A stretch of 64,000 nucleotides of DNA from Tessaracoccus aquimaris (GTDB lineage: Bacteria; Actinomycetota; Actinomycetes; Propionibacteriales; Propionibacteriaceae): contig NZ_CP019606.1 of the NCBI RefSeq assembly GCF_001997345.1, positions 3,162,001 through 3,226,000 of the forward strand. Reading direction: 5' to 3'. Positions 1 through 64,000 of this stretch are shown here, piece by piece. How positions within the stretch are numbered: the first letter of the stretch is position 1; each line of letters starts with the position of its first letter. The notes under the pieces are model-generated. The model saw only the letters and a program-made list of their open reading frames with translations, ran no database searches and had not been told where the DNA came from. Both the position numbers and the translations under genes were made by a program.

Positions 1-291
1 CAACTTGCTCGCGCGCAGGCGTCGCTCCCCCATGATCAGTTCGTACGAGTTGCGGCCCGCCTTCCGCACCACGACCGGTTGCAGGACGCCGAACTCACCG
101 ATGGAGGCGGCCAACTCGGCCAGATCGTCCTCGTCGAAGATGGTTCGGGGCTGCTGGGGGTTCGGCACGATCTGCTCTAGCGGCAGTTCGGCGAACGTAG
201 AACCGTCCTGCAGTGGCGTGCTCTGATCCTCATCGGTGCGGGCGAACAGGTCTCCAAGACCCCGTCCGAGGCCACTCTGCTTCGTTGCCAT
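1..291 (-). CDS. parB: ParB chromosome-partitioning protein, N-terminal part (runs off the window)
   Basis: Centromere-binding CTP-dependent clamp that loads at parS and works with ParA in origin segregation. Read on the minus strand from the ATG at 289-291, the first 97 residues show the basic MATKQSGLGRGLGDLF start typical of chromosomal ParB, then the N-terminal ParB/Srx fold with QQPR and the CTP-binding motif GERRLRA near residues 88-94. The rest, including the DNA-binding HTH, lies beyond base 1. It follows parA with only 2 bp between genes, so the two are cotranscribed. Three parS sites lie just upstream of and within parA. Identification is firm; the protein is only partial. Confidence 0.95.
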   Translation of the reverse strand, partial: MATKQSGLGRGLGDLFARTDEDQSTPLQDGSTFAELPLEQIVPNPQQPRTIFDEDDLAELAASIGEFGVLQPVVVRKAGRNSYELIMGERRLRASKL

Positions 292-293
292 GG

Positions 294-1265
294 CTATCCT
301 TCTGCTCCTCGGCGGGCGATCTCCTCGGCGGCCGCCTGATAGGCCTGGGCGCCGACCGACTTGGGTTGGTATGTGATGACGGGAAGCCCATAACTGGGTG
401 CCTCCGCGATCTTCACCGAGCGTGGGATCTCGGTGTCGAGGGTCTGGGCGACGAAGTGCTTGCGGACCTCGTCGGCGACCTCGCGGGACAGGTTGGTGCG
501 CGAGTCGTACATCGTCAGCAGGATGGTGCTGAGCACGAGGTCGTCGTTGAGGTTCCCCTTCACGCGTTCGATCGTGCGCATCAACTGGGTGACGCCCTCG
601 AGCGCGTAGTACTCGGTCTGGATCGGTACCAGGATCTCCGTGGCAGCCACCAGTGCGTTCAGTGTGAGCAGTCCGAGAGAGGGAGGGCAGTCGAAGAACA
701 CGTAGTCAACGCCGGACTCGTCGATGTATTGACGGATCGCGTCGCGCATCCGGTGCTCTCGGCCGCGCTCGTTGACGAGTTCCAGTTCTGCGGCCGACAG
801 GTCGATCGCCGCGGGAAGCACGTGGAGGTTGAGGCTGTGTGGCGAGGGTTGGGCGTGCTCGATGATGCCGACCCGATCCATCAGCACCTCGTAGGTGCCC
901 TTGGTCCCGGGAGCATGGTCGATGCCCAGCGCTGTGGAGGCATTGCCCTGCGGGTCGTTGTCGACCACAAGAACGTTCAGGCCTCCGAGGGCCAACGCGG
1001 TCGCGATGTTGACCGTGGTGGTCGTCTTCCCGACGCCGCCCTTCTGGTTGGCCACGACGATGATCCGCGGGGACTTGGGCCGGGGGAGTTGTGCGTGCTC
1101 GAAGGACGCCGGGTCGACGAGTTCGTCACCGTACTCGTCTTCGACGGTGTGGCCGTCAAGTGCCCTACGGGGTTTCCCACTCGTTTCACGTGAAACGTTG
1201 CTGTGGTCCTTCCAGGGTTCCTCGTCCTCTAGACGGGGCTTCCGCTTCCGAAAGAACAACGCCAT
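294..1265 (-). CDS. parA: ParA/Soj chromosome-partitioning ATPase
   Basis: Deviant Walker ATPase that moves ParB-parS complexes. The ATG at 1265 is chosen because GAGGAGG lies just upstream and the open frame further upstream is non-coding in character. That gives 323 residues. An N-terminal extension of about 67 charged residues (MALFFRKRKP...) precedes the ATPase core: KGGVGKTTT near residues 75-83, the FFDCPPSLG motif after it, then the usual TEYYALEG and SGP-type C-terminal region. Such N-terminal extensions are common in actinobacterial ParA. One parS site lies inside the extension, where it encodes VSRET. The stop is 2 bp from the parB start codon, so an operon is expected. Confidence 0.95.
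   Translation of the reverse strand: MALFFRKRKPRLEDEEPWKDHSNVSRETSGKPRRALDGHTVEDEYGDELVDPASFEHAQLPRPKSPRIIVVANQKGGVGKTTTTVNIATALALGGLNVLVVDNDPQGNASTALGIDHAPGTKGTYEVLMDRVGIIEHAQPSPHSLNLHVLPAAIDLSAAELELVNERGREHRMRDAIRQYIDESGVDYVFFDCPPSLGLLTLNALVAATEILVPIQTEYYALEGVTQLMRTIERVKGNLNDDLVLSTILLTMYDSRTNLSREVADEVRKHFVAQTLDTEIPRSVKIAEAPSYGLPVITYQPKSVGAQAYQAAAEEIARRGAEG
1183..1196. promoter_or_regulatory. parS: parS site 1, inside the parA coding region
   Basis: Perfect copy of the palindromic ParB-binding core GTTTCACGTGAAAC. It lies within parA codons for the N-terminal extension. Identified by exact match to the widely conserved bacterial parS core and by its position next to parAB and oriC. Confidence 0.95.
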
Positions 1266-1344
1266 GTGGCCCTCCTCGTTGGTACACCAGAACTCTACCG
1301 AAGCACCGCAAGGAACACGATCCGGACCCTCAACCCCGGCCTCC

Positions 1345-1358
1345 GTTTCACGTGAAAC
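1345..1358. promoter_or_regulatory. parS: parS site 2, upstream of parA
   Basis: Second perfect copy of GTTTCACGTGAAAC, 80 bp upstream of the parA start codon. ParB nucleated here could also influence parAB transcription; that part is inference. Confidence 0.95.
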
Positions 1359-1853
1359 GCCCGCTTCTCCCCGACATCGCCGCCTCTCGTGGCTCGAGAA
1401 CCCTGCGTAAGCCTGAGGTAGCCCGAGCAACGTCCGCAGGACGCGCCGGAGTTGGTCGCGGTCCGTCGCACTACTGAGCGACCGAAACCCGGGAACCGCG
1501 GCCCGGCTCTGGACAGGGATCCCCAGGACCTCCTTACCGGGCGTCTGCGGGCCCAATGCCCAAAGCCCGAGGAGGCTGCCCAGTCAGGCGCCTCGCGTCC
1601 AGATCCAGCACCCCGGCGGGCGCCTATTGGTCCCAGAGCCGAGGTCTCCCAAGCACGAGGACCGGGTCGCGCGTACCGAGCATCTCGCCAGACGGGCGGC
1701 CAACACCAGGGGCCTTGTGGGGGACAGGTCGCGCAGCATCTCCACGGTCTAGGCTGGCCGACTGGGGGAGTGCCGCACTAGCCATCACACATCCGCGAGG
1801 CAACCTGCGGATACATAGGTATATCGACTTATCACTATCTCGATCTAGGGCCT

Positions 1854-1867
1854 GTTTCACGTGGAAC
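1854..1867. promoter_or_regulatory. parS: parS site 3, one mismatch
   Basis: GTTTCACGTGGAAC differs from the consensus by one base in one arm. This variant half-site is a recognised functional parS form in other bacteria. It sits in the long non-coding stretch between parA and the reductase gene. Confidence 0.8.
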
Positions 1868-2147
1868 GGGCGAACACGGAGGCTGCAGGCGGGATGAGCA
1901 CGGACTGAGAACCGGCAGGAGGCACCGACCGCGCGAGGTGAGTCCAGGCGCACCCGACTGCTGGGCGCATTGGCAGCAACACTCAATCACCCCCCCCCGA
2001 CAAAGCGACACCTCCTATTGGCAATGGCGCCCATCCGCGCGATCACCTCCACATCGCACGCCACGACCGACACACAGCGGGGTCCCGGTCGATTGACCGG
2101 GACCCGCCCGTGACGTTGCCGCATCCAGCCGGCGCCCGACCCTCGAC

Positions 2148-2690
2148 TCAGTCGGAGCGCTTCCGATAAGTGAGGAAGGCATTGCCGACCGGCGTCGCCT
2201 CCGATCGGACCAACTCGAGGCGCAGCGGGGCCTCCAGGGAGTCGTACAGGCTGCGTCCCTCGCCCATGAACACGGGATGCACCGTCAGGATCAGTTCATC
2301 GAGCAGATCCGCGGCCAGCAGTTGGGCGATCACCGAGATGCCGCAGACGATGACGTCGCCGCCGTCGCCGGCCTTCAACTCGGTGACGAAGTCGATCAGG
2401 TCCCCGTCGATCAGCGTTGAATTCTCCCAGGCGAGCTCGCCCGACAGCGTCGAGGAGGCGACGTACTTCTTCATGGGGTTGATGACCAGGCCGAAGTCCT
2501 CGTTGTTCTGCGGCCAGTAGTCGGCCCACTGTGAGTAGATGACGCGGCCCATGATCGCTGCGGAGGCCCCGTCCATGGCCTCGGTCATCAGTTCGCCCTC
2601 GCGTTCGCCGAACGAGTCGAACTGGAACAGGTTGGGGGATTCCACCACTCCGTCGACGGAGCTGAACAGGTGGGCGGTGATCTTTCGCAT
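2148..2690 (-). CDS. Dihydrofolate reductase / RibD C-terminal family protein
   Basis: Probable NADPH-dependent reductase of the large family that resembles DHFR and the RibD reductase domain; the substrate is unknown. The start ATG at 2690 follows GAGAGGACAAC and gives 180 residues, the usual family length. Visible features are MRKITAHLFSSVDGVVE at the N terminus, the NADPH-site segment IMGRVIYSQWADYWP, the VICGISVIAQLL motif and the C-terminal VHPVFMGEGRSL. It is divergent from an HxlR-type regulator gene with an 84-bp shared promoter region carrying a palindrome, the standard arrangement in which the regulator controls the reductase. No catalytic claim beyond the family is possible. Confidence 0.85.
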   Translation of the reverse strand: MRKITAHLFSSVDGVVESPNLFQFDSFGEREGELMTEAMDGASAAIMGRVIYSQWADYWPQNNEDFGLVINPMKKYVASSTLSGELAWENSTLIDGDLIDFVTELKAGDGGDVIVCGISVIAQLLAADLLDELILTVHPVFMGEGRSLYDSLEAPLRLELVRSEATPVGNAFLTYRKRSD

Positions 2691-2774
2691 GACGTTGTCC
2701 TCTCGGTTGTGTAGCTCTACTTTGACTTTCAAAGTCTCCTTTGTCAAGGAAAGTTTTCGAGCTAGACTGAGGCC
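2691..2774. promoter_or_regulatory. Divergent promoter region with HxlR-type palindrome
   Basis: The perfect palindrome GACTTTCAAAGTC lies at 2724-2736. For the plus strand, TTGTCA (2741-2746) and TAGACT (2763-2768), 16 bp apart, place transcription start close to the ATG at 2775, suggesting a leaderless regulator mRNA. For the minus strand, TTGACA (complement of 2742-2747) sits upstream so that the palindrome falls in the spacer/-10 region, where bound repressor would block reductase transcription. The operator role is inferred from position. Confidence 0.6.
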
Positions 2775-3414
2775 ATGGCGATTCGGGGCTACGGACAGTA
2801 TTGCGGCCTCTCCCGTGCACTCGAGGTGCTGGGGAGAGGTGGGGGTTGCTGATCGTCCGGGATCTGTTCAGCGGACCGCACCGCTTCGGCGAACTGGAGC
2901 ACTCCCTCGCCCCGATCCCCACCAGCGTGCTGGCCACCCGCCTCAAGGACCTGGAGAACGCAGGCATCATCCAACGCGTGCCAGTCACGAGCCCCCGACG
3001 CGGCACGGCCTACACCCTCACCGACGACGGGAGGGCACTAGAGCCAACACTCGTCGCGCTCGGACGCTGGGGCGCAGAACGGATGGGAGAGCCAAGGCCG
3101 GGGAGAGCGTCACGGCCGAGTCGCTGGCGATGGCGCTACGCACCACCTACACCACGCCGGGCGCCATGGAAGGCGTCATCGAACTGCACCTGGCCGACAT
3201 CGTGCTCGGCATCCTGATCGACGGCGAGGGGCTCCACCTCGCTCCGGGACCCCTTGCAGATCCACCGACCGTGCTCCGCGTGACGCCCGACATCAAGCGC
3301 CTCATCGCGGGAGAACTGACGCAGGAGGAGGCGCGGGCTCAGGGCATCGTCGCCGTCGAGGGGGACCCCACCGGGCTCGACCTGTTCGCGGCGGCCTTCA
3401 CTCTCGTCGCCTAG
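2775..3414 (+). pseudogene. HxlR-family transcriptional regulator with C-terminal SCP2-like domain, two frameshifts
   Basis: Reading across frames gives MAIRGYGQYCGLSRALEVLG, then ERWGLLIVRDLFSGPHRFGELEH... (winged helix), then an AKAGESVTAESLAMAL... segment resembling the sterol-carrier-like C-terminal domain that many actinobacterial HxlR proteins carry. The frame changes near 2834 (CTGGGGAGAGG, one base too few) and again near 3085-3095. The total length 640 is two bases short of a multiple of three plus two, consistent with two single-base deletions. Protein similarity continues through both breaks, so the gene is either very recently inactivated or, more likely, intact in the organism and mis-sequenced. 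It probably binds the palindrome in the divergent promoter. Confidence 0.8.
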
Positions 3415-3434
3415 CCGCCGCCAGGCAGCCGGGC

Positions 3435-4061
3435 TCAGCGCGCGGTGACGCGGATCGCGCGGGTCGGGTCGACGCCAGGAGCCGCCCGGAGTTCCAGCAC
3501 CTCGGCGCTCAACTTGTCCGCGGTCAGGCGCTTCCCGGCCGAGCGGATCTCCTCCTCGGCCGACTCCCCCTTGAGAGCCACGAGGGCACCCGAGGGCAGG
3601 AACAGCCGAGTGGTCCAGCCGAGCAGCTTCTCCAACGGCGCGACCGCGCGGCACACGACGACATCGAAGCGCTCCCTGCAGTCCTCCGCGCGGGAGCGCA
3701 GCACCGTGACGCGGTCGCCGAGCCCCAGTTCGTCGACCGCCTCCGTCAGGAAGGTCGAGCGACGCAGCAGGGGCTCAATGAGGGTGACGCGAAGGTCAGG
3801 CCGAACGATCGCGATCGGAAGCCCCGGAAGCCCTGCGCCGCTGCCCACATCAGCGACGTCGACGCCCTGGCCGATCGCGTCGACGAGCGAGAGGGAGTTG
3901 GCGATGTGGCGCTGCCAGATCTTGTCACCCTCGCGGGGGCCCATCAGGCCCCACTCGATCCCGCGGGTACCGAGGATCTCCGCGTAACGCACGAGCTCGC
4001 CAGCCCCCTCGGGAAAGGCCCCGGTGAGGATCTGGCGAGCGTCCAGCTCCGGTGAGCTCAC
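3435..4061 (-). CDS. rsmG: 16S rRNA (guanine527-N7)-methyltransferase RsmG
   Basis: SAM-dependent methyltransferase that modifies G527 of 16S rRNA. The GTG at 4061 overlaps the jag stop codon (GTGA), giving 208 residues, the family norm. The SAM-binding motif [17 protein letters not shown] is near residues 65-80, followed by [14 protein letters not shown] and the [14 protein letters not shown] motif characteristic of RsmG. A longer open frame upstream is jag sequence read out of frame. Loss of this gene confers low-level streptomycin resistance in other bacteria. Part of the jag-yidC-yidD-rnpA-rpmH transcription unit. Confidence 0.95.
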
Positions 4062-4528
4062 TTCGTGCGGACGACCACGCGACGGTGCGGGGGCTCGCCC
4101 TCCGACTCCGAGACCAGGTCCGCGGCTGCGACCTCGTCGTGGACGATCTTGCGCTCGTAGGCGTTGAGCGGGGTCATCCGGACGGGCTCGCCCGTCTCCT
4201 GGACGGCGGCGATCGCGTCCTTGGCCATCACGACCAGCTCGGCGCGACGACGGGCGCGGTAGCCGGCGACGTCGACCATCAGCCGCGAGCGGTGCCCGGT
4301 CTCGGTCATGACGACAAGCCTGCACAGCTCCTGCAGCGCGTCGAGCACCTCGCCGTCCTTGCCGACCAGCTTCTCCGAGTCGGTGTCGATGGCGATGTAG
4401 GCGCGGCCGTCCTGCACCGAGTTCTCGATGTCGCCGTCGAGGTCTGCGATGTCGAGCAGTTCCTCGAGGTAGTCGGCGACCAGGTCGCCCTCGGCGAGCA
4501 TCGTCGCCTCGGTCTCGTGATTAGACAT
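4058..4528 (-). CDS. jag: Jag/KhpB-type RNA-binding protein (KH + R3H)
   Basis: Small RNA-binding protein of 156 residues that partners YidC genetically. A KH-like domain includes [22 protein letters not shown], and an R3H domain includes [14 protein letters not shown] and ends with [17 protein letters not shown]. This short actinobacterial form lacks the long Jag-N domain of Firmicutes. Located between yidC (41 bp away) and rsmG (4-bp overlap). Confidence 0.93.
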
Positions 4529-4569
4529 GGAGTTCCTCTCCTCGTGCCCTCACGCGGGGCGTGGCTTAG

Positions 4570-5676
4570 CTAGTTCTTCTTGCGGGTGGACCGCGACTGG
4601 GCACGCGGCTGTTGACGCGTGACGACGCGGCGGCCATCCTCCGTGGTGCGCACGGTCTGCCTGGTCACCTGCTGACGCACGACCTTCGGCGCCTCCGTGG
4701 TCTCCTCGCCCTCCGACGTCGTGGTCGTGGTGGGGTTGAGACGGCTCGTAGCGGGGGTCTTCTTGGTCTTGCGACGCTTCTCCGCGCGGGCAAGCACGAT
4801 GGCCTCAGGGTCGCGACCCTTGGCGAGCATCCGCTCTTCCCAGTCGATGTAGGCAGGGGTGTTCGGCGCGGGGTTGTTGCGGATCAGGATGCCCTGCTGC
4901 GCCATGGTCCAGATGTTCGAGGTCAGCCAGTAGACCAGGACGCCGATGGGGATGACGACGGCAGACACGGCGTAGATGACCGGGAAGAAGTAGAGCATCA
5001 TCTTCTGCATCTGCGCGGCCTGGCCGGTCTGCGACTCCGGCGGCATGTTCTTGCGCATCAACTGGAGCTGGGTGACGAAGAAGACGCCGACCATCGCGAT
5101 CACGAGCACGATGCCGAGGATCTGGGTGGCACCGAAGCCGCCGTCGCCAAAGATGTGGCCGGCCAGCCGGGCACCGAAGATCTCGGCGTTCTGCAGCGAG
5201 GAGACCAACTCGGGCGCGTCCTTGAGCCACTGACCGCGGACGGGTCCCTGCGAGACTCCCTGAAGCACACGGAACAGCGCGATGAAGATCGGCATCTGGA
5301 TCAGCATCGGGAGGCACGACGCCATCGGGTTGACGCCCTCGGACTGGTAGAGCTTCATCGTCTCTTGCCCGAGCTTCTCGCGGTCAGCGCCGTACTTCTT
5401 CTGCAGGTCGGCGATCTTTGGCTGCAGGATCTGCATGTTGCGCGCCGAGTTGATCTGCTTGACGAACAGTGGGATCAGCAGCGTGCGGATCGTGACAGTG
5501 AGCATGATGATGGACAGCGCCCAAGTCCACCCGGTGTCCGCGCCGAGCACCGGCGAGAAGACCCAATGGAAGAAGACGAGCAGGCCGGAGACCGCCCAGT
5601 AGAGCGGCTGCATCATCGCGGACAGCACACCCATGAAGCTGTCCCACAGGTTCAGCGAGACGAACAGTTCGATCAC
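4570..5676 (-). CDS. yidC: Membrane protein insertase YidC
   Basis: Oxa1/YidC-family insertase of 368 residues. It starts with GTG directly after the yidD stop codon. The hydrophobic segments are an N-terminal helix (residues about 10-40), a conserved core with LTVTIRTLLIPLFVKQINS, the cytoplasmic helical hairpin rich in charged residues (LQPKIADLQKKYGADREKL), MASCLPMLIQMPIFIALF, and two more helices up to GVLVYWLTSNIWTMAQQ. The C-terminal tail of about 100 residues is basic and Thr/Arg-rich, ending QSRSTRKKN, as is common for actinobacterial YidC that contacts the ribosome. It has no periplasmic P1 domain, as expected in Gram-positive bacteria. Confidence 0.96.
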   Translation of the reverse strand: MIELFVSLNLWDSFMGVLSAMMQPLYWAVSGLLVFFHWVFSPVLGADTGWTWALSIIMLTVTIRTLLIPLFVKQINSARNMQILQPKIADLQKKYGADREKLGQETMKLYQSEGVNPMASCLPMLIQMPIFIALFRVLQGVSQGPVRGQWLKDAPELVSSLQNAEIFGARLAGHIFGDGGFGATQILGIVLVIAMVGVFFVTQLQLMRKNMPPESQTGQAAQMQKMMLYFFPVIYAVSAVVIPIGVLVYWLTSNIWTMAQQGILIRNNPAPNTPAYIDWEERMLAKGRDPEAIVLARAEKRRKTKKTPATSRLNPTTTTTSEGEETTEAPKVVRQQVTRQTVRTTEDGRRVVTRQQPRAQSRSTRKKN

Positions 5677-5970
5677 TTACGACACCTCATTCGGCTGGGA
5701 CGTGGCGTCCCGGGTTACATCAGAATTCTGTTTCGCCCAGGCGGCGGCTGCCGCTGTCCCAGGCACGTAGTCCACGCCACCCATGGACCACGGGTGGCAG
5801 CGGGACAAGCGCTTGACGATCAGTGCGACGCCCTTGACGGCGCCGTGGGTCTCCAGGGCGGTCAGCCCGTACTCGGAGCAGGTCGGGTGGAACTTGCACA
5901 CGTCGCCGTACATCGGCGAGATGAACCTGCGCCATCCCTTCACGAACCAGATCAGCGGGTACTTCAGCAT
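5677..5970 (-). CDS. yidD: YidD membrane protein insertion efficiency factor
   Basis: Short 97-residue protein with the family signature: WRRFISPMYGDVCKFHPTCSEYGLTALETHG, containing the conserved Cys pair, then LSRCHPWSMGGVDYVP. It assists YidC-dependent insertion. Overlaps rnpA by 7 bp and abuts yidC, so translation is probably coupled. Confidence 0.95.
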   Translation of the reverse strand: MLKYPLIWFVKGWRRFISPMYGDVCKFHPTCSEYGLTALETHGAVKGVALIVKRLSRCHPWSMGGVDYVPGTAAAAAWAKQNSDVTRDATSQPNEVS

Positions 5971-6314
5971 GACGCCGCCTTCGTGAACGCGCGGCTCCAG
6001 GCGTCGCGCAGGTCGTCCCCGAGGCGCTGCGGCTCTGAGGCGGCAGCAGGGAGGGCCCGCACGACGACGTCCGTCACGAACGGCGAGGCGAGGTCGGACG
6101 CGAGGTGACGCAGCCGCCGCTTGACGCGGTTGCGGGTCACCGCATTTCCCACCTTCTTGGAGACAACAAAACCCACCCGGGTGAACTCGGGTGGATCTTG
6201 GAGGTTGGAGCGCCCAACGTGCACAACCACGGTCGGCGTCGCTGCTCGTGAGCCACGCCGCACGGTGGTACCGAAATCACTCGGTCGCTTGAGGCGACGC
6301 GGACCCGGCAGCAC
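5964..6314 (-). CDS. rnpA: Ribonuclease P protein component
   Basis: Protein subunit of RNase P (tRNA 5' maturation), 116 residues. The diagnostic basic motif VGNAVTRNRVKRRLRHL is at about residues 53-70, preceded by VGFVVSKK. The C terminus ends DAWSRAFTKAASC. It lies 14 bp downstream of rpmH, the classic pairing. Confidence 0.96.
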   Translation of the reverse strand: MLPGPRRLKRPSDFGTTVRRGSRAATPTVVVHVGRSNLQDPPEFTRVGFVVSKKVGNAVTRNRVKRRLRHLASDLASPFVTDVVVRALPAAASEPQRLGDDLRDAWSRAFTKAASC

Positions 6315-6328
6315 GGACGCCCTGGTCC

Positions 6329-6466
6329 TTACGCGGAGAGCTCGACGCGTCCCTTGCGACGACGGGCGCTCAGGATGGAGCGGCCGGCGCGGGTACGCAT
6401 GCGGGCGCGGAAACCGTGGGTACGGCTCCGACGACGATTGCTCGGCTGGAACGTGCGCTTACTCAT
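6329..6466 (-). CDS. rpmH: 50S ribosomal protein L34
   Basis: A 45-residue very basic protein beginning [19 protein letters not shown] and ending [10 protein letters not shown], an unmistakable L34. ATG at 6464-6466; stop at 6329-6331. First gene of the leftward rpmH-rnpA-yidD-yidC-jag-rsmG unit, divergent from dnaA. Confidence 0.97.
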
Positions 6467-6825
6467 GGGATTACTCCCTCTACATCGAAAAGTTGGCTAC
6501 TGCCCGGATGGGCAGGGGGAAGTGGCGCCGAAAGTTGGCGACTGTCCAACGATACGTGGACAGGGCCCGGTTATCCAAACCCGCAAGCGTACAGCCGGAC
6601 AACTAAGCAAATAACACTGATGTAGTCCAGTCGACACTCCGGCGTGTTGTCCTTTTCGCCTTGCGTAGGCCCCAGAAGAGCACTAGTTTCGTTGTTCTGC
6701 TCGGCTGGTTATCCACAAGGTCCACCTCGCGAGCAGCATTCCAGAAAGAGTTATACCCTCTTGTGGAAAACCTTGTGGACGAGCGACGAGGCGGGCAGGA
6801 AGCGCACCGCCGGGAAGTGGGTGCG
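6467..6825. promoter_or_regulatory. rpmH-dnaA divergent intergenic region with DnaA boxes
   Basis: This 359-bp stretch must hold the leftward rpmH promoter and the rightward dnaA promoter. A perfect DnaA box TTATCCACA lies at 6709-6717, with looser matches such as TTATCCAAA at about 6570 and TTGTGGAAA at about 6761. DnaA bound here would autoregulate dnaA. I do not see an unambiguous -35/-10 pair. Confidence 0.6.
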
Positions 6826-8181
6826 GTGAGCGAATCGCCTACGCCGGACCTGGCGGGTCTTTGGGACGAGGTCGTCGACAATGCCGACCTCTCATCCCGC
6901 GCCTGGCTACGGCGAACCCGTCCCATGGACATGCACGGAAGCACCCTGATGCTGGCCGTCGCCGACGAGACGACCCGCGAGCGGGTCGAGACACGGCTGC
7001 GTGCACAGATCGAGGACAGGCTCAGCGAGGTATGTGGACAACCCACGCATCTGGCGGTGATGATCAACCCCGAGTTGGTGCTCGAGGAGCCCGTCCCCGA
7101 GCCTGCGCCGCCCGCGGATCTGCCTCCGCAGCCGATGCTGCCGCGTTCCAAGGCGCAGGAGGTGCGGCTGAACCCGCGCTACACCTTCGAGTCCTTCGTC
7201 GCGGGATCCTCGAACCGCTTCGCGCACGCCGCGGCGGCCGCCGTCGCCGAAACCCCGGGCAAGTCGTACAACCCGCTGATGATCTACGGCCCCTCCGGCC
7301 TTGGCAAGACGCACCTGCTGCACGCGATCGGCCACTACGTCAGCAACTACTACGAGCAGTTGCGCGTCAAGTACGTCTCGACCGAGGAACTCACCAACGA
7401 CTTCATCAACGCGATCTCGTCGAACCGGACGGCGGAGTTCCGCAGTTCCTACCGTGACGTCGACGTCCTGCTTGTCGACGACATCCAGTTCCTGGAGTCG
7501 AAGATCCAGACGCAGGAGGAGTTCTTCCACACGTTCAACACGCTGCACAACGCGCAGAAGCAGATCGTGATGACCTCCGACCGTCCCCCGAAGCTGCTCG
7601 AGGCGCTCGAGCCGCGGCTCAGGTCGCGCTTCGAGTGGGGCCTGATGACCGACATTCAGCCTCCCGACCTCGAGACCCGCATCGCGATTCTCCGCAAGAA
7701 GGTCGCGTCGCAGCGCCTGACGGCGGGCACGCAGGTGTTGGAACTGATCGCCTCGCGCATCCCCACCAACATCCGCGAACTGGAGGGCGCGCTGACCCGG
7801 GTGGCCGCTCTCGCCAGCCTCAACCAGCAGGAGATGACGGTCACGCTGGCCGAGGATGTCCTCAACGACCTGATGCCCGACGACGCCGCCCCGGTCGACG
7901 CGCAGGCGATCATGGACGCGTCCGCGCAGTACTTCGGCATCACCATGGACGACCTCACGGGCAGCAGCCGCGTGCAGATGATTGCGCAGGCCCGCCAGAT
8001 CGCGATGTACCTGTGCCGCGAGATGACCGACCTGTCGCTTCCGAAGATCGGCGCGAAGTTCGGCGGGCGCGACCATTCGACGGTGCTGCACGCCGTGCGC
8101 AAGATCACGGACAAGATCGGTGAGGACAGGGCTCTCTACAACCAGGTCACCGAGCTCACCAACCAGATCAAGCAGTCCTGA
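6826..8181 (+). CDS. dnaA: Chromosomal replication initiator DnaA
   Basis: AAA+ initiator that melts oriC; 451 residues from the GTG at 6826, where [16 protein letters not shown] begins a normal domain I. Upstream in-frame residues look non-coding. Order: domain I (1-90), a proline-rich linker ([14 protein letters not shown]), ATPase with Walker A GPSGLGKT near residue 155 and Walker B LLVDDIQF near 215, and the C-terminal DNA-binding domain with [11 protein letters not shown] near 410-420. The gene lies between two DnaA-box clusters. Confidence 0.97.
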
Positions 8182-8183
8182 GC

Positions 8184-8804
8184 TCAGCGGCGACCCAGCA
8201 CCACCCCGATCCCGTCGCCACCGTCTTTCGTTGGCGGTGCGTCGACGCTCTCGATCACCCAGAGGCCCGACTGCTCGAACCGATCGACCATCCAGGCGAC
8301 CCGACGGTGGTAGCGAAGCATCCGCACGTCCAGGCCTAGTTCCCGGTAGCCCTCTCCCACCTCGCGAGGGCCGTCGCCCGTCTGGAAGCCTGCGATGACG
8401 GCTCCGCCCGGACGCAACACCCGCGCCGCCTCCAGAAGCGCCCGGTCGAGGTCCCTGTCGTCGATGTGGATCGTGGAGAACCAGAACATGACGCCATCGA
8501 CGCTACCTGTTTCGATGGGCAGGTGCGTGATCGTCGCGACAGCGGTCGGGAGCCACGGGTGGTCGCGGCGCGCCATCGCCAGCATGCCGGGGGAGAGGTC
8601 GACCCCGACGCATCGGAGCCCGAGCGAGCGCAGGTGCCCCGCGACGCGGCCGGCGCCGCAGCCAGCATCCAGGACGAGACCCCCAGCGCCCACCTCCGCC
8701 GCGAACCGCGCCAGCGCGCCGAGCTCGGCCGGCTCCTCCGGTTCCATGCCCGGAAAGTGATTCGCGTAGGCCTCCGCGACCACGTCGTAACCGTCGTAGC
8801 TCAT
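8184..8804 (-). CDS. Class I SAM-dependent methyltransferase
   Basis: Methyltransferase of 206 residues, substrate unknown. The ATG at 8804 (MSYDGYDVVAEAYANHF) is chosen over an upstream in-frame start that would run through oriC sequence. Motif I LVLDAGCGAGRVAGHL is near residues 50-65, CVGVDLSPGMLAMAR follows, then a VLRPGGAVIAGFQ motif. It is convergent with dnaA and inserted between dnaA and oriC/dnaN, which are neighbours in most actinobacteria. Confidence 0.85.
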   Translation of the reverse strand: MSYDGYDVVAEAYANHFPGMEPEEPAELGALARFAAEVGAGGLVLDAGCGAGRVAGHLRSLGLRCVGVDLSPGMLAMARRDHPWLPTAVATITHLPIETGSVDGVMFWFSTIHIDDRDLDRALLEAARVLRPGGAVIAGFQTGDGPREVGEGYRELGLDVRMLRYHRRVAWMVDRFEQSGLWVIESVDAPPTKDGGDGIGVVLGRR

Positions 8805-9060
8805 GCCTTGAGGGTAGTCAGCGCCTGGGCACAACCATGTGTCCACGGCTGGGGAAGGGGTTGTGGATAACTTTCCGCCCATCGGTCGTCCACAAATCCT
8901 CCACGTGTAGTTTTTGATCCATCCACAGCGGATCAACACCGTCAAACCCACCCCTGCTTGGCACTTCGCCAGTTATCCACAGCATCAACAGGGGTGATGA
9001 GTATGAAGAAGATGTAATTACTTCAAGGAACTAAAAGTCACGCATGTGGGTAACGCCGCT
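8805..9060. other. oriC: Chromosomal replication origin (oriC)
   Basis: Non-coding stretch between the dnaA side and dnaN with clustered DnaA boxes: TGTGGATAA at 8862-8870 and TTATCCACA at 8973-8981 are perfect, and near-matches include CGTCCACAA (8888-8896) and CATCCACAG (8919-8927). An AT-richer patch at about 8995-9045 (AAGAAGATGTAATTACTTC) is a candidate unwinding element. Assignment rests on box density and gene context; boundaries are approximate. Confidence 0.85.
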
Positions 9061-9117
9061 CATCTGTCGGTCAAGCCTGACACGATGGGACGGCCACCAC
9101 CAGAGGGGAAACTCACC

Positions 9118-9512
9118 ATGACGTCACGACCCGTCCACTTCGAGATCCATGTCGATGACATGCGCCGCGCGCAGGACTTCTACGCAGCCGTGTTCGGCTG
9201 GGGCTACGAGGACTACTCCGACTACGCCGGGCAGCCCTACTTCGGCATCGTCACCGGCCCGGAAGATGAACCAGGCATCAACGGCGCCCTCATGGTCCGC
9301 AAGGCGCCCCTCGCGGAGAACAACCCGATCGGCGCGGCGGTGCTGACCATGGGAGTCGAGAACTACGACGCGGCCGAGGAGTCGATCCTGGCGAACGGGG
9401 GCAGGTCGCCCTCGCGAAGTATGCGCTGCCGGGAATGGCGTGGCAGGGCTACTTCACCGACCCCGACGGCAACGTCTTCGGCATTCACCAGCCTGACCCG
9501 GCGGCCGCCTAG
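9118..9512 (+). pseudogene. VOC (glyoxalase/bleomycin-resistance fold) protein, one frameshift
   Basis: Starts at the ATG after CAGAGGGGAAACTCACC. Frame 1 reads MTSRPVHFEIHVDDMRRAQDFYAAVFGW..., a clear VOC N-terminal repeat, to ESILANGG. After the run of five G at 9397-9401, similarity continues one frame over as VALAKYALPGMAWQGYFTDPDGNVFGIHQPD and stops at TAG 9510-9512. The length of 395 is one base short of 396, so a single missing base explains it. Probably intact in the organism. Function is not predictable beyond a metal-dependent fold family. Confidence 0.85.
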
Positions 9513-9563
9513 TGCGGTAGTCATGCCGATTTCCGTGCGACGGCCCGCTGGTAGGTTGGGGCC

Positions 9564-10484
9564 GTGAGCATCGCAGCGCGGGCCAAGGGCCTCACCAAGA
9601 TCTACGGCTCCGGTTCGGCGGTCGTGACGGCGCTCGACAACGTCGACTTCGAGGTCACCCAGGGCGAGTTCACCGCCATCATGGGGCCATCGGGTTCGGG
9701 CAAGTCGACGCTGATGCACCTCCTCGCCGCCCTCGACACACCGACCGACGGCGAGGTGTGGATCGGCGACACCGCGGTCGGCAGTCTCGCGGACACGCCC
9801 CTGACGGTGCTGCGCCGCGACCGGATCGGCTTCATCTTCCAGGCGTTCAACCTGGTGCCGACCCTCACGGCGCGCGAGAACATCGTCCTTCCCCTGGCGA
9901 TCGCGGGTCGCACGGTCGACGAGGCATGGTTCGACAAGGTGATCGACACCCTGGCGCTCGGCGACCGGCTGACGCACAAACCGTCGGAACTCTCCGGCGG
10001 CCAGCAGCAGCGCGTCGCCTGCGCGAGGGCGCTGATGAACCGGCCCGACATCGTCTTCGGCGACGAGCCGACCGGCAACCTCGACTCCACCTCCGCGGCC
10101 GAGGTGCTCGGCTTCCTGCGGCGCAGCGTCGACGAGTTCGGCCAGACGGTGGTGATGGTCACGCACGACGCGCACGCGGCCAGCTACGCGGACCGGGCCG
10201 TGTTCCTCTCCGACGGACGCATCGTCGACGAACTGCGCGGCGCGAACCAGGAGGACCTGCTGAGCGCCATGGCCCGCATCTACCCACGCCACGACGCCGA
10301 TACCGCCGAGCCGACCGACCGCCCGGCGGATGCCTCGGCCTCGGTCGACGCCGCCACCCCGGCCGACGACTCGCGCTCCGCGGTCTATCGCGACGGCGGC
10401 CAAGCCCCGACGCATCCCGGCGAACCGCAGGGCGATGAGCCAACGGTCGAGCGCTCGCTCGCCAGGCGTGCGGCCCTGGACTGA
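9564..10484 (+). CDS. ABC transporter ATP-binding protein (MacB/LolD type)
   Basis: ATPase of 306 residues partnered with the downstream FtsX-like permease. Starts at GTG. Walker A GPSGSGKST near residues 39-47, Q-loop FIFQAFNL, signature ELSGGQQQR near 145, Walker B IVFGDEPTGNLD, H-loop VTHD. After residue about 235 comes a long low-complexity Asp/Ala/Pro tail (TAEPTDRPADASASVDAATP) not needed for ATPase function. It ends 2 bp before the permease gene. Family members export lipids, peptides or antibiotics or act mechanically; the substrate is unknown. Confidence 0.93.
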   Translation: MSIAARAKGLTKIYGSGSAVVTALDNVDFEVTQGEFTAIMGPSGSGKSTLMHLLAALDTPTDGEVWIGDTAVGSLADTPLTVLRRDRIGFIFQAFNLVPTLTARENIVLPLAIAGRTVDEAWFDKVIDTLALGDRLTHKPSELSGGQQQRVACARALMNRPDIVFGDEPTGNLDSTSAAEVLGFLRRSVDEFGQTVVMVTHDAHAASYADRAVFLSDGRIVDELRGANQEDLLSAMARIYPRHDADTAEPTDRPADASASVDAATPADDSRSAVYRDGGQAPTHPGEPQGDEPTVERSLARRAALD

Positions 10485-10486
10485 TC

Positions 10487-13051
10487 ATGCTTCGCGCAAC
10501 CCTGAAGTCGCTGTGGGCCCGCAAGGTCCGACTCATCCTCAGCGCCCTGTCGATCGTGCTTGGCGTCGCCTTCGTGGCGGGGTCGCTGATGTTCACGAAC
10601 CTGCTCAAGGACAGCGTCGACCAGATCGTCACGGGCGCCCTCGGTGACATCAACGTCAGCGCCGAGGCGGGCGGCGTGGCCGGCTTCGAGAACGTCAATC
10701 CCAGCGAACTGCCCCAGTTGACGCCCGCTCAGGTCGCTCAGATCGGCGCCGTCGACGGCGTGGAGAAGGCCGTCGGGATCGTCTCGAGCACCCAGGTCTA
10801 CCCGCTCGACAAGGACGGAAACCTGCTGTCCTTCGTCGGTGCCCCCGGCATCGCCATGAACTGGCACGACACCCCTGCCGCCGACGGCCAGACCGGAGCC
10901 AGGATCGTCGAGGGACGGGCACCCGAGGCCGCGGGCGAGGTGGTCCTCGACCCCTCCACCGCGAAACGCGGCGGCTACCAGGTCGGCGACACCGTCGAGG
11001 TGTCCACCCCGCGCGACGGCATCCAATCCTTCACGCTCGTCGGCACCGGAACCTTCGGCGCAGGCTCGACGGCGGGCGCAAGCTACCTCTTCTTCACCGC
11101 GACGGAGGCCCAGCGGATCATCCAGCAGGGCCAGGACACGTTCTACGCCGCGTGGGTGCAAACCTCGCCCGGGGCGGACGTGGACGCCGTCGCGAAGGCC
11201 GTCGCGGCGGTTCTCCCCGAGGGGTTTGTCGCGGAGACCGGCCACGCGATGGCCGAGACCATCCAGGACCAACTCGACGTCGGGCTGGGTTTCGTGAATA
11301 TCTTCCTGCTGGTCTTCGCAGGCATCGCCCTGCTGGTGGCCACGCTGCTGATCCTCAACACGTTCTCGATCCTCGTCGCCCAGCGCTCGCGCGAACTCGC
11401 GCTGCTCCGGGCCGTCGGCGCCAAGCGCTCCCAGGTGCGCAACTCGGTGCTGCTCGAGGCCCTGATCATCGGCGTGCTTGGCGCGACCCTCGGCTTGCTC
11501 GCCGGCTACGGCCTCGCCTGGGCGATCCTGTCCGTGCTGCGCGCCGTCGGCATGGATCTGGGCCCCGTCGCCCCCCAACTGACGTGGCAGACGATCGTCG
11601 CCTCCTACGCGATCGGCATCGTCATCACGGTCGTCGCCGCCTATCTGCCCGCCAGACGTGCGTCCAAGACGCGCCCGGTGGAGGCCCTCGCGGCCGCCGC
11701 GCAGTCCGGGCCCGAGAAGGTCGGAGGCCTGCCGATGGCGGGCATCGCGCTGATCGAGGTCGGCGTTGCGGCCATCGTGTGCGCGGTCTGGTTGCCCGTG
11801 CCGCAACCGCTGGTCTGGTTTGGGGCCGGAGCCGCGCTGCTGCTGATCGGCATGGTGCTCGCGGCCGCCATCGTCGGCGCCCCGATCGTGTGGCTCTTCG
11901 GCCTGCTTTTCCGTAGGGGCTTCGGGGAGGTCGGCAAGCTGGCCCAACTCAACGCCGTCCGCCAACCCCGGCGCACCGCGGCGACCGCCGCGACGCTGAT
12001 GATCGGCCTGACCCTGGTCAGCGCCGTGGCGATCCTCGCCTCCAGCACCACCACCTCGCTCGGCAACCGGCTCTCCGCCGACCAGCGCGGCGACTTCCTG
12101 ATCGCGCCGGTCGGCTACCAGCCCTTCGACGCGAAGGTCGCAGAGAAGGCGCGCCAGGTCGACGGCGTCGCGGAAGTCTACGAGTACTTCCGCAGTTCGG
12201 CTCAGGTCGCGGGACAGGAGCAGCCGACAAGCATCTTCGCCGCCTCGAAGGACGCCATCGAGCGCGGCACCGCGCTCAACCTGCTCGCGGGCGGGCTCCA
12301 GGCAGATGGCGACGTCCAGCCTGCGGTGCTCGCCACCGACTACGCCACCGAACACGGATTGGCCCTCGGTCAATTGCTCGACCTGACCGGCCCCAAGGGC
12401 AGCGTCGAGGTCCTGATCACCGGCATCCACAACTGGGGCACCGCCTTCCCGGCGGGGCAGATCGTGATCACCCCCGAGGCACTCGCCAAGATCGCCGACA
12501 CCTCGCTGGTCTCCGACCTGGTCGTCTTCACCAAGGACGGCACCGACCAGGAGGCCGTCCGCACCGGGTTGCAGGCCGCCGTCAAGGACATCCCGACGGT
12601 CGCCGTCTCCGACGTGCACGAGTTCGTCGAGGCCCGCGTCGCGCAGTTCGGGCAGCTCTTCGCGGTGATCTACGCGCTGCTCGCACTCGCGATCGTCATC
12701 TCGGTGCTCGGCATCGTCAACACGCTCGGCCTCTCGGTGATGGAACGCACCCGCGAGTTGGGGCTGCTGCGCGCGGTCGGCCTGACCCGCGGGCAACTGC
12801 GCACCATGGTGACCCTCGAGTCGGTGATCGTCGCGACGCTCGGCGCCCTGCTCGGCGTGGTCCTCGGGGTGATCTTCGGGTCCGCCCTGGTGAAGCTGCT
12901 CGACGACCAGGGGATCGACACGCTCGCGATCCCCGGCTGGCAGTTGGCCGTCTTCGTCGTCGTCGCGGCCCTGTTCGGGGTGCTGGCTGCGGTCGGACCG
13001 GCCCGCCGGGCGGCCAGGCTCAACGTGCTCGATTCCATCGCGACCGAGTGA
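10487..13051 (+). CDS. ABC transporter permease, FtsX-like, two permease repeats
   Basis: Membrane protein of 854 residues with the typical arrangement: N-terminal helix (VRLILSALSIVLGVAFVAGSLMF as two parts), a large extracytoplasmic MacB-PCD-like domain (about 45-250), three helices of the first FtsX domain ending at PARRASKTRPVEALA, two central helices, a second extracytoplasmic domain (about 510-710) and a second FtsX domain ending PARRAARLNVLDSIATE. Ser/Thr-poor, Val/Ala-rich helices. Operonic with the ATPase; sits between oriC and dnaN as inserted cargo. Confidence 0.93.
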   Translation: MLRATLKSLWARKVRLILSALSIVLGVAFVAGSLMFTNLLKDSVDQIVTGALGDINVSAEAGGVAGFENVNPSELPQLTPAQVAQIGAVDGVEKAVGIVSSTQVYPLDKDGNLLSFVGAPGIAMNWHDTPAADGQTGARIVEGRAPEAAGEVVLDPSTAKRGGYQVGDTVEVSTPRDGIQSFTLVGTGTFGAGSTAGASYLFFTATEAQRIIQQGQDTFYAAWVQTSPGADVDAVAKAVAAVLPEGFVAETGHAMAETIQDQLDVGLGFVNIFLLVFAGIALLVATLLILNTFSILVAQRSRELALLRAVGAKRSQVRNSVLLEALIIGVLGATLGLLAGYGLAWAILSVLRAVGMDLGPVAPQLTWQTIVASYAIGIVITVVAAYLPARRASKTRPVEALAAAAQSGPEKVGGLPMAGIALIEVGVAAIVCAVWLPVPQPLVWFGAGAALLLIGMVLAAAIVGAPIVWLFGLLFRRGFGEVGKLAQLNAVRQPRRTAATAATLMIGLTLVSAVAILASSTTTSLGNRLSADQRGDFLIAPVGYQPFDAKVAEKARQVDGVAEVYEYFRSSAQVAGQEQPTSIFAASKDAIERGTALNLLAGGLQADGDVQPAVLATDYATEHGLALGQLLDLTGPKGSVEVLITGIHNWGTAFPAGQIVITPEALAKIADTSLVSDLVVFTKDGTDQEAVRTGLQAAVKDIPTVAVSDVHEFVEARVAQFGQLFAVIYALLALAIVISVLGIVNTLGLSVMERTRELGLLRAVGLTRGQLRTMVTLESVIVATLGALLGVVLGVIFGSALVKLLDDQGIDTLAIPGWQLAVFVVVAALFGVLAAVGPARRAARLNVLDSIATE

Positions 13052-13124
13052 GCGGGCCTGCAGATCACCCGGCTATGATGCTGGCGACGAGCTTTTGCAC
13101 AACGGACCATCAAAGGGGAGCTTC

Positions 13125-14285
13125 GTGAAGATTCGAGTTGAGCGCGACGCGTTGGCTGACGCCGTGGCCTGGGTGGCCCGCAGCCTCCCTAACCGCCCGA
13201 CGGCACCGATCCTCGCAGGCATGCTCCTGGAGGCCGACGCGGACGGCCTCACGCTCTCCAGCTTCGACTCGACGACCTCCGCGAAGGTCACGCTGCCGGC
13301 CACCGTCAGCGACGAGGGCACCGTGCTCGTCTCGGGCCGCCTCCTCTCCGAGATCGCGCGCTCGCTGCCCAACAAGCCCGTCGAGATGGTCGCCGACCAC
13401 ACCAGGGTCGAGCTGACCTGTGGCCAGGCCCGCTTCACGCTCCAGACGCTTCCCGTCGACGAGTACCCGACGCTTCCCGACATGCCAACCGAGACCGGCC
13501 AGGTCGAGGGCTCGGCGTTCGAGAAGGCCGTCGGCCAGGTCTTCGTCGCAGCAGGCCGCGACGAACTACTCAACGTCTTCACCGGCATCAAGCTCGAGAT
13601 CAACGGCGAACAGCTTTCTCTGCTCGCGACCGACCGCTACCGGATGGCGCTGAAGGAACTCACCTGGAACCCCGGCAACCCGGGTGTCGAGGCCAACGTC
13701 CTGATCCCAGGCAAGGTGCTCGCGGACACCGCCAAGTCGATGACCTCCGGCGAGTCCGTCACGATCGCCCTGTCGACCACCGAGGCCGAGGGCGAGGGCC
13801 TCGCTGGCTTCGTCGGCGAGGGCGCGAAGGGCAGCCGCGAGGCGACCACCCGCCTGCTCAGCCAGGCGTTCCCGAAGGTCCGCCACCTGATGGACGTCAA
13901 CGCAACGGTCTCCGTGCGCGTCAGCACCGCCGACCTGCTCGCCGCCGTCAAGCGCGTCTCGCTCGTCGCCGAGCGCAACACCCCGCTGCGGATGCGCATC
14001 AACGACGACCACATCGCGCTCGAGGCCGCCACCGGCGACCAGGCGCAGGCCTCCGAGGCGCTCGAGGCCGAGATCGAGGTCGTCGGCGACGAGAAGTCGA
14101 TCACCGACGCCGGGTTCAACCCGCACTACCTGCTCGACGCGCTGACCGCCCTTGACGCGCCGTTCGCACACTTCTCCTTCACGCTTCCCGGCAAGCCCTG
14201 CCTCATCATGGGGCTGGCCAGCATCGACGCCGATCCGTTGACGGACTACCGCCACGTGATCATGCTGATGCGCCTGCCCGGCTGA
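13125..14285 (+). CDS. dnaN: DNA polymerase III beta subunit (sliding clamp)
   Basis: Sliding clamp, 386 residues from the GTG at 13125, which follows AAAGGGGAG at proper spacing; the N terminus VKIRVERDALADAVAWVARSL is canonical. Three clamp domains are evident, with LLATDRYRMALKEL near residues 165-180 and the C-terminal hydrophobic end HVIMLMRLP. The upstream in-frame ATG at 13095 would add ten unlikely residues. Confidence 0.97.
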   Translation: MKIRVERDALADAVAWVARSLPNRPTAPILAGMLLEADADGLTLSSFDSTTSAKVTLPATVSDEGTVLVSGRLLSEIARSLPNKPVEMVADHTRVELTCGQARFTLQTLPVDEYPTLPDMPTETGQVEGSAFEKAVGQVFVAAGRDELLNVFTGIKLEINGEQLSLLATDRYRMALKELTWNPGNPGVEANVLIPGKVLADTAKSMTSGESVTIALSTTEAEGEGLAGFVGEGAKGSREATTRLLSQAFPKVRHLMDVNATVSVRVSTADLLAAVKRVSLVAERNTPLRMRINDDHIALEAATGDQAQASEALEAEIEVVGDEKSITDAGFNPHYLLDALTALDAPFAHFSFTLPGKPCLIMGLASIDADPLTDYRHVIMLMRLPG

Positions 14286-14323
14286 TCCCACATCCGCCCA
14301 CCTTCGAACACCAAGGAGTCCTC

Positions 14324-15202
14324 ATGCGCGTCGGTCTGATCGGTCTGGGAAAGATGGGCGGCAACATGCGCGAGCGGCTCCGCCGCGGCGGCGTGGAGGT
14401 CGTCGGGCTGGACCGCAACAAGGAGATCTCCGACGCGGTCGACGAGGCCGACCTCGTCGCGAAGCTGGACGGCCCCCGCGTGATCTGGCTGATGGTGCCG
14501 ATCCAGGCGGTCACGCCCGTCATCGAGACGCTCCGCCCGCTGCTCAGCCCCGGCGACATCGTCATCGACGGCGGCAACTCCAAGTGGACCCACGACGCCA
14601 AGCACGCGGCCTACCTCGCCGAGGCGGGCATCGAGTTCCTCGACGCGGGCACCTCCGGCGGCGTGTGGGGCCTCGAGAACGGCTACGCGCTCATGGTCGG
14701 CGGCCCTGAGAGTGTCGTCGCCACCGCGATGCCCGTCTTCGAGGCGCTCAAGCCCGAGGGCGAGTTCGGCTTCGTGCACGCCGGCAGCCACGGCGCGGGC
14801 CACTTCGCCAAGATGGTCCACAACGGCATCGAATACGGCCTGATGCAGGCCTACGCCGAGGGTTGGGAACTGCTCGAGGCCTCCGACATCGTCACCAACG
14901 TGCCGGAGATCTTCGAGTCGTGGCGCGAGGGCACCGTGATCCGCTCCTGGCTGCTCGACCTGATGGTGCTCGCGCTGCAGGACGACCCCCACCTCGACGA
15001 GATCGAGGGCTACGCCGAGGACTCGGGCGAGGGCCGCTGGACCGTCAACGCCGCCGTCGACATGGGCGTGCCCGTCCCGACGATCGCCGCGAGCCTGTTC
15101 GCCCGCTTCGTGTCGCGCCAGGAGGACTCGCCCGCCATGAAGATGGTCGCGGCCATGCGCAACCAGTTCGGCGGCCACGCCGTCCAGGTGTCGAAGGACT
15201 GA
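14324..15202 (+). CDS. gnd: 6-phosphogluconate dehydrogenase, decarboxylating (short form)
   Basis: Pentose-phosphate enzyme converting 6-phosphogluconate to ribulose 5-phosphate. Length 292 fits the short (about 300-residue) bacterial class rather than the 470-residue class. N-terminal Rossmann MRVGLIGLGKMGGNMRERL; IVIDGGNSKW; substrate motif FLDAGTSGGVWGLENGYALM; catalytic HGAGHFAKMVHNGIEYG with Lys. A short gnd between dnaN and recF is a standard actinobacterial arrangement. Stop is 6 bp before the apparent recF start. Confidence 0.95.
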   Translation: MRVGLIGLGKMGGNMRERLRRGGVEVVGLDRNKEISDAVDEADLVAKLDGPRVIWLMVPIQAVTPVIETLRPLLSPGDIVIDGGNSKWTHDAKHAAYLAEAGIEFLDAGTSGGVWGLENGYALMVGGPESVVATAMPVFEALKPEGEFGFVHAGSHGAGHFAKMVHNGIEYGLMQAYAEGWELLEASDIVTNVPEIFESWREGTVIRSWLLDLMVLALQDDPHLDEIEGYAEDSGEGRWTVNAAVDMGVPVPTIAASLFARFVSRQEDSPAMKMVAAMRNQFGGHAVQVSKD

Positions 15203-15208
15203 GCAGAC

Positions 15209-16360
15209 CTGTTCGTCACCGAACTGGCCCTCACCGACTTCCGCAACTACGAGACCGCCACGCTCAACCTCACCTCGGGGGTGACGGTCTTCGTCGGCTC
15301 GAACGGTCAGGGCAAGACCAACCTCGTCGAGGCCGTCGAATACCTGTCGACGATGACCTCGCACCGGGTCGCCGCCACCGCGCCGCTGATCCGGGCCGGT
15401 GCCGACTCCGCGATCGTGCGCGCCAAGGTGCAGGCGTCCGCCGACGATGACCGCGTCATCTCGCTCGAACTGGAGATCGCGAACGGGCGCTCCAACGTGG
15501 CGCGGCTGAACCGCGCGCCGCTGCAGCGCCCCCGCGACCTGATCGGCGCGCTGCGCACCGTGGTGTTCTCCCCGATCGACCTCGCGATCGTGCGCGGCGA
15601 CCCGTCGGATCGGCGCGGCTGGCTCGACTCCCTCGTGGTGACCCGCTGGCCGCGGATGGCGGGCGTCAGGCAGGACCTGGACCGCGTCCTCAAGCAGCGC
15701 AACGCCCTGCTGAAGTCGATGTCGGGACGCTCCATGACGCCCACCGGCGGCGACGAGGAGATCACGCTCTCGGTCTGGAACGACCAACTCGCCGCGATCG
15801 GCGCCGAACTGCTGCACGCCCGCCTCGACACGCTCGCCGACGTGCTGCCCCACGCGCAGCGCGCCTACGAGACCATCGCCCCCGTCAACAACCAGATCGA
15901 CGCCACCTACAAGACGATCCTCGACCTCGACGACGTCTCCGCCGCCCCGGATGTGCGCGCGGAGTTGGCGAACCGACTGCTCGCCGCCATGGAACGACTG
16001 CGGCGCGACGAGATCCAGCGCGGCGTCACCCTCGTCGGCCCGCAACGCGACGACGTGGAACTCAACATCGGCCCACTGCCGGCCAAGGGCTACGCCTCGC
16101 ACGGGGAGAGTTGGTCGCTCGCCCTCGCGCTGCGGCTCGGCGGCTTCACGCTGGTGCGCGACGACGGCACCGAACCGGTGCTGGTGCTCGACGACGTGTT
16201 CGCCGAGTTGGACGTGGCGCGCCGCGAGCGCTTGGCGACGGCCATCGAGGGGGCCGAGCAGGTCCTCATCACGGCCGCCGTCGGCGCGGACGTCCCCGAG
16301 TTTCCCGCGGAGCGAAGGTTCCGCGTCGAGGCGGGCACGGTCGCCAGGGACGAGAATTAG
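15209..16360 (+). CDS. recF: DNA replication and repair protein RecF
   Basis: SMC-like ATPase that helps load RecA at gaps; 383 residues if it starts at 15209. The sequence LFVTELALTDFRNYETATLN forms the essential first beta-strands, followed by the Walker A VGSNGQGKTNLVEAVEYL. The only in-frame position that preserves this N terminus is a CTG at 15209, because the gnd stop is in the same frame just upstream. The next standard start (GTG 15281) would delete the first strands. C-terminal signature SWSLALALRL and Walker B VLVLDDVFAELD are intact. Start codon is therefore uncertain. Confidence 0.93.
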   Translation: MFVTELALTDFRNYETATLNLTSGVTVFVGSNGQGKTNLVEAVEYLSTMTSHRVAATAPLIRAGADSAIVRAKVQASADDDRVISLELEIANGRSNVARLNRAPLQRPRDLIGALRTVVFSPIDLAIVRGDPSDRRGWLDSLVVTRWPRMAGVRQDLDRVLKQRNALLKSMSGRSMTPTGGDEEITLSVWNDQLAAIGAELLHARLDTLADVLPHAQRAYETIAPVNNQIDATYKTILDLDDVSAAPDVRAELANRLLAAMERLRRDEIQRGVTLVGPQRDDVELNIGPLPAKGYASHGESWSLALALRLGGFTLVRDDGTEPVLVLDDVFAELDVARRERLATAIEGAEQVLITAAVGADVPEFPAERRFRVEAGTVARDEN

Positions 16361-16367
16361 CACTCAC

Positions 16368-16405
16368 CTGTAAATTCTTCAGCAATTTACAGATGGCTTA
16401 CACTT
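16368..16405. repeat. Left copy of a fic-flanking direct repeat with internal hairpin
   Basis: Contains the inverted repeat CTGTAAA ... TTTACAG (16368-16374 and 16386-16392) followed by a TGGCTTACA block. The same module recurs at 17728-17765 with about five differences in 35 positions. TACACT at 16399-16404 could be a -10 box placing transcription start at or next to the fic GTG at 16411, implying a leaderless message. The palindrome would then overlap the core promoter, as an autorepressor operator would. Confidence 0.75.
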
Positions 16406-16410
16406 GACGT

Positions 16411-17733
16411 GTGAAGCTGCCCGCAACGCCTCCCGACGATGGTGCGACGCTCGCCGAGCTCGACATGACTCAACTGTTCCGTGCGACCGAGCTCGCGCGC
16501 GCAATGCCGGACTACCCGTCCTGGGACAAGCTCCGCAGGCGTCCGGCTCCCGCGGGCCTGACCCATGAGCAGTTGTGGATGGGAGTGCGGTTCAGCAGGA
16601 GCTACGAACCGCTGCCCCTCAGTGATCGGCTGGGCAACCCATTCCGAGTCGCCCAGCCCGTCATCGTGCAGCGACTGCTGCATGAGGTCTCGATCAGGAC
16701 GGCGGGCACCTTGACGTCGTCGGTACCCGGCATGCCCGAATCCCAGGTGGACCGCTTCCTGCTGAGCTCCATCCGGGAGGAGGCGGTGTCATCGAGTCTC
16801 CTTGAGGGAGCCGTCACCACGCGTCGGGTCGCTCACGACATGCTGCGGGCCGGGCGTGCGCCCCGCACCAAGGGCGAACGCATGGTGGCCAACAACTACG
16901 CGGCCATGCAGTGGATCCGCCAGCATCGCGAGGAGGACATCACGGAGGAGGCGGTGCTGCACCTGCACGCCCTCCTGACCGCCGGGACGCTTTCTGATGA
17001 GGCCGATGAGGGACGGCTCCAGACCCCAGAGGAAGAGCGGGTCGTCGTCGGAGGCGCCAACGACGAATTGCTCCACGAGCCGCCCCCGGCCGATCAACTC
17101 CCCGCCCGGCTGGCCCGGCTCTGTGCCTTCGCGAACGGTGCCGGCGCAGGCCAGCCCTGGCTCCACCCCCTTGTGCGCGCGATCGTCGTCCACTTCATGT
17201 TCGGTTATGACCACTATTTTGTTGACGGCAACGGCCGCACCGCTCGAGCCCTGTTCTACTGGGTGGCCCTGCGTGAGGGTCATTGGCTGGTTGAGTTCCT
17301 GTCGCTGTCCCAGCGGCTGACGAAGGCGCCGGCCAAGTACGCCCGCGCGTACCTGGATACGGAGGTCGACCATGGTGACATCACCTACTTCGTGATCCAC
17401 CAGTTGACGACGCTCCAGCAGGCACTCGACGACCTCGACCAGTACCTGTCGCGCAAGGCCTCTGAGGATGCGCAGGCCGCACGGCGGGTCCGATCGCTCG
17501 GGCTCAATCATCGACAGTTGGCGGTGTTCACCCGAGCCCTGGCGGACTCGACCGCCAGATTCACCGTCAAGAGCCACGCCAACAGCCACGGGATCACGCT
17601 CCCGACCGCTCGCACCGACCTCGCATCCTTGGAGTCGATGGGGATCCTGTTCTCGACGAGGGTCGGCCGGAGCCTGGAATGGAGGCCCGTCGACGACATC
17701 GCGCGCGTCGTGGAGTCGTCGCCCCAACTGTAA
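16411..17733 (+). CDS. Fic-domain AMP-transferase with C-terminal winged helix
   Basis: Fic/AMPylator-type protein of 440 residues. The inhibitory-helix motif SSLLEG (S-x-x-x-E-G) is near residues 129-134 (class II, inhibitor N-terminal to the core). The catalytic loop HYFVDGNGRTAR near 267-279 retains the catalytic His, the Asp, the GNGR and the second Arg, so it should be active; Tyr replaces the usual Pro after His. The C-terminal 90 residues (LNHRQLAVFTRALAD... SHGITLPTARTDLASLESMGIL) look like a winged-helix DNA-binding domain. It is inserted between recF and dciA and is bounded exactly by direct repeats. Targets are unknown; such proteins often autoregulate. Confidence 0.9.
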   Translation: MKLPATPPDDGATLAELDMTQLFRATELARAMPDYPSWDKLRRRPAPAGLTHEQLWMGVRFSRSYEPLPLSDRLGNPFRVAQPVIVQRLLHEVSIRTAGTLTSSVPGMPESQVDRFLLSSIREEAVSSSLLEGAVTTRRVAHDMLRAGRAPRTKGERMVANNYAAMQWIRQHREEDITEEAVLHLHALLTAGTLSDEADEGRLQTPEEERVVVGGANDELLHEPPPADQLPARLARLCAFANGAGAGQPWLHPLVRAIVVHFMFGYDHYFVDGNGRTARALFYWVALREGHWLVEFLSLSQRLTKAPAKYARAYLDTEVDHGDITYFVIHQLTTLQQALDDLDQYLSRKASEDAQAARRVRSLGLNHRQLAVFTRALADSTARFTVKSHANSHGITLPTARTDLASLESMGILFSTRVGRSLEWRPVDDIARVVESSPQL

Positions 17734-17765
17734 AATCATCACCAATTTACAGGTGGCTTACATTT
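17728..17765. repeat. Right copy of the fic-flanking direct repeat
   Basis: CTGTAAA ... TTTACAG then GGTGGCTTACA, parallel to the copy at 16368-16405. Its first bases are the last sense codon and stop codon of fic (CTG TAA). It lies 50-90 bp upstream of dciA, so it could be the promoter/operator for dciA, or a footprint of how the cassette was inserted. Confidence 0.75.
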
Positions 17766-17816
17766 CGAGTCGGTCCAGGGTGCCTCGACTCCAGCGGCGG
17801 AGGGTAGTCTCGGGCC

Positions 17817-18343
17817 ATGAGCCAGGAACCGCACGACCCGACGGGCCTCGAGCTCGCGTCGGAGATCGCGCGGGCCACCGTTGAGGCCTCCGAGTATGTC
17901 GTCGCCCTTCCTGAGCCGGCCGCCCCGAAGCAGCCGCGTCGCCGTCAGCGCGTCGTCGAGCAGCAGCGCTCCGGTGCCCATCCGGACGACCGGGACCCGC
18001 AGTTGGTGGGGGCGGTGCTCGACCGCGTCGTCGTCGAGCGGGGCTGGAAGCGGCGCATCGGGCTGTCGACGGTGCTGCGGCACTGGCCCGACCTGGTCGG
18101 CGAGGCCAATGCGGAGCACTCTGCCCCGGTCAACTACGACAAGGGCGTGCTGATCGTCGATTGTGACTCGACGGCGTGGGCACAGGCGATGAAGTACACG
18201 GCCTCGGTGCTGGTCGCCCGGCTGAACGAGGCGCTGGGGGAGCGGACCGTGCTGCGCGTCCAGTTCCGCGGCCCCCAGGCGCCGAGTTGGAAGAAGGGCC
18301 CCGGTCCGTGCAGGGCCGAGGGCCGCGCGACACCTACGGCTGA
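17817..18343 (+). pseudogene. dciA: DciA-like DUF721 protein (helicase-loading factor), one frameshift at the 3' end
   Basis: DUF721/DciA proteins interact with the replicative helicase. The main DUF721 segment is clear: LDRVVVERGWKRRIGLSTVL, HWPDLVGEANAEHSAPV, TAWAQAMKY. After the CCCC run at 18299-18302 the present frame runs on for 80 unrelated codons into the opposite-strand gene, whereas adding one base gives RSVQGRGPRDTYG and a stop at 18341-18343. GPRDTYG is the usual actinobacterial ending. The gene follows the fic insertion rather than recF directly. Confidence 0.85.
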
Positions 18344-18361
18344 GCGTTGGTCGCGCCCGCC

Positions 18362-19353
18362 TCAGGTGGCGGGGCGCTCCATCGGGTGCTCGACGCACCA
18401 CCGGAACGACTCGACGATCGCCGCAACCACGTCCTCCTGCTCGATGCCGAGCAGATCCATGGTCTGTGCCGGGTCGTTGACGGCGTGCCTGTTCTGGAAC
18501 TCTGCGGTGTGCACGACCGGGACGCCGTGCTCGACGCCCTTGGCGCGGCACTCCTCGTCGCGGGCGGCGTAGGCGGGCAGGACGGCCTCGAGCGGCACGA
18601 CCTTGACGTCCTCCGGGTCGCGCCCGATCGCCTCGCAGGCCAGCCGGTTGAGCTCGAGGTAGCTGAGGTCGTAGGCGTTGATGGCGTACTTGGCGCCGTG
18701 CTCGCCGCGCTCCATGGCGCCGACGGCCGCCTGGCCGACCTGGCGCGCGGTCACGGCGGAGGTGGTGCCTCCGAGCACGCCGACGATCGGCTTGACGTGG
18801 GTCACCGTGTCGATGACGAACTGCCACAGCGGCCGCTGTCCGCCGACCAGCCCGAAGATGTAGGGCAGCCGCAGCGTCATGACGTCCATCGCGCCCTCGC
18901 CCTCGAGGCAGGCGATCTCCTCCTGCGCGAGGCGGGTGCGCGGGTAGGGGTCGCGACCGTAAGCGAAGTCGGTCCAGCGCTCGCCCATCTCGGCGGTGTA
19001 GGAGCCGTAGAGCACGAACTTCTTGACGCCTGCCTGGCGCGCCAGGCGCGCGATGCGCTGCGTCCCGACGACGTTGGCCTCGTAGAAGAAGTGGGCGGCG
19101 GGGATCGCGGGGACGGTGCGCTCGTCGGCACCGATGGCGTAGAAGACGGCGTGCCTGCCGCGGAACAGGTCGAGGACCTGCTCGTCGGGCAGGTCGCACA
19201 GGTTCTCCCAGACGGCGTCGACCTCTGCGGGAGGGTTCCGTTGTCGGAGCCTGGCAGCGACACGGCGGTGACGTCGTAGCCGTGCTTCAGAAGCTCGGTG
19301 ATGGTGTGGGACCCGAGGAGGCCGGTGCCGCCGAGAACAAGGGTGCTCGTCAC
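18362..19353 (-). pseudogene. NAD(P)-dependent epimerase/atypical SDR, one frameshift
   Basis: Extended/atypical short-chain dehydrogenase. Minus-strand start at 19353: MTSTLVLGGTGLLGSHTITELLKHGYDV carries the dinucleotide motif GGTGLLG. Near 19229-19231 (GGG on the plus strand) the frame changes by one missing base and continues as EVDAVWENLCDL..., then ...VLYGSYTAEMGERW with the Ser/Tyr region, PYPRTRLAQEE, TLRLPYIFGLVGG and so on to 18362. Length 992 is one base short of 993. The promoter carries a large palindrome. Substrate unknown. Confidence 0.82.
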
Positions 19354-19640
19354 TGGTGGACCTTTCGTCTGGGGCCGTCAGGCCCTTTTACTTGCCGACC
19401 GGCAAGTAATTCCAGAATAGGTCTGACCTGTTTGGTCGTTCGGGGAGGTGCCCGTCACCAGACGACCGCGATGTGCTACCCCGTTCTCCCCGGCGGGCGT
19501 GGGCATCGCGTTGAGCAGTAGTCCGTGTTCGATGGCGGGAGCGGAACGTTTGATCGTTCAGATCGGAGGCGAGCTAGGAATGCTGCTCAACGCCTGTCCT
19601 TCACCGGGCTCATGCCCAACAGCGACCCTCGGGCCGAGAC
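19354..19640. other. Intergenic stretch upstream of the epimerase
   Basis: About 290 bp between the epimerase start and the 3' end of the membrane protein gene. Beyond the two palindromes near 19388-19432 I see no gene, RNA or terminator. Confidence 0.5.
19388..19409. promoter_or_regulatory. TetR-type palindrome in the epimerase promoter
   Basis: Perfect 10-bp arms TTACTTGCCG / CGGCAAGTAA around two central bases, 35 bp upstream of the epimerase start codon. The shape (PuTAAGT...CCGACCGG...) is typical of TetR-family operators. No TetR gene is in this window, so the regulator would be encoded elsewhere. A second short palindrome GGTCTGACC follows at 19420-19428. Confidence 0.7.
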
Positions 19641-21071
19641 TCAGGGCTCGAAGGGCACCGCGCTGTCGAGGATCTCGGTGGCCAGGTCGTTCTCGTCGGC
19701 CACGGCGTGCTCCGGGTCGCCAAAGCTGACCATGATCCACGTCCCGCCGACCTCGGCGCCGACGCCCGAAAGTTGGTTGACGCTGCGGCCGAACTCGAGG
19801 TGCATCACCCGCGGTCGCTCCGACTCGGGCACATCCTTGAGCGGGCAGTCGACCTCCGCGACGGTGCCAACCGGCGTCGCGACGTAGGGGGTCTCGGGCA
19901 TGGTGCCCACGCACGGGCCCTCCCAGGGCCAGTTCGACTCGCCCCACGTATCGGGGACCTGGACGGCAACCCCCTCGCCGGTGACCCACCTCCAGCCGGG
20001 CTTCGGCTCCCCGAGGTCCTTGACGATGACCGACCCGTCCGACGATCGCGGGGGCTCGGAGCCGGGCGGAACCGGTGCGCAACCGCCGACGTTCCCGCCG
20101 TTGGTCTCCACCCCCATCACGGACCCGTAGATCGCCTCGCACAGCGCGGGCGTGTACTCGCGGACGCTGACGCCGTCGTCAATCCCGCACGCCCCGCGGA
20201 CGAAGATCTCGCGGCTCGTGCCATCCTGCGTGACGCGCAGCACGCCCGGTCGATCCGTGGTGCAGGCCGGGTCGGGGCTCTCCATGACCGGGGCTTGCTG
20301 CAGCGCGATGGCCAGCGCGGCCGCGTCGTCGACCTTGATCTCCCACGAACGTTCCAGCGTCACGCCGGCGGCGCTGGAGGCATAGGAGCAGTACGACATC
20401 GATCCGGTGGGCGAGGTCGACGTCAGGTCCCACGGCTCCGGTCGCGCCGACGCGTCGGTGAAGGGGATTTCGCTCGGGCAGGCGTTCTCGTCGACGGCGA
20501 CCGTGACGGCGCTCTTCAGGATGCGCGCGGCGAGCGCCTCCTGCGCGGGGGTCGGGTCGTCGGGCATTCCCACCCACACCGTGACCCCGCCGACGGTCCG
20601 CGTCTTGGCGGGACCGTTGTCGACGGGTTGCTCACGCCCGAGCAGGAACTCCAGGACCACGCCGGAGCGACCCGCGGTGGGGCAGTCCGCCGGTTCGGGG
20701 TCGGCGAAGCCACGGACGGGGGCGCCGGCGACTGGCGCGCACCCGCTCTCCCGTAGCGACGACGGCAGCCAGCCTTCGGGGATCTCGGCGGCGACGCCGT
20801 GGGCCGAGGCCCAGGTGTAGCCGTTCGCCGGCTCGGGCAGCGCGGTCAGGGGCGCAGGCGCGGGGTTGGCGATCGGAACCTGCGGAGGCTCCCGGTCCAG
20901 GAGGATCCCACCGACGGGGACCGCGACGGCGACCACCAGTGCTGCCGCTGCGACGGCGATCAGCCAGGGATTGCGTCGACGCGGCGGAGGGGCGCTGCGC
21001 AGCGGAAGGGGCGCCTCGTTCGCGTGTTCGGCGAAGGCGTCACGGAAGGCCTGTTCGGCGCGGTCGGTCAT
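19641..21071 (-). CDS. Single-pass membrane protein cotranscribed with a sigma factor
   Basis: Protein of 476 residues starting at the ATG of an ATGA overlap with the sigma gene (21068-21071). A charged cytoplasmic N terminus (MTDRAEQAFRDAFAEHANE) and a basic RRRNP stretch precede one membrane helix (about 38-60, LIAVAAAALVVAVAVPVGG), followed by a long extracytoplasmic part rich in Pro, Gly and paired Cys that seems to contain two similar halves (WASAHGVAAEIPEGWLPSS and WVTGEGVAVQVPDTW). Coupling to the sigma gene suggests an anti-sigma or sensor role, but no zinc-binding anti-sigma motif is visible. Not recognised as a named family. Confidence 0.75.
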   Translation of the reverse strand: MTDRAEQAFRDAFAEHANEAPLPLRSAPPPRRRNPWLIAVAAAALVVAVAVPVGGILLDREPPQVPIANPAPAPLTALPEPANGYTWASAHGVAAEIPEGWLPSSLRESGCAPVAGAPVRGFADPEPADCPTAGRSGVVLEFLLGREQPVDNGPAKTRTVGGVTVWVGMPDDPTPAQEALAARILKSAVTVAVDENACPSEIPFTDASARPEPWDLTSTSPTGSMSYCSYASSAAGVTLERSWEIKVDDAAALAIALQQAPVMESPDPACTTDRPGVLRVTQDGTSREIFVRGACGIDDGVSVREYTPALCEAIYGSVMGVETNGGNVGGCAPVPPGSEPPRSSDGSVIVKDLGEPKPGWRWVTGEGVAVQVPDTWGESNWPWEGPCVGTMPETPYVATPVGTVAEVDCPLKDVPESERPRVMHLEFGRSVNQLSGVGAEVGGTWIMVSFGDPEHAVADENDLATEILDSAVPFEP

Positions 21072-21553
21072 GCTGTCTCCTCTGCACCGTCGCCGAGGCG
21101 TTCGCGCAGCGTGGCGAGCGCCCGGTGGACGTGGGAACGTGCGGTGGACTCGGGGATGTCGAGCAGTTGGCTGATCTCGGCGAAGCTGGCGTCCTCCCAG
21201 AACCGCAGGACGACGGCCGCGCGCTGCCGCGGGGGCAGTTCGGCGCACAACTGCCACGCGACCATCTTGTCCGGCACCTTGTCGCTCTCGGCGGGTCGGG
21301 CGATCTCGTGCGTCAGCGAGACGAGCACCGGCCTGGCGCGACGCCGGGCCGAGATCACGGCGTTGGTGACGCACCGCTTCGCGTAGGCCGTGATGTTGCC
21401 GTCGGCCACGATGACGTCGTAACGGCGTGAGACGGCGCTCAGCACCTCCTGCACCAGGTCACGAGCCTCCTCGCGGTCCCCGCACAGCAGGTAGGCGTAG
21501 TTGATGAGCGAGCCCTGCGCGCCCAGCACCCACTCCTCGAAACTGCCTGCCAT
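21068..21553 (-). CDS. RNA polymerase sigma factor, SigE-like ECF family
   Basis: ECF sigma factor of 161 residues from the ATG at 21553 (MAGSFEEWVLGAQGSLINYAYLLCGD). Region 2: AEEARDLVQEVL-type sequence, here REEARDLVQEVLSAVSRRYD. Region 4: LPPRQRAAVVLRFWEDASFAEISQLLDIPESTARSHVHRAL with its HTH. It matches the actinobacterial 'SigE family' group of about 170 residues. Overlaps the downstream membrane protein by 4 bp. Confidence 0.9.
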   Translation of the reverse strand: MAGSFEEWVLGAQGSLINYAYLLCGDREEARDLVQEVLSAVSRRYDVIVADGNITAYAKRCVTNAVISARRRARPVLVSLTHEIARPAESDKVPDKMVAWQLCAELPPRQRAAVVLRFWEDASFAEISQLLDIPESTARSHVHRALATLRERLGDGAEETA

Positions 21554-21703
21554 GCCCCTACTCAACGCCCTCCGGCCGGTTTTCGTTGCGGCCCAGCCCA
21601 ACCTACGGGCCGATCGGCCGGGAGTCGACGCGTCCGACAACGCCCGACGACGGGTTTGCGCCGCCAGCGGGCGCGGCCGTCACCGGATCCCTAAGCTGGC
21701 GCC

Positions 21704-22348
21704 ATGGACATCTCTGTTGTTGGCACCACGTCTGTGACCCTCCCCGCCGAGTGCGTCGTGATCACCTTGTCGCTGTCGTTCACCGGCCCCGATCGGGACA
21801 CCGTCGCGAGGGACACCGCCCAGCTCGCCGAACGGGTCAAGGCCGAGCTCGACGCCGTCGTGGCCGACGACGGCGGCAGCGAAGCCCGCCTCAGCGCCCT
21901 ACGGACCTGGACGAACATCCCCTACGACAACGAGGGAAAGCCGGGCCAGCCCCAGCACGTCTCGCAGGTGCGCGGCAGCGTGACGATCAAGGACCTGACC
22001 CGAGTCGGGCCGTTCCTCGGATCCCTTGCCACCACCGAGGGCGTCCAGGTCGAGGGTCTCAACTGGAAGCTGTTCGAGGCGACGATGCTGAAGCTCCAGC
22101 CCGAGGTGCTCGCGGGCGCTTTCGCGGACGCCTCGCGTCGCGCCCAGTGGATCGCCGAGGCCGCAGGGCGCAGCGTGCTCGAGGTGTCGTCGATAGAGGA
22201 CAACGGCGCGCCCACGTACGGCTTCGCCCGCGGGAAGATGGCCATGGCGATGGCCGATGGGGCGCCGAGCTTCGACCTCGACCCGGAGGACGTCGAGGTG
22301 ACGGCCACCCTCGGGGTGAAGTTCGCGGCCCGCCGTCCGGGCGAGTAG
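21704..22348 (+). CDS. SIMPL-domain (DUF541) protein
   Basis: Protein of 214 residues beginning MDISVVGTTSVTLPAECVVITLSLSF and ending DVEVTATLGVKFAAR, the beta-strand-rich pattern of the SIMPL/DUF541 family. The family normally has a signal peptide; none is present here, so this copy is probably cytoplasmic. Role unknown. Monocistronic, between the divergent sigma gene and an M23 peptidase gene. Confidence 0.8.
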   Translation: MDISVVGTTSVTLPAECVVITLSLSFTGPDRDTVARDTAQLAERVKAELDAVVADDGGSEARLSALRTWTNIPYDNEGKPGQPQHVSQVRGSVTIKDLTRVGPFLGSLATTEGVQVEGLNWKLFEATMLKLQPEVLAGAFADASRRAQWIAEAAGRSVLEVSSIEDNGAPTYGFARGKMAMAMADGAPSFDLDPEDVEVTATLGVKFAARRPGE

Positions 22349-22469
22349 CCCCGAAAGGGGAGGTGGCGGCGCGACGCGCCGCTGAATGATCACAATTGCG
22401 GCGAACCCCTTCCGCTCGCCGGTTCCCCGTGGTTCCATGGGGGCTGGTGGACTTGGGGGAGGGGATGCA

Positions 22470-23705
22470 GTGAAGCTCCGTGCGATCGCTTCAGTGCTGT
22501 CTGCCCTTGTCGCGTGCGGCTTGGTGGGATACGTCGTAGCCGACCCGATGACATCGGTCGAAGCGGTTCCCGACATCCAGCCGACCTCCAGTCTCTCGCC
22601 GCCCGCCGATCCGACGCGCGCCGTCGACGGCCCCCGGGTCGCGGTCTACTCCGAGGAGGGTGCGACCGGCGCGAGCCAGCACGTCCTGGACCCCCTCAAC
22701 GCCGTCACGCCGGAGGCCGTCGGGCCCTCCGGCAGTCCCGTTCCGCTGCCCACCGCGCCCGCGACCATCAAGAAGGAGACGGTCAAGCCGCTCGGCAAGG
22801 CCGCGGCGGGCGCGCTCCTCACGCGGCCCGTCAACGGACGCACCACGTCGAAGTTCGGCATGCGGTTCCATCCGATCCTGAGGGTCTGGAAGCTCCACAC
22901 CGGCCTCGACTGGGCGGTCCCCTGCGGAACGCCCGTGGGCGCGGCCCAGGCTGGCACCGTCGTGAAGGCCGGCTGGGCCGGTGGCAACGGCATCCAGGTC
23001 AAGGTCGACCACGGGATGCTGCGCGGCTACCGCGTCGTGACGACCTACAACCACCTGTCATCGATCGGCGTGCGGGTCGGCCAGAAGGTTGAGGCGCTCG
23101 ACGGTGTCGGACGGGTCGGGAGCACCGGCTATTCGACCGGGTGCCACATGCACTTCGAGGTGATCGTCAACGGCCAGTTCACCGACCCCGAGCCCTGGCT
23201 CAACGGCGATCCCGTGGTGATCGACCTGTCGAGCATGCAGCACACGTCGGTGCCGAAGCCATCGGCGAGCGCCACGCCGAGCGTTACGCCCACGCCGTCG
23301 AAGAGCCCCAGCCCGACACCCACGCCGAGGGTTACGCCCTCGCCGGCGAAGACCCCCAGCCCGACTCCCACCCCGACACCTCCTTCGCCGACCGGGACAC
23401 AGACGCCACCTAGCCCGACGACGCCCAGCCCTGGCACGACGCCGGCAGTCACCCCAAGCGGGACAGGCTCGCCCACCGCGACGCCGACCACCGACGCCTC
23501 CGCCACCGCCTCCGCGTCGTCTACACCGACGACGACCGGTTCGCCGACGGCGGGGTCGACAGAGACCAGCACTCCGACACAGACCAGCACCGCGACTGAG
23601 ACCAGCACCGCGACGCAGGCCACCACCGCGTCCGAGACGGGCAAGGCCTCCGAGACCGCTGTCGCGGAAGAGGCGCCGACCGGCACCGATTCGCCGGCCG
23701 CGTAG
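22470..23705 (+). CDS. Secreted M23 (LytM) peptidase with Thr/Pro-rich tail
   Basis: Cell-wall endopeptidase-like protein of 411 residues. The GTG at 22470 follows GGGGGAGGGGATGCA and starts a signal/anchor segment [23 protein letters not shown]. The LytM domain (about 125-245) has [24 protein letters not shown] with zinc ligands His and Asp, and [12 protein letters not shown] with the HxH motif, so catalysis is plausible. The last 160 residues are low complexity, Thr/Pro/Ser-rich (repeated [19 protein letters not shown]), a likely wall-spanning, possibly glycosylated region. No LPXTG. Confidence 0.9.
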
Positions 23706-23709
23706 CGCG

Positions 23710-24333
23710 TCAGTCGCGCAGGCGCACCGCGCACCAGTCGATCAGGGCCGCGACCCTTCGCCACGCGACGGCGACCTCGGCCGCGAACGCCTCCACCGAC
23801 TCGGAGACCACCTCGCGCTCGGCCGCGAGCGACGTGTGCCGCAGCAGGTCGATCCGCGGATGCTGCCTCGAGTAGCCGCGCGGCGCGGTCTTGACGCCGT
23901 CGCCGGTCTTCAGCCATCCGTCGGCGAGCAGGCCGGCCAGGAGGTCGTCGAGTTGCGATCCGGTCGCCTCGTCGTCGATGGCGGCGCGCACGCGCGCCAG
24001 CGCCTCAGGCTTGGCGGCGTAGTAGCCGCCGACGGCGATCGCCTCGGTGGCGTTGACCTCGAGGTAGAACCCGCAGGCGGGCGCCACCGACACGAACACG
24101 CCCTGGTGGGTCTTGTACGGGGACTTGTCGGCGCTGAACCGCACGTCACGGTTGGGGCGGAACAGTTTCGCCTTCCCGAACTCCTCCTCGAGCAGGGCCG
24201 CGACGGCCAGCAGGGGTGCCTTGACGTCTGCGTCGTACCTGTCCTTGTTGGCGACCCAGAACTCGCGCGAGTTGTCCTCCTCCAGGTCGTGGTAGAAGGC
24301 CTGCGCTGCGTTCGGAAAGCCGATGGACGTCAC
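23710..24333 (-). CDS. DUF2461 family protein
   Basis: Protein of 207 residues matching the DUF2461 (TIGR02453) pattern: FYHDLEEDNSREFWVANKDRYD near the N terminus, LFRPNRDVRFSADKSPYKTHQGVFV in the middle, GFYLEVNATEAIAVGGYY after. Function of the family is unknown. Convergent with the M23 gene with 4 bp between stops. Confidence 0.9.
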   Translation of the reverse strand: MTSIGFPNAAQAFYHDLEEDNSREFWVANKDRYDADVKAPLLAVAALLEEEFGKAKLFRPNRDVRFSADKSPYKTHQGVFVSVAPACGFYLEVNATEAIAVGGYYAAKPEALARVRAAIDDEATGSQLDDLLAGLLADGWLKTGDGVKTAPRGYSRQHPRIDLLRHTSLAAEREVVSESVEAFAAEVAVAWRRVAALIDWCAVRLRD

Positions 24334-24424
24334 CCCGCAAGCTTATGCCGCGAGTCGGCCGGCCAGCATTTCATCGGAGATATCCGGGGAAATAGCGCCA
24401 ATGCAGAGAAATCTTGAGGCGGTA

Positions 24425-24483
24425 TTGACGAATGCCTAGCAGGCGTATTAGTGTTACTCCCGGTTATTCGACAGGAAGGAGGT
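24425..24483 (+). promoter_or_regulatory. Promoter and strong Shine-Dalgarno of a small-peptide unit
   Basis: TTGACG at 24425-24430 with TAGTGT (24449-24454) 18 bp on is a plausible promoter. The 5' leader then carries AGGAAGGAGGT at 24473-24483, one of the strongest ribosome binding sites in the window, directly before the ATG at 24490. Confidence 0.55.
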
Positions 24484-24489
24484 CGCACC

Positions 24490-24570
24490 ATGATTCAGAT
24501 CCAGATCGCCACGACGGCGGTTCGTCTTCGCACTGGCAGCACTGCGCCCTCCGCCGGGCGTCGCGCCTGA
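24490..24570 (+). CDS. Putative 26-residue leader peptide
   Basis: Short ORF beginning MIQIQIATTAVRLRTGS and ending SAGRRA, with a near-perfect Shine-Dalgarno 6 bp upstream and a plausible promoter. It is basic, rich in Ile/Gln early and Thr/Ser/Arg later. It ends about 100 bp before a 78-residue ORF. Translation of this peptide could control the downstream gene. I do not recognise it. Confidence 0.5.
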   Translation: MIQIQIATTAVRLRTGSTAPSAGRRA

Positions 24571-24671
24571 CCCGACCGGGTCCCCGCAGCACGCAACCAC
24601 ATCCACCCCAGGGACGTATTCCGTCCCACCGCGCCCTCAGACGCGCGCAGATTCCTGTCGAAAGCACCCTC

Positions 24672-24908
24672 GTGAACATCACACACCAGTCCACCACCCC
24701 CCGATCCAGCCCTGACACCGTCATCGTCGTCCCATCGCTCGACCGCCTCCCTTGGCGCGACCGATGGGCCCTGAGGCTCAGCCTGTGGGTCATCGAGCGC
24801 ACCGTGCATCCGAGCCAGCCACACCTGGACGCCCAACTCTGGCGCGCCAGCCAGCGTGAGGTCGCCCGGCGCGAAACGGCGTCGCTGCATTGGCTTCCGC
24901 CACGCTGA
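24672..24908 (+). CDS. Small hypothetical protein (78 residues)
   Basis: Starts at GTG (VNITHQSTTPRSSPDTV). The central part VIVVPSLDRLPWRDRWALRLSLWVIER is amphipathic with an Arg/Trp-rich helix, and the C terminus RREVARRETASLHWLPPR-like is basic. No clear Shine-Dalgarno before the GTG. Probably cotranscribed with the 26-residue ORF. Not recognised; it may be a small membrane-associated or regulatory protein. Confidence 0.5.
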   Translation: MNITHQSTTPRSSPDTVIVVPSLDRLPWRDRWALRLSLWVIERTVHPSQPHLDAQLWRASQREVARRETASLHWLPPR

Positions 24909-24996
24909 CCGACCCCCGGCCGGTGCTCGATCTCTCCACAGTGAGAGCCGAGCCAGGCCGCGATGATTGTCATCAACCACAATTTCAGAGCGACGG

Positions 24997-25033
24997 ATAG
25001 CGCGCAATATTCACATCAATGAATGCGCGCTAT
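24997..25033. terminator. Bidirectional hairpin between convergent genes
   Basis: Perfect 10-bp arms ATAGCGCGCA / TGCGCGCTAT with a 17-base loop that contains a further TTCA/TGAA pairing. It lies between the ends of the small-protein gene (24908) and the oppositely oriented TauE gene (25071). No long T run, so the terminator role is inferred from position and symmetry. Confidence 0.55.
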
Positions 25034-25070
25034 TTGTGCTGCATTCATGCGGATTGTCAGAGAGCAAACA

Positions 25071-25820
25071 TCAGAGAATGATGAGCGCCCCGGCCGCGAT
25101 GATCGAGGTGATCAACGTGATGATGTCGAAGGCCCGCTGGGGAACCTTCCCGATGATGGCGATGCCGCCGAGGGTGCCGAGCAGCACCACGGGCACCAGG
25201 AACGCCGCGGTCCGGAGCACCTCTGGCGTGAACAGCCCGAGTGAGGCCGTCAGCGGGGTCTTGGCGATGTTGATGATCAGGAAGTACCACGCCCCCGTCC
25301 CGAGGAACCGCAACTTCTCGACCCGTGCGAGTTGCAGATACAGCGCCATGACGGGGCCCGCCGCGTTCGCCGCCATGGTCGTGAAGCCGGCGGTGACGCC
25401 CGCCGTGAGCGTCAGCGCCCGGTGGGGCTTGGCATCGGCAGTCTCGTCGTGCGGCGCCCGCGCGTGCTGCCTGACAAACACCTTCGTCGCCAACTGGATG
25501 AGGACAAAGATCAGCAGGAGCGCGCCGATGCTCCGCTTCAGGACCAGGTCGTCCACCAGCGAGAGGAACCAGGCGCCGAGCAGCAGACCCGGGATGACGG
25601 CGGGGATCAACCCGCGCAGCAGTTTCCAGTCGGCCGCCTTGCGGTAGCGAAGCACGGCGACGATGTCGCCCGTGATCAGCAACAGCAGGACCGCCGCGGT
25701 CGACTCCTTTGCTGGCATCGTCAGGGCGACCATGGCCACCGACAGCGACGCGAGACCCCCGAAGCTCGTCTTGGCTACGCCGATCAGCAGCGCCGCGCCG
25801 ACCAGCAGCACCCATTCCAT
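25071..25820 (-). CDS. TauE/SafE-family sulfite or organosulfonate exporter-like protein
   Basis: Integral membrane protein of 249 residues; ATG at 25820 after GGAG. About seven or eight hydrophobic helices. The family pattern GVAKTSFGGLASLSVAMVAL near the start and the mirrored HRALTLTAGVTAGFTTMAANAAGPVMALYL in the second half mark the two-repeat TauE/SafE fold. Substrate cannot be read from sequence. Confidence 0.9.
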   Translation of the reverse strand: MEWVLLVGAALLIGVAKTSFGGLASLSVAMVALTMPAKESTAAVLLLLITGDIVAVLRYRKAADWKLLRGLIPAVIPGLLLGAWFLSLVDDLVLKRSIGALLLIFVLIQLATKVFVRQHARAPHDETADAKPHRALTLTAGVTAGFTTMAANAAGPVMALYLQLARVEKLRFLGTGAWYFLIINIAKTPLTASLGLFTPEVLRTAAFLVPVVLLGTLGGIAIIGKVPQRAFDIITLITSIIAAGALIIL

Positions 25821-26134
25821 GTTCACTCCAGGTCTCTGCGGCTCGATTCCGTCGTCAGGATACGGGTGGGGCGTCCGGGCTGAGCCGACGGTCCGAAAGG
25901 ATGGGGTGGGCCCATCGGGCAACCGCTGAGGCGTCGGACGATCTCCCGTGTGCCGGATCCGGGGGAAGTAGGGACCCACGCGGACCGCACCCCCAATCGC
26001 GCCAAGCGGGCAAATTGGGCGTTTCAGGGGCAATCGCCCTGGTCGATGCCCAGAATTTTGGTGCGAGGCGGTAGAATTGGCCCGTTCAAAGGCGCCGGTA
26101 ACCGCCGGCGCCAATGTGTGTGGTCAGGAGCATT
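25821..26134. promoter_or_regulatory. TauE-gyrB divergent intergenic region
   Basis: About 314 bp that must hold the gyrB and TauE promoters. GGCGCCGGTAACCGCCGGCGCC near 26090 (as two GC-rich arms) can form a hairpin in the gyrB leader. I see no certain -35/-10 pair; TAGAAT at 26073-26078 is a good -10 candidate for gyrB. Confidence 0.45.
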
Positions 26135-28179
<2,045 letters not shown>

Positions 28180-28229
28180 GCCGACTCCCACTCACGTATC
28201 ACTTACTAGGCAATTGAGGGTTAAGCAGC

Positions 28230-30830
28230 ATGGCTGACGACAAGGACGAGACCACGACCGACGAGATCGAGGCTCCTGGGCTGGGGCGCGTCGATCCGAT
28301 CGACCTGCAGGTCGAGATCCAGAACTCCTACCTCGACTACGCGATGAGCGTCATCGTCGGTCGAGCGCTTCCCGACGTGCGCGACGGGCTGAAGCCCGTG
28401 CACCGACGGGTTTTGTACGCCATGTGGGACGGCGGCTACCGCCCGGATCGCGGCTGGAACAAGTGTTCCCGCGTGGTCGGCGAGGTCATGGGCCTCTACC
28501 ACCCGCACGGCGACTCGGCCATCTACGACACCCTCGTGCGCCTCGCGCAGCCGTGGGCGATGCGTAACCCGCTCGTGTCGGGGCAGGGCAACTTCGGAAG
28601 CCAGGGCAACGACAAGGCCGCCGCGATGCGGTACACCGAGTGCAAGATGGCTCCGCTGGCCGTCGAGATGGTCCGCGAGATCGAGCAGAACACCGTCGAT
28701 TTCCGGCCCAACTACGACAACCGCGAGGAGGAGCCGGTCGTCCTCCCGGCCCGCTTCCCCAACCTGCTCGTCAACGGCTCCACCGGCATCGCCGTCGGCA
28801 TGGCCACCAACATCCCTTCGCACAACCTGCGCGAGGTCAATGACGCCGTGCAGTGGTCGCTTGAGCACCCAGGCGCCAGCCGCGAGGAACTCCTCGAGGC
28901 CGCGATGCAGCGCATCCAGGGCCCCGACTTCCCGGGCGGCGGCCTGATCGTCGGCCGCAGCGGCATCGAGGAGGCCTACCGCACCGGGCGCGGCTCCGTC
29001 ACGATGCGCGCGGTGATCGACATGGAGGAGGACCCGAAGGGTCGTCAGCTCCTCGTCGTCACCGAGCTGCCGTACATGGTCAACCCCGACACCCTCGCCC
29101 AGCGGATCGCGGACCTGGTCAACTCCGGGAAGCTGACCGGGATCGCCGACATCCGCGACGACACCTCGGCCCGCACCGGGCAGCGACTGGTGATCGTGCT
29201 CAAGCGTGACGCCCAGCCGCGCGTCGTGATGAACAACCTGTACAAGCACACCGCGCTGCAGGACACGTTCGGCTGCAACATGCTCGCGATCGTCGAGGAG
29301 GTGCCCCGCACCCTGCGCCTGGACCAGTTCATCTCGCTGTGGATCAAGCACCAGCTCGAGGTCATCCGCCGCCGCACGCAGTGGCAGTTGGACGAAGAGG
29401 AGAAGCTGGCCCACATCGACCGCGGGCTCGTCAAGGCCCTGAACATGCTCGACGAGGTGATCGCGCTGATCCGCGCGAGCCGGACGGCGGACGAGGCGAG
29501 CACCGGCCTCCAGGAACTGCTCGACATCGACGAGGTCCAGGCGCGAGCAGTGCTGGACCAGCAGCTTCGCCGCCTCGCGTCGATGGAGATCCAGAAGATC
29601 ATCGACCGCTTGGTTGAGCGCGAGCGCAAGATCGCGGACCTGAAGGACATCCTGGCCGACGAGGCCCGGCAGCGCCGGATCATCTCCGCCGAACTGCAGG
29701 AGATCGTCGACAAGTACGGCGACGACCGCCGCACCCGGATCGTCGCGGCCGACGGCGACTTCTCCGAGGAAGACTTCATCCCCAATGAGGACGTCGTCGT
29801 CACCATCACCCACGGCGGCTACGCGAAGCGGACCCGCGCCGACCAGTACCGCCTGCAGAAGCGCGGCGGCAAGGGAGTGCGCGGTGCCACGCTGCGCGCC
29901 GACGACGAGGTCCAGCACCTGTTCACCACCACGAACCACCAGTGGATCCTGTTCTTCACCAACTTCGGCAGGGTGTACCGGTCGAAGGCGTGGCAGTTGC
30001 CGGAGGCGGGCCGTGACGCTAAGGGCGGTCACGTCGCGGGGCTGATGAACTTCCTGCCCGACGAGAAGATCGCGCAGGTGCTCACGATCAACAGCTACGA
30101 GGACGCCCCGTACCTGCTGCTCGCCACCAAGCACGGCCTCGTGAAGAAGACGGAACTGAAGGCCTACGACTCGCCGCGTCAGGCGGGCGTCATCGCCATC
30201 AACTTCCGCGAGGAGGGGGACGAACTGATCGGTGCCGCGCTCGTCAGCTCCGACGACGACGTGCTCCTGATCTCCCGCAAGGGCCAGGCGATCCGCTTCC
30301 AGGCCGACGATTCGCAGCTTCGACCCATGGGTCGCGCCACCTCGGGCGTCACCGGCATGAAGTTCCGCGCCGGCGACAAGCTTCTGTCGATGGCCGTGCT
30401 GCGCGCCGACGACGACCTCGACGACCAGTTCGTCTTCACCGTCACAGACGGCGGCTTCGCGAAGCGTTCGCTGATCGAGGAGTACCGCCAGCAGGGCCGT
30501 GGCGGCCTCGGCATCAAGGCCATGAAGCTGAACGAGGACCGTGGTCAACTGGTCGGCGGGCTCATCGTGCGCGAATCCGACGAGGTCATCGCCATCAAGA
30601 TCTCGGGCCAGGTGACCCGTTCCGCGGTGGCCGATGTCCCCGTCAAGGGACGCGACACCATGGGCGTGAAGTTCGTCGGAGTGCGCGGTGAGGACGCCGT
30701 CGGAGCCATCGCCCTGTACCCCGAATCGGAGGAAGTCGAGGCGGCGGATGTCGCTGACGAGGACGAAGCGGGTACCGTAGGGGACGATATTGTCGCCGAA
30801 ACGGTGATCGAGGAGGACTCGAATGAGTGA
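28230..30830 (+). CDS. gyrA: DNA gyrase subunit A
   Basis: Breakage-reunion subunit, 866 residues. QRDR region [14 protein letters not shown] near residues 90-103 has the wild-type Ser and Asp, so no classical quinolone-resistance change. Catalytic Tyr in [11 protein letters not shown] near 134. The coiled-coil tower region follows, and the C-terminal DNA-wrapping domain includes the GyrA box QKRGGKG near 547. An acidic tail ([15 protein letters not shown]) ends the protein. Overlaps the DUF3566 gene by 8 bp. Confidence 0.97.
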
Positions 30831-31656
30831 GAACTCGCCCCGCTGGCCCGGTCGTAACGGGTCGCCAGGCCTGGACTTCTCGCCCTACCGCAAGACGGGT
30901 GAGAAGGTCGAGGAGCCTGTCGGCGCCAAGGCCAAGGAGGCCGAAACGGCCACGGCGACGGTCATCACGCCCAAGCCCAACAGCGCGCCCGAGGACAAGC
31001 GGCCCAACGGCGCCCCGCAGCCGAAGGGCAAGGGCAGCCAGCCCGGCAAGCCCCAGGGCACGGGCGGTCAGTCCAAGAGCGTCACCGGCATCACGCCCAA
31101 GGCCTCCGAGCGTGCCGCCAGCACTGCCAAGGAGTGGGCGGCGGTGCCCGTCACCGGGATGCCCGCCGCGCCAACGGCGCCGACCCATCCGGGCACCCCG
31201 TCGCGACCCGAGCCGAAGCCTGCCCCGTCGACGACGGATGCCGCGACTCCCGCCGTCGACCGGAAGCCGCGCTCCACGCGTCGCACCCGCAAGGCGCGGC
31301 TGCGGCTCTCGCGCATCGACCCCTGGTCGGTGATGAAGACGACGCTGCTGTTCGCCATCGCCTTCGGCATCATGATGGTCGTCGTCGTGTTCGTGCTGTG
31401 GTCCGTGCTCGCCGGTTCCGGCGCGCTCGAGTCGGCCAACACGCTCATCAACACGGTGCTCAGCGACACCGAGGGTGGCGGCTCGGGCTTCAAGCTTGAA
31501 GACTTCCTCACTGTCGAACGCGTGATGGGCTTCGCGGTGGTGCTCGCCGTCATCGACGCCGTCATCATCACGGCCGTCGCGACGCTGTTCGCCTTCCTCT
31601 ACAACCTCGCGGCCACCGTGATGGGCGGCCTCGAGGTGACGCTCGCAGAGGACTGA
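30823..31656 (+). CDS. DUF3566 membrane protein
   Basis: Protein of 277 residues encoded immediately after gyrA in most actinobacteria. A long hydrophilic Pro/Lys/Thr-rich N-terminal part (to about 150) is followed by [27 protein letters not shown] with the DUF3566 core, two membrane helices (about 170-197 and 230-265) and the sequence [21 protein letters not shown] that ends most members. Function unknown. Confidence 0.92.
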
Positions 31657-31721
31657 TTCGGCCTAACTTGCGGCAGGCTTCCAAGGAAGCTGACCCACGG
31701 GCCACGGTAATGTCCGAACCG

Positions 31722-31739
31722 GGGGCGAGCGCTCGCCCC
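31722..31739 (+). other. GC-rich hairpin upstream of the WXG100-like pair
   Basis: GGGGCGAGCGCTCGCCCC is a perfect 9-bp palindrome 14 bp upstream of the ATG at 31754. It directly abuts the Shine-Dalgarno GGGGAGGG and has no T run. It could act as an operator or occlude the ribosome site. Confidence 0.5.
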
Positions 31740-31753
31740 GGGGAGGGCCTGTC

Positions 31754-32617
31754 ATGGACGTGTACAGCCAGGATGAGCAGCGCGCTCACGGCACCGGCTT
31801 CATCGGGATCGACGCCGAGTCCGACGATGCCATCGACAGCCTCGAGGTCTACGAGGCCCTGATCAATCCGCGCGAGGCCGACCAACGTGGCGGCCAGGGC
31901 GGCCCCGGCATGATGCCCCCGATGATGGGCATGGGAGGCGGCGGCGCAGGAGCGGCAGCGCCCGGAGGGGCTGGCCTCAGCACTGCGGCCGCCAACACCG
32001 CGGCGGCAAGTATGGTCGGCAAGGCGACACCATTGACGATGCCTGGCGTGGCGCCGACCCTCACCGGCCCCGCTGCAGCGTCCGCCGGCCTCGGCGTCGG
32101 AACCGCAGCCGGGCTCGGCGCCGGTGGCGGAGGTTCGCCGTCGGGTCTGCCCGCCGGTGGGATGCCAGACGGCATGGGAGAGGCCCCGCCCGGCGGGCTC
32201 GAAGCCGCTCAGGTGTCGGAGGAACCGGCGGCCGAGGACGCGACCGAAGAGGTCCCCCAGGAACAGCAGACGCCACCGTCGACGCCGACGGACGCCACCC
32301 TCAATGCGGGCCCTGGGCCGGACGAGACCGCGATCGATCCGGCCGAGGTCGACCGGGTCGCCAAGGAATGGTCGGGCCTCGCACAGGAGATGGCAACCAT
32401 CGGCTCGGCCGCCTCCGAACTGCAGGCGTCGCTCGAGGATTTCGGCCTCGTGCAGCAACCGGCCGGCCCCTACGGAGAGATGACCTCCGGTATCCAGCAG
32501 TTGGCGGGCGGCGCGTCGAAGGAGTTCGACGAGATCGCCACCGGCCTGTCCTACGGCGCGCAGGCCTACCGTGACCACGAGGCCGCCGCGGCCGCTACCG
32601 CAAGGAGCGCACAGTGA
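31754..32617 (+). CDS. Alanine/glycine-rich protein with C-terminal WXG100-like helical segment
   Basis: Protein of 287 residues. The N terminus MDVYSQDEQRAHGTGFIGIDAESDDAIDSL is soluble; a central Gly/Ala/Pro-rich region (about 50-160) includes PGMMPPMMGMGGGG; an acidic Pro-rich linker follows; and the last 90 residues (EVDRVAKEWSGLAQEMATIGS ... FDEIATGLSYGAQAYRDHEAA) are two amphipathic helices with a W-S-G turn, the WXG100 pattern. Overlaps the next gene by 4 bp. No secretion signal. The pair may belong to an ESX-like secretion system encoded elsewhere. Confidence 0.65.
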   Translation: MDVYSQDEQRAHGTGFIGIDAESDDAIDSLEVYEALINPREADQRGGQGGPGMMPPMMGMGGGGAGAAAPGGAGLSTAAANTAAASMVGKATPLTMPGVAPTLTGPAAASAGLGVGTAAGLGAGGGGSPSGLPAGGMPDGMGEAPPGGLEAAQVSEEPAAEDATEEVPQEQQTPPSTPTDATLNAGPGPDETAIDPAEVDRVAKEWSGLAQEMATIGSAASELQASLEDFGLVQQPAGPYGEMTSGIQQLAGGASKEFDEIATGLSYGAQAYRDHEAAAAATARSAQ

Positions 32618-34071
32618 AGAAGGAAGTCCTCGACAAGCTGACCGCCCTCGCCGAACTGGACCTGTACCCGGCGGTGCAGCAGCGCTCCGGAGAGTTCTTC
32701 GCGCTGGTGCCGTCCATGATCCAGGCCGACTTCCTCGAACTCGCGAACGCCCGGGCCGTCCCCAACGGCTTCTTCCAGGTGGCGGCCATCTTCGCCGCCG
32801 TCGAGACGCAGGGCACCCAGATCGTCAACGAGGTCAACCGGATCTCCGACCAGATCCGCGGCCACCTCGCCTCGCTCGAGAAGTGCGCCTCGACGCCGCG
32901 GCGGATGGCGGAGATCGGCAAGTCGTGGCGGCGGCAGGCCGGTCGCGTCGGCGAGATGATCGCGACGGCGGAGCGCCTCTCGAACCAGCCCACGTGGCGG
33001 GGCCGTGCCTCCGAGGCGCACCTCGCGGTCGTGCCGAAGCAGATCGCGGCCATGAAGGAACTCCAGAGGCTCGCGGAGACGGCCTCTGAGTCGGTGCTGG
33101 TCGTCGGCGCGATCCAGTCCAACATCTTCGACGCCGTCGGCCTGATCTTCACCCAGGCCATCGAGCAGTTGCGCGGCCACGTGTCGACCGCACCCTCGGC
33201 GTTCTTCAGCCGATCGGCCGGAGCGGTCACGCTCCTGACCAACGTCGAGGCGCTGATGCGCCAGTGGCTTTCCGGTGAGGGCACCTGGAGCCCCTCGGCC
33301 TCGCAGATCGCCGACGGGCTCACCGAGACCTCTTCCGGAGGCTATAGCTGGCCTCAGGCCGTCAAGGCATCCCTGAACGGCTCCAAGACCGACAAGGACG
33401 CTCAGACGGACAAGGACGGCGCCTGGGAGACCACCGTCAGCGGCGAGGGCGTGTCCGTGACGGGCGCACCTGCGGGCACCGACACCGACTCCCGCGGGAC
33501 GGCCGAGGTCGGCGGTACCGAGGCGACCGACGACGCCGACGAGGAAGCGAAGGACGAGACGTCCAAGGACACCTCGGGTACGTCGGACAAGGACACGTCG
33601 GACAAGGACGACAAGGCGGACGAGAAGGACAAGGCGGAAGACAAGAAGGACAAGAAGGACGGCGGATCCTCGGCCGGGCGGGACGTGAGCCAGGGCGCCT
33701 CGATCCAACTCGGTGGCGGCGGCGAGACCGTCGGCTTCGAGTCGATCAACTTCGACAAACTGGTCTCCACGCTCACCCCCGACCCGCCCATCGTCGAGCC
33801 ACCGGCCGATGAACCGGTGGTGGACTCGCCGCCCAGCCAGCCTGTCGTCGAGCCGCCGAAGAGTGCGCCCGTGGTCGAACCGCAGGAGCCCCCAGCGGCG
33901 CAACCGGTGGTGGGCGACCACCCGATCGGGCTGCCCACCGGCGAGACGCTGCCGGAGACCACGTTCGACCGCGACGCCGTCAGCTACAACCCGGACGACA
34001 TCGTGGACCGCGACATCGACCGTGGTCTCTCCGCCTGGGACCGGTTGCGCACGACGCAGGTGGAGCGCTGA
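32614..34071 (+). CDS. WXG100/LXG-like helical protein with acidic-basic and proline-rich tail
   Basis: Protein of 485 residues, GTG start within a GTGA overlap with the previous gene. Residues 1-230 are helical (LDLYPAVQQRSGEFFALVP, ISDQIRGHLASLEKC), with a QPTWRGRASEAH turn resembling W-x-G. Residues about 250-350 are a charged low-complexity stretch of D and K (DKDTSDKDDKADEKDK), then a Pro/Val repeat of the type VEPPADEPVVDSPPSQPVVEPP. Not recognised as a named family; the helical N terminus plus partner gene suggests an ESX-type substrate. Confidence 0.6.
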   Translation: MKKEVLDKLTALAELDLYPAVQQRSGEFFALVPSMIQADFLELANARAVPNGFFQVAAIFAAVETQGTQIVNEVNRISDQIRGHLASLEKCASTPRRMAEIGKSWRRQAGRVGEMIATAERLSNQPTWRGRASEAHLAVVPKQIAAMKELQRLAETASESVLVVGAIQSNIFDAVGLIFTQAIEQLRGHVSTAPSAFFSRSAGAVTLLTNVEALMRQWLSGEGTWSPSASQIADGLTETSSGGYSWPQAVKASLNGSKTDKDAQTDKDGAWETTVSGEGVSVTGAPAGTDTDSRGTAEVGGTEATDDADEEAKDETSKDTSGTSDKDTSDKDDKADEKDKAEDKKDKKDGGSSAGRDVSQGASIQLGGGGETVGFESINFDKLVSTLTPDPPIVEPPADEPVVDSPPSQPVVEPPKSAPVVEPQEPPAAQPVVGDHPIGLPTGETLPETTFDRDAVSYNPDDIVDRDIDRGLSAWDRLRTTQVER

Positions 34072-34122
34072 CTCGGTTTGCTGGCGACCGACCGGGTGCG
34101 CTAGAGTTTCACGACGGTAAGC

Positions 34123-34196
34123 GGGCCTATAGCTCAGACGGTTAGAGCGCTGCCCTGATAAGGCAGAGGTCACTGGTTCAAGTCCAGTTAGGCCCA
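34123..34196 (+). tRNA. tRNA-Ile (GAT anticodon)
   Basis: Acceptor stem GGGCCTA / TAGGCCC, D-arm AGCTCAGACGGTTAGAGC, anticodon loop CTGATAA with GAT at 34157-34159, T-loop GGTTCAAGTCC, discriminator A. CCA is not fully encoded (A then CCG). tRNA-Ile(GAT) next to gyrA/DUF3566 is the typical actinobacterial location. Confidence 0.97.
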
Positions 34197-34203
34197 CCGC
34201 ACA

Positions 34204-34235
34204 CCCCGTGGCCCAGGCCGCGGGGGTTTTTTTTT
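34204..34235 (+). terminator. Rho-independent terminator after tRNA-Ile
   Basis: GC-rich stem CCCCGTGGCC / GGCCGCGGGG followed by a run of nine T (34227-34235). Starts eight bases after the tRNA, so it ends the tRNA transcript. Confidence 0.9.
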
Positions 34236-34721
34236 GCGTTCCAGTTGATGACGGCCACTCCGGCCTGGCCGCGTCGTCCGACCCCCGCCGGGTGTGGTGA
34301 CGTCGAGTATCGCCGACAAGAGGTGGAATACCGGCGAGGCAATGGTGCCCATGTCGTCGACTTGAGGACCACGGACGCCTCCATATGAGCGGCACCCATC
34401 GGGTGAAATGTCCGTGGTGAGTGGGCTCAAAGGGCAGCATTCCTGAAGGCCTCCCTATCGCCCTGCCGTGGGAATGCGGCGGCGAGGCGATTCATGCGCT
34501 CCCAGGCGTCGACGTCCTGTTGGCGGCCAGCAGTGTCAGCAGGCCAGGGGGGCGGAAGGCCTTGCCACCGTGACACGCGCGGAAGGTCGCGACTGAGCCA
34601 AATATCGGCCAAAAGGGTGACAGTGGCGAGGAAATGCCACCGACAAGGACCGTGATGCGCCGCGAAACAGCGACCGCCGGAATCCCCAGTTACCCCTGAA
34701 TGTAGGGCGCATCCGAGGTGC
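34236..34721. other. Intergenic stretch before pilus locus 1
   Basis: About 490 bp with no supportable gene. On the minus strand a short frame near 34430-34510 (WERMNRLAAAFPRQGDREAF) looks protein-like but has no start or partner, so it may be a remnant. The rest shows nothing recognisable. Confidence 0.45.
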
Positions 34722-34810
34722 TTGACACGTCTACTATCCAGTCGATTTGCTTCTCGCGGCGGGGGGCCAAGATTGACGGTTCCCCAAGATAGCGACTGGG
34801 GGACCAACTG
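34722..34810 (+). promoter_or_regulatory. Pilus locus 1 promoter and Shine-Dalgarno-sequestering hairpin
   Basis: TTGACA at 34722-34727 and the block CGATTTGCTT are shared with the second locus, at exactly the same 89-bp distance from the start codon. Just before the ATG, TCCCC (34781-34785) can pair with GGGGA inside the Shine-Dalgarno GGGGGA (34798-34803). The same pairing is conserved in locus 2 although the loop differs, which supports a real RNA switch controlling translation. Confidence 0.65.
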
Positions 34811-37800
34811 ATGTCGACCAATGACTCGATCGGCTCAACGCCTCGGCGCGGACGCCCACGAAGGGCATCGCGCGGGGGACGACGCGGGGGCCTGGCCGCC
34901 GTCGTCATAGGCGCCTTGAGCGCGTCGTTGGTATTCGCCTCCGGGCTGGCCTACGCACAGGAGACGACGCCGACCCCGACGCCGGGCGCCGTCGACACCC
35001 CGGTCGCCCCGAGCGACTCGACCGAGACGCCGATCGTCGTCGTGGACCCGATCGTCACAGACGACGAAACCACCCCGGTCGAGCCGCAGGATACGCCCAC
35101 GAAGGAACCGGCGCCGGAGACGCAACCCGCCGCGACCCCCGCAGCTCCCGAGCCGAAGACGGGCGCTCAGCCGCGGATCGCCGGACCCGCGATCGTGCCT
35201 ATGGCCGTGCCCGCGAACGTCCAGCCTCCCTACGTGTACTGGACCGTCGAGGATGGCAACGCTCAGCCAGTCGGGGGCGCCACGTTCACGCTGCAGGGCC
35301 CTCGAGGCTCGGGCAACGACAACGGTGCATGGAGCAACGCGGGGAGCGTCACGGTGACGGACTGTGTCACCGCGGGCTGCCCTGGCCCGGATCTGGACCC
35401 CGCGCCGGGGGCATTTGCGGTCAAGTACATCGGAACCCACTCGATCAGTAACTCGTCGCGATACCGACTCCAGCGCGCGACCACCCCACCCGGCTACTCC
35501 GCCAATGGGCGCACGGGGTGGGAAGTGGTCCCGGGTCAGCTCTTTAACTCCAACTCGGCCTCTCCAGGCTGGCTCGTCTGGAACAGCGACAGGACCTACG
35601 ACTTTGGGAACTTCCCAGTCGCGGCACCACCGCGCTGGAACGTCACGGTGAAGAAGGGCACCTACCGCAACGGCACCGCGGCTAGCGCGGTCTCGGCCGA
35701 GCACACCGCCGGGGTGCGGTTCGGGATGTCGGAGACCGAATCCAGCGCCCCGTTCGCGACCTGCGAGATCCCGTCGACCAACCTGGGCAACTGCCTCTTC
35801 ACGGGCGTCGCCCCGCCCGACGGTGACCTAACGGTGTTCATCAGGGAGCTGACCGCAGCTCCTGGATCCGATGCCGCGACCCACCTCGGCGAGCCGATCA
35901 CGAACCTGTCGACCGGTGCCTACCGGATCCAGACCGTGTTGCCTACTGGAGGCGGCAGCGTCACGGTGCCCGCGGACTCGGACTCACCCGACCGCACCGT
36001 CATCGCCAATCGCGCCATCAACCCCATGCTCCCCCAGACGTGTTCGGCCGGCGCCACGGTCGCCGTCGTCCTGGACACCTCGGGCTCCGTCGACGCCTAT
36101 CGGGACAGCCTGGCGCAGGCCACGACGGCCCTCGTGGACGGCCTGGTCGGCACCCCCTCGTCGGTGGCGCTGTTCAGCTTCGCCGCGTCGAGCCCGGGAG
36201 GCATCGCAAACCAGGCGACCCCGCTCAGCGTCGAGACGGCTACGGACGCCGCGGCCGTCAAGCAGTTGTACGCGACCAACAACGGTCAGACCGCCGCCTT
36301 CTCGGCCGGCGGGGGCACCAACTGGGACAGGGGCCTGTGGGTGACCTCGCAGGGCTACTTGGAGAACGGACAGCGCAAGGGCTACGACATCGTCTTCGTC
36401 CTCACCGACGGCAACCCGACGCTGTACATGAGCGGGAACAGCAACCCTGGGAACACGGGTGACACGACCACCGGCGAACTGGAGAAGTCGATTTTCTCCG
36501 CCAACGCGGTCAAGAAGACGGGTGCGCGCATCATCACCGTCGGTATCGGCGGAGGACTGAACGACGGCAACCTCGGCGCCATCTCGGGCCCGAACAAGTA
36601 CTCGCCCGGCGATACCCTGAACGATTTCGACTTCATCACGGCCGACTGGGCCGAGCTTGAGGCGGTGCTCAACTCCTTCGCGCAGGGTCTGAAGTGCGAG
36701 GCGAGCGTCACCGTCGAGAAGCAGGCCAAGCCGTACGGCGGCTCGTACGCTCCCGCCGCGGGCTGGGAGTTCGGGCTGACCAGCACCGGCGCGGACTCGC
36801 AGGAGCCGACCACGAACCAGGACACCAACGCGGCCGGTCAGGCGACGTGGACGCTGAAGTTCACCGACACCGACGACACCGCCACCGCCGTCCTGACCGA
36901 GATCGAAGATCGCGCCGGCTGGAGCCTTGCCGACCTGACCTGTGACGTCGACGGCACCACGGTCGACCTGGCAGGAAAGAAGGTCACCATCCCGGGCATC
37001 GGCATCGGCCAGAACGTCACCTGTACGTTCATGAACGAGGAGCGCCAGGTCGGCTCCCTGGCCATCACGAAGGCCTTTGCCGATGCCGACGCGCAGGCCT
37101 TCGGGGCGAGCGTGAACTTCCAGGGCGGCTACACCTGTTCGCTCGACGATGAGACCGTCGCGTCCGGCACCTGGGTGAGGCAGGGTTCGGGAGCCGCAGT
37201 GCTCACCGCAGCCGCCGGCTCGCCTGCACCCGACGCGATTCCGGCCAACGCGTCGTGCACCGTCACGGAGACGACGCCGACCGGCGGTCTCCCGAACGCG
37301 TCCTGGACGTGGGCCACGCCGACGGTGACGGACCCGGTGACCATCACCAACGCGACGACCTCCACCGTCACCGTGACGAACGCGGTGGAGCGGGTCTACG
37401 GCAACTTCCAGGTCACCAAGCAACTCGCGGCGGGAAGCACGGCCGATGCCGGGCTCACCTACTCGGGCGGATGGACCTGCACCCTCGGCACCGAGATCGT
37501 CAACGGGACGTGGGGGCCGATCGCCGCTGGCGCGACCTGGGCGTCTTCCGATGCCGCTGGGGTTCCGGTCGGCGCGAGTTGTGCGGTGACGAGCGAGACT
37601 CGTGACCAGTGGCCCGTTGCCGACGATCACTCCCACCAGTGGGACGGCGAGGCCGGGTTCTCGGCCGCTGTCGTCTCCGCGAAGCAGAGTCTTGGAACCG
37701 TGACGGTGACCAACACCACCAAGCGGGTGCTCGGCTCTGTGACGTGGTCCAAGGTCGACGCGACAGATTCGTCGCTGCTGGCCGGTTCGGAGTGGACCAT

Positions 37801-38824
37801 CACCGGTCCGGGCTTCCCCGCGCCGGGCCAGCTCATCGCGGACTGCGTCGGCGACGATGCGGCCACCTGTGCCGCTGGGCCGGACACCAATCCTGCCGAG
37901 GGCGAGTTCGTCCTCATGGACCTGCTCTGGGGTGACTACACCGTCACCGAGACGACCGCCCCGACCGGCTACGTCGGCGGTGTGAGCTTCACCTTCACCG
38001 TCGCCGAGGCGACCGTGGACGTCGAAGCGGGCATCCAGGCCAACGAGCGCGAGACGGGAACCATCGAGTGGACGAAGGTCGATGCGACCGATCAGTCGCT
38101 GCTGGCCGGATCGGTGTGGACGCTGTCGGGTCCGGGCGACGCCACCCGCGACGTCGTCGACTGCGTCGGGACCTGCACGGACGACCCGTTCACCGACCAG
38201 GACCCGGATGCCGGCCAGTTCAGCATCGAAGGGCTCGCCTGGGGCGACTACACCCTGACCGAGAAGACCGCACCCGACGGTTACACGGCCAGCGCGACGT
38301 CGATCCCGTTCACGATCGACGCGACCAACGTGTCCGAGACCCGCGGTTTGGGCCCCGTCACGAACGAGAGGATCCCGGGGTCGGTCGGCTGGACGAAGGT
38401 CGACGGATCCGGCACGCTGCTCGCCGGCTCGGAGTGGAGCCTCACCGGCCCCGATGGGGAGGTCGTCGCGATCGCTGACTGCATCGCGACCGACGCCGAG
38501 GAGTGCCTCGAGGCGGACAAGCATCCCGGCGAGGGGGTGTTCGTGATCGAGGATCTCGCTTGGGGCGCGTACACGCTGGTCGAGACGAAGGCGCCGCCCG
38601 GCTACCTGCTCGACGCCACGGAGCATCCGTTCACGATCGGCGTCGGAGACGATGCGACGCTGACCGCCGACCTGGGCGCCGTCGAGAATCTCGCGCACGA
38701 CGGCCCGGAGTTGCCGCTCACGGGTGGCATCGGGCGGGACCAGATCATCCTCGCGGGCGCCTTCGTGGCCCTGCTCGCAGCCGTGGGCTACGCAGCCCGT
38801 CGGCGTTTCGCCCGGGTCGTCTGA
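34811..38824 (+). CDS. Large LPXTG-anchored vWA adhesin / tip pilin, locus 1
   Basis: Surface protein of 1337 residues. Signal peptide (to about residue 49, AGLAYA-like cleavage, here SGLAYAQE), Pro/Thr-rich segment, an N-terminal domain (about 135-270) absent from its paralogue, a von Willebrand A domain with MIDAS DTSGS near residue 422, about three DUF5979-like beta domains (WSLADLTCDV, GGWTCTLG), then three CnaB/SpaA modules each starting like GSVTWSKVDATD and ending with a GDYTLTEKTAPDGY-type E-box. C terminus LPLTGG near 1300, a hydrophobic helix and RRRFARVV. Gene order adhesin-pilin-sortase shows it is the ancillary tip subunit of a sortase-assembled pilus. Binding partner unknown. 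Confidence 0.92.
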   Translation: MSTNDSIGSTPRRGRPRRASRGGRRGGLAAVVIGALSASLVFASGLAYAQETTPTPTPGAVDTPVAPSDSTETPIVVVDPIVTDDETTPVEPQDTPTKEPAPETQPAATPAAPEPKTGAQPRIAGPAIVPMAVPANVQPPYVYWTVEDGNAQPVGGATFTLQGPRGSGNDNGAWSNAGSVTVTDCVTAGCPGPDLDPAPGAFAVKYIGTHSISNSSRYRLQRATTPPGYSANGRTGWEVVPGQLFNSNSASPGWLVWNSDRTYDFGNFPVAAPPRWNVTVKKGTYRNGTAASAVSAEHTAGVRFGMSETESSAPFATCEIPSTNLGNCLFTGVAPPDGDLTVFIRELTAAPGSDAATHLGEPITNLSTGAYRIQTVLPTGGGSVTVPADSDSPDRTVIANRAINPMLPQTCSAGATVAVVLDTSGSVDAYRDSLAQATTALVDGLVGTPSSVALFSFAASSPGGIANQATPLSVETATDAAAVKQLYATNNGQTAAFSAGGGTNWDRGLWVTSQGYLENGQRKGYDIVFVLTDGNPTLYMSGNSNPGNTGDTTTGELEKSIFSANAVKKTGARIITVGIGGGLNDGNLGAISGPNKYSPGDTLNDFDFITADWAELEAVLNSFAQGLKCEASVTVEKQAKPYGGSYAPAAGWEFGLTSTGADSQEPTTNQDTNAAGQATWTLKFTDTDDTATAVLTEIEDRAGWSLADLTCDVDGTTVDLAGKKVTIPGIGIGQNVTCTFMNEERQVGSLAITKAFADADAQAFGASVNFQGGYTCSLDDETVASGTWVRQGSGAAVLTAAAGSPAPDAIPANASCTVTETTPTGGLPNASWTWATPTVTDPVTITNATTSTVTVTNAVERVYGNFQVTKQLAAGSTADAGLTYSGGWTCTLGTEIVNGTWGPIAAGATWASSDAAGVPVGASCAVTSETRDQWPVADDHSHQWDGEAGFSAAVVSAKQSLGTVTVTNTTKRVLGSVTWSKVDATDSSLLAGSEWTITGPGFPAPGQLIADCVGDDAATCAAGPDTNPAEGEFVLMDLLWGDYTVTETTAPTGYVGGVSFTFTVAEATVDVEAGIQANERETGTIEWTKVDATDQSLLAGSVWTLSGPGDATRDVVDCVGTCTDDPFTDQDPDAGQFSIEGLAWGDYTLTEKTAPDGYTASATSIPFTIDATNVSETRGLGPVTNERIPGSVGWTKVDGSGTLLAGSEWSLTGPDGEVVAIADCIATDAEECLEADKHPGEGVFVIEDLAWGAYTLVETKAPPGYLLDATEHPFTIGVGDDATLTADLGAVENLAHDGPELPLTGGIGRDQIILAGAFVALLAAVGYAARRRFARVV

Positions 38825-38892
38825 TGCGCCCGGCGGCACACACCAAGAACCTGTCCGGCCGCCTGGCCGCAGCAGAGAAAGTAGGAACTGGC

Positions 38893-40326
38893 ATGTTTGA
38901 GAGGAAATCGTCTCTCCGGCGACTCGCTGCCGGCGTGGGGGCATTCGCTCTGGCCGCGGCGGGATTCCTGGGGGCAGGGACGGCTCACGCCGCGCCCGGC
39001 AATATCGACCCAGAGGCTGAAGGCAATCTGTACGTACACAAGCACGTCGGCGACCCCGGTGGTGATGGCGCCCCGCACGACGGGACACCCAGAACGAGCC
39101 TGCCGGAACCGTTGGAGGGCGTCACCTTCACCATCCAGCGGATCAGCCACGACGGCACCCCCGTCGACCTGAACACCAGCGAGGGATGGGACCTCATCAA
39201 CGGTCTTCAGCCGGGCGACATCGGCCAGGACGGCTTCACCGCCGGTGCTGCCGACCCCCAGGTGACCGAGGCGGACGGCACGGCGTCGTTCGAGGGCCTC
39301 GACTTCGGCCTCTACCTCGTGACCGAGACCGACTCGGGGACGAACAACATCATCTCCAAGGTCGAGCCGTTCCTGGTCTCGGTGCCATTCCCCTCGGCTA
39401 ACGAGTGGCTGTACGACGTGCACGTCTACCCGAAGAACGTCCTGAACGTGACCGAGCCGACCAAGACGGTCGACGATCCCGGCCATGCGCTCGTCGAGGG
39501 CAGCACCGTGACCTGGACCGTCACCGCACCGGTCCCCGCCATCGCCACCGGCGACACGTACAAGAAGTTCGTGATCACCGACGAGTTCGACCCGCGCCTC
39601 TCGATCACCGAGGACGACGTGACAGTCACCATCGAGGGAGTCACGCTCGAGGACGCCGACTTCACGATCGACCCGGGCACGAGCCCCGGCCCGACCGTCG
39701 TGGTGACCTTCACCGAGACCGGACTCGCCAAGCTGGCGGCCGACCAGGACGTCGTGGTCACCTACAACACCACGGTTGAGGAACTGGGCGACACCGTCTT
39801 CATCGACAACATCGCCAACGTCAACACCAACGACACCGGCGTCGACACCACCGAGCCGGAGGTGTGGTTCGGGTCGGTCAAGGTGACCAAGGTCAACGCC
39901 GCCGACGCCGATCAGAAGCTGCAGGGCGCCGAGTTCGAGCTCTACGGCGACAGGGACGGGGCCGCTCTGAGTGACACCCCGTTCGTGACAGGCGATGACG
40001 GCACCCTCACCATCGAGGGCCTCTGGGTCGGCCTGACCGAGGGGTCCTCGAGGACGTACTGGCTGAAGGAGACCAAGGCCCCGGCCGGCTACATCACCCC
40101 CACCGGCGAGGATGCCTGGACCCAGGTGACCGTCACCGCCAACTCCCAGACCCCCGTCTCGGTGCACGTCGATCCGATCGAGAACACCAAGCAGCCCGGC
40201 CCGACCCTTCCGTTGACCGGTGGCGTGGGTGCCGCCGTCTTCGGTGGCACCGGCCTGGCGATGGTGCTCGTCGCCGTCGGCGCCATCGCGGTGGGCGCGG
40301 CGCGGCGTCGCCAGTCGACTCACTGA
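38893..40326 (+). CDS. SpaA-type backbone (major) pilin, locus 1
   Basis: Pilus shaft protein of 477 residues; ATG at 38893 after AAAGTAGGAACTGGC. Signal peptide MFERKSSLRRLAAGVGAFAL... to about residue 36. The pilin motif WLYDVHVYPKN near residues 171-181 supplies the Lys joined to the previous subunit's LPXTG threonine. Two or three Ig-like domains follow, with the E-box YWLKETKAPAGY near 395 for an intramolecular isopeptide bond. LPLTGG near 438, membrane helix and RRRQSTH end. Followed by a strong hairpin and the sortase gene. Confidence 0.95.
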   Translation: MFERKSSLRRLAAGVGAFALAAAGFLGAGTAHAAPGNIDPEAEGNLYVHKHVGDPGGDGAPHDGTPRTSLPEPLEGVTFTIQRISHDGTPVDLNTSEGWDLINGLQPGDIGQDGFTAGAADPQVTEADGTASFEGLDFGLYLVTETDSGTNNIISKVEPFLVSVPFPSANEWLYDVHVYPKNVLNVTEPTKTVDDPGHALVEGSTVTWTVTAPVPAIATGDTYKKFVITDEFDPRLSITEDDVTVTIEGVTLEDADFTIDPGTSPGPTVVVTFTETGLAKLAADQDVVVTYNTTVEELGDTVFIDNIANVNTNDTGVDTTEPEVWFGSVKVTKVNAADADQKLQGAEFELYGDRDGAALSDTPFVTGDDGTLTIEGLWVGLTEGSSRTYWLKETKAPAGYITPTGEDAWTQVTVTANSQTPVSVHVDPIENTKQPGPTLPLTGGVGAAVFGGTGLAMVLVAVGAIAVGAARRRQSTH

Positions 40327-40344
40327 TCGACACTCAACCACACC

Positions 40345-40373
40345 GGCGGGGAGGGACACAGTCCCTCCCCGCC
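40345..40373 (+). terminator. Hairpin between backbone pilin and sortase, locus 1
   Basis: Perfect 13-bp stem GGCGGGGAGGGAC / GTCCCTCCCCGCC with a 3-base loop, 18 bp after the pilin stop. No T run. The equivalent hairpin occurs in locus 2. Likely an attenuator or mRNA-stability element that keeps sortase expression below pilin expression. Confidence 0.7.
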
Positions 40374-40390
40374 GCACGAAGAAGGCTTCT

Positions 40391-41324
40391 GTGACCGCCT
40401 CCCCCGATCTCCGGCATACCCCCGGCCGGAGCCGCCCGACCGACGTCGACGATGGCGTGCCCCTGGCTCAACGCGGGGCTGGCGTTGGTCGGGCTGGTGG
40501 GCGTCCTGGTGATGTTGTATCCCAGCGTCGCGAGTTGGTTCGCGCAGTACTACCAGTCGCTGGTGATCCGGGACCTCTCGTCGAGCGTGCGTGAGGAGCC
40601 GTCCTCCCGCCTGCATTCCGAGATCAGCAAGGCGCGGGAGTACAACGACGCTCTGACAGGCGGGGCGCTGCTGTCGCCCGGGTCGAACGTCCCGGAGGGT
40701 TCCGGGACGTCGACGTCGGCGTTGGACTACTGGTCGATCCTCGACGCCGGTTCGGGGAACATGGGTCGGCTGCGGATCGACGCGATCGACGTCGACCTCC
40801 CGATCTACCACGGCACGTCAGACGAGACGCTCACCAAGGGTGTTGGGCATCTCGAGGGGACATCGCTTCCTGTCGGCGGCGAGTCGCAGCATTCGGTCCT
40901 GACGGCGCACCGAGGGCTGCCGTCGGCGACGCTGTTCGACAACCTCGGCGAGTTGAGCGTTGGGGACACGTTCACGATCGAGGTGTTCGGTGAGGTCCTG
41001 ACGTATCAGGTGATCGACACCCAGACGATCGAGCCGGAGAAGACCCAGGCGCTGGTCCCGCGGTACGGGAAGGACCTGGTGACGTTGGTCACGTGCACCC
41101 CGTTGGGGATCAACAGCCACCGCTACCTGGTGACGGGGGAGCGCATCACCCCGACCCCGATCGAGGACGTCGAACGGGCAGGCCAACGCCCCGAGATCCC
41201 CGGGTTTCCATGGTGGACCGTGCCGATGGGCGCTGCGGTGGTGGCCTTCGTGACGGTGATCGTGTGGAGCGGTTTCGCGAAGGCCCGCCGTCACTCGCTC
41301 AGCGTCGCCCGGCGCGCAGGCTGA
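40391..41324 (+). pseudogene. Class C (pilus) sortase, locus 1, N-terminal frame broken
   Basis: Pilus-polymerising transpeptidase. The intact part (from ATG 40452) has an N-terminal helix LNAGLALVGLVGVLVMLYPSV, a lid-like LDYWSILDAG, catalytic His in VLTAHRGLP, Cys in TLVTCTPLG, Arg in HRYLVTGER, and a C-terminal membrane helix. The natural start is probably GTG 40391, homologous to the paralogue's start: MTASPDLRHTP matches, then one base is missing near 40413 and another near 40457. Either these are sequencing errors and the gene is intact, or translation starts at 40452 without the cytoplasmic tail. All catalytic residues are present. Confidence 0.9.
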
Positions 41325-42092
41325 ACGGGCCCTTGGGCTGAGCGCCTTCGACGCGGGCACGCGCCCTGTCGACACCCTGTACGGGTTGGCGGGGGTGACG
41401 TTCTCGGGCGGTGCAGTGTCGATGGGCTGTCGCCCCATCCGTTCCGCTCGGCTTCGCGGGTAGCGAGGCGAGAGCCACGCGGCCTGTTTGAGGCTGCCGT
41501 TCGAACAGGAAGACCTCACGGCACTGGTGAGTGCTCGGACCCAGAGCGAGTCGCCACGTCCTCCGTTCCTGAACCGCCTCTGCGTTGGTCGGCCCGAAGC
41601 CGCGCGGATCCCGATGAACTGTCTCGGATTCTTGGCTTGCGGCATGAAACAAATAGGTCACATTCCCTGCGTCGTCTTGTCGCGACGCTTCTTGTCACCT
41701 CTCGATGCGGATGCATTCCGCATCGAGAAAAGGCGCAGGAATTTCAGAATAGAGGCCTTATGTCGGCCGCAGAGGCATATTTGCAGATCTTCCACATCCC
41801 CAATTGCGGGTGATAGTCGAGACACTTCTGCGGGCTGTTTCCTCGTGGAATTCCTCACGGTCACCGGAGGGCTGGGCAGCGCCGGCGAGCCCGCCTCGGG
41901 GCAGCGCGAGCGTCGATTCACGCTCAGGAGGCGGTCGCCGCGACACGCCCGGCCGCTCGGCTCGTGACCAAATTGAGACATATCGCGCGCCGTTTGCCGG
42001 TAAAGGCGGATTCACTAGCGATGCGATACCGGCGCAATTCTTGCTTTTGAGTAGATTTGCGTGATGGTCGAGGAATGGTCCGTCCAATGGCT
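41325..42092. other. Intergenic stretch between the two pilus loci
   Basis: About 770 bp without a supportable gene. The first part (about 41335-41400) has a degenerate GGGCTGAGC...TTCGACGCGGGCACGCG motif reminiscent of the repeats after locus 2. The second half is more AT-rich than its surroundings (for example 41640-41830). Confidence 0.45.
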
Positions 42093-42181
42093 TGACAGAC
42101 TCGCTATCCAACCGATTTGCTTTCGTGCAGGCGGGGGGTCTGAATTCGTGATTCCCCGGAATTGATCTGGGGGATTTCCTG
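42093..42181 (+). promoter_or_regulatory. Pilus locus 2 promoter and Shine-Dalgarno-sequestering hairpin
   Basis: TTGACA at 42093-42098, CGATTTGCTT and the pairing TCCCC (42153-42157) with the Shine-Dalgarno GGGGGA (42169-42174) are all conserved with locus 1, with identical promoter-to-ATG distance. Confidence 0.65.
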
Positions 42182-45100
42182 ATGTCGACCAATGATTCGC
42201 TCGGCTCTGCTCCACGTCGTCGCCGTTCGCGTCTGGCCGCGCGCGAGGGCCGACGCAGGGCTCTCGCCATCGGGATCGTCAGCGCCCTGAGCGCATCACT
42301 GGTCTTCGCTTCGGGCCTCGCCTACGCCAACGATCCGACGTCCCCGCCCGAACCGGTTGAGACGACGCTCGCCGTGAGTGATCAGGTCGAGGTGACGCTC
42401 GAGTCTGGCGAAGGGACCGAGGTGATTCCGCCTCCAAGCGAACCTGAGCAGACGCCCCCGGTCGGCCTCGATGCGGACGAGACTCCCATAGTTGTGGTCG
42501 ACCCCGCACCGTTCGAGGACCCGGCGACCGACGAGGCGCCGAACGGGGTCCTCGGCGAGGACGTGGCCCCCAAGGACGACCAAGCCCGGGAGCCGTCCGC
42601 CGAGAAGGCGCAGGAACCGGAGGGCCTACAAGCTGAGGCCCTGGCAGCCCCCGCACCCAAGGGCTGGGTAGTCACCGTGCAAAAGGGGACCTATCGCACT
42701 GCAGGTACTGCTGACACAGTCTCGGGGGAGCACACAGTCGGAGTGCGGTTCGGGATGTCGGTGGACACGTCAAGCGACCCGTTCGCCTACTGCGAGATCC
42801 AGCCTGGGAACGAAGGGAACTGTGTCTTCCCGGAGGTCATCACGCCGCCCGATGGCGACCTGACTGTGGTTATCAGGGAGCAGGCGCCAACGCCTGGCTC
42901 CGATGCCGCGATCCACCTCGGCACGCCGATCAAGAACCTGTCGACTCTCGATGATTACCGGATCGAGATAGCGCTGAAGAACAACAACAAGAGTCCAGTG
43001 GTGCCGAAAGGCATGACCAACCGTGCCCCGCGTGTAGCCAACCGAGTTGTCAATCCGCAACTGAATCAGACCTGCGGCGCTGGCGCGAAGGTTGCGGTCC
43101 TGCTTGACACCTCGGGGTCCGTCAACGGGTTCCAGGACACGCTGGCACGCGCGACCACCGCCCTCGTCGACGGTCTGGTCGGTACCCCTTCGAGTGTCGC
43201 TCTGTTGAGCTTCGCGCAATCGAGCCCTGGAGCCATTAGCAACCAGAAGTCACCCCTCAGTGTCCAGGCGGTTGCCGACGCGGCGGACTTCAAGAAGCTG
43301 TATGCGACGAATGACGGGAAGACCGCATCCTTCGTGCCGAAGGATGGAACAAACTGGGACAAGGGGCTCTGGGAGACCTCGCTCGGATCCGCGGCCTACA
43401 AGTACGACGTCGTGTTCGTTCTCACAGACGGGAATCCCACCTACTCGATAGGTGCAGGCGACGGCCGGGAGACCACCACACGCGAGTTGGAGAACGCCGT
43501 CTTCTCCGCCAATGCGATCAAGAAGACCGGAGCCCGCGTCATCACGGTGGGCATCGGTTCCAACCTCAACGACAACAACTTGGCCGCCATCTCGGGCCCG
43601 ACCAAGTTCGCGCCAGGCATGTCACTGAGCGACTTCGACTACATCTCCGCGGACTGGGCCAAGCTCGAGGGGGTGCTCAGCTCCTTCGCGGAGGGTCTGA
43701 AGTGTGAGGCGAGCATCACCGTTGAGAAGCAGGCCAAGCCGTACGGCGGGACCTACGCTCCCGCCGAGGGCTGGAAGTTCGGCCTGGCCAACTCTGGCGC
43801 GGCCTCGCAGATCCCAGCGCCTACGGAGTCGGACCCGGAGGCTACCCAGGCCACCGACGCTGCGGGCAAGGCGAAGTGGACGCTGAAGTTCGACAAGCCG
43901 GGCGACGAGGCGACCGCGACACTGACCGAACTCGAGGATCGAACCGGCTGGAGCCTTGCCGACCTGACCTGCGACGTCGGCGGGACCACGGTCGACCTGG
44001 CAGGAAAGAAGGTCTCCATCGAGGGCATCGGCATCGGCGAGAACATCACCTGCACGTTCAAGAACGAGGAGAAACTGGTCGGCGCCCTTGACATCACGAA
44101 GGCGCTCACCGGCGCGGATGCGCAGAAGTTCGGCGCGAGCGTGGACTTCCAGGGCGGCTTCACCTGTTCGCTCAACAACGCGACCGTCGCGTCCGGCACC
44201 TGGGCCAAGATTGGCGCGGGAGCGGCCACGCTGACGCCCGCGGCCGGCACGCCCGCCGCCAACCAGATTCCCGCCAATGCCGTGTGCACCGTCACCGAGA
44301 CCACGCCGACGGGCGGTCTCCCGAACCCGTCCTGGACGTGGGCCACCCCGACGGTGACCGGCCCGGTGACCATCGCCAGCGGGACGACCTCGACCGTCAC
44401 CGTCACGAATGCGGTCGAGCGGGTCTACGGCAACTTCCAGGTCACCAAGCAACTCGCGGAAGGGAGCACGGCCGACGCAACGCTCACCTACTCCGGCGGT
44501 TGGACCTGCACCCTCGGAGCCGAGGAGGTCAGCGGAGTTTGGGGGCCGATCGCGGCAGACGTGACCTGGGCGTCGACCGATGCCGATCGGATTCCGCTCG
44601 GCGCGAGTTGTGCGGTGACGAGCGAGACTCGTGACCAGTGGCCCGTCGCCGACGATCACTCCCACCAGTGGGACGGCGAGGCCGGATTCTCGGCCGCTGT
44701 CGTCTCCTCGAAGCAGGATCTTGGGACCGTGACGGTGACCAACACCACCAAGCGGGTGCTCGGCTCCGTGACGTGGAGCAAGGTCGACGCGACCGACGAG
44801 TCGCTGCTCGGCGGATCCTCTTGGACGATCGCCGGCCCGAGCTTCCCCGAGCCGGGCAAGCTCGTCGAGGACTGCGTGGCCGATGATCCGGCCCAGTGTG
44901 TCGGGCTGGACACCAATCCTGCCGAGGGCGAGTTCGCACTCAAGGATCTGCTCTGGGGCGAGTACACCGTCAACGAGACGGGGGTACCGACCGGCTACGT
45001 CGGCGGCCTGAGTTTCACCTTCACCGTCGCCGAGGCGACCTTGGACGTCGCCAAGGGCGCGCAGGCCAACGAGCGCAGGCCCGGGGCCGTGTCGTGGTCC

Positions 45101-46483
45101 AAGACCGACGAGGTCGGCGACCTGCTCGGCGGATCGGTGTGGAGCATCACGCCGCCCGAGGGTGGAGAGATCACCGTCGAGGACTGCATCGCGCTTGACG
45201 CCAAGGACTGCACCGGCGCCGACAGGGATCCGGCCGCAGGCAAGTTCCTCGTCGAGGGCCTCGCGTGGGGCACCCACCTCATCGCCGAAACGACGCCGCC
45301 GCAGGGTTACGACGGCGAGGCGAGCTTCAGCGTCGAGATCACGGCCGAGGTCGCGGGCAAGACGATCGATGGCAGCGCGCACAAGAACACCGCCCTGACC
45401 GGAACCCTCAAGTGGTTCAAGATTGACGCGGACTCGGAAAGCAAGCCGCTGCTGGGCGGGTCTGAGTGGACACTGAGGGGTCCGGGCGACGCCAAGCATG
45501 ACATCAAGGACTGCGTCGGGACCTGCACGGACGACCCGTTCACCGACCAGGACCCCGTCGCCGGCCAGTTCAGCATCGTCGGGCTCGTCTGGGGCGACTA
45601 CACCCTGACGGAGAAGACCGCGCCCGAGGGCTACACGGCCAGCGATGAGTCGTTCCCGTTCACGATCGACGCGACCAACGTCACGCAGACGAAGGAATTC
45701 ACGATCGAGAACACCCGCGAGACGGGCACCGTGACGTGGTCGAAGGTCGACGCGACCGACAAGTCGTTGCTGGCAGGGTCCAAGTGGACGCTGAAGGATC
45801 CCGAGAACGCGTCACATGAAGTCGTCGACTGCATCGGGACCTGCTCGGACGATCCGTTCACCGATCAGGACCCCGTCGCTGGCCAGTTCAGCATCAAGGG
45901 GCTCGTCTGGGGCGACTACGAACTGACGGAGTCGAAGGCGCCCTCCGGTTACGACATGTCCACCGATCCCATATTGTTCACGATCGATGCCACCAACGTG
46001 GCCGGCATTAGGCACCTGGGCGACATCGGAAACGAACGGATCCTGGGTTCGGTCGGCTGGACGAAGGTCGACGGTGCGGGCACGCTGCTCGCCGGTTCCG
46101 AGTGGAGCCTCACCGCTCCTAACGGCACGACCGTGGTCATCGAGGACTGCATCGAGACGGGCGGCGACAAGTGCCTCGGCCCTGACAAGAATCCCGGAGC
46201 CGGGTCGTTCGTGATTGAGGACCTCGAGTGGGGCGCGTACACGCTGGTCGAGACGAAGGCCCCGCCCGGCTACGCCCTAGACGCCACCGAGCATCCGTTC
46301 ACGATCGGCGCCGATGAACTGGCCGCCGGACTGGGCCCCATCCGCAACGTGGCCCATGAGGGACCCGTGCTGCCGCTCACCGGCGGCATCGGGCGGGACC
46401 AGATCATCCTCGCGGGAGCCTTCGTGGCCCTGCTCGCAGCCGTGGGCTATGGGGCCCGTCGGCGATTCGCCCGGGGCGCCTGA
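42182..46483 (+). CDS. Large LPXTG-anchored vWA adhesin / tip pilin, locus 2
   Basis: Paralogue of the locus 1 adhesin, 1433 residues. Same signal peptide region (MSTNDSLGSAPRRRRSRLA ... SGLAYAND), but the extra N-terminal domain of locus 1 is missing. vWA domain with MIDAS DTSGS near residue 308, DUF5979-like domains, then five CnaB modules instead of three. Modules 3 and 4 share TDDPFTDQDPVAGQFSI and arose by duplication. LPLTGG near 1396, helix, RRRFARGA. Differences from locus 1 are concentrated in the exposed stalk and N terminus, consistent with antigenic or ligand diversification. Confidence 0.92.
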   Translation: MSTNDSLGSAPRRRRSRLAAREGRRRALAIGIVSALSASLVFASGLAYANDPTSPPEPVETTLAVSDQVEVTLESGEGTEVIPPPSEPEQTPPVGLDADETPIVVVDPAPFEDPATDEAPNGVLGEDVAPKDDQAREPSAEKAQEPEGLQAEALAAPAPKGWVVTVQKGTYRTAGTADTVSGEHTVGVRFGMSVDTSSDPFAYCEIQPGNEGNCVFPEVITPPDGDLTVVIREQAPTPGSDAAIHLGTPIKNLSTLDDYRIEIALKNNNKSPVVPKGMTNRAPRVANRVVNPQLNQTCGAGAKVAVLLDTSGSVNGFQDTLARATTALVDGLVGTPSSVALLSFAQSSPGAISNQKSPLSVQAVADAADFKKLYATNDGKTASFVPKDGTNWDKGLWETSLGSAAYKYDVVFVLTDGNPTYSIGAGDGRETTTRELENAVFSANAIKKTGARVITVGIGSNLNDNNLAAISGPTKFAPGMSLSDFDYISADWAKLEGVLSSFAEGLKCEASITVEKQAKPYGGTYAPAEGWKFGLANSGAASQIPAPTESDPEATQATDAAGKAKWTLKFDKPGDEATATLTELEDRTGWSLADLTCDVGGTTVDLAGKKVSIEGIGIGENITCTFKNEEKLVGALDITKALTGADAQKFGASVDFQGGFTCSLNNATVASGTWAKIGAGAATLTPAAGTPAANQIPANAVCTVTETTPTGGLPNPSWTWATPTVTGPVTIASGTTSTVTVTNAVERVYGNFQVTKQLAEGSTADATLTYSGGWTCTLGAEEVSGVWGPIAADVTWASTDADRIPLGASCAVTSETRDQWPVADDHSHQWDGEAGFSAAVVSSKQDLGTVTVTNTTKRVLGSVTWSKVDATDESLLGGSSWTIAGPSFPEPGKLVEDCVADDPAQCVGLDTNPAEGEFALKDLLWGEYTVNETGVPTGYVGGLSFTFTVAEATLDVAKGAQANERRPGAVSWSKTDEVGDLLGGSVWSITPPEGGEITVEDCIALDAKDCTGADRDPAAGKFLVEGLAWGTHLIAETTPPQGYDGEASFSVEITAEVAGKTIDGSAHKNTALTGTLKWFKIDADSESKPLLGGSEWTLRGPGDAKHDIKDCVGTCTDDPFTDQDPVAGQFSIVGLVWGDYTLTEKTAPEGYTASDESFPFTIDATNVTQTKEFTIENTRETGTVTWSKVDATDKSLLAGSKWTLKDPENASHEVVDCIGTCSDDPFTDQDPVAGQFSIKGLVWGDYELTESKAPSGYDMSTDPILFTIDATNVAGIRHLGDIGNERILGSVGWTKVDGAGTLLAGSEWSLTAPNGTTVVIEDCIETGGDKCLGPDKNPGAGSFVIEDLEWGAYTLVETKAPPGYALDATEHPFTIGADELAAGLGPIRNVAHEGPVLPLTGGIGRDQIILAGAFVALLAAVGYGARRRFARGA

Positions 46484-46551
46484 TGCGTCGCGCGGCACAC
46501 ACCAAGAACCTGTCCGGCCGCCCGGCCGCAGCAGAGAAAGTAGGAACTGGC

Positions 46552-47979
46552 ATGTTTGAGAGGAAATCGCCGCTACGGCGACTCGCTGCCGGCATGGGGG
46601 CATTCGCTCTGGCCGTGGCGGGATTACTGGGAACGACGACGGCCCAAGCCGCGCCTGTCTCAGGCAACATCGACACGACGATTCAGGGCAACCTGTTCGT
46701 GCACAAGCACGTCGGTGACCCGGGCGTGGGAACCGCAGGCACTGGCGAGCAGACCAGCGTCCCGGGCAAGGCCTTGGAGGGCGTCACCTTCACCATCCAG
46801 CGCGTCCTTCACAACGGGACGCCCGTCGACTTGACGACCAGCGAGGGCTGGGACCTGGTCAAGGGGCTTGAGCCCGACGCCGTCGACAAGCCCGGTGGCG
46901 CCTTCACTGCGGGCGTAGCTGTGCCCGGGACAACGAAGGACGGCGGTACTGCCTCGTTTGTAGGCCTTGAGTTTGGCATGTACCTGGTGAAAGAGACCGA
47001 TTCCGGACTGAACAACATCGTCTCGAAGGTCGCCCCGTTCCTGGTCTCGGTGCCCTTCCCGTCGGCCAACGAGTGGCTGTACGACGTGCACGTCTACCCG
47101 AAGAACGTCCTGAACGAGACCGAGCCGACCAAGACGGTCGCGGACCCCGGCCACGCGCTCGTTGTGGGCAGCACGGTGGATTGGACCGTCACGGCACCCG
47201 TCCCAACCCTGGCCACCGGCGACTCGTACAAGGAGTTCGTGATCACCGACACGTTCGACGAGCGCCTCTCGATCGCCGAGACTGACGTCACCGTCACCAT
47301 CGCGGGCGTCGAACTTGTGGCCGGCGACTACACGATCGCCGTTGGAGCTGGTCCGGAGGTCGTGGTGACGTTCACCGACACAGGCCGCCCCAAGCTGGTG
47401 GCCGGCAAGGACGTCGTCGTCACCTACGCCACGAAGGTCCTGAGTCTGGGCGACGAAGCCTTCATCGCCAACATCGCCAACGTCAACACCAACGGCACCA
47501 TCCGCTACACCAATGAGCCCGCGGTGTGGTTCGGCTCGGTCAAGGTGACCAAGGTCAACGCCGCCAGCACCGGCCAAACGCTGGCGGGCGCCGAGTTCGA
47601 GTTGTACGACGCGGTGGACGGCAAGCTTGTCAACGCAGCGAAGTACACGACCGATGCCAACGGCGCCATCACCATCGACGGCCTTTGGGGCGGCAAGAGC
47701 GACAACCCCACGCGGGACTACTGGCTGAAGGAGACCAAGGCCCCCGCTGGCTACGTCACCCCAGCTGATGATGCCGCCTGGATCAAGGTGACCGTCACGG
47801 CTGACGCCACGACCCCGGTCTCGGTGCAGGTCGAGAACGCCAAGCAGACCGGACCCACCCTCCCGCTGACCGGCGGCGTGGGCGCGGCCATCTTCGGCGG
47901 CACCGGCCTGGCGATGGTGCTCGTCGCCGTCGGCGCCATCACGGTGGGCGCGGCGCGTCGTCGCCAGTCGACCCGCTGA
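46552..47979 (+). CDS. SpaA-type backbone (major) pilin, locus 2
   Basis: Paralogue of the locus 1 pilin, 475 residues, same leader GAAAGTAGGAACTGGC and signal peptide MFERKSPLRRLAAGMGAFAL. Pilin motif WLYDVHVYPKN near 172-182, E-box YWLKETKAPAGY, LPLTGG near 436, RRRQSTR end. The N-terminal domain is more diverged than the C-terminal domain when compared with locus 1. Confidence 0.95.
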   Translation: MFERKSPLRRLAAGMGAFALAVAGLLGTTTAQAAPVSGNIDTTIQGNLFVHKHVGDPGVGTAGTGEQTSVPGKALEGVTFTIQRVLHNGTPVDLTTSEGWDLVKGLEPDAVDKPGGAFTAGVAVPGTTKDGGTASFVGLEFGMYLVKETDSGLNNIVSKVAPFLVSVPFPSANEWLYDVHVYPKNVLNETEPTKTVADPGHALVVGSTVDWTVTAPVPTLATGDSYKEFVITDTFDERLSIAETDVTVTIAGVELVAGDYTIAVGAGPEVVVTFTDTGRPKLVAGKDVVVTYATKVLSLGDEAFIANIANVNTNGTIRYTNEPAVWFGSVKVTKVNAASTGQTLAGAEFELYDAVDGKLVNAAKYTTDANGAITIDGLWGGKSDNPTRDYWLKETKAPAGYVTPADDAAWIKVTVTADATTPVSVQVENAKQTGPTLPLTGGVGAAIFGGTGLAMVLVAVGAITVGAARRRQSTR

Positions 47980-47999
47980 TCGCCGATCAACCCCGACGC

Positions 48000-48028
48000 G
48001 ACGGGGAGGGACACGCTCCCTCCCCGTC
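48000..48028 (+). terminator. Hairpin between backbone pilin and sortase, locus 2
   Basis: Perfect 12-bp stem GACGGGGAGGGA / TCCCTCCCCGTC with a 5-base loop, 20 bp after the pilin stop; homologous in position to the hairpin at 40345-40373. No T run. Likely attenuator. Confidence 0.7.
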
Positions 48029-48050
48029 CCGTCGTATCAGGAAGGCTCAC

Positions 48051-48965
48051 GTGACCGCCTCCCCCGATCTCCGGCATACCCCCCAGCCGGAGCCACCCGA
48101 CCGACGCCACCGATGGAAGATGCCCTGGTTCAACACAGGGCTGGCGTTGGTCGGGCTGGTCGGCGTCCTGGTGATGCTCTATCCCAGCGTCGCCTCGTGG
48201 TTCGCGCAGTACAACCAGTCGCATGTCATCCGTGACCTGTCCTCCGCGGTCGACGACGAACCACCCGCCCGACTGCACGCGGAGATCCAGACGGCCCGCG
48301 AGTACAACGACGCCCTGACCGGCGGGGCGCTGCTGTCGCCCGGGTCGAACATTCCGAAGGGCTCCGGCACTTCAACCTCTGCCCTGGACTACTGGTCGAT
48401 CCTCGACGCTGGTTCGGGGAACATGGGTCGGTTGCGGATCGACGCGATCGACGTCGACCTGCCGATCTACCACGGCACATCGGACGAGACCCTCACCAAG
48501 GGCGTCGGCCACCTGGAGGGAACCTCGCTCCCCGTCGGAGGGGAGTCGCAGCATTCGGTCCTGACGGCACATCGCGGCCTGCCTTCCGCGACGCTCTTCG
48601 ACAACCTCGGCGACCTGAAACCGGGAGACACGTTCACGATCGAGGTCTTCGGTGAGGTCCTGACCTATCAGGTCGTCGACACCCAGACGATCGAGCCGGA
48701 CAAGACCCAGGCGTTGGTCCCGCGCTACGGCCGGGACCTCGTGACGCTCGTCACCTGCACCCCGTTGGGGATCAATACCCACCGCTACCTGGTGACGGGG
48801 GAGAGGATCACCCCGACCCCGATCGAGGACGTCGAACGGGCGGGCCAGCGCCCGGAAATCCCCGGCTTCCCGTGGTGGACGCTCGCCCTCGGAGGTGCCG
48901 TCCTGGCCTTCGGGACTGTGGTCGTCTGGAGCGGGTCCACTAAGTCGCGCCGCGCCGTTGGTTGA
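48051..48965 (+). CDS. Class C (pilus) sortase, locus 2
   Basis: Intact pilus sortase, 304 residues, GTG start. N-terminal tail MTASPDLRHTPQPEPPDRR, membrane helix, catalytic His (VLTAHRGLP), Cys (TLVTCTPLG near 234-236) and Arg (HRYLVTGER), C-terminal helix. Highly similar to the locus 1 enzyme. It ends KSRRAVG because a dispersed repeat beginning GTTGGTTGAGCC supplies the stop codon; locus 1 has a longer, different ending (ARRHSLSVARRAG). Confidence 0.95.
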   Translation: MTASPDLRHTPQPEPPDRRHRWKMPWFNTGLALVGLVGVLVMLYPSVASWFAQYNQSHVIRDLSSAVDDEPPARLHAEIQTAREYNDALTGGALLSPGSNIPKGSGTSTSALDYWSILDAGSGNMGRLRIDAIDVDLPIYHGTSDETLTKGVGHLEGTSLPVGGESQHSVLTAHRGLPSATLFDNLGDLKPGDTFTIEVFGEVLTYQVVDTQTIEPDKTQALVPRYGRDLVTLVTCTPLGINTHRYLVTGERITPTPIEDVERAGQRPEIPGFPWWTLALGGAVLAFGTVVVWSGSTKSRRAVG

Positions 48966-49788
48966 GCCAGCCCGCCGAACTAGTCGCGCGGTGCGTCGAA
49001 ACCTCCGGCCATGCGTGCAGACTGGCACGCCGTTGGCTGAGCTTGTCCAAGCCTCCGATTGCTGCTTTGAGCTGGCGGTTTCGGACCCTTCGACACGGGC
49101 GCGGGGCGCCCTGCTCAGGGAACGGCTGCCGAGCCAGCCCGACGAGGACGGCCAGAACCCCGGAGAGACTCGACCCAGTAGCCGCATGCCGGCGCGGGGG
49201 CTTCGACCGATGCGCACGTTGGTTGAGCCAGCCCGCCGACGCAGTCGCGCGGTGCGTCGAAACCTCGCGACAGGCGCGGAGACGTGCCCCAGGACCCTGG
49301 AAACGTAGCGAGGCTTCGACCGATGCGGGCCGCTGACGCGTCCCGCATGGCTCACCCAGCGGTGGTCGCGCGGTGCGTCGAAACCCTCCGGCCATGCGTG
49401 CAGACTGGCACGCCGTTGGCTGAGCTTGTCGAAGCCTCCGATCCCCGAGCGTGACCTGACGTCGGTTGCGGACCCTTCGACACGGGCGCGGGGCGCCCTG
49501 CTCAGGGAACGGCCGCCAGCCCGACGAGGACGGCCAGAACCCCGGAGAGACTTGAACCAGGTGCCGCATACCGGCACGAAGGCTTCGACCGATGGCGCCC
49601 GTTGGTTGAGCCAGCCCGCCGACGTAGTCGCGCGGTGCGTCGAAACCCACCTGCACCCGTTCGCCCAAGTCTCCGAGTCGTTGCGAGGGTTCGACCGATG
49701 CTGGCCGCTGACGCGTCCCGCATCTCTCACCCAGCGGTGGTCGCGCGGCGTCGAACCCCTCCGATCCTTCGCGCAGATCCCGCCGGGC
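48957..49788. repeat. Cluster of dispersed intergenic repeats after pilus locus 2
   Basis: About 830 bp built from recurring blocks: GTTGGTTGAGCCAGCCCGCC (about 48957, 49219, 49600), CGCGCGGTGCGTCGAAAC (about 48988, 49247, 49370, 49630), CTTCGACACGGGCGCGGGGC (about 49089 and 49469), GACGAGGACGGCCAGAAC (about 49141 and 49525) and CATGCGTGCAGACTGGCACG (about 49009 and 49393). A unit of about 380 bp is thus present in two imperfect copies plus partial copies. No protein is encoded. It resembles REP-like intergenic repeats of actinobacteria. Confidence 0.85.
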
Positions 49789-50295
49789 CTAGCTGTACTG
49801 GCCGCCCTGGTGCCGCAACGGGGCGACGTCGGCCAGGTCGATCGACTCGATCCGCGCCCGCACCAGCAGCCCCCACCCGGAGTGCTCCGGGTCGGCGTCG
49901 ACCAACCTGACCCCTACCCACGCCGACGCCCCTGCGACCCTCGGGCCGTGCTCGGCGTCGGTCCATTCACCGGTGCGGAACGGCCCTCCGGGCGACGGGG
50001 CGACCCGCGCGAAGACCTCCGACAGGTAACTCTGCCCCGCCCCGAGCACGTTGACCGTTGCCGATCCCGTCTCCCGGAACAGGTCCCACCAGTCCGCGTC
50101 CTCGTTCACCAGCGCGATCAACTCGCCGGGGTCCCCGTCGGCGACCAGCATTGACGAGATCGTCCAACCGTCGCGCCGCGACCCCGAACCGCTCGCCCAG
50201 ATCGTGACCGGCGCAGGCATCCGTCCCCGTAGGCGACGCAGCGGGTCACGCTCCTCCTGCGGAGGCAGGAACGGGTGGCTGCTGTGGATCGTCAT
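49789..50295 (-). CDS. Flavin reductase-like (FMN-binding split barrel) protein
   Basis: Protein of 168 residues, ATG at 50295 (MTIHSSHPFLPPQEERDPLRRLRGRM). APVTIWASGSGSRRDGWTISSMLV matches the flavin-reductase-like N-terminal pattern, followed by WWDLFRETGSATVNVLG and PLRHQGGQYS at the end. Probably binds FMN; substrate unknown. Stands alone next to the repeat cluster. Confidence 0.8.
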   Translation of the reverse strand: MTIHSSHPFLPPQEERDPLRRLRGRMPAPVTIWASGSGSRRDGWTISSMLVADGDPGELIALVNEDADWWDLFRETGSATVNVLGAGQSYLSEVFARVAPSPGGPFRTGEWTDAEHGPRVAGASAWVGVRLVDADPEHSGWGLLVRARIESIDLADVAPLRHQGGQYS

Positions 50296-50306
50296 GGCAC
50301 CAGTGT

Positions 50307-51083
50307 TCACGACGAGCCAGCCGGCGCGTCAGAGCTCTCATCGAGGGAGTCCGCGATTCCTGCGGCAAGCGCATCCAGCCACCACCGGGCCCGGCGGGGG
50401 CGACCCAGGGCGCTCGCCAACTCTGGGCCGCGGATGGCGGGCAGGCATTGCCTGGCCGCGGATGGGCTCTGTCTTCCTGCGTCGCCGCCGGCGAGGTAGA
50501 TGCCGATCTCATCCGGGGTGAACCGTTCGAGAAGCGCCACTCCTTCATCTGACCAGAGTCGTTCCTCAAACGAGCCGTGGCTCGATGCCTCCATCAACCA
50601 ACCCAGGTCGCTTGCGTCCTTGTCGGTCTGGTCCCCACGCATGCGCCAGGCGATGGTCTTCAGGATTAGCAGGTTGGCGAGGTTCGGGATCCGAACGAGG
50701 TGTCCATGGATGGGCACCAGGTTTGCGTGCGTGAACGCCTCGGCCATACCTGTGACATCCGTGATGACCCCGTCCCCCGTCAGAACATGCCCAGTGTCCT
50801 GATCAGCGATGCTCCCGAACGGAAGGACGTCGACGTGGACGCCACAGATGGTGAACGCCATCCCTGTGTCGCAGATCGCCTCAAGGCCCGCCGTGCGCTC
50901 GGCATATTCGGCGTGAGAGACGACGCCGATCGACACGTCGATGTCCCTTGTCGACCGCGGGACTCTCAAGCCACCCTGCGAGTGAACGACGTAGTCACGT
51001 GCGTGAGCGCCGATGAGCAGGAAGTTCGGGAACCGTGCTTCGAGCTCGGCCAGGAGGGATGGGGTGAGCGGCAACTCAGTCAA
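50307..51083 (-). CDS. AbiEii-like nucleotidyltransferase (putative type IV toxin)
   Basis: Nucleotidyltransferase-fold protein of about 258 residues. No ATG fits the N terminus; the TTG at 51083 is chosen because GGAGG lies 7 bases upstream. A longer start (TTG 51116) is in frame. Motifs: LLIGAHARDYVVHS, RSTRDIDVSIGVV (the D-x-D metal-binding pair), VHVDVLPFG, and LANLLILKTIAWRMRGDQTDKDASDLGWL, the usual AbiEii ending motif. It overlaps the antitoxin stop by 8 bp. In this family the toxin adds nucleotides to tRNA. Genome role: phage defence or plasmid/locus stability. Confidence 0.85.
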   Translation of the reverse strand: MTELPLTPSLLAELEARFPNFLLIGAHARDYVVHSQGGLRVPRSTRDIDVSIGVVSHAEYAERTAGLEAICDTGMAFTICGVHVDVLPFGSIADQDTGHVLTGDGVITDVTGMAEAFTHANLVPIHGHLVRIPNLANLLILKTIAWRMRGDQTDKDASDLGWLMEASSHGSFEERLWSDEGVALLERFTPDEIGIYLAGGDAGRQSPSAARQCLPAIRGPELASALGRPRRARWWLDALAAGIADSLDESSDAPAGSS

Positions 51084-52050
51084 GGAGGTGCCTCCGGACT
51101 GCAGCGGCGACCTCAAGTTGCCGCCCTTCGTCGCTGGAGTACAGCTCTGCGTAATCCAGCAGAGGGTGGCCGTTCACGCCGAGGTGAAGGACCGAATCGT
51201 CCCAGAAGCGTTCCCGCAACGTGACGTTGGGGCTCTCACCGTCCCTGAGGCGCCCTGCTCGCGTGATTTGGGGCCAAGGAGGCAACCCGTAGATCGTGGT
51301 GCTGGTGGCCCGGATCAGGTCTGGGTGGTTGACCTCGCCCGCGAGAGTCACGTCCCGGATCTCCTTGGCGAGGGTGCGCATGTTCCTCGGATCAGGGCCG
51401 GCGAACTGACGGGATCGAAGGCTCGGGAGAAGCCTGGAGACGAACCCCGCGACCCATTCGCTGACCAACGGCTCCATCCGGACCAACCCGGCTCGGTCCT
51501 TTACGCCTCCGGCGAGGAACCCCCTGTCGTCAAGGTTGGCGAGCGTCGTGTGTGCACTGCCGAGCGACACCTTCGCCGCAGCGGCAATTTCGCGCAGCGG
51601 CGCCGAGGTCAGGTCGCTTCTGACCAGCAAGGCGAACACGACCTTCACCCCGGATTTGGTGAAAGTCTGAGGGGTGGAGCGCGTCATGAGGCCCGCGGGA
51701 CGCGGTCGACCGTCGACGTAGACGAACAGGCCTAGCGTGCGCAGGAACGCGTTGCCCGCCCGGTCCAGGTACGAGATGTGCTGAGCGCGGTAACGGGCGG
51801 CCAGGTGGCTGTTGATGTAGTCGTGGACCACGACGACGCGGCCATGTTGCTCTTCCTCGAGCCTGGTCACTTCCGCGCGGGTCACCTCGACCGCGACGCC
51901 AGGGCGGTAATCCACGAGCCATTGACTCTGAACCCGATCGCCGGGGACGTCCACGTGCAGCAGTCGGTCATGGATGTAGGCCTCAACACCTCCACCCCAC
52001 TGGTGGAGAGCCTCCGCTAGCGCCATGTTCAGGGAACCCATGTTGTTCAT
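51076..52050 (-). CDS. AbiEi-like antitoxin with winged-helix domain (type IV TA)
   Basis: Protein of 324 residues (ATG 52050; an ATG at 52042 in another frame is excluded). The middle part LREIAAAAKVSLGSAHTTLANLDDRGFLAGG is a clear winged helix; the C-terminal part (WPQITRAGRLRDGESPNVTLRERFWDD) matches the AbiEi-type antitoxin C-terminal region. Located upstream of and overlapping the toxin, the normal order. The leader has GTTCATATTACTTGAAC and a further TTGAAC, a likely autorepression site. Confidence 0.83.
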   Translation of the reverse strand: MNNMGSLNMALAEALHQWGGGVEAYIHDRLLHVDVPGDRVQSQWLVDYRPGVAVEVTRAEVTRLEEEQHGRVVVVHDYINSHLAARYRAQHISYLDRAGNAFLRTLGLFVYVDGRPRPAGLMTRSTPQTFTKSGVKVVFALLVRSDLTSAPLREIAAAAKVSLGSAHTTLANLDDRGFLAGGVKDRAGLVRMEPLVSEWVAGFVSRLLPSLRSRQFAGPDPRNMRTLAKEIRDVTLAGEVNHPDLIRATSTTIYGLPPWPQITRAGRLRDGESPNVTLRERFWDDSVLHLGVNGHPLLDYAELYSSDEGRQLEVAAAVRRHLLD

Positions 52051-52085
52051 ATTACTTGAACATCAAGAAAAATTGAACACGCTCC
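52051..52085 (-). promoter_or_regulatory. Putative antitoxin operator
   Basis: The pattern GTTCA-N7-TTGAAC followed 11 bp later by another TTGAAC lies just upstream of the antitoxin start codon (about 52046-52078). AbiEi-type antitoxins bind inverted repeats in their own promoter. Assignment is by position and symmetry. Confidence 0.5.
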
Positions 52086-52892
52086 TCAGTGCGACCCGCC
52101 ACGCTTGAGGGCGCTCTGTTCCTCCGCAACCTCCAGCACGACCTGGGCGTCCTCTGTGATGCCCTGAGACGCGGCCCGCAGCAGGCCGAGAGAGGCGGGC
52201 GGTTGTGGCGGGTCGACCATGTCGGCGGTCGAGGTGGTGGCGTCCAGCGCCTGCTGGGCACGGTCGAGGGCCGCCAGCGAGCGACGCAGCCCGGCCAGTT
52301 CCTTGCGGACCTGGTCGACGCCCTCGTCGGTGGTGGGGAAGTCGGACGCGGTCTGGCGCAGCGCCGCGATGATCCCCGCCTTGCCCGTGGCGCTACTGCG
52401 CTCCGCGGCTCGCCAGGCGTCGTCCAGTTCGGCGACCAGGCGGGTCGCGTCGCGCGGGTCGGAGTCCATCGCCATGACGACGTCGATCGCGGCCTCGATG
52501 AGGTCGTCGTTTCCCGTCAGGACGAGTTGCCGGATGGCCTTGCCCCGGTCGAGGCGTCGCGCGGTCGTCGCACCCCGGGCGAGGGCGCGCATTCCAAGGA
52601 CGCCAAGCGTTGTGGCCACCACGATCGGGACGATCAGCCAGAAGGGGAGCAGCAGCGTGTTCACCAACACCAAGGAGGCGATGGGCAGGCCGATGCCGAG
52701 CGCGACCTCCTCCCAGGTCCGCGGCCCCACCTTCCCCGAGAACTCATTCCGGGCGGTGTAACTGGCGGGCCACCGGCGGCCGGAGTGGTAGACGAACTCG
52801 GGGCCGCCAGTGTCGTCGCGCACGATGAGGGCGCCCCACTTCCGGTGCACCACGTGGCGCGGAGGCGGCGGAAGGTTCGCGGGCACGCTCAT
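52086..52892 (-). CDS. Membrane-anchored protein of unknown function
   Basis: Protein of 268 residues (MSVPANLPPPPRHVVHRKWGALIVRDD). After a soluble N terminus with a WXG-like WEEVALGIGLP turn, there are two adjacent membrane helices (about 68-105). The remaining 160 residues are soluble and helical, with a long Leu/Arg/Ala-rich coiled-coil-like stretch (VRKELAGLRRSLAALDRAQQALDA). Not recognised. It is 98 bp downstream of the sdhB stop on the same strand, separated enough to be independent. Confidence 0.7.
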   Translation of the reverse strand: MSVPANLPPPPRHVVHRKWGALIVRDDTGGPEFVYHSGRRWPASYTARNEFSGKVGPRTWEEVALGIGLPIASLVLVNTLLLPFWLIVPIVVATTLGVLGMRALARGATTARRLDRGKAIRQLVLTGNDDLIEAAIDVVMAMDSDPRDATRLVAELDDAWRAAERSSATGKAGIIAALRQTASDFPTTDEGVDQVRKELAGLRRSLAALDRAQQALDATTSTADMVDPPQPPASLGLLRAASQGITEDAQVVLEVAEEQSALKRGGSH

Positions 52893-52990
52893 GGGCCGAG
52901 GCTAGCCCACCGGTTCTGAGTTATCAGCCGGGGGCGCCCAACGGGCCCGAAGGGGAAGGTAGGCGGGGTCGACGACCCGCCTACTCGAGG

Positions 52991-53737
52991 TCACAGCCGG
53001 CGGCGCATGCCCGCCAGGAACCGCTCGTGGTTGACCGCCGCGATCGCCGTCAGTGGGATGCCCGCGGGGCAGGCCTGCTCGCACTCCCCGTAGAGAGAAC
53101 AGGGCCCGAACAACTCGTCCGCCTCGGCGATCATCGACTTCGCCCGCCGATTGCGCTCCTGCGCGGGGATGGGCAGCAGCGACAGGTGCGTCAGCTTCGC
53201 ACCCGTGAACAGATGCGCCGACCCGTTCGGGCAGGCCGCGACGCACGCCCCGCAGCCGATGCAGGCGGCGAAGTCGAGGGATTCCTCGGCGACCAGCGTC
53301 GGGATCGGCAGGTCGTCGGCGTCCGGGGCGGTGCCCGCGTTGACGGCGACGTGCCCGCCCGCGCGGATCACGTCGTCGAGGCCGCCCCTGTCGACGATCA
53401 GATCCCGCAGCACGGGGAACGCCCCGGCGCGCAGCGGCTCGATCCGAATGGTCGACCCGTCGGAGTAGTGGATCAGCCGCTGGTGGCAACTCGGCACGTT
53501 GTCCTCCGGGCCGTGCACGTCACCGTCGACCGTCACGCCGCACGCGCCGCAGATGCCCTCGCGGCAGTCCGACTCGAACGCTACAGGCTCCTGGCCAGAG
53601 TCGATCAGTTGCTCGTTGAGCGCGTCGAGCAGTTCGAGCACCGACAGTTGCGGCTCGACGCCGTCGATCTGGTGCTCCTCGAAGCGACCCTTCGACGTGG
53701 GGCCCTCCTGCCGCCACACCTTCACGTTGAGTCTCAT
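52991..53737 (-). CDS. sdhB: Succinate dehydrogenase iron-sulfur subunit
   Basis: Electron-transfer subunit, 248 residues; ATG at 53737 after GAGGAG. Plant-type 2Fe-2S cluster ligands in SDCREGICGACGVTVDG, then CHQR; two ferredoxin-type motifs CIGCGACVAACPNGS and CSLYGECEQACPAGI for 4Fe-4S and 3Fe-4S centres. Last gene of sdhCAB; overlaps sdhA by 4 bp. Confidence 0.96.
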   Translation of the reverse strand: MRLNVKVWRQEGPTSKGRFEEHQIDGVEPQLSVLELLDALNEQLIDSGQEPVAFESDCREGICGACGVTVDGDVHGPEDNVPSCHQRLIHYSDGSTIRIEPLRAGAFPVLRDLIVDRGGLDDVIRAGGHVAVNAGTAPDADDLPIPTLVAEESLDFAACIGCGACVAACPNGSAHLFTGAKLTHLSLLPIPAQERNRRAKSMIAEADELFGPCSLYGECEQACPAGIPLTAIAAVNHERFLAGMRRRL

Positions 53738-55779
53738 CGGTAGCTCCTCGTCGCCAGCGGAACGGAGGTGAACGTCAGCGGTTCGGCGTGCCGCGTGAAG
53801 CGCAGGTCGTCGGTCGCTCCCGGGTCGCCGAGAGCCTCCCACGCCGACGCGAACGCCCAGTGTTCGTCGTCGCGCTTTGCCTCCCCGGCGTCCTGGAACT
53901 CGCTGCGGAAGTGGGCACCGCAACTCTCCTGGCGGTCGAGGGCGTCGACGGCCATCACCTCGGCCAGTTCGAGGAAGTCGGCGATCCGGCCGGCCCTCTC
54001 GAGCGCCTGGTTCAGGTGAGCGCCCGTGCCCGGGACCCGCACGTTGCGCCAGAACCGCCGCCGAAGATCGCGGATCTCCTCGATCGCCGTCCGGAGGCCC
54101 TCGGATGTCCGCTCCACCCCGACCCCGCGATACATGATCTCGCCCAGTTCGCGGTGGAAGTGCGACGGCGCCAGATCGCCTCCGACGTCCAGCAGTGCCG
54201 ACGTGCGCGTCTGGACACGTCCGACGGCGTCGCGCACACACGCGTCGTCTGCGCCAGGAAGCCGTTCCCCGAGGTGGCCGGACAGGTAGTTCGGCACCGA
54301 GTAGGGCAGCGTGAACCAGCCGTCGACGCAGGCCGACAGCAGGGAGTTCGCGCCGAGCCGGTTCGCGCCGTGGTAGGCCCAACTGGCCTCGCCGCCGACG
54401 AACAGCCCGGGGATCGACGTCATCTGGTCGTAGTCGGACCACAGCCCGCCCATGGTGAAGTGTGCGCCCGGCGCGATCCGCATCGGCACCTCGTAGGGGT
54501 CCTCGCCCGTCGCGTGCGAGTACATGTCGAAGAGGTTGCCGTAGCGGGCCGCGATCGTCTCGCGTCCGTGCTCCTTCAGCGCGTCGGAGAAGTCGAGGTA
54601 GACGGAGTTGTGCAGCGGGCCGACGCCGTGGCCCGCGTCGATGCGCTCCTTCGCGGCCCGAGAGGAGATGTCGCGGGGGGACAGGTTCCCGAACGACGGG
54701 TACTTGCGCTCCAGGTAGTAGTCGCGCTCATCCTCGGGGATGTCGGCGGGGGCGCGGTCGTCGCCCGCCTTCTTCGGCACCCAGATCCGGCCGTCGTTGC
54801 GCAGCGACTCGGACATCAGGATGGTCTTCGACTGCCAGTGCGACGAGATCGGCAGCGCCGTCGGATGGAACTGCACGAACGACGCGTGCGACAGGTAGGC
54901 GCCGCGGCGGGCGGCGCGCCACACAGCCGTGGCGTTCGAGTTCATGGCGAGCGTCGAATGGAAGTACACGGAGCCGTAGCCACCGGTGGCGAGGATGACG
55001 GCGTGCGCGGGCTGCGCCCAGACCTGGCCGCTGACCAGGTCGCGGACGACGACGCCGCGGCACACCCCGTCGTCGACGATCAGGTCGAGCATCTCGGTGC
55101 GCTCGTGCAGTTCGACATTGCCGAGGTGCACCTGGCGCTGCAGGGCCTGCGCCCCCGCGATCTGCAACTGCTGCCCCGTCTGGCCGCGCGTGTAGTAGGT
55201 GCGCGAGACCTGCACGCCGCCGAACGAGCGGGTGGCGAGCATGCCGCCGTACTCGCGCGCGAACGGGGCGCCGATGGCGTTCATGTGGTCGATGACGCGG
55301 ATCGACTCCTGCCCGAGCCGGAAAGCCTCTGCCTCACGGGCGCGGAAGTCGCCGCCCTTGACAGTGTCGACCACGAACCGGCGCAGCGAGTCGCCGTCGA
55401 CCTTGCGTCCTCTGGCCGCATTGATGCCGCCCTGCGCCGCGACGGAGTGCGCCCGACGGGGCGAGTCGTGGTAGGTGAAGGCGTGGACCTTGAAGCCGAG
55501 TTCGCCGAGCGCGGCGGCCGCCCCGGAGCCGGCCAACCCGGTGCCGACGACCACGACGGTGAACTTCCTGGCGTTGAGTGGACTGACGAGCTTGTACTCC
55601 GCGCGGCGGCGGTCCCACGCGGTCGCCGGGTCGCCGTCGGGGATGTTCCCGTCTAGCCGGGTGCCGACGCGCACGCCGTCGATCGCGACGTCAGGAGCCT
55701 GCCACTGGGACGCGCGCTGGGCGGCGTGCCTCGCCTCGACGACGGGTGCGACCGTGCGCTTGCGTCCTGGCCACCTCAT
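53734..55779 (-). CDS. sdhA: Succinate dehydrogenase flavoprotein subunit
   Basis: Catalytic FAD subunit, 681 residues. Rossmann VVVVGTGLAGSGAAAALGELG near residues 73-95; covalent FAD site RRAHSVAAQGGINAA with the conserved His; active-site region GQQLQIAGAQAL and FVQFHPTALP; MGGLWSDYDQMTSIPGLFVGGEASW. The N-terminal 55 residues before the core are an extension seen in actinobacterial homologues. 4-bp overlaps with sdhC and sdhB. Confidence 0.96.
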   Translation of the reverse strand: MRWPGRKRTVAPVVEARHAAQRASQWQAPDVAIDGVRVGTRLDGNIPDGDPATAWDRRRAEYKLVSPLNARKFTVVVVGTGLAGSGAAAALGELGFKVHAFTYHDSPRRAHSVAAQGGINAARGRKVDGDSLRRFVVDTVKGGDFRAREAEAFRLGQESIRVIDHMNAIGAPFAREYGGMLATRSFGGVQVSRTYYTRGQTGQQLQIAGAQALQRQVHLGNVELHERTEMLDLIVDDGVCRGVVVRDLVSGQVWAQPAHAVILATGGYGSVYFHSTLAMNSNATAVWRAARRGAYLSHASFVQFHPTALPISSHWQSKTILMSESLRNDGRIWVPKKAGDDRAPADIPEDERDYYLERKYPSFGNLSPRDISSRAAKERIDAGHGVGPLHNSVYLDFSDALKEHGRETIAARYGNLFDMYSHATGEDPYEVPMRIAPGAHFTMGGLWSDYDQMTSIPGLFVGGEASWAYHGANRLGANSLLSACVDGWFTLPYSVPNYLSGHLGERLPGADDACVRDAVGRVQTRTSALLDVGGDLAPSHFHRELGEIMYRGVGVERTSEGLRTAIEEIRDLRRRFWRNVRVPGTGAHLNQALERAGRIADFLELAEVMAVDALDRQESCGAHFRSEFQDAGEAKRDDEHWAFASAWEALGDPGATDDLRFTRHAEPLTFTSVPLATRSYR

Positions 55780-56528
55780 GAGATCACTCCAAACTGAACC
55801 AGCATCGGGATCGCCGCGTTACCGATCATGATGGCGAGCGCGAGGAACCCTCCGACGACAACCATCACCGCCCGCCAGCGCCTACCCATCACGCCCAGGT
55901 CGGCGACCATGGTCGCCGAGCCCTTGGCGATGTGCAGGCTCAGCAACACCATCACGGCGACGTAGAACCAGGCCATCAGCGGTCGCTGGAAGCTGGCGAC
56001 CAGGTTCTCGTAGGCGTGCGAGGTGCCCGCGGTGGCGTGCTCGAACGACTGCGTTGCGGCCGGTCCCACGCCGATCGTGAGGTCGAACAGGTGGACGAAG
56101 AGGAAGACGAGGAGCACGATGCCGGTGATCGGCATCAGCCAGGAGCCCCACGAACGGAGGCCGTGGAGCTTTGCCGGGTGTCGACCCCGAGCGCGACGCC
56201 CCCGCCACCACACGATCGCGGCGCTGCCGACGTGGGCGGTCAGCGAGACGATCAGCGCGATCCGCAGCAACCACAGGACGAACTCCTTGGGCAGCAACGG
56301 GTAGAACGCCTCCCGCAGCCAGGTCGCGTAGGCGTTGAAGGCGTCGGCGCCCTGGAAGACCTTGAGGTTGCCGAAGAGGTGGATCGCCACGAAGGCGACC
56401 CACAGCGCACCGGTGACGGCCATGGTCGCCTTGAGCGCCCAGCCGGGCAGCAGATGCGGGCGCCTTTGCCTCGCCGCCTTGCGGGGCGGGCCCACCTGGA
56501 TCGTCTCTGGCGTGTAGTCGGTGCTCAT
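55776..56528 (-). CDS. sdhC: Succinate dehydrogenase cytochrome b subunit (five-helix, type B)
   Basis: Membrane anchor of 250 residues with five hydrophobic helices and several conserved His (FVAIHLFGNLKVF, VSLTAHVGSA, LFVHLFDLTIG, LLSLHIAKGSA), the pattern of a diheme cytochrome b558-type anchor as in Bacillus and Wolinella. A single SdhC/D fused-type anchor, so the operon is sdhCAB. ATG at 56528 after GGGAGGTACCG. Confidence 0.95.
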   Translation of the reverse strand: MSTDYTPETIQVGPPRKAARQRRPHLLPGWALKATMAVTGALWVAFVAIHLFGNLKVFQGADAFNAYATWLREAFYPLLPKEFVLWLLRIALIVSLTAHVGSAAIVWWRGRRARGRHPAKLHGLRSWGSWLMPITGIVLLVFLFVHLFDLTIGVGPAATQSFEHATAGTSHAYENLVASFQRPLMAWFYVAVMVLLSLHIAKGSATMVADLGVMGRRWRAVMVVVGGFLALAIMIGNAAIPMLVQFGVIS

Positions 56529-56547
56529 CGGTACCTCCCTCGCTCGA

Positions 56548-56572
56548 CTCTATCCGAACAGGTCAGACCAGA
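56548..56572 (-). promoter_or_regulatory. sdhC promoter with a GntR/FadR-like site
   Basis: On the minus strand TAGAGT (complement of 56548-56553) is a -10-like box 20 bp upstream of the sdhC start. Just upstream, TCTGGTCTGACCTGTT (complement of 56557-56572) contains the palindrome GGTCTGACC. This closely resembles the FadR consensus of E. coli (CTGGTCCGACxTGTT). The core GGTCTGACCTGTT also occurs at 19420-19432 in the epimerase promoter. Regulator not in the window. Confidence 0.45.
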
Positions 56573-56611
56573 ATCGTCGGGGGTGCGTTGTACCATCACG
56601 AACGCTCGGTT

Positions 56612-56690
56612 CTCTGCTCCGCCTGGCGGAGGTGAGCCAATGGTTCGGAACGATTGAGCGTCCATCCCTGCCTTCGCGGGGTCAATGCCC
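56612..56690 (+). CRISPR. Solitary pseudo-CRISPR unit (repeat-like, short spacer, repeat-like) at the cas promoter
   Basis: Two degenerate type I-E repeat-like hairpins. First: stem CTCCGC / GCGGAG (56617-56622, 56626-56631) then the eight-base handle GTGAGCCA (56632-56639). Second: stem CCCTGC / GCGGGG (56666-56671, 56676-56681, one G-T wobble) with loop CTTC. In known I-E repeats the stem is six bases, loop three to four, then an eight-base handle, as here. The 21-nt pseudo-spacer (56640-56660) begins ATGGT. It pairs with the site at 56706-56726: ATGGT-x-CGGA-xx-GATTGA identical, mismatches at 6, 11 and 12. That site is preceded by AAC (a possible AAN PAM) and overlaps the cas -35 box. TACCAT (56591-56596) is a possible -10 for an RNA starting near 56602. 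Confidence 0.75.
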
Positions 56691-56719
56691 GAGTGATCCT
56701 GGAACATGGTACGGATAGA

Positions 56720-56748
56720 TTGACAGCTCGAATAACTTCGCCTAGCCT
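56720..56748 (+). promoter_or_regulatory. cas operon promoter
   Basis: Perfect -35 TTGACA (56720-56725), 17-bp spacer and -10 TAGCCT (56743-56748), the best sigma-A-type promoter of the window. Transcription would start near 56755, immediately before or within the Shine-Dalgarno of the 39-codon ORF. The pseudo-spacer target covers the -35 box. Confidence 0.75.
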
Positions 56749-56763
56749 GTAAGGGAGGCCGCA

Positions 56764-56883
56764 ATGAGGCGGCCAGTTAGGCAGCCTCCGATGATTCGAG
56801 CAATGACCCGCGGTCACTTAGCGACAAGATATCCGTCACCTCTGACAGATCTGGAGCCACCCCTCCTCGGGTGGATGGCGTGA
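56764..56883 (+). CDS. Putative 39-residue ORF between the cas promoter and cas3
   Basis: ATG at 56764 is preceded by AAGGGAGG (56751-56758) at ideal spacing. The product begins MRRPVRQPPMIRAMTRGH and ends LLGWMA; it is basic with six Arg and no resemblance to known Cas proteins. Its stop (56881-56883) is 5 bp before the cas3 ATG, so translation could be coupled. The second codon is AGG, and AGG recurs at codon 6. It may be a leader peptide, a small toxin guarded by the pseudo-CRISPR RNA (as in CreTA modules), or a fortuitous frame. Confidence 0.45.
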   Translation: MRRPVRQPPMIRAMTRGHLATRYPSPLTDLEPPLLGWMA

Positions 56884-56888
56884 TTCCA

Positions 56889-59633
56889 ATGGCTGATTGG
56901 AGCGAACGAGCTACCTCGTGTTGGGGCAAACTCCAGGGCAACGAGACGATGCACTTGCCGCTCGTGCGGCACCTCCAAGACGCCGGGGACGTGATGCGGG
57001 CGCTGTGGGCGCAGCAGCCCCGTAACGTGCGGCGACTCTTTGCCGAGTCGCTGGGCGGAGAGGACGCGGCCTGCGCCTTCGTCTGCTTTCTAGCGTCGGT
57101 CCACGACCTCGGTAAGGCGTCGCAGCATTTCGCCTTCAAAGCGTATCCAGCCGGCCGACCCGATGTCGCAGACGCCATGCGGGCAAATGGTCTCGACGTC
57201 CCACTTCACGTCGATCGTCCACGAGGCCACGCACTGCTGGGGCAGGCGCACCTCGTGGATTGGCTCGCACGACGCTACGCGGCGGACCCTCTGAAGGCCC
57301 AGCATCTCGGGGGTATCGTCGGCGGGCATCATGGAAGCAACCCCACCGACACGGAGCTTGTGGATGCGCGGATTGCTCTGAGGCAGGAGCCGCCAGGATG
57401 GGCCGAGGTGCGAGACGAGATCATGGACGTCTTCGCCACCCGAAGCGGGGCAGAGGCATATCTAGAGCAGTGGCTGTCCAAGCCGATTCCGGTCGAGGTT
57501 CAAGTCTTGACCATCGGGCTCGTCATCATGGCCGACTGGATCGCCAGCGACGAGTACCTCTTTCCCTACGGCCCACCCGAGGCCGACCGGGCCGAGAGGG
57601 CACTGGCCAAGCTCAACCTCCCCGGCGCCTGGTCACCCGTCGAGTCGGCCGGTGACCCAGACGAGCTGCTGCGATCCCGCTTTCCGAGGCTTGGGCCAAC
57701 GGCTCGGCTCAACGCCATGCAACGAGAGATGGTGAGGGTTGCCGAGGAGATGGAGACGCCCGGCCTCTTGCTGTTGGAGGCACCCATGGGTTCGGGCAAG
57801 ACGGAAGATGCCCTGCTTGCCGCCGAGATCCTTGCCCAACGATTCGGCTTGGGCGGCGTCTTCGTGGGCCTGCCGACTATGGCGACCTCCAACCCCATGT
57901 TCGCGCGCGTCAAGCATTGGCTGGATCATGTCCCGTCCGACGGCGTGACCAGCGTCAACCTTGCGCACAGCAAGGCTGGGCTCAACGACGAGTTCGCCGG
58001 TTTGATGCCGTGGGCGCGGACGGCGCCAGCCATCTACGACGACGAGGTGGGCACAAGGGAGGCCGCCGCGACGGTTCATGCCTGGTTCCTCGGCCGCAAG
58101 AAGGGGATGCTCGCGAACCACGTCATCGGCACGATCGACCAAGCGCTCTTCGCAGGGCTCAAGGCCAAGCACGTCGTACTGCGTCACCTCGGCCTCGCGA
58201 CCAAGGTGGTGATCATCGATGAGGTGCACGCGGCAGATTCGTATATGCGCACCTATCTGAAGCGCGTGCTCACCTGGCTTGGCCGATACGGCACTCCGGT
58301 GATCCTCATGTCTGCGACGCTTCCGCCGTCACAACGGGAGGAGTTGCTGCGGGCCTATGCCGATGGGCGTACGGGGAAGGTACAGCTTCCCACGACCGAC
58401 GGCTATCCCGTGATCCATGCCGTCGACGACGCCGGTGCGACCGCCGTTGGCGTCGAACTGGAGGGCAATGACGTCCACGTGGCCCTAACCACCATCGACG
58501 ACGGTATGGACAGCCTCGTCACCGAGGTGGGCCAGCGCATCGAGGATGGTGGTTGCGTTGGCGTCATCTGCAACACCGTGGCACGTGCGCAGGAGGTCTT
58601 CGACGTCCTCTCGAGGCGCCTCGACTGTGAGGTGGTGCTGCTTCACAGCCGCTTCCTCGCCCCGCACCGGGCCGCCCGTGAGGCCGACCTGGTTCGGCGC
58701 CTGGGCCCGTCGGGCGATAAGCGGCCGGATCAGATCGTCGTCGTGGGAACCCAGGTCCTTGAGCAATCCCTAGATATCGACTTCGACCTGATGATCACCG
58801 ATCTGGCGCCGGTCGACCTGATGCTGCAGCGCATCGGCAGGCTCCACCGTCACGACCGTTCCCGGCCGAAGGGCCTTGAACGTCCCGAGTGCCTCATTCG
58901 TGGGGTCGACGATTGGTTTACGGACCCTCCCGAGTTTCCCGGCGGTGCCGAGCGCATCTATGGGCGGGACTCGCTGCTGAGAAGCGCCGCGATTGTCGAG
59001 GACACCAGCTCGGTCGCGATCCCAAGGGATATCCCGACCTTGGTGGCCCGCGCCTACCAGATAACGCCCGACGTTCCTGAGGCGTGGGGGGCGGCCGCAC
59101 GCGAGGCGACCAAGGTAGCGTCTTGCGACCAGTCGTCCAAGGTGAGACGCGCCGGGGACTTCCTGCTCGATGACCCTCGGCGGAAGAGCAACCTCAATGC
59201 GCTCATCAACGGGCCCGCCTCCGATCCGGACGACTCACACGGCTATCGGCAAGTGCGCGACAGCGAGGACTCGCTCGAGGTGATCGTCGTCGTCGATGAC
59301 GGAGACGGCTACCGGGTGCCGGACGACGTTGGGCCGTACTCCGGAGGCTCGATCGGCTATTCCACCCCGGAAGGGCCGTTGGCCCGGGCGCTCGCCGCCT
59401 GCACGCTGGCGCTTCCGCACTCCCTCTCAGGGATGTGGATTGTCGACCGTGTGATCGATGAGTTGGAGGCTGCGGTCGACGTGAGTGCGTGGCAGGCCTC
59501 GCCGTGGCTCAAGGGTCAATTGGCCCTGGCCGTGTCTCCTGAGGGGGTCGGCGAGTTGGCCGGGAGACGCATTGTCTATGATCTCAGCCACGGACTCATC
59601 GTCGAGTCGGAGCAGAAAGCAATACGCCAATGA
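56889..59633 (+). CDS. cas3: Cas3 HD nuclease-helicase, type I-E
   Basis: Effector nuclease recruited by Cascade; 914 residues from the ATG at 56889 (MADWSERATSCWGKL). The HD domain has LPLVRHLQDAG, VHDLGKASQHF near residue 70 and GHHG; helicase domain has Walker A APMGSGKTED near 297, DEVH near 443 (VVIIDEVHAADSYM), SATLPPSQR motif III and QRIGRLHRH motif VI. C-terminal domain present, so the enzyme appears complete. In-frame alternatives at 56871 and 56880 lack Shine-Dalgarno support. First gene of the cas operon; overlaps cse1 by 4 bp. Confidence 0.95.
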   Translation: MADWSERATSCWGKLQGNETMHLPLVRHLQDAGDVMRALWAQQPRNVRRLFAESLGGEDAACAFVCFLASVHDLGKASQHFAFKAYPAGRPDVADAMRANGLDVPLHVDRPRGHALLGQAHLVDWLARRYAADPLKAQHLGGIVGGHHGSNPTDTELVDARIALRQEPPGWAEVRDEIMDVFATRSGAEAYLEQWLSKPIPVEVQVLTIGLVIMADWIASDEYLFPYGPPEADRAERALAKLNLPGAWSPVESAGDPDELLRSRFPRLGPTARLNAMQREMVRVAEEMETPGLLLLEAPMGSGKTEDALLAAEILAQRFGLGGVFVGLPTMATSNPMFARVKHWLDHVPSDGVTSVNLAHSKAGLNDEFAGLMPWARTAPAIYDDEVGTREAAATVHAWFLGRKKGMLANHVIGTIDQALFAGLKAKHVVLRHLGLATKVVIIDEVHAADSYMRTYLKRVLTWLGRYGTPVILMSATLPPSQREELLRAYADGRTGKVQLPTTDGYPVIHAVDDAGATAVGVELEGNDVHVALTTIDDGMDSLVTEVGQRIEDGGCVGVICNTVARAQEVFDVLSRRLDCEVVLLHSRFLAPHRAAREADLVRRLGPSGDKRPDQIVVVGTQVLEQSLDIDFDLMITDLAPVDLMLQRIGRLHRHDRSRPKGLERPECLIRGVDDWFTDPPEFPGGAERIYGRDSLLRSAAIVEDTSSVAIPRDIPTLVARAYQITPDVPEAWGAAAREATKVASCDQSSKVRRAGDFLLDDPRRKSNLNALINGPASDPDDSHGYRQVRDSEDSLEVIVVVDDGDGYRVPDDVGPYSGGSIGYSTPEGPLARALAACTLALPHSLSGMWIVDRVIDELEAAVDVSAWQASPWLKGQLALAVSPEGVGELAGRRIVYDLSHGLIVESEQKAIRQ

Positions 59634-61252
59634 CAGCGTCATTTAGTCTGATCAGCGCGCCCTGGATCCGGGTTCGAACAAGCACAGGGGCGATCGAAGA
59701 GGTATCGATCCGTGACGCCTTCCGCCGCGCGGGCGAGTTCATCGGACTCGCTGGCGAGATTCCCATGCAGGACATGGCGGTCCTCCGACTGTTGCTGGCC
59801 ATCGCCTATCGGGCCACCCATGACATTCGCAACGAAGACGAGGCGGTTGTGCTGTGGGGTTCGTGGTGGGCAGACGGTCTGCCTCTCGACCAGATCGATG
59901 CGTACCTCGATCAGTACGCGGCCCGCTTCGATCTGCTCGATGCCGATCGCCCCTTCTTCCAGGTTGCTGGCCTTCGCACCGAGAAGGGGAGCACCTCAGG
60001 GCTCGACAAACTCATCGCGGAGGTGCCGTCCGGTTCGAAGTTCTTCACCACGCGCGATGGGGCGGGGATCGAATCGCTTAGCTTGGCGGAGGCCGCCCGC
60101 TGGTTGGTCGCGCTCCACTCCAGCGACATCAGCGGCATCAAGTCGGGCGCGGTCGGCGACGATCGCGTCAAGGGCGGAAAGGGCTACCCAATCGGGACTG
60201 GCATCACCGGCCGTATCGGGCTGGTGGTCGCCGAGGGGGCTTCCCTTCGCGAGACGCTGCTGCTCAACCTTGTGCTTCCCATGTCGAGCGACGACGACTC
60301 CACACCGTGGGAGCGAAACCAGGACGATGCCGGAGAGAACTGGCTGCACTCCGAACTCACTGGGATCACCGACCTCTACACGTGGCAGACGCGTCGCGCG
60401 CGCCTGATCCTTAATGGCGATCACGTCGTCGACGCGTTGGTGTGCAACGGCGACAAGATCGGCCCGCAGAACCTGCAACGGTTCGAACCCATGTCGAGCT
60501 GGCGCTACAGCGAGCCGCAGACCAAGAAGCTGAAGCAGGACACGTGGATGCCCCGTACCCACAACCCGGCCAGGGCCATCTGGCGCGGACTTGAGCCGCT
60601 CCTGCAGAGGGACGTGCCTAACAGGAAGACGATCCGTCCTGCACTGTTCGACTGGGCGTCGCGGCTCCGGGAAAGCGGCGTCATCCCCCAAGACGCCCTG
60701 GTCTCGGTCAGGGTGGTCGGGTTCGAATACGGCCCCCAAGAGTCGAGCTTGGCGGCGGCGGTCGACGATTCGTTGCCCATGTCGGTGGCTCTCCTCGATG
60801 ACGAGTCACTTGCAGGCCTCGCCATCTGGGCGGCCGGGCTGGCGCAGTGGGCCGTCATAGACGTGGCGAACCTCGCGACCAATCTGGCCAGGGCCGCCGG
60901 GGTCGACCCGGGCCCACGACGCGACCAGGCCTTCACTGAGGCCTATGACGCGGTGGACCCCCTTTACCGACGCTGGGTGCGCGACCTGACGTCTGATTCG
61001 AGCATCCCCGAGCGGGAGGGTGCCTGGAGGACGGCGGTCAGGCAGCGGATGACCGTGCTCGGTGGCGACATGTGCCGAGACGGGGGGCGCGCCGCCGTGG
61101 TGGGCCGCACGGACCCAGCCACCGGGCAGGCCATGGACACGGCGCGAGCGTGGAGCATCTTCCTGACCCAACTGCGCCGACACACGAGCACGGACGGCGC
61201 GGCGACACTGCAATCGGAGGCGGACGCTGACGAGGAGGAATCGAATGAATGA
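59630..61252 (+). CDS. cse1: Cse1/CasA (Cas8e) large subunit of type I-E Cascade
   Basis: PAM-sensing large subunit, 540 residues. Starts MTASFSLISAPWIRVRTSTG (typical family start FSLI..PWI.V). Contains VLRLLLAIAYRA, the FFQVAGL segment, and GYPIGTGITGRIGLVV, a recurrent Cse1 pattern. C-terminal four-helix bundle expected after residue about 370. Overlaps cas3 by ATGA and cse2 by 8 bp. Confidence 0.93.
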   Translation: MTASFSLISAPWIRVRTSTGAIEEVSIRDAFRRAGEFIGLAGEIPMQDMAVLRLLLAIAYRATHDIRNEDEAVVLWGSWWADGLPLDQIDAYLDQYAARFDLLDADRPFFQVAGLRTEKGSTSGLDKLIAEVPSGSKFFTTRDGAGIESLSLAEAARWLVALHSSDISGIKSGAVGDDRVKGGKGYPIGTGITGRIGLVVAEGASLRETLLLNLVLPMSSDDDSTPWERNQDDAGENWLHSELTGITDLYTWQTRRARLILNGDHVVDALVCNGDKIGPQNLQRFEPMSSWRYSEPQTKKLKQDTWMPRTHNPARAIWRGLEPLLQRDVPNRKTIRPALFDWASRLRESGVIPQDALVSVRVVGFEYGPQESSLAAAVDDSLPMSVALLDDESLAGLAIWAAGLAQWAVIDVANLATNLARAAGVDPGPRRDQAFTEAYDAVDPLYRRWVRDLTSDSSIPEREGAWRTAVRQRMTVLGGDMCRDGGRAAVVGRTDPATGQAMDTARAWSIFLTQLRRHTSTDGAATLQSEADADEEESNE

Positions 61253-61892
61253 CGAGAAGCTAGACGCAAAACCATGGATCGAGACGGGCAGGTTCGTCGG
61301 GTCCCAGGCGTCGAGGCTGCAAGCGGGTTACACGCGTTCTCCACGCGACGACTGGTCGCAGCGGACTCTGGCGCAACTGCGCAGGGCGGACGCGTCGCTG
61401 CCTGGCGCCGACCCCGTTCTGTGGCAGGTGACCCTCGACGGCCTGCCCGAGTCCGTTCGGGGCACCGGCGACGCGCCCAGCTACGGCGAGGCGGCCGCTC
61501 ATGCCGCCCTCGTGATGTACGCGATCCACCAGCAGTCGAAGTCCGAACCCATGCACCGGCAGGGCGTCGGGCTGGGGCAGGCGGTGCGGGACCTCGCGCG
61601 CGTCCGATCCGGTGATGGCACGCTGGAGCCGGGCGTCCTGTCGCGCTTCCATGCCTTGGTGCGGGCCCAGTCCCGAGCGGCGCGTCTCTACTCCCTGCGT
61701 GCGCTGGTCGGGTTGCTGCGGGCCGAGTCGATCCCGCTGGACTACGGACGACTTGCCACCGACCTCTGGCTCCTCGATAACAAGAAGTCTGACGGTGTTC
61801 GACTCCGTTGGGGCCGCCAACTCCATCTCCACAAACCATCCGCCGAACCAACCGATGCAACCGACGCTCCCACCGAAGGAAAGAACTCGTGA
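61245..61892 (+). CDS. cse2: Cse2/CasB (Cas11e) small subunit
   Basis: Helical small subunit of 215 residues. ARADASLPGADPVLWQVTL-type motif (here LRRADASLPGADPVLWQ), AALVMYAIHQQSK, RFHALVRAQ and DYGRLATDLWLLDN...VRLRWGRQLH, the ending motif of CasB proteins. Overlaps cas7 by 4 bp. Confidence 0.93.
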   Translation: MNDEKLDAKPWIETGRFVGSQASRLQAGYTRSPRDDWSQRTLAQLRRADASLPGADPVLWQVTLDGLPESVRGTGDAPSYGEAAAHAALVMYAIHQQSKSEPMHRQGVGLGQAVRDLARVRSGDGTLEPGVLSRFHALVRAQSRAARLYSLRALVGLLRAESIPLDYGRLATDLWLLDNKKSDGVRLRWGRQLHLHKPSAEPTDATDAPTEGKNS

Positions 61893-63013
61893 CCGCCTAC
61901 TACCTCGACATCCACGTCCTGCAGAGCGTCCCGCCGAGCAACGTCAACCGCGACGACACAGGTGCGCCGAAGAGCGCCCTCTATGGAGGCGTGCGCCGAG
62001 CCCGGGTGAGCAGCCAGGCGTGGAAGAAGGCCGTGCGCGCCAGCTTCGACGAGTTCGTCGACCCGGAGAAGCGCGGCGTGCGGACCTTGCGCGTGATTGA
62101 ACTCCTCGTCGATCGGATGAAGGAGATGAAGGTCGACCTGCCAGTGGACGAGATGGTCGCCCGCGCCGTCAAGGTGGTCGGCGCGCTGGGGCTCAAGACC
62201 GAGAAGCCCCGGGTCAAGAAGGATGAGCCCGAGAAGATCGAGCGCTCCCAATACCTGATCTTCTTCAGCCGTCACCAGCTCGACCGCTTGGCCGAGCTGG
62301 CGGCTACGGCCGAAGGAGCGGTCACGAAGCGCGATGCCCAGCAAGCGGCAGACACGGACCACGGCATCGATGTGAGCCTATTCGGCCGCATGGTCGCCGA
62401 CTCGAAGGACCTCAATGTCGACTCGGCGGTGCAGGTCGCCCACGCCATCAGCACCCATGCGGCGGAGACCGAGGCCGACTACTTCACGGCCGTTGACGAC
62501 TACAAGCTCGACGAGGACGACGCGGGTGCCGGAATGATCGGCACCATCGAGTTCAACTCGTCCACGCTTTACCGGTTCGCCACCGTCAGCCTCACCGAGC
62601 TGTTGCACAACCTCGGCGATGTCGGTCTCACCGCCGAGGCGGCGGCGGCCTTCGTGCAGGGCTTCATCGTCTCGATGCCCACCGGTAAGCAGAACACCTT
62701 TGGCAACAACACGTTGCCAGACGCCGTCCTTGTGCAGCTGAGGGAGGGTCGCTCGGTGAGCTACGTGGGTGCGTTCGAGGCTGCCGTGGAGGCCGACGGC
62801 GGCTACGTCCGTCCCTCGGTGGACGCGCTGGCTAAGCACGTGACGGAGCTTCAGAAGAGCTTCCTCGACTCGGCGGCCGTCTCGCTCGTGACCCGAACGG
62901 CAAACGCCGGTGTCGCCTTGGATCAGTTGGGTGAGGTGGTCTCGCTGCTCGAGCTCGTCGACCGCTCCCGCGAAGCCGCCGCCGCGGTGCTTGCCGATCA
63001 GGCGTCCTCGTGA
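61889..63013 (+). CDS. cas7e: Cas7e/CasC (Cse4) backbone subunit
   Basis: crRNA-binding backbone protein, 374 residues from the GTG at 61889 (GTGA overlap with cse2). N terminus YYLDIHVLQSVPPSNVNRDDTGAPKSALYGGVRRARVSSQAWKKA (in parts) is canonical. A frame extending upstream overlaps cse2 and is not coding. C-terminal motif with FVQGFIVSMPTGKQNTFGNNTLPDAVLVQL. Confidence 0.95.
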   Translation: MTAYYLDIHVLQSVPPSNVNRDDTGAPKSALYGGVRRARVSSQAWKKAVRASFDEFVDPEKRGVRTLRVIELLVDRMKEMKVDLPVDEMVARAVKVVGALGLKTEKPRVKKDEPEKIERSQYLIFFSRHQLDRLAELAATAEGAVTKRDAQQAADTDHGIDVSLFGRMVADSKDLNVDSAVQVAHAISTHAAETEADYFTAVDDYKLDEDDAGAGMIGTIEFNSSTLYRFATVSLTELLHNLGDVGLTAEAAAAFVQGFIVSMPTGKQNTFGNNTLPDAVLVQLREGRSVSYVGAFEAAVEADGGYVRPSVDALAKHVTELQKSFLDSAAVSLVTRTANAGVALDQLGEVVSLLELVDRSREAAAAVLADQASS

Positions 63014-63696
63014 CCGTGCTGCTGCTCCGGCTCGCCGGACCGCTGCAATCGTGGGGTGACTCCAGCCGGTTCACTGTCCGCTCGACCCGGCACGAGCCAA
63101 CCAAATCCGGGGTGCTCGGGCTGCTTGCCGCCGCGCAGGGGCGTCGCCGCACCGACAGCATCGAGGACCTCCTCCAGCTTCGGTTCGGCGTTCGTGCCGA
63201 CCAACCTGGAACGGTGGTGCGCGACTTCCACACGGCTCACGACCAGGCCGGCGCGTCGATGCCGCTGTCACACCGCTACTACCTTTCGGATGCGGTTTTC
63301 GTGGCGGGTATCGAGGGGGAGCAGGCACTGCTTGAGGCGCTTCTGGCCGCCGTGGAACGGCCCGAATTTCCCCTCTATTTGGGTCGCCGCGCCTGTCCTG
63401 TCGAGGGGAAACTGGCCCTCGGACTGAGGGAAGGCGGGTTGGACGACGCATTGTCGACCGAACCGTGGCAGGCCGCCCCGTGGCACCGCAAGCGGATGCC
63501 GACTGTCGTCACCCTCGATGTCCACACCGACTCGGCGCCAGAAGCTCCGGGCGAGGACGTACGTGACGTGCCTCTGAGCTTCGATCCCTCTCGTCGCGAG
63601 TATGGCTGGCGAACGGTCGCCTCATCCGCGATCCAGTTGCGAAACGACGTTGGTACCGACGAGCCGGATTGGCTCGCTGCACTTGGAGATGGCTGA
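63010..63696 (+). CDS. cas5e: Cas5e/CasD
   Basis: RAMP protein of 228 residues that holds the crRNA 5' handle. LLLRLAGPLQSWGDSSRFTVR at the start, TKSGVLGLLAAAQGR, HRYYLSDAVFVAGIEG, PLYLGRRACPV, all standard Cas5e blocks. GTGA overlap with cas7. Confidence 0.95.
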   Translation: MTVLLLRLAGPLQSWGDSSRFTVRSTRHEPTKSGVLGLLAAAQGRRRTDSIEDLLQLRFGVRADQPGTVVRDFHTAHDQAGASMPLSHRYYLSDAVFVAGIEGEQALLEALLAAVERPEFPLYLGRRACPVEGKLALGLREGGLDDALSTEPWQAAPWHRKRMPTVVTLDVHTDSAPEAPGEDVRDVPLSFDPSRREYGWRTVASSAIQLRNDVGTDEPDWLAALGDG

Positions 63697-64000
63697 TGTT
63701 CCTTAGCGAGTTCGACATCAACGGGGGGCGTCGGTCCGCCCGGCATCTGCTGGCCTCGCGCGAGCGGCTGCACGCGGCCGTGCTCGGCTGCTTTCCGCCC
63801 GGTCAGTCGAGTGACGGTGAGTCTCGCGCGCTCTGGCGCCTTGACGTCAGCTCGAGCCACGCGATCAAGCTGCTGCTCGTGAGCGGCCTGCGGCCCGACT
63901 TCACGGCCCTCAACGAGCAGGCGGGCTGGAACACGGGCGCCCCGGCGCGAACCGCCAACTACGACGGTTTCCTGGAGCGCCTGACCCCCGGTCAGTCGTG
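63696..64000 (+). CDS. cas6e: Cas6e/CasE (Cse3) crRNA-processing endonuclease, partial
   Basis: ATG at 63696 overlaps the cas5 stop (TGATG). The visible 101 residues begin MFLSEFDINGGRRSARHLLASRERLHAAVLGCF, where HLLASRERLHAAVLG matches Cas6e and contains the His of the active site region (His26 equivalent in E. coli-type enzymes). ALWRLDVSSSHAIKLLLVS follows. Ends at the window edge; cas1, cas2 and the array are presumably beyond it. Confidence 0.93.
   Translation, partial: MFLSEFDINGGRRSARHLLASRERLHAAVLGCFPPGQSSDGESRALWRLDVSSSHAIKLLLVSGLRPDFTALNEQAGWNTGAPARTANYDGFLERLTPGQS

Follow-up and report, generated by a model that had tools for sequence, protein, structure and literature searches.

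A candidate CreR gene upstream of a type I-E cas operon in a member of the Propionibacteriaceae

CreR, a cas-regulating RNA, was reportedly described by Liu et al. in 2023 (Cell Host Microbe 31:1481). The RNA is covered in three reviews (PMC12737573, PMC12948488 and PMC13131331), and in excerpt the last of these reports it in types I-B, I-E and V-A, so an element of the kind considered here is already known for type I-E (PMC13131331). Here we analyzed positions 3162001-3226000 of a 3.93-Mb chromosome from a member of the Propionibacteriaceae; this whole 64-kb stretch is called the window below. Near its end lies a two-repeat mini-CRISPR that we interpret, with a probability of roughly 0.88, as a CreR gene whose predicted product, a crRNA-like RNA, would repress the cas operon by directing the strain's own type I-E Cascade to the promoter of cas3.

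The locus holds a complete type I-E cas operon and an array. Reading along the + strand, minus-strand genes that by eye resemble a succinate dehydrogenase operon are followed by the element, then by the predicted promoter and a 39-codon ORF, and after these by cas3, casA, casB, cas7, cas5, cas6e, cas1, cas2 and the array. Within the window, all on the + strand, the cas3 ORF spans 56871-59633 (probable start, ATG at 56889), casA/cse1 59630-61252 (TIGR02547), casB/cse2 61245-61892 (TIGR02548), the cas7 ORF 61808-63013 (probable start at 61889; TIGR01869), cas5e 63010-63696 (TIGR01868) and cas6e 63669-64000, which runs past the window end (basis, L002:7669-9701). Downstream of cas6e and past the window edge come cas1, cas2 and the array, which carries about 90 copies of the repeat GTCCCTCCCCGCCAAGCGGGGGTGAGCCC and spacers of 32 nt in 83 of the 85 measured. 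An exact copy of the repeat's first 13 bases is also present on each strand at 40345-40373, distant from the cas locus; the two copies form an inverted pair, perhaps an ordinary hairpin.

The element consists of repeat-like sequences akin to the strain's own CRISPR repeat, located outside the array and adjoining the cas genes. The decayed first repeat, psiR1 (56611-56639, + strand), contains the stem CTCCGC-CTG-GCGGAG at 56617-56631 followed by the 8-nt handle GTGAGCCA at 56632-56639. When compared with the true repeat, the hairpin is kept except that a single C-G pair has become T-A, and the handle agrees at 7/7 bases. Across the 64 kb, both strands, psiR1 is the top match to repeat nt 7-29 (18/23, with the runner-up at 16/23). 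The pseudo-spacer, or guide, occupies 56640-56659 on the + strand and is 20 nt long, or 32 minus 12. The decayed second repeat, psiR2 (56660-56688, + strand), opens with GTCCAT at 56660 and continues into the stem CCCTGC-CTTC-GCGGGG at 56666-56681; it keeps the hairpin of the true repeat as well as most of its 5' end, and has lost the handle, which agrees at only 2/7 bases. With its 20-nt pseudo-spacer and decayed repeats, the element does not have the near-identical repeats and 32-33-nt spacers of a true type I-E array. A putative -10 of a creR promoter, TACCAT, is present at 56591-56596 (+ strand), with no good -35 seen, and a promoter and terminator scan found nothing. An Rfam scan of 56400-57000 returned two sub-threshold hits only, and the window RNA folds no better than shuffles (z -0.93), its best fold pairing the handle with the guide.

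The target protospacer lies at 56706-56725 (+ strand), directly preceded by the PAM AAC at 56703-56705, and begins 66 nt past the first base of the pseudo-spacer. The first 18 nt of the guide, ATGGTTCGGAACGATTGA, match ATGGTACGGATAGATTGA at 15 positions, with mismatches at 6, 11 and 12, a score reached by 4 of 20,000 shuffles of the 18-mer in a 1.26-kb region searched on both strands. The sequence AANATGGTNCGGA was found once in the genome, and so was AAN plus the seed; the latter count shows only the absence of a second site, because a reversed control pattern also occurred once and about two are expected by chance. The pseudo-spacer is also near-palindromic over 56640-56657, matching its own minus strand at 56654 in 14/17 positions with the flank TCA rather than AAN. 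In E. coli, repeat base 29 derives from the PAM. Provided that the same holds here, the AAC PAM fits the array repeat, of which base 29 is C in 87 of 89 copies. In blastn searches of arrays for phage matches to their spacers, usable protospacers were not obtained (the window's own array had no match, and others had only pieces 67-77% identical), and the PAM argument therefore rests on the CreR targets and on repeat base 29.

The predicted cas3 promoter (56720-56748, + strand) combines a -35 hexamer, TTGACA, at 56720-56725 with a -10 hexamer, TAGCCT, at 56743-56748 after 17 nt. A sigma-70 scan of 56529-56900, which demands four of six matches to TATAAT where TAGCCT has three, reported no promoter. 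Because this stricter scan missed TAGCCT, the promoter call rests on inspection by eye and on the -10 stretch of a sister species (L034), which aligns with one difference. An earlier note, made from the letters alone, had described two hairpins of repeat geometry flanking a pseudo-spacer, and the stem and handle that the true repeats share with psiR1 bear this out. Its account of a 15/18 match mismatched at 6, 11 and 12, flanked by AAC, 66 nt downstream and overlapping TTGACA-17-TAGCCT can be read directly from the sequence. The length of 21 nt that it gave the pseudo-spacer, 11 short of normal, needs correction, as the borders of the true repeat give 20 nt, 12 short.

A related cas3 was present in 42 of 198 Propionibacteriaceae genomes, and 41 of these were examined (G127 was left out). 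We found a handle-hairpin unit with an AAN-flanked match in 22 of the 41 cas3 upstream regions, with guides and targets that differ among them: the window, L034, L037-L039, L041, L044-L046, L054, L056-L059, L062, L063, L065, L066 and L069-L072. The least sure are L054, on the opposite strand, and L034, whose match breaks down beyond nt 9; L062, L063 and L065 have a weak psiR1 hairpin. By the criteria used, no such unit was detected in the remaining 19 family loci, three of which have <400 nt of upstream sequence. Weaker candidates in L035, L040, L042, L043, L047, L048, L053, L063, L064 and L073 were dropped by eye, as were second candidates in L069, L070 and L072. Inspection of the Cutibacterium group indicated that four of seven members keep the unit, that it has decayed in L043 with hairpin and handle gone, and that L040 and L042 have none; these three are possibly recent losses.

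A wider survey used handle, hairpin and seed match, criteria looser than those of the target-blind test described below. Outside the Propionibacteriaceae, units were found in 2 of 75 loci (L110, Streptomyces katrae; L136, Specibacter cremeus), and ten other candidates among those 75 were dropped by eye, two as repeat copies and eight without AAN. Units were also found in 2 of 28 class loci (L164, L179), where seven candidates were dropped, one as a repeat copy and the remainder as weak; in 2 of 13 further loci of the G335 family (L189, L190; L185 dropped); and in 6 of 24 loci of the G539 family (L197, L200, L201, L202, L217, L219; L207 dropped). Among the 19 loci listed for the G446 family, of 76 genomes with a match, there were none, and L230 was dropped as a repeat copy. 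The L197 guide equals that of L136, and the L219 guide that of L201. The target is on the other strand in L054, L164, L201 and L202. In L164, two tandem AAC-flanked matches for a single guide lie on the minus strand, about 334 and 379 nt upstream of cas3. As a raw count, 20 of 24 units have a TANNNT motif 20-63 nt before the handle; L056, L057 and L058 have none, and in L110 it lies at -65.

Guides and targets change together in these relatives. In the sister species, both have been replaced, and the stems, the handle and the -10 region are kept. Guide nt 1-18 are identical in L037 and L041, and their targets differ within nt 1-13 solely at positions 6 and 12. Over 20 loci, 132 of 140 handle bases are kept in psiR1 compared with 64 of 140 in psiR2.

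We considered that the guide could instead act as an antitoxin of the CreTA type, silencing a promoter that drives a toxic RNA or a small ORF, so that the cell would be addicted to Cascade and cas3 repression would be a by-product. The 39-codon ORF at 56764-56883 (+ strand), between the predicted promoter and cas3, would be the candidate: a GGGAGG stretch precedes its ATG, it overlaps the GTG at 56871, and a 38-codon ORF occupies the equivalent place in the sister species. In CreTA loci, the target lies upstream of the CreA unit, an order also seen in L046, from the same genus as the window, where the target is 332 nt and the handle 246 nt upstream of the Cas3 match. However, the 39- and 38-codon ORFs are dissimilar by eye, and in L037, L038, L039 and L041 of the Cutibacterium group 83-89 nt separate the target from the Cas3 match downstream, hardly enough space for a toxin gene. 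We consider an antitoxin improbable, and the 39-codon ORF is possibly a translated leader.

For the CreR reading, the evidence from relatives is decisive. The units surveyed above were found with scores that ignored positions 6, 12 and 18, and the family, class, G335 and G539 surveys also used a PAM rule. Pair counts exclude L057, a duplicate of L056, and mismatch profiles exclude L034, L038, L045 and L190, in which the AAN site differs from the plain best match. For 24 units, the plain best site was AAN-flanked in 21 (12 AAC, 4 AAT, 4 AAG, 1 AAA), and guide-region swaps, the control for these units, gave AAN in 16 of 536 (16 close within-group pairs excluded). Mismatches at positions 6 and 12 compared with the others were 31/40 and 10/200 in 20 pairs, 27/36 and 10/180 with one pair per seed cluster (18 clusters), and 44/54 and 14/270 in 27 pairs. 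Because the search ignored 6, 12 and 18 or applied a PAM rule, these profiles alone are possibly biased, but the pattern holds in a target-blind test.

For that test, we chose units from 200 loci (41 Propionibacteriaceae plus 75 and 84 further loci) by the handle, the psiR1 hairpin and the psiR2 hairpin alone, ignoring targets. Those with an intact second-repeat handle were set aside as array-like (99 of 146), which left 41 distinct units, and the best site for each was taken from plain matches in nt 1-17 on both strands without a PAM rule. At least 13/17 was reached by 21 of the 41, with an AAN flank in 18 of the 21. Mismatches in these 21 units at positions 1 to 18 numbered 0, 2, 0, 0, 0, 16, 0, 3, 5, 3, 4, 16, 0, 1, 4, 6, 4 and 16. 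Positions 6 and 12 were mismatched in 32/42 cases, about the random rate, compared with 17/210 at the other ten positions of nt 1-12 (Fisher 1e-19). Cascade turns crRNA bases 6, 12, 18, 24 and 30 outwards, according to the excerpted text of PMC5965380. Thus, target-blind mismatches concentrate at Cascade's flipped bases 6 and 12. As a control, we examined 97 distinct array-like units from the same regions; ten reached 13/17, and none of the ten had an AAN flank. Leaving positions 6, 12 and 18 unscored gave 30 AAN-flanked loci among 73 with a hit, and the five other phases gave 4-9 among 40-62. To our knowledge, the 6/12 mismatch pattern is predicted only by pairing of the guide within Cascade. 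Three units, L084, L103 and L192, have a match of at least 13/17 without AAN. The L192 unit lies 241 nt upstream of the Cas3 match and matches at 14/17, with mismatches at 6, 12, 15 and 18 and the flank TAC.

No match of at least 13/17 was found for 20 of the 41 target-blind units, and these may be relics. If the element in the window were likewise the relic of a true mini-array whose promoter match is accidental, then decayed psiR1 and psiR2 sequences and a non-array pseudo-spacer length would be expected. AAN-flanked matches near cas3 nevertheless recur with different guides and with mismatches at 6 and 12, a pattern that is absent from swapped guides and array-like units, and we regard a relic as very improbable. 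Taken together, sequence comparison across relatives indicates that the guide-target match is kept by selection. The earlier note's proposal that mismatches fall on unpaired every-sixth bases extends to units chosen without reference to their targets, and the co-variation for which it had looked to related genomes was found there, with matching retained while both sequences change. Its suggestion of a CreR-type regulator of a type I-E system is supported by the repeat likeness and by the relatives.

Overlap between target and promoter is clear in the window and is not general among relatives. In the window and several relatives, a -35-like hexamer begins inside the target, 0-14 nt from the target start; it lies 24 nt downstream in L069 and L070 and 40-48 nt downstream in L056, L057 and L058. 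The blocking geometry varies, because the targets of L056 and L058 are upstream of the best -35-like box and a simple-rule promoter scan found no promoter near the target for 8 of 23 units. The L056 and L058 arrangement would suit an activator or positioning element, with Cascade at or upstream of a -35 box raising transcription or shifting its start, but this is barely credible given that the -35 hexamer of the window sits within the 20-bp target and that several relatives have a -35-like hexamer beginning 0-4 nt into theirs.

Returning to the element as a CreR gene, we measured pseudo-spacer length from the position of the psiR2 hairpin in 27 units (the identical L057 omitted), assuming a 5-nt flank in place of the border given by the own repeat for L110, L136, L054, L179, L164, L189, L190 and four units added later. 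The 27 units fell at 20-22 nt (17 units), 32-34 nt (8), 38 nt (1) and 44 nt (1), with the other three residues modulo six empty. The later four gave 32, 21 and 20 nt and, for L202, an ambiguous value (45 by script, 20 by eye when aligned with L201). Array spacers were mainly 32 nt in 21 of 21 loci checked. Simulation with uniform lengths reproduced the classes in 0 of 100,000 trials for 31 independent units and in 0.7% for 10; as species are not independent, we claim no firm p-value. A possible rule is that pseudo-spacer lengths differ from 32 by multiples of six (+0-2), as though Cas7 subunits set the length. In type I-F1, the spacer length is 6N-4, with 20 and 44 nt corresponding to four and eight Cas7 (PMC7296934, in excerpt). 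We offer the ruler as a hypothesis, because shared ancestry weakens the count and 25 of the 27 units belong to just two modes, 20-22 and 32-34. We give even odds to its full form, in which a Cascade ruler sets CreR guide length at 20, 32, 38 or 44 nt (+0 to 2), giving 4, 6, 7 or 8 Cas7, dedicated small and large Cascades evolve for gene control, and bases 6 and 12 drift freely because they are never read.

In the mechanism that we propose, transcription would start at about 56603 and Cas6e would cut after each hairpin. Cascade would then assemble on the 20-nt guide, with four Cas7 rather than six if the 6N-4 relation of type I-F1 applies, and at the -35 box it would block RNA polymerase. Cleavage would not be expected with only about 14-18 nt paired. 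Repression would be relieved once array crRNAs or anti-CRISPR proteins occupy Cascade; as excerpted, a review names array crRNA supply or anti-CRISPR proteins as relieving CreR repression (PMC12737573). Binding without cleavage had previously been attributed to the short spacer. Excerpted reports describe repression without cutting by short type I-B guides (PMC10989794, PMC10551041) and, for type I-E, Cascades shortened by 6 or 12 that retain slowed Cas3 degradation (PMC7296934), which weakens that attribution; the short complementarity is the better reason. Whether the pseudo-spacer is short or long (13 and 7 pairs), complementarity gives out around nt 14-17, so that what probably guards against cleavage is incomplete pairing and not the length of the guide. 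These loci are a natural data set, as guide and target have changed in concert many times; if the reading is correct, evolution reveals in them how Cascade pairs on DNA, with bases 1-5, 7-11 and 13-14 counting and bases 6 and 12 not. The use of non-standard Cascade sizes for regulation becomes testable, and a sequence rule is offered for finding further regulators.

The comparison with known systems draws on excerpts of the papers cited. Like CreR, the element is a mini-CRISPR with an RNA, here predicted, partly complementary to a cas promoter, and its spacer-like segment is in part complementary to the predicted cas promoter, next to a PAM; its 20-nt guide sets it apart. It shares with CreA of CreTA (type I-B, haloarchaea; PMC9458426) a psiR1 that keeps the Cas5-binding handle, a psiR2 that loses it and a partial match directing Cascade to a promoter, but here the promoter leads into cas3 via the 39-codon ORF and no toxin was identified. 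In the long-form tracrRNA autorepression of Cas9 (type II-A; PMC8730458), a repurposed guide RNA likewise sends an effector to its own cas promoter, although that effector is class 2 and its guide is tracrRNA-derived with a 9-bp match. Engineered short-spacer repression also uses shortened guides that repress without cleaving, but these are designed and type I-B (PMC10989794, PMC10551041), and shortened type I-E guides are reported to keep slow degradation (PMC7296934). Among the matches listed in a search of open-licence literature, none dealt with CreR in Propionibacteriaceae or with pseudo-spacer length classes. We conclude that what is new relative to these systems is the presence of such an element in a member of the Propionibacteriaceae, the guide-target co-variation and a possible length rule.
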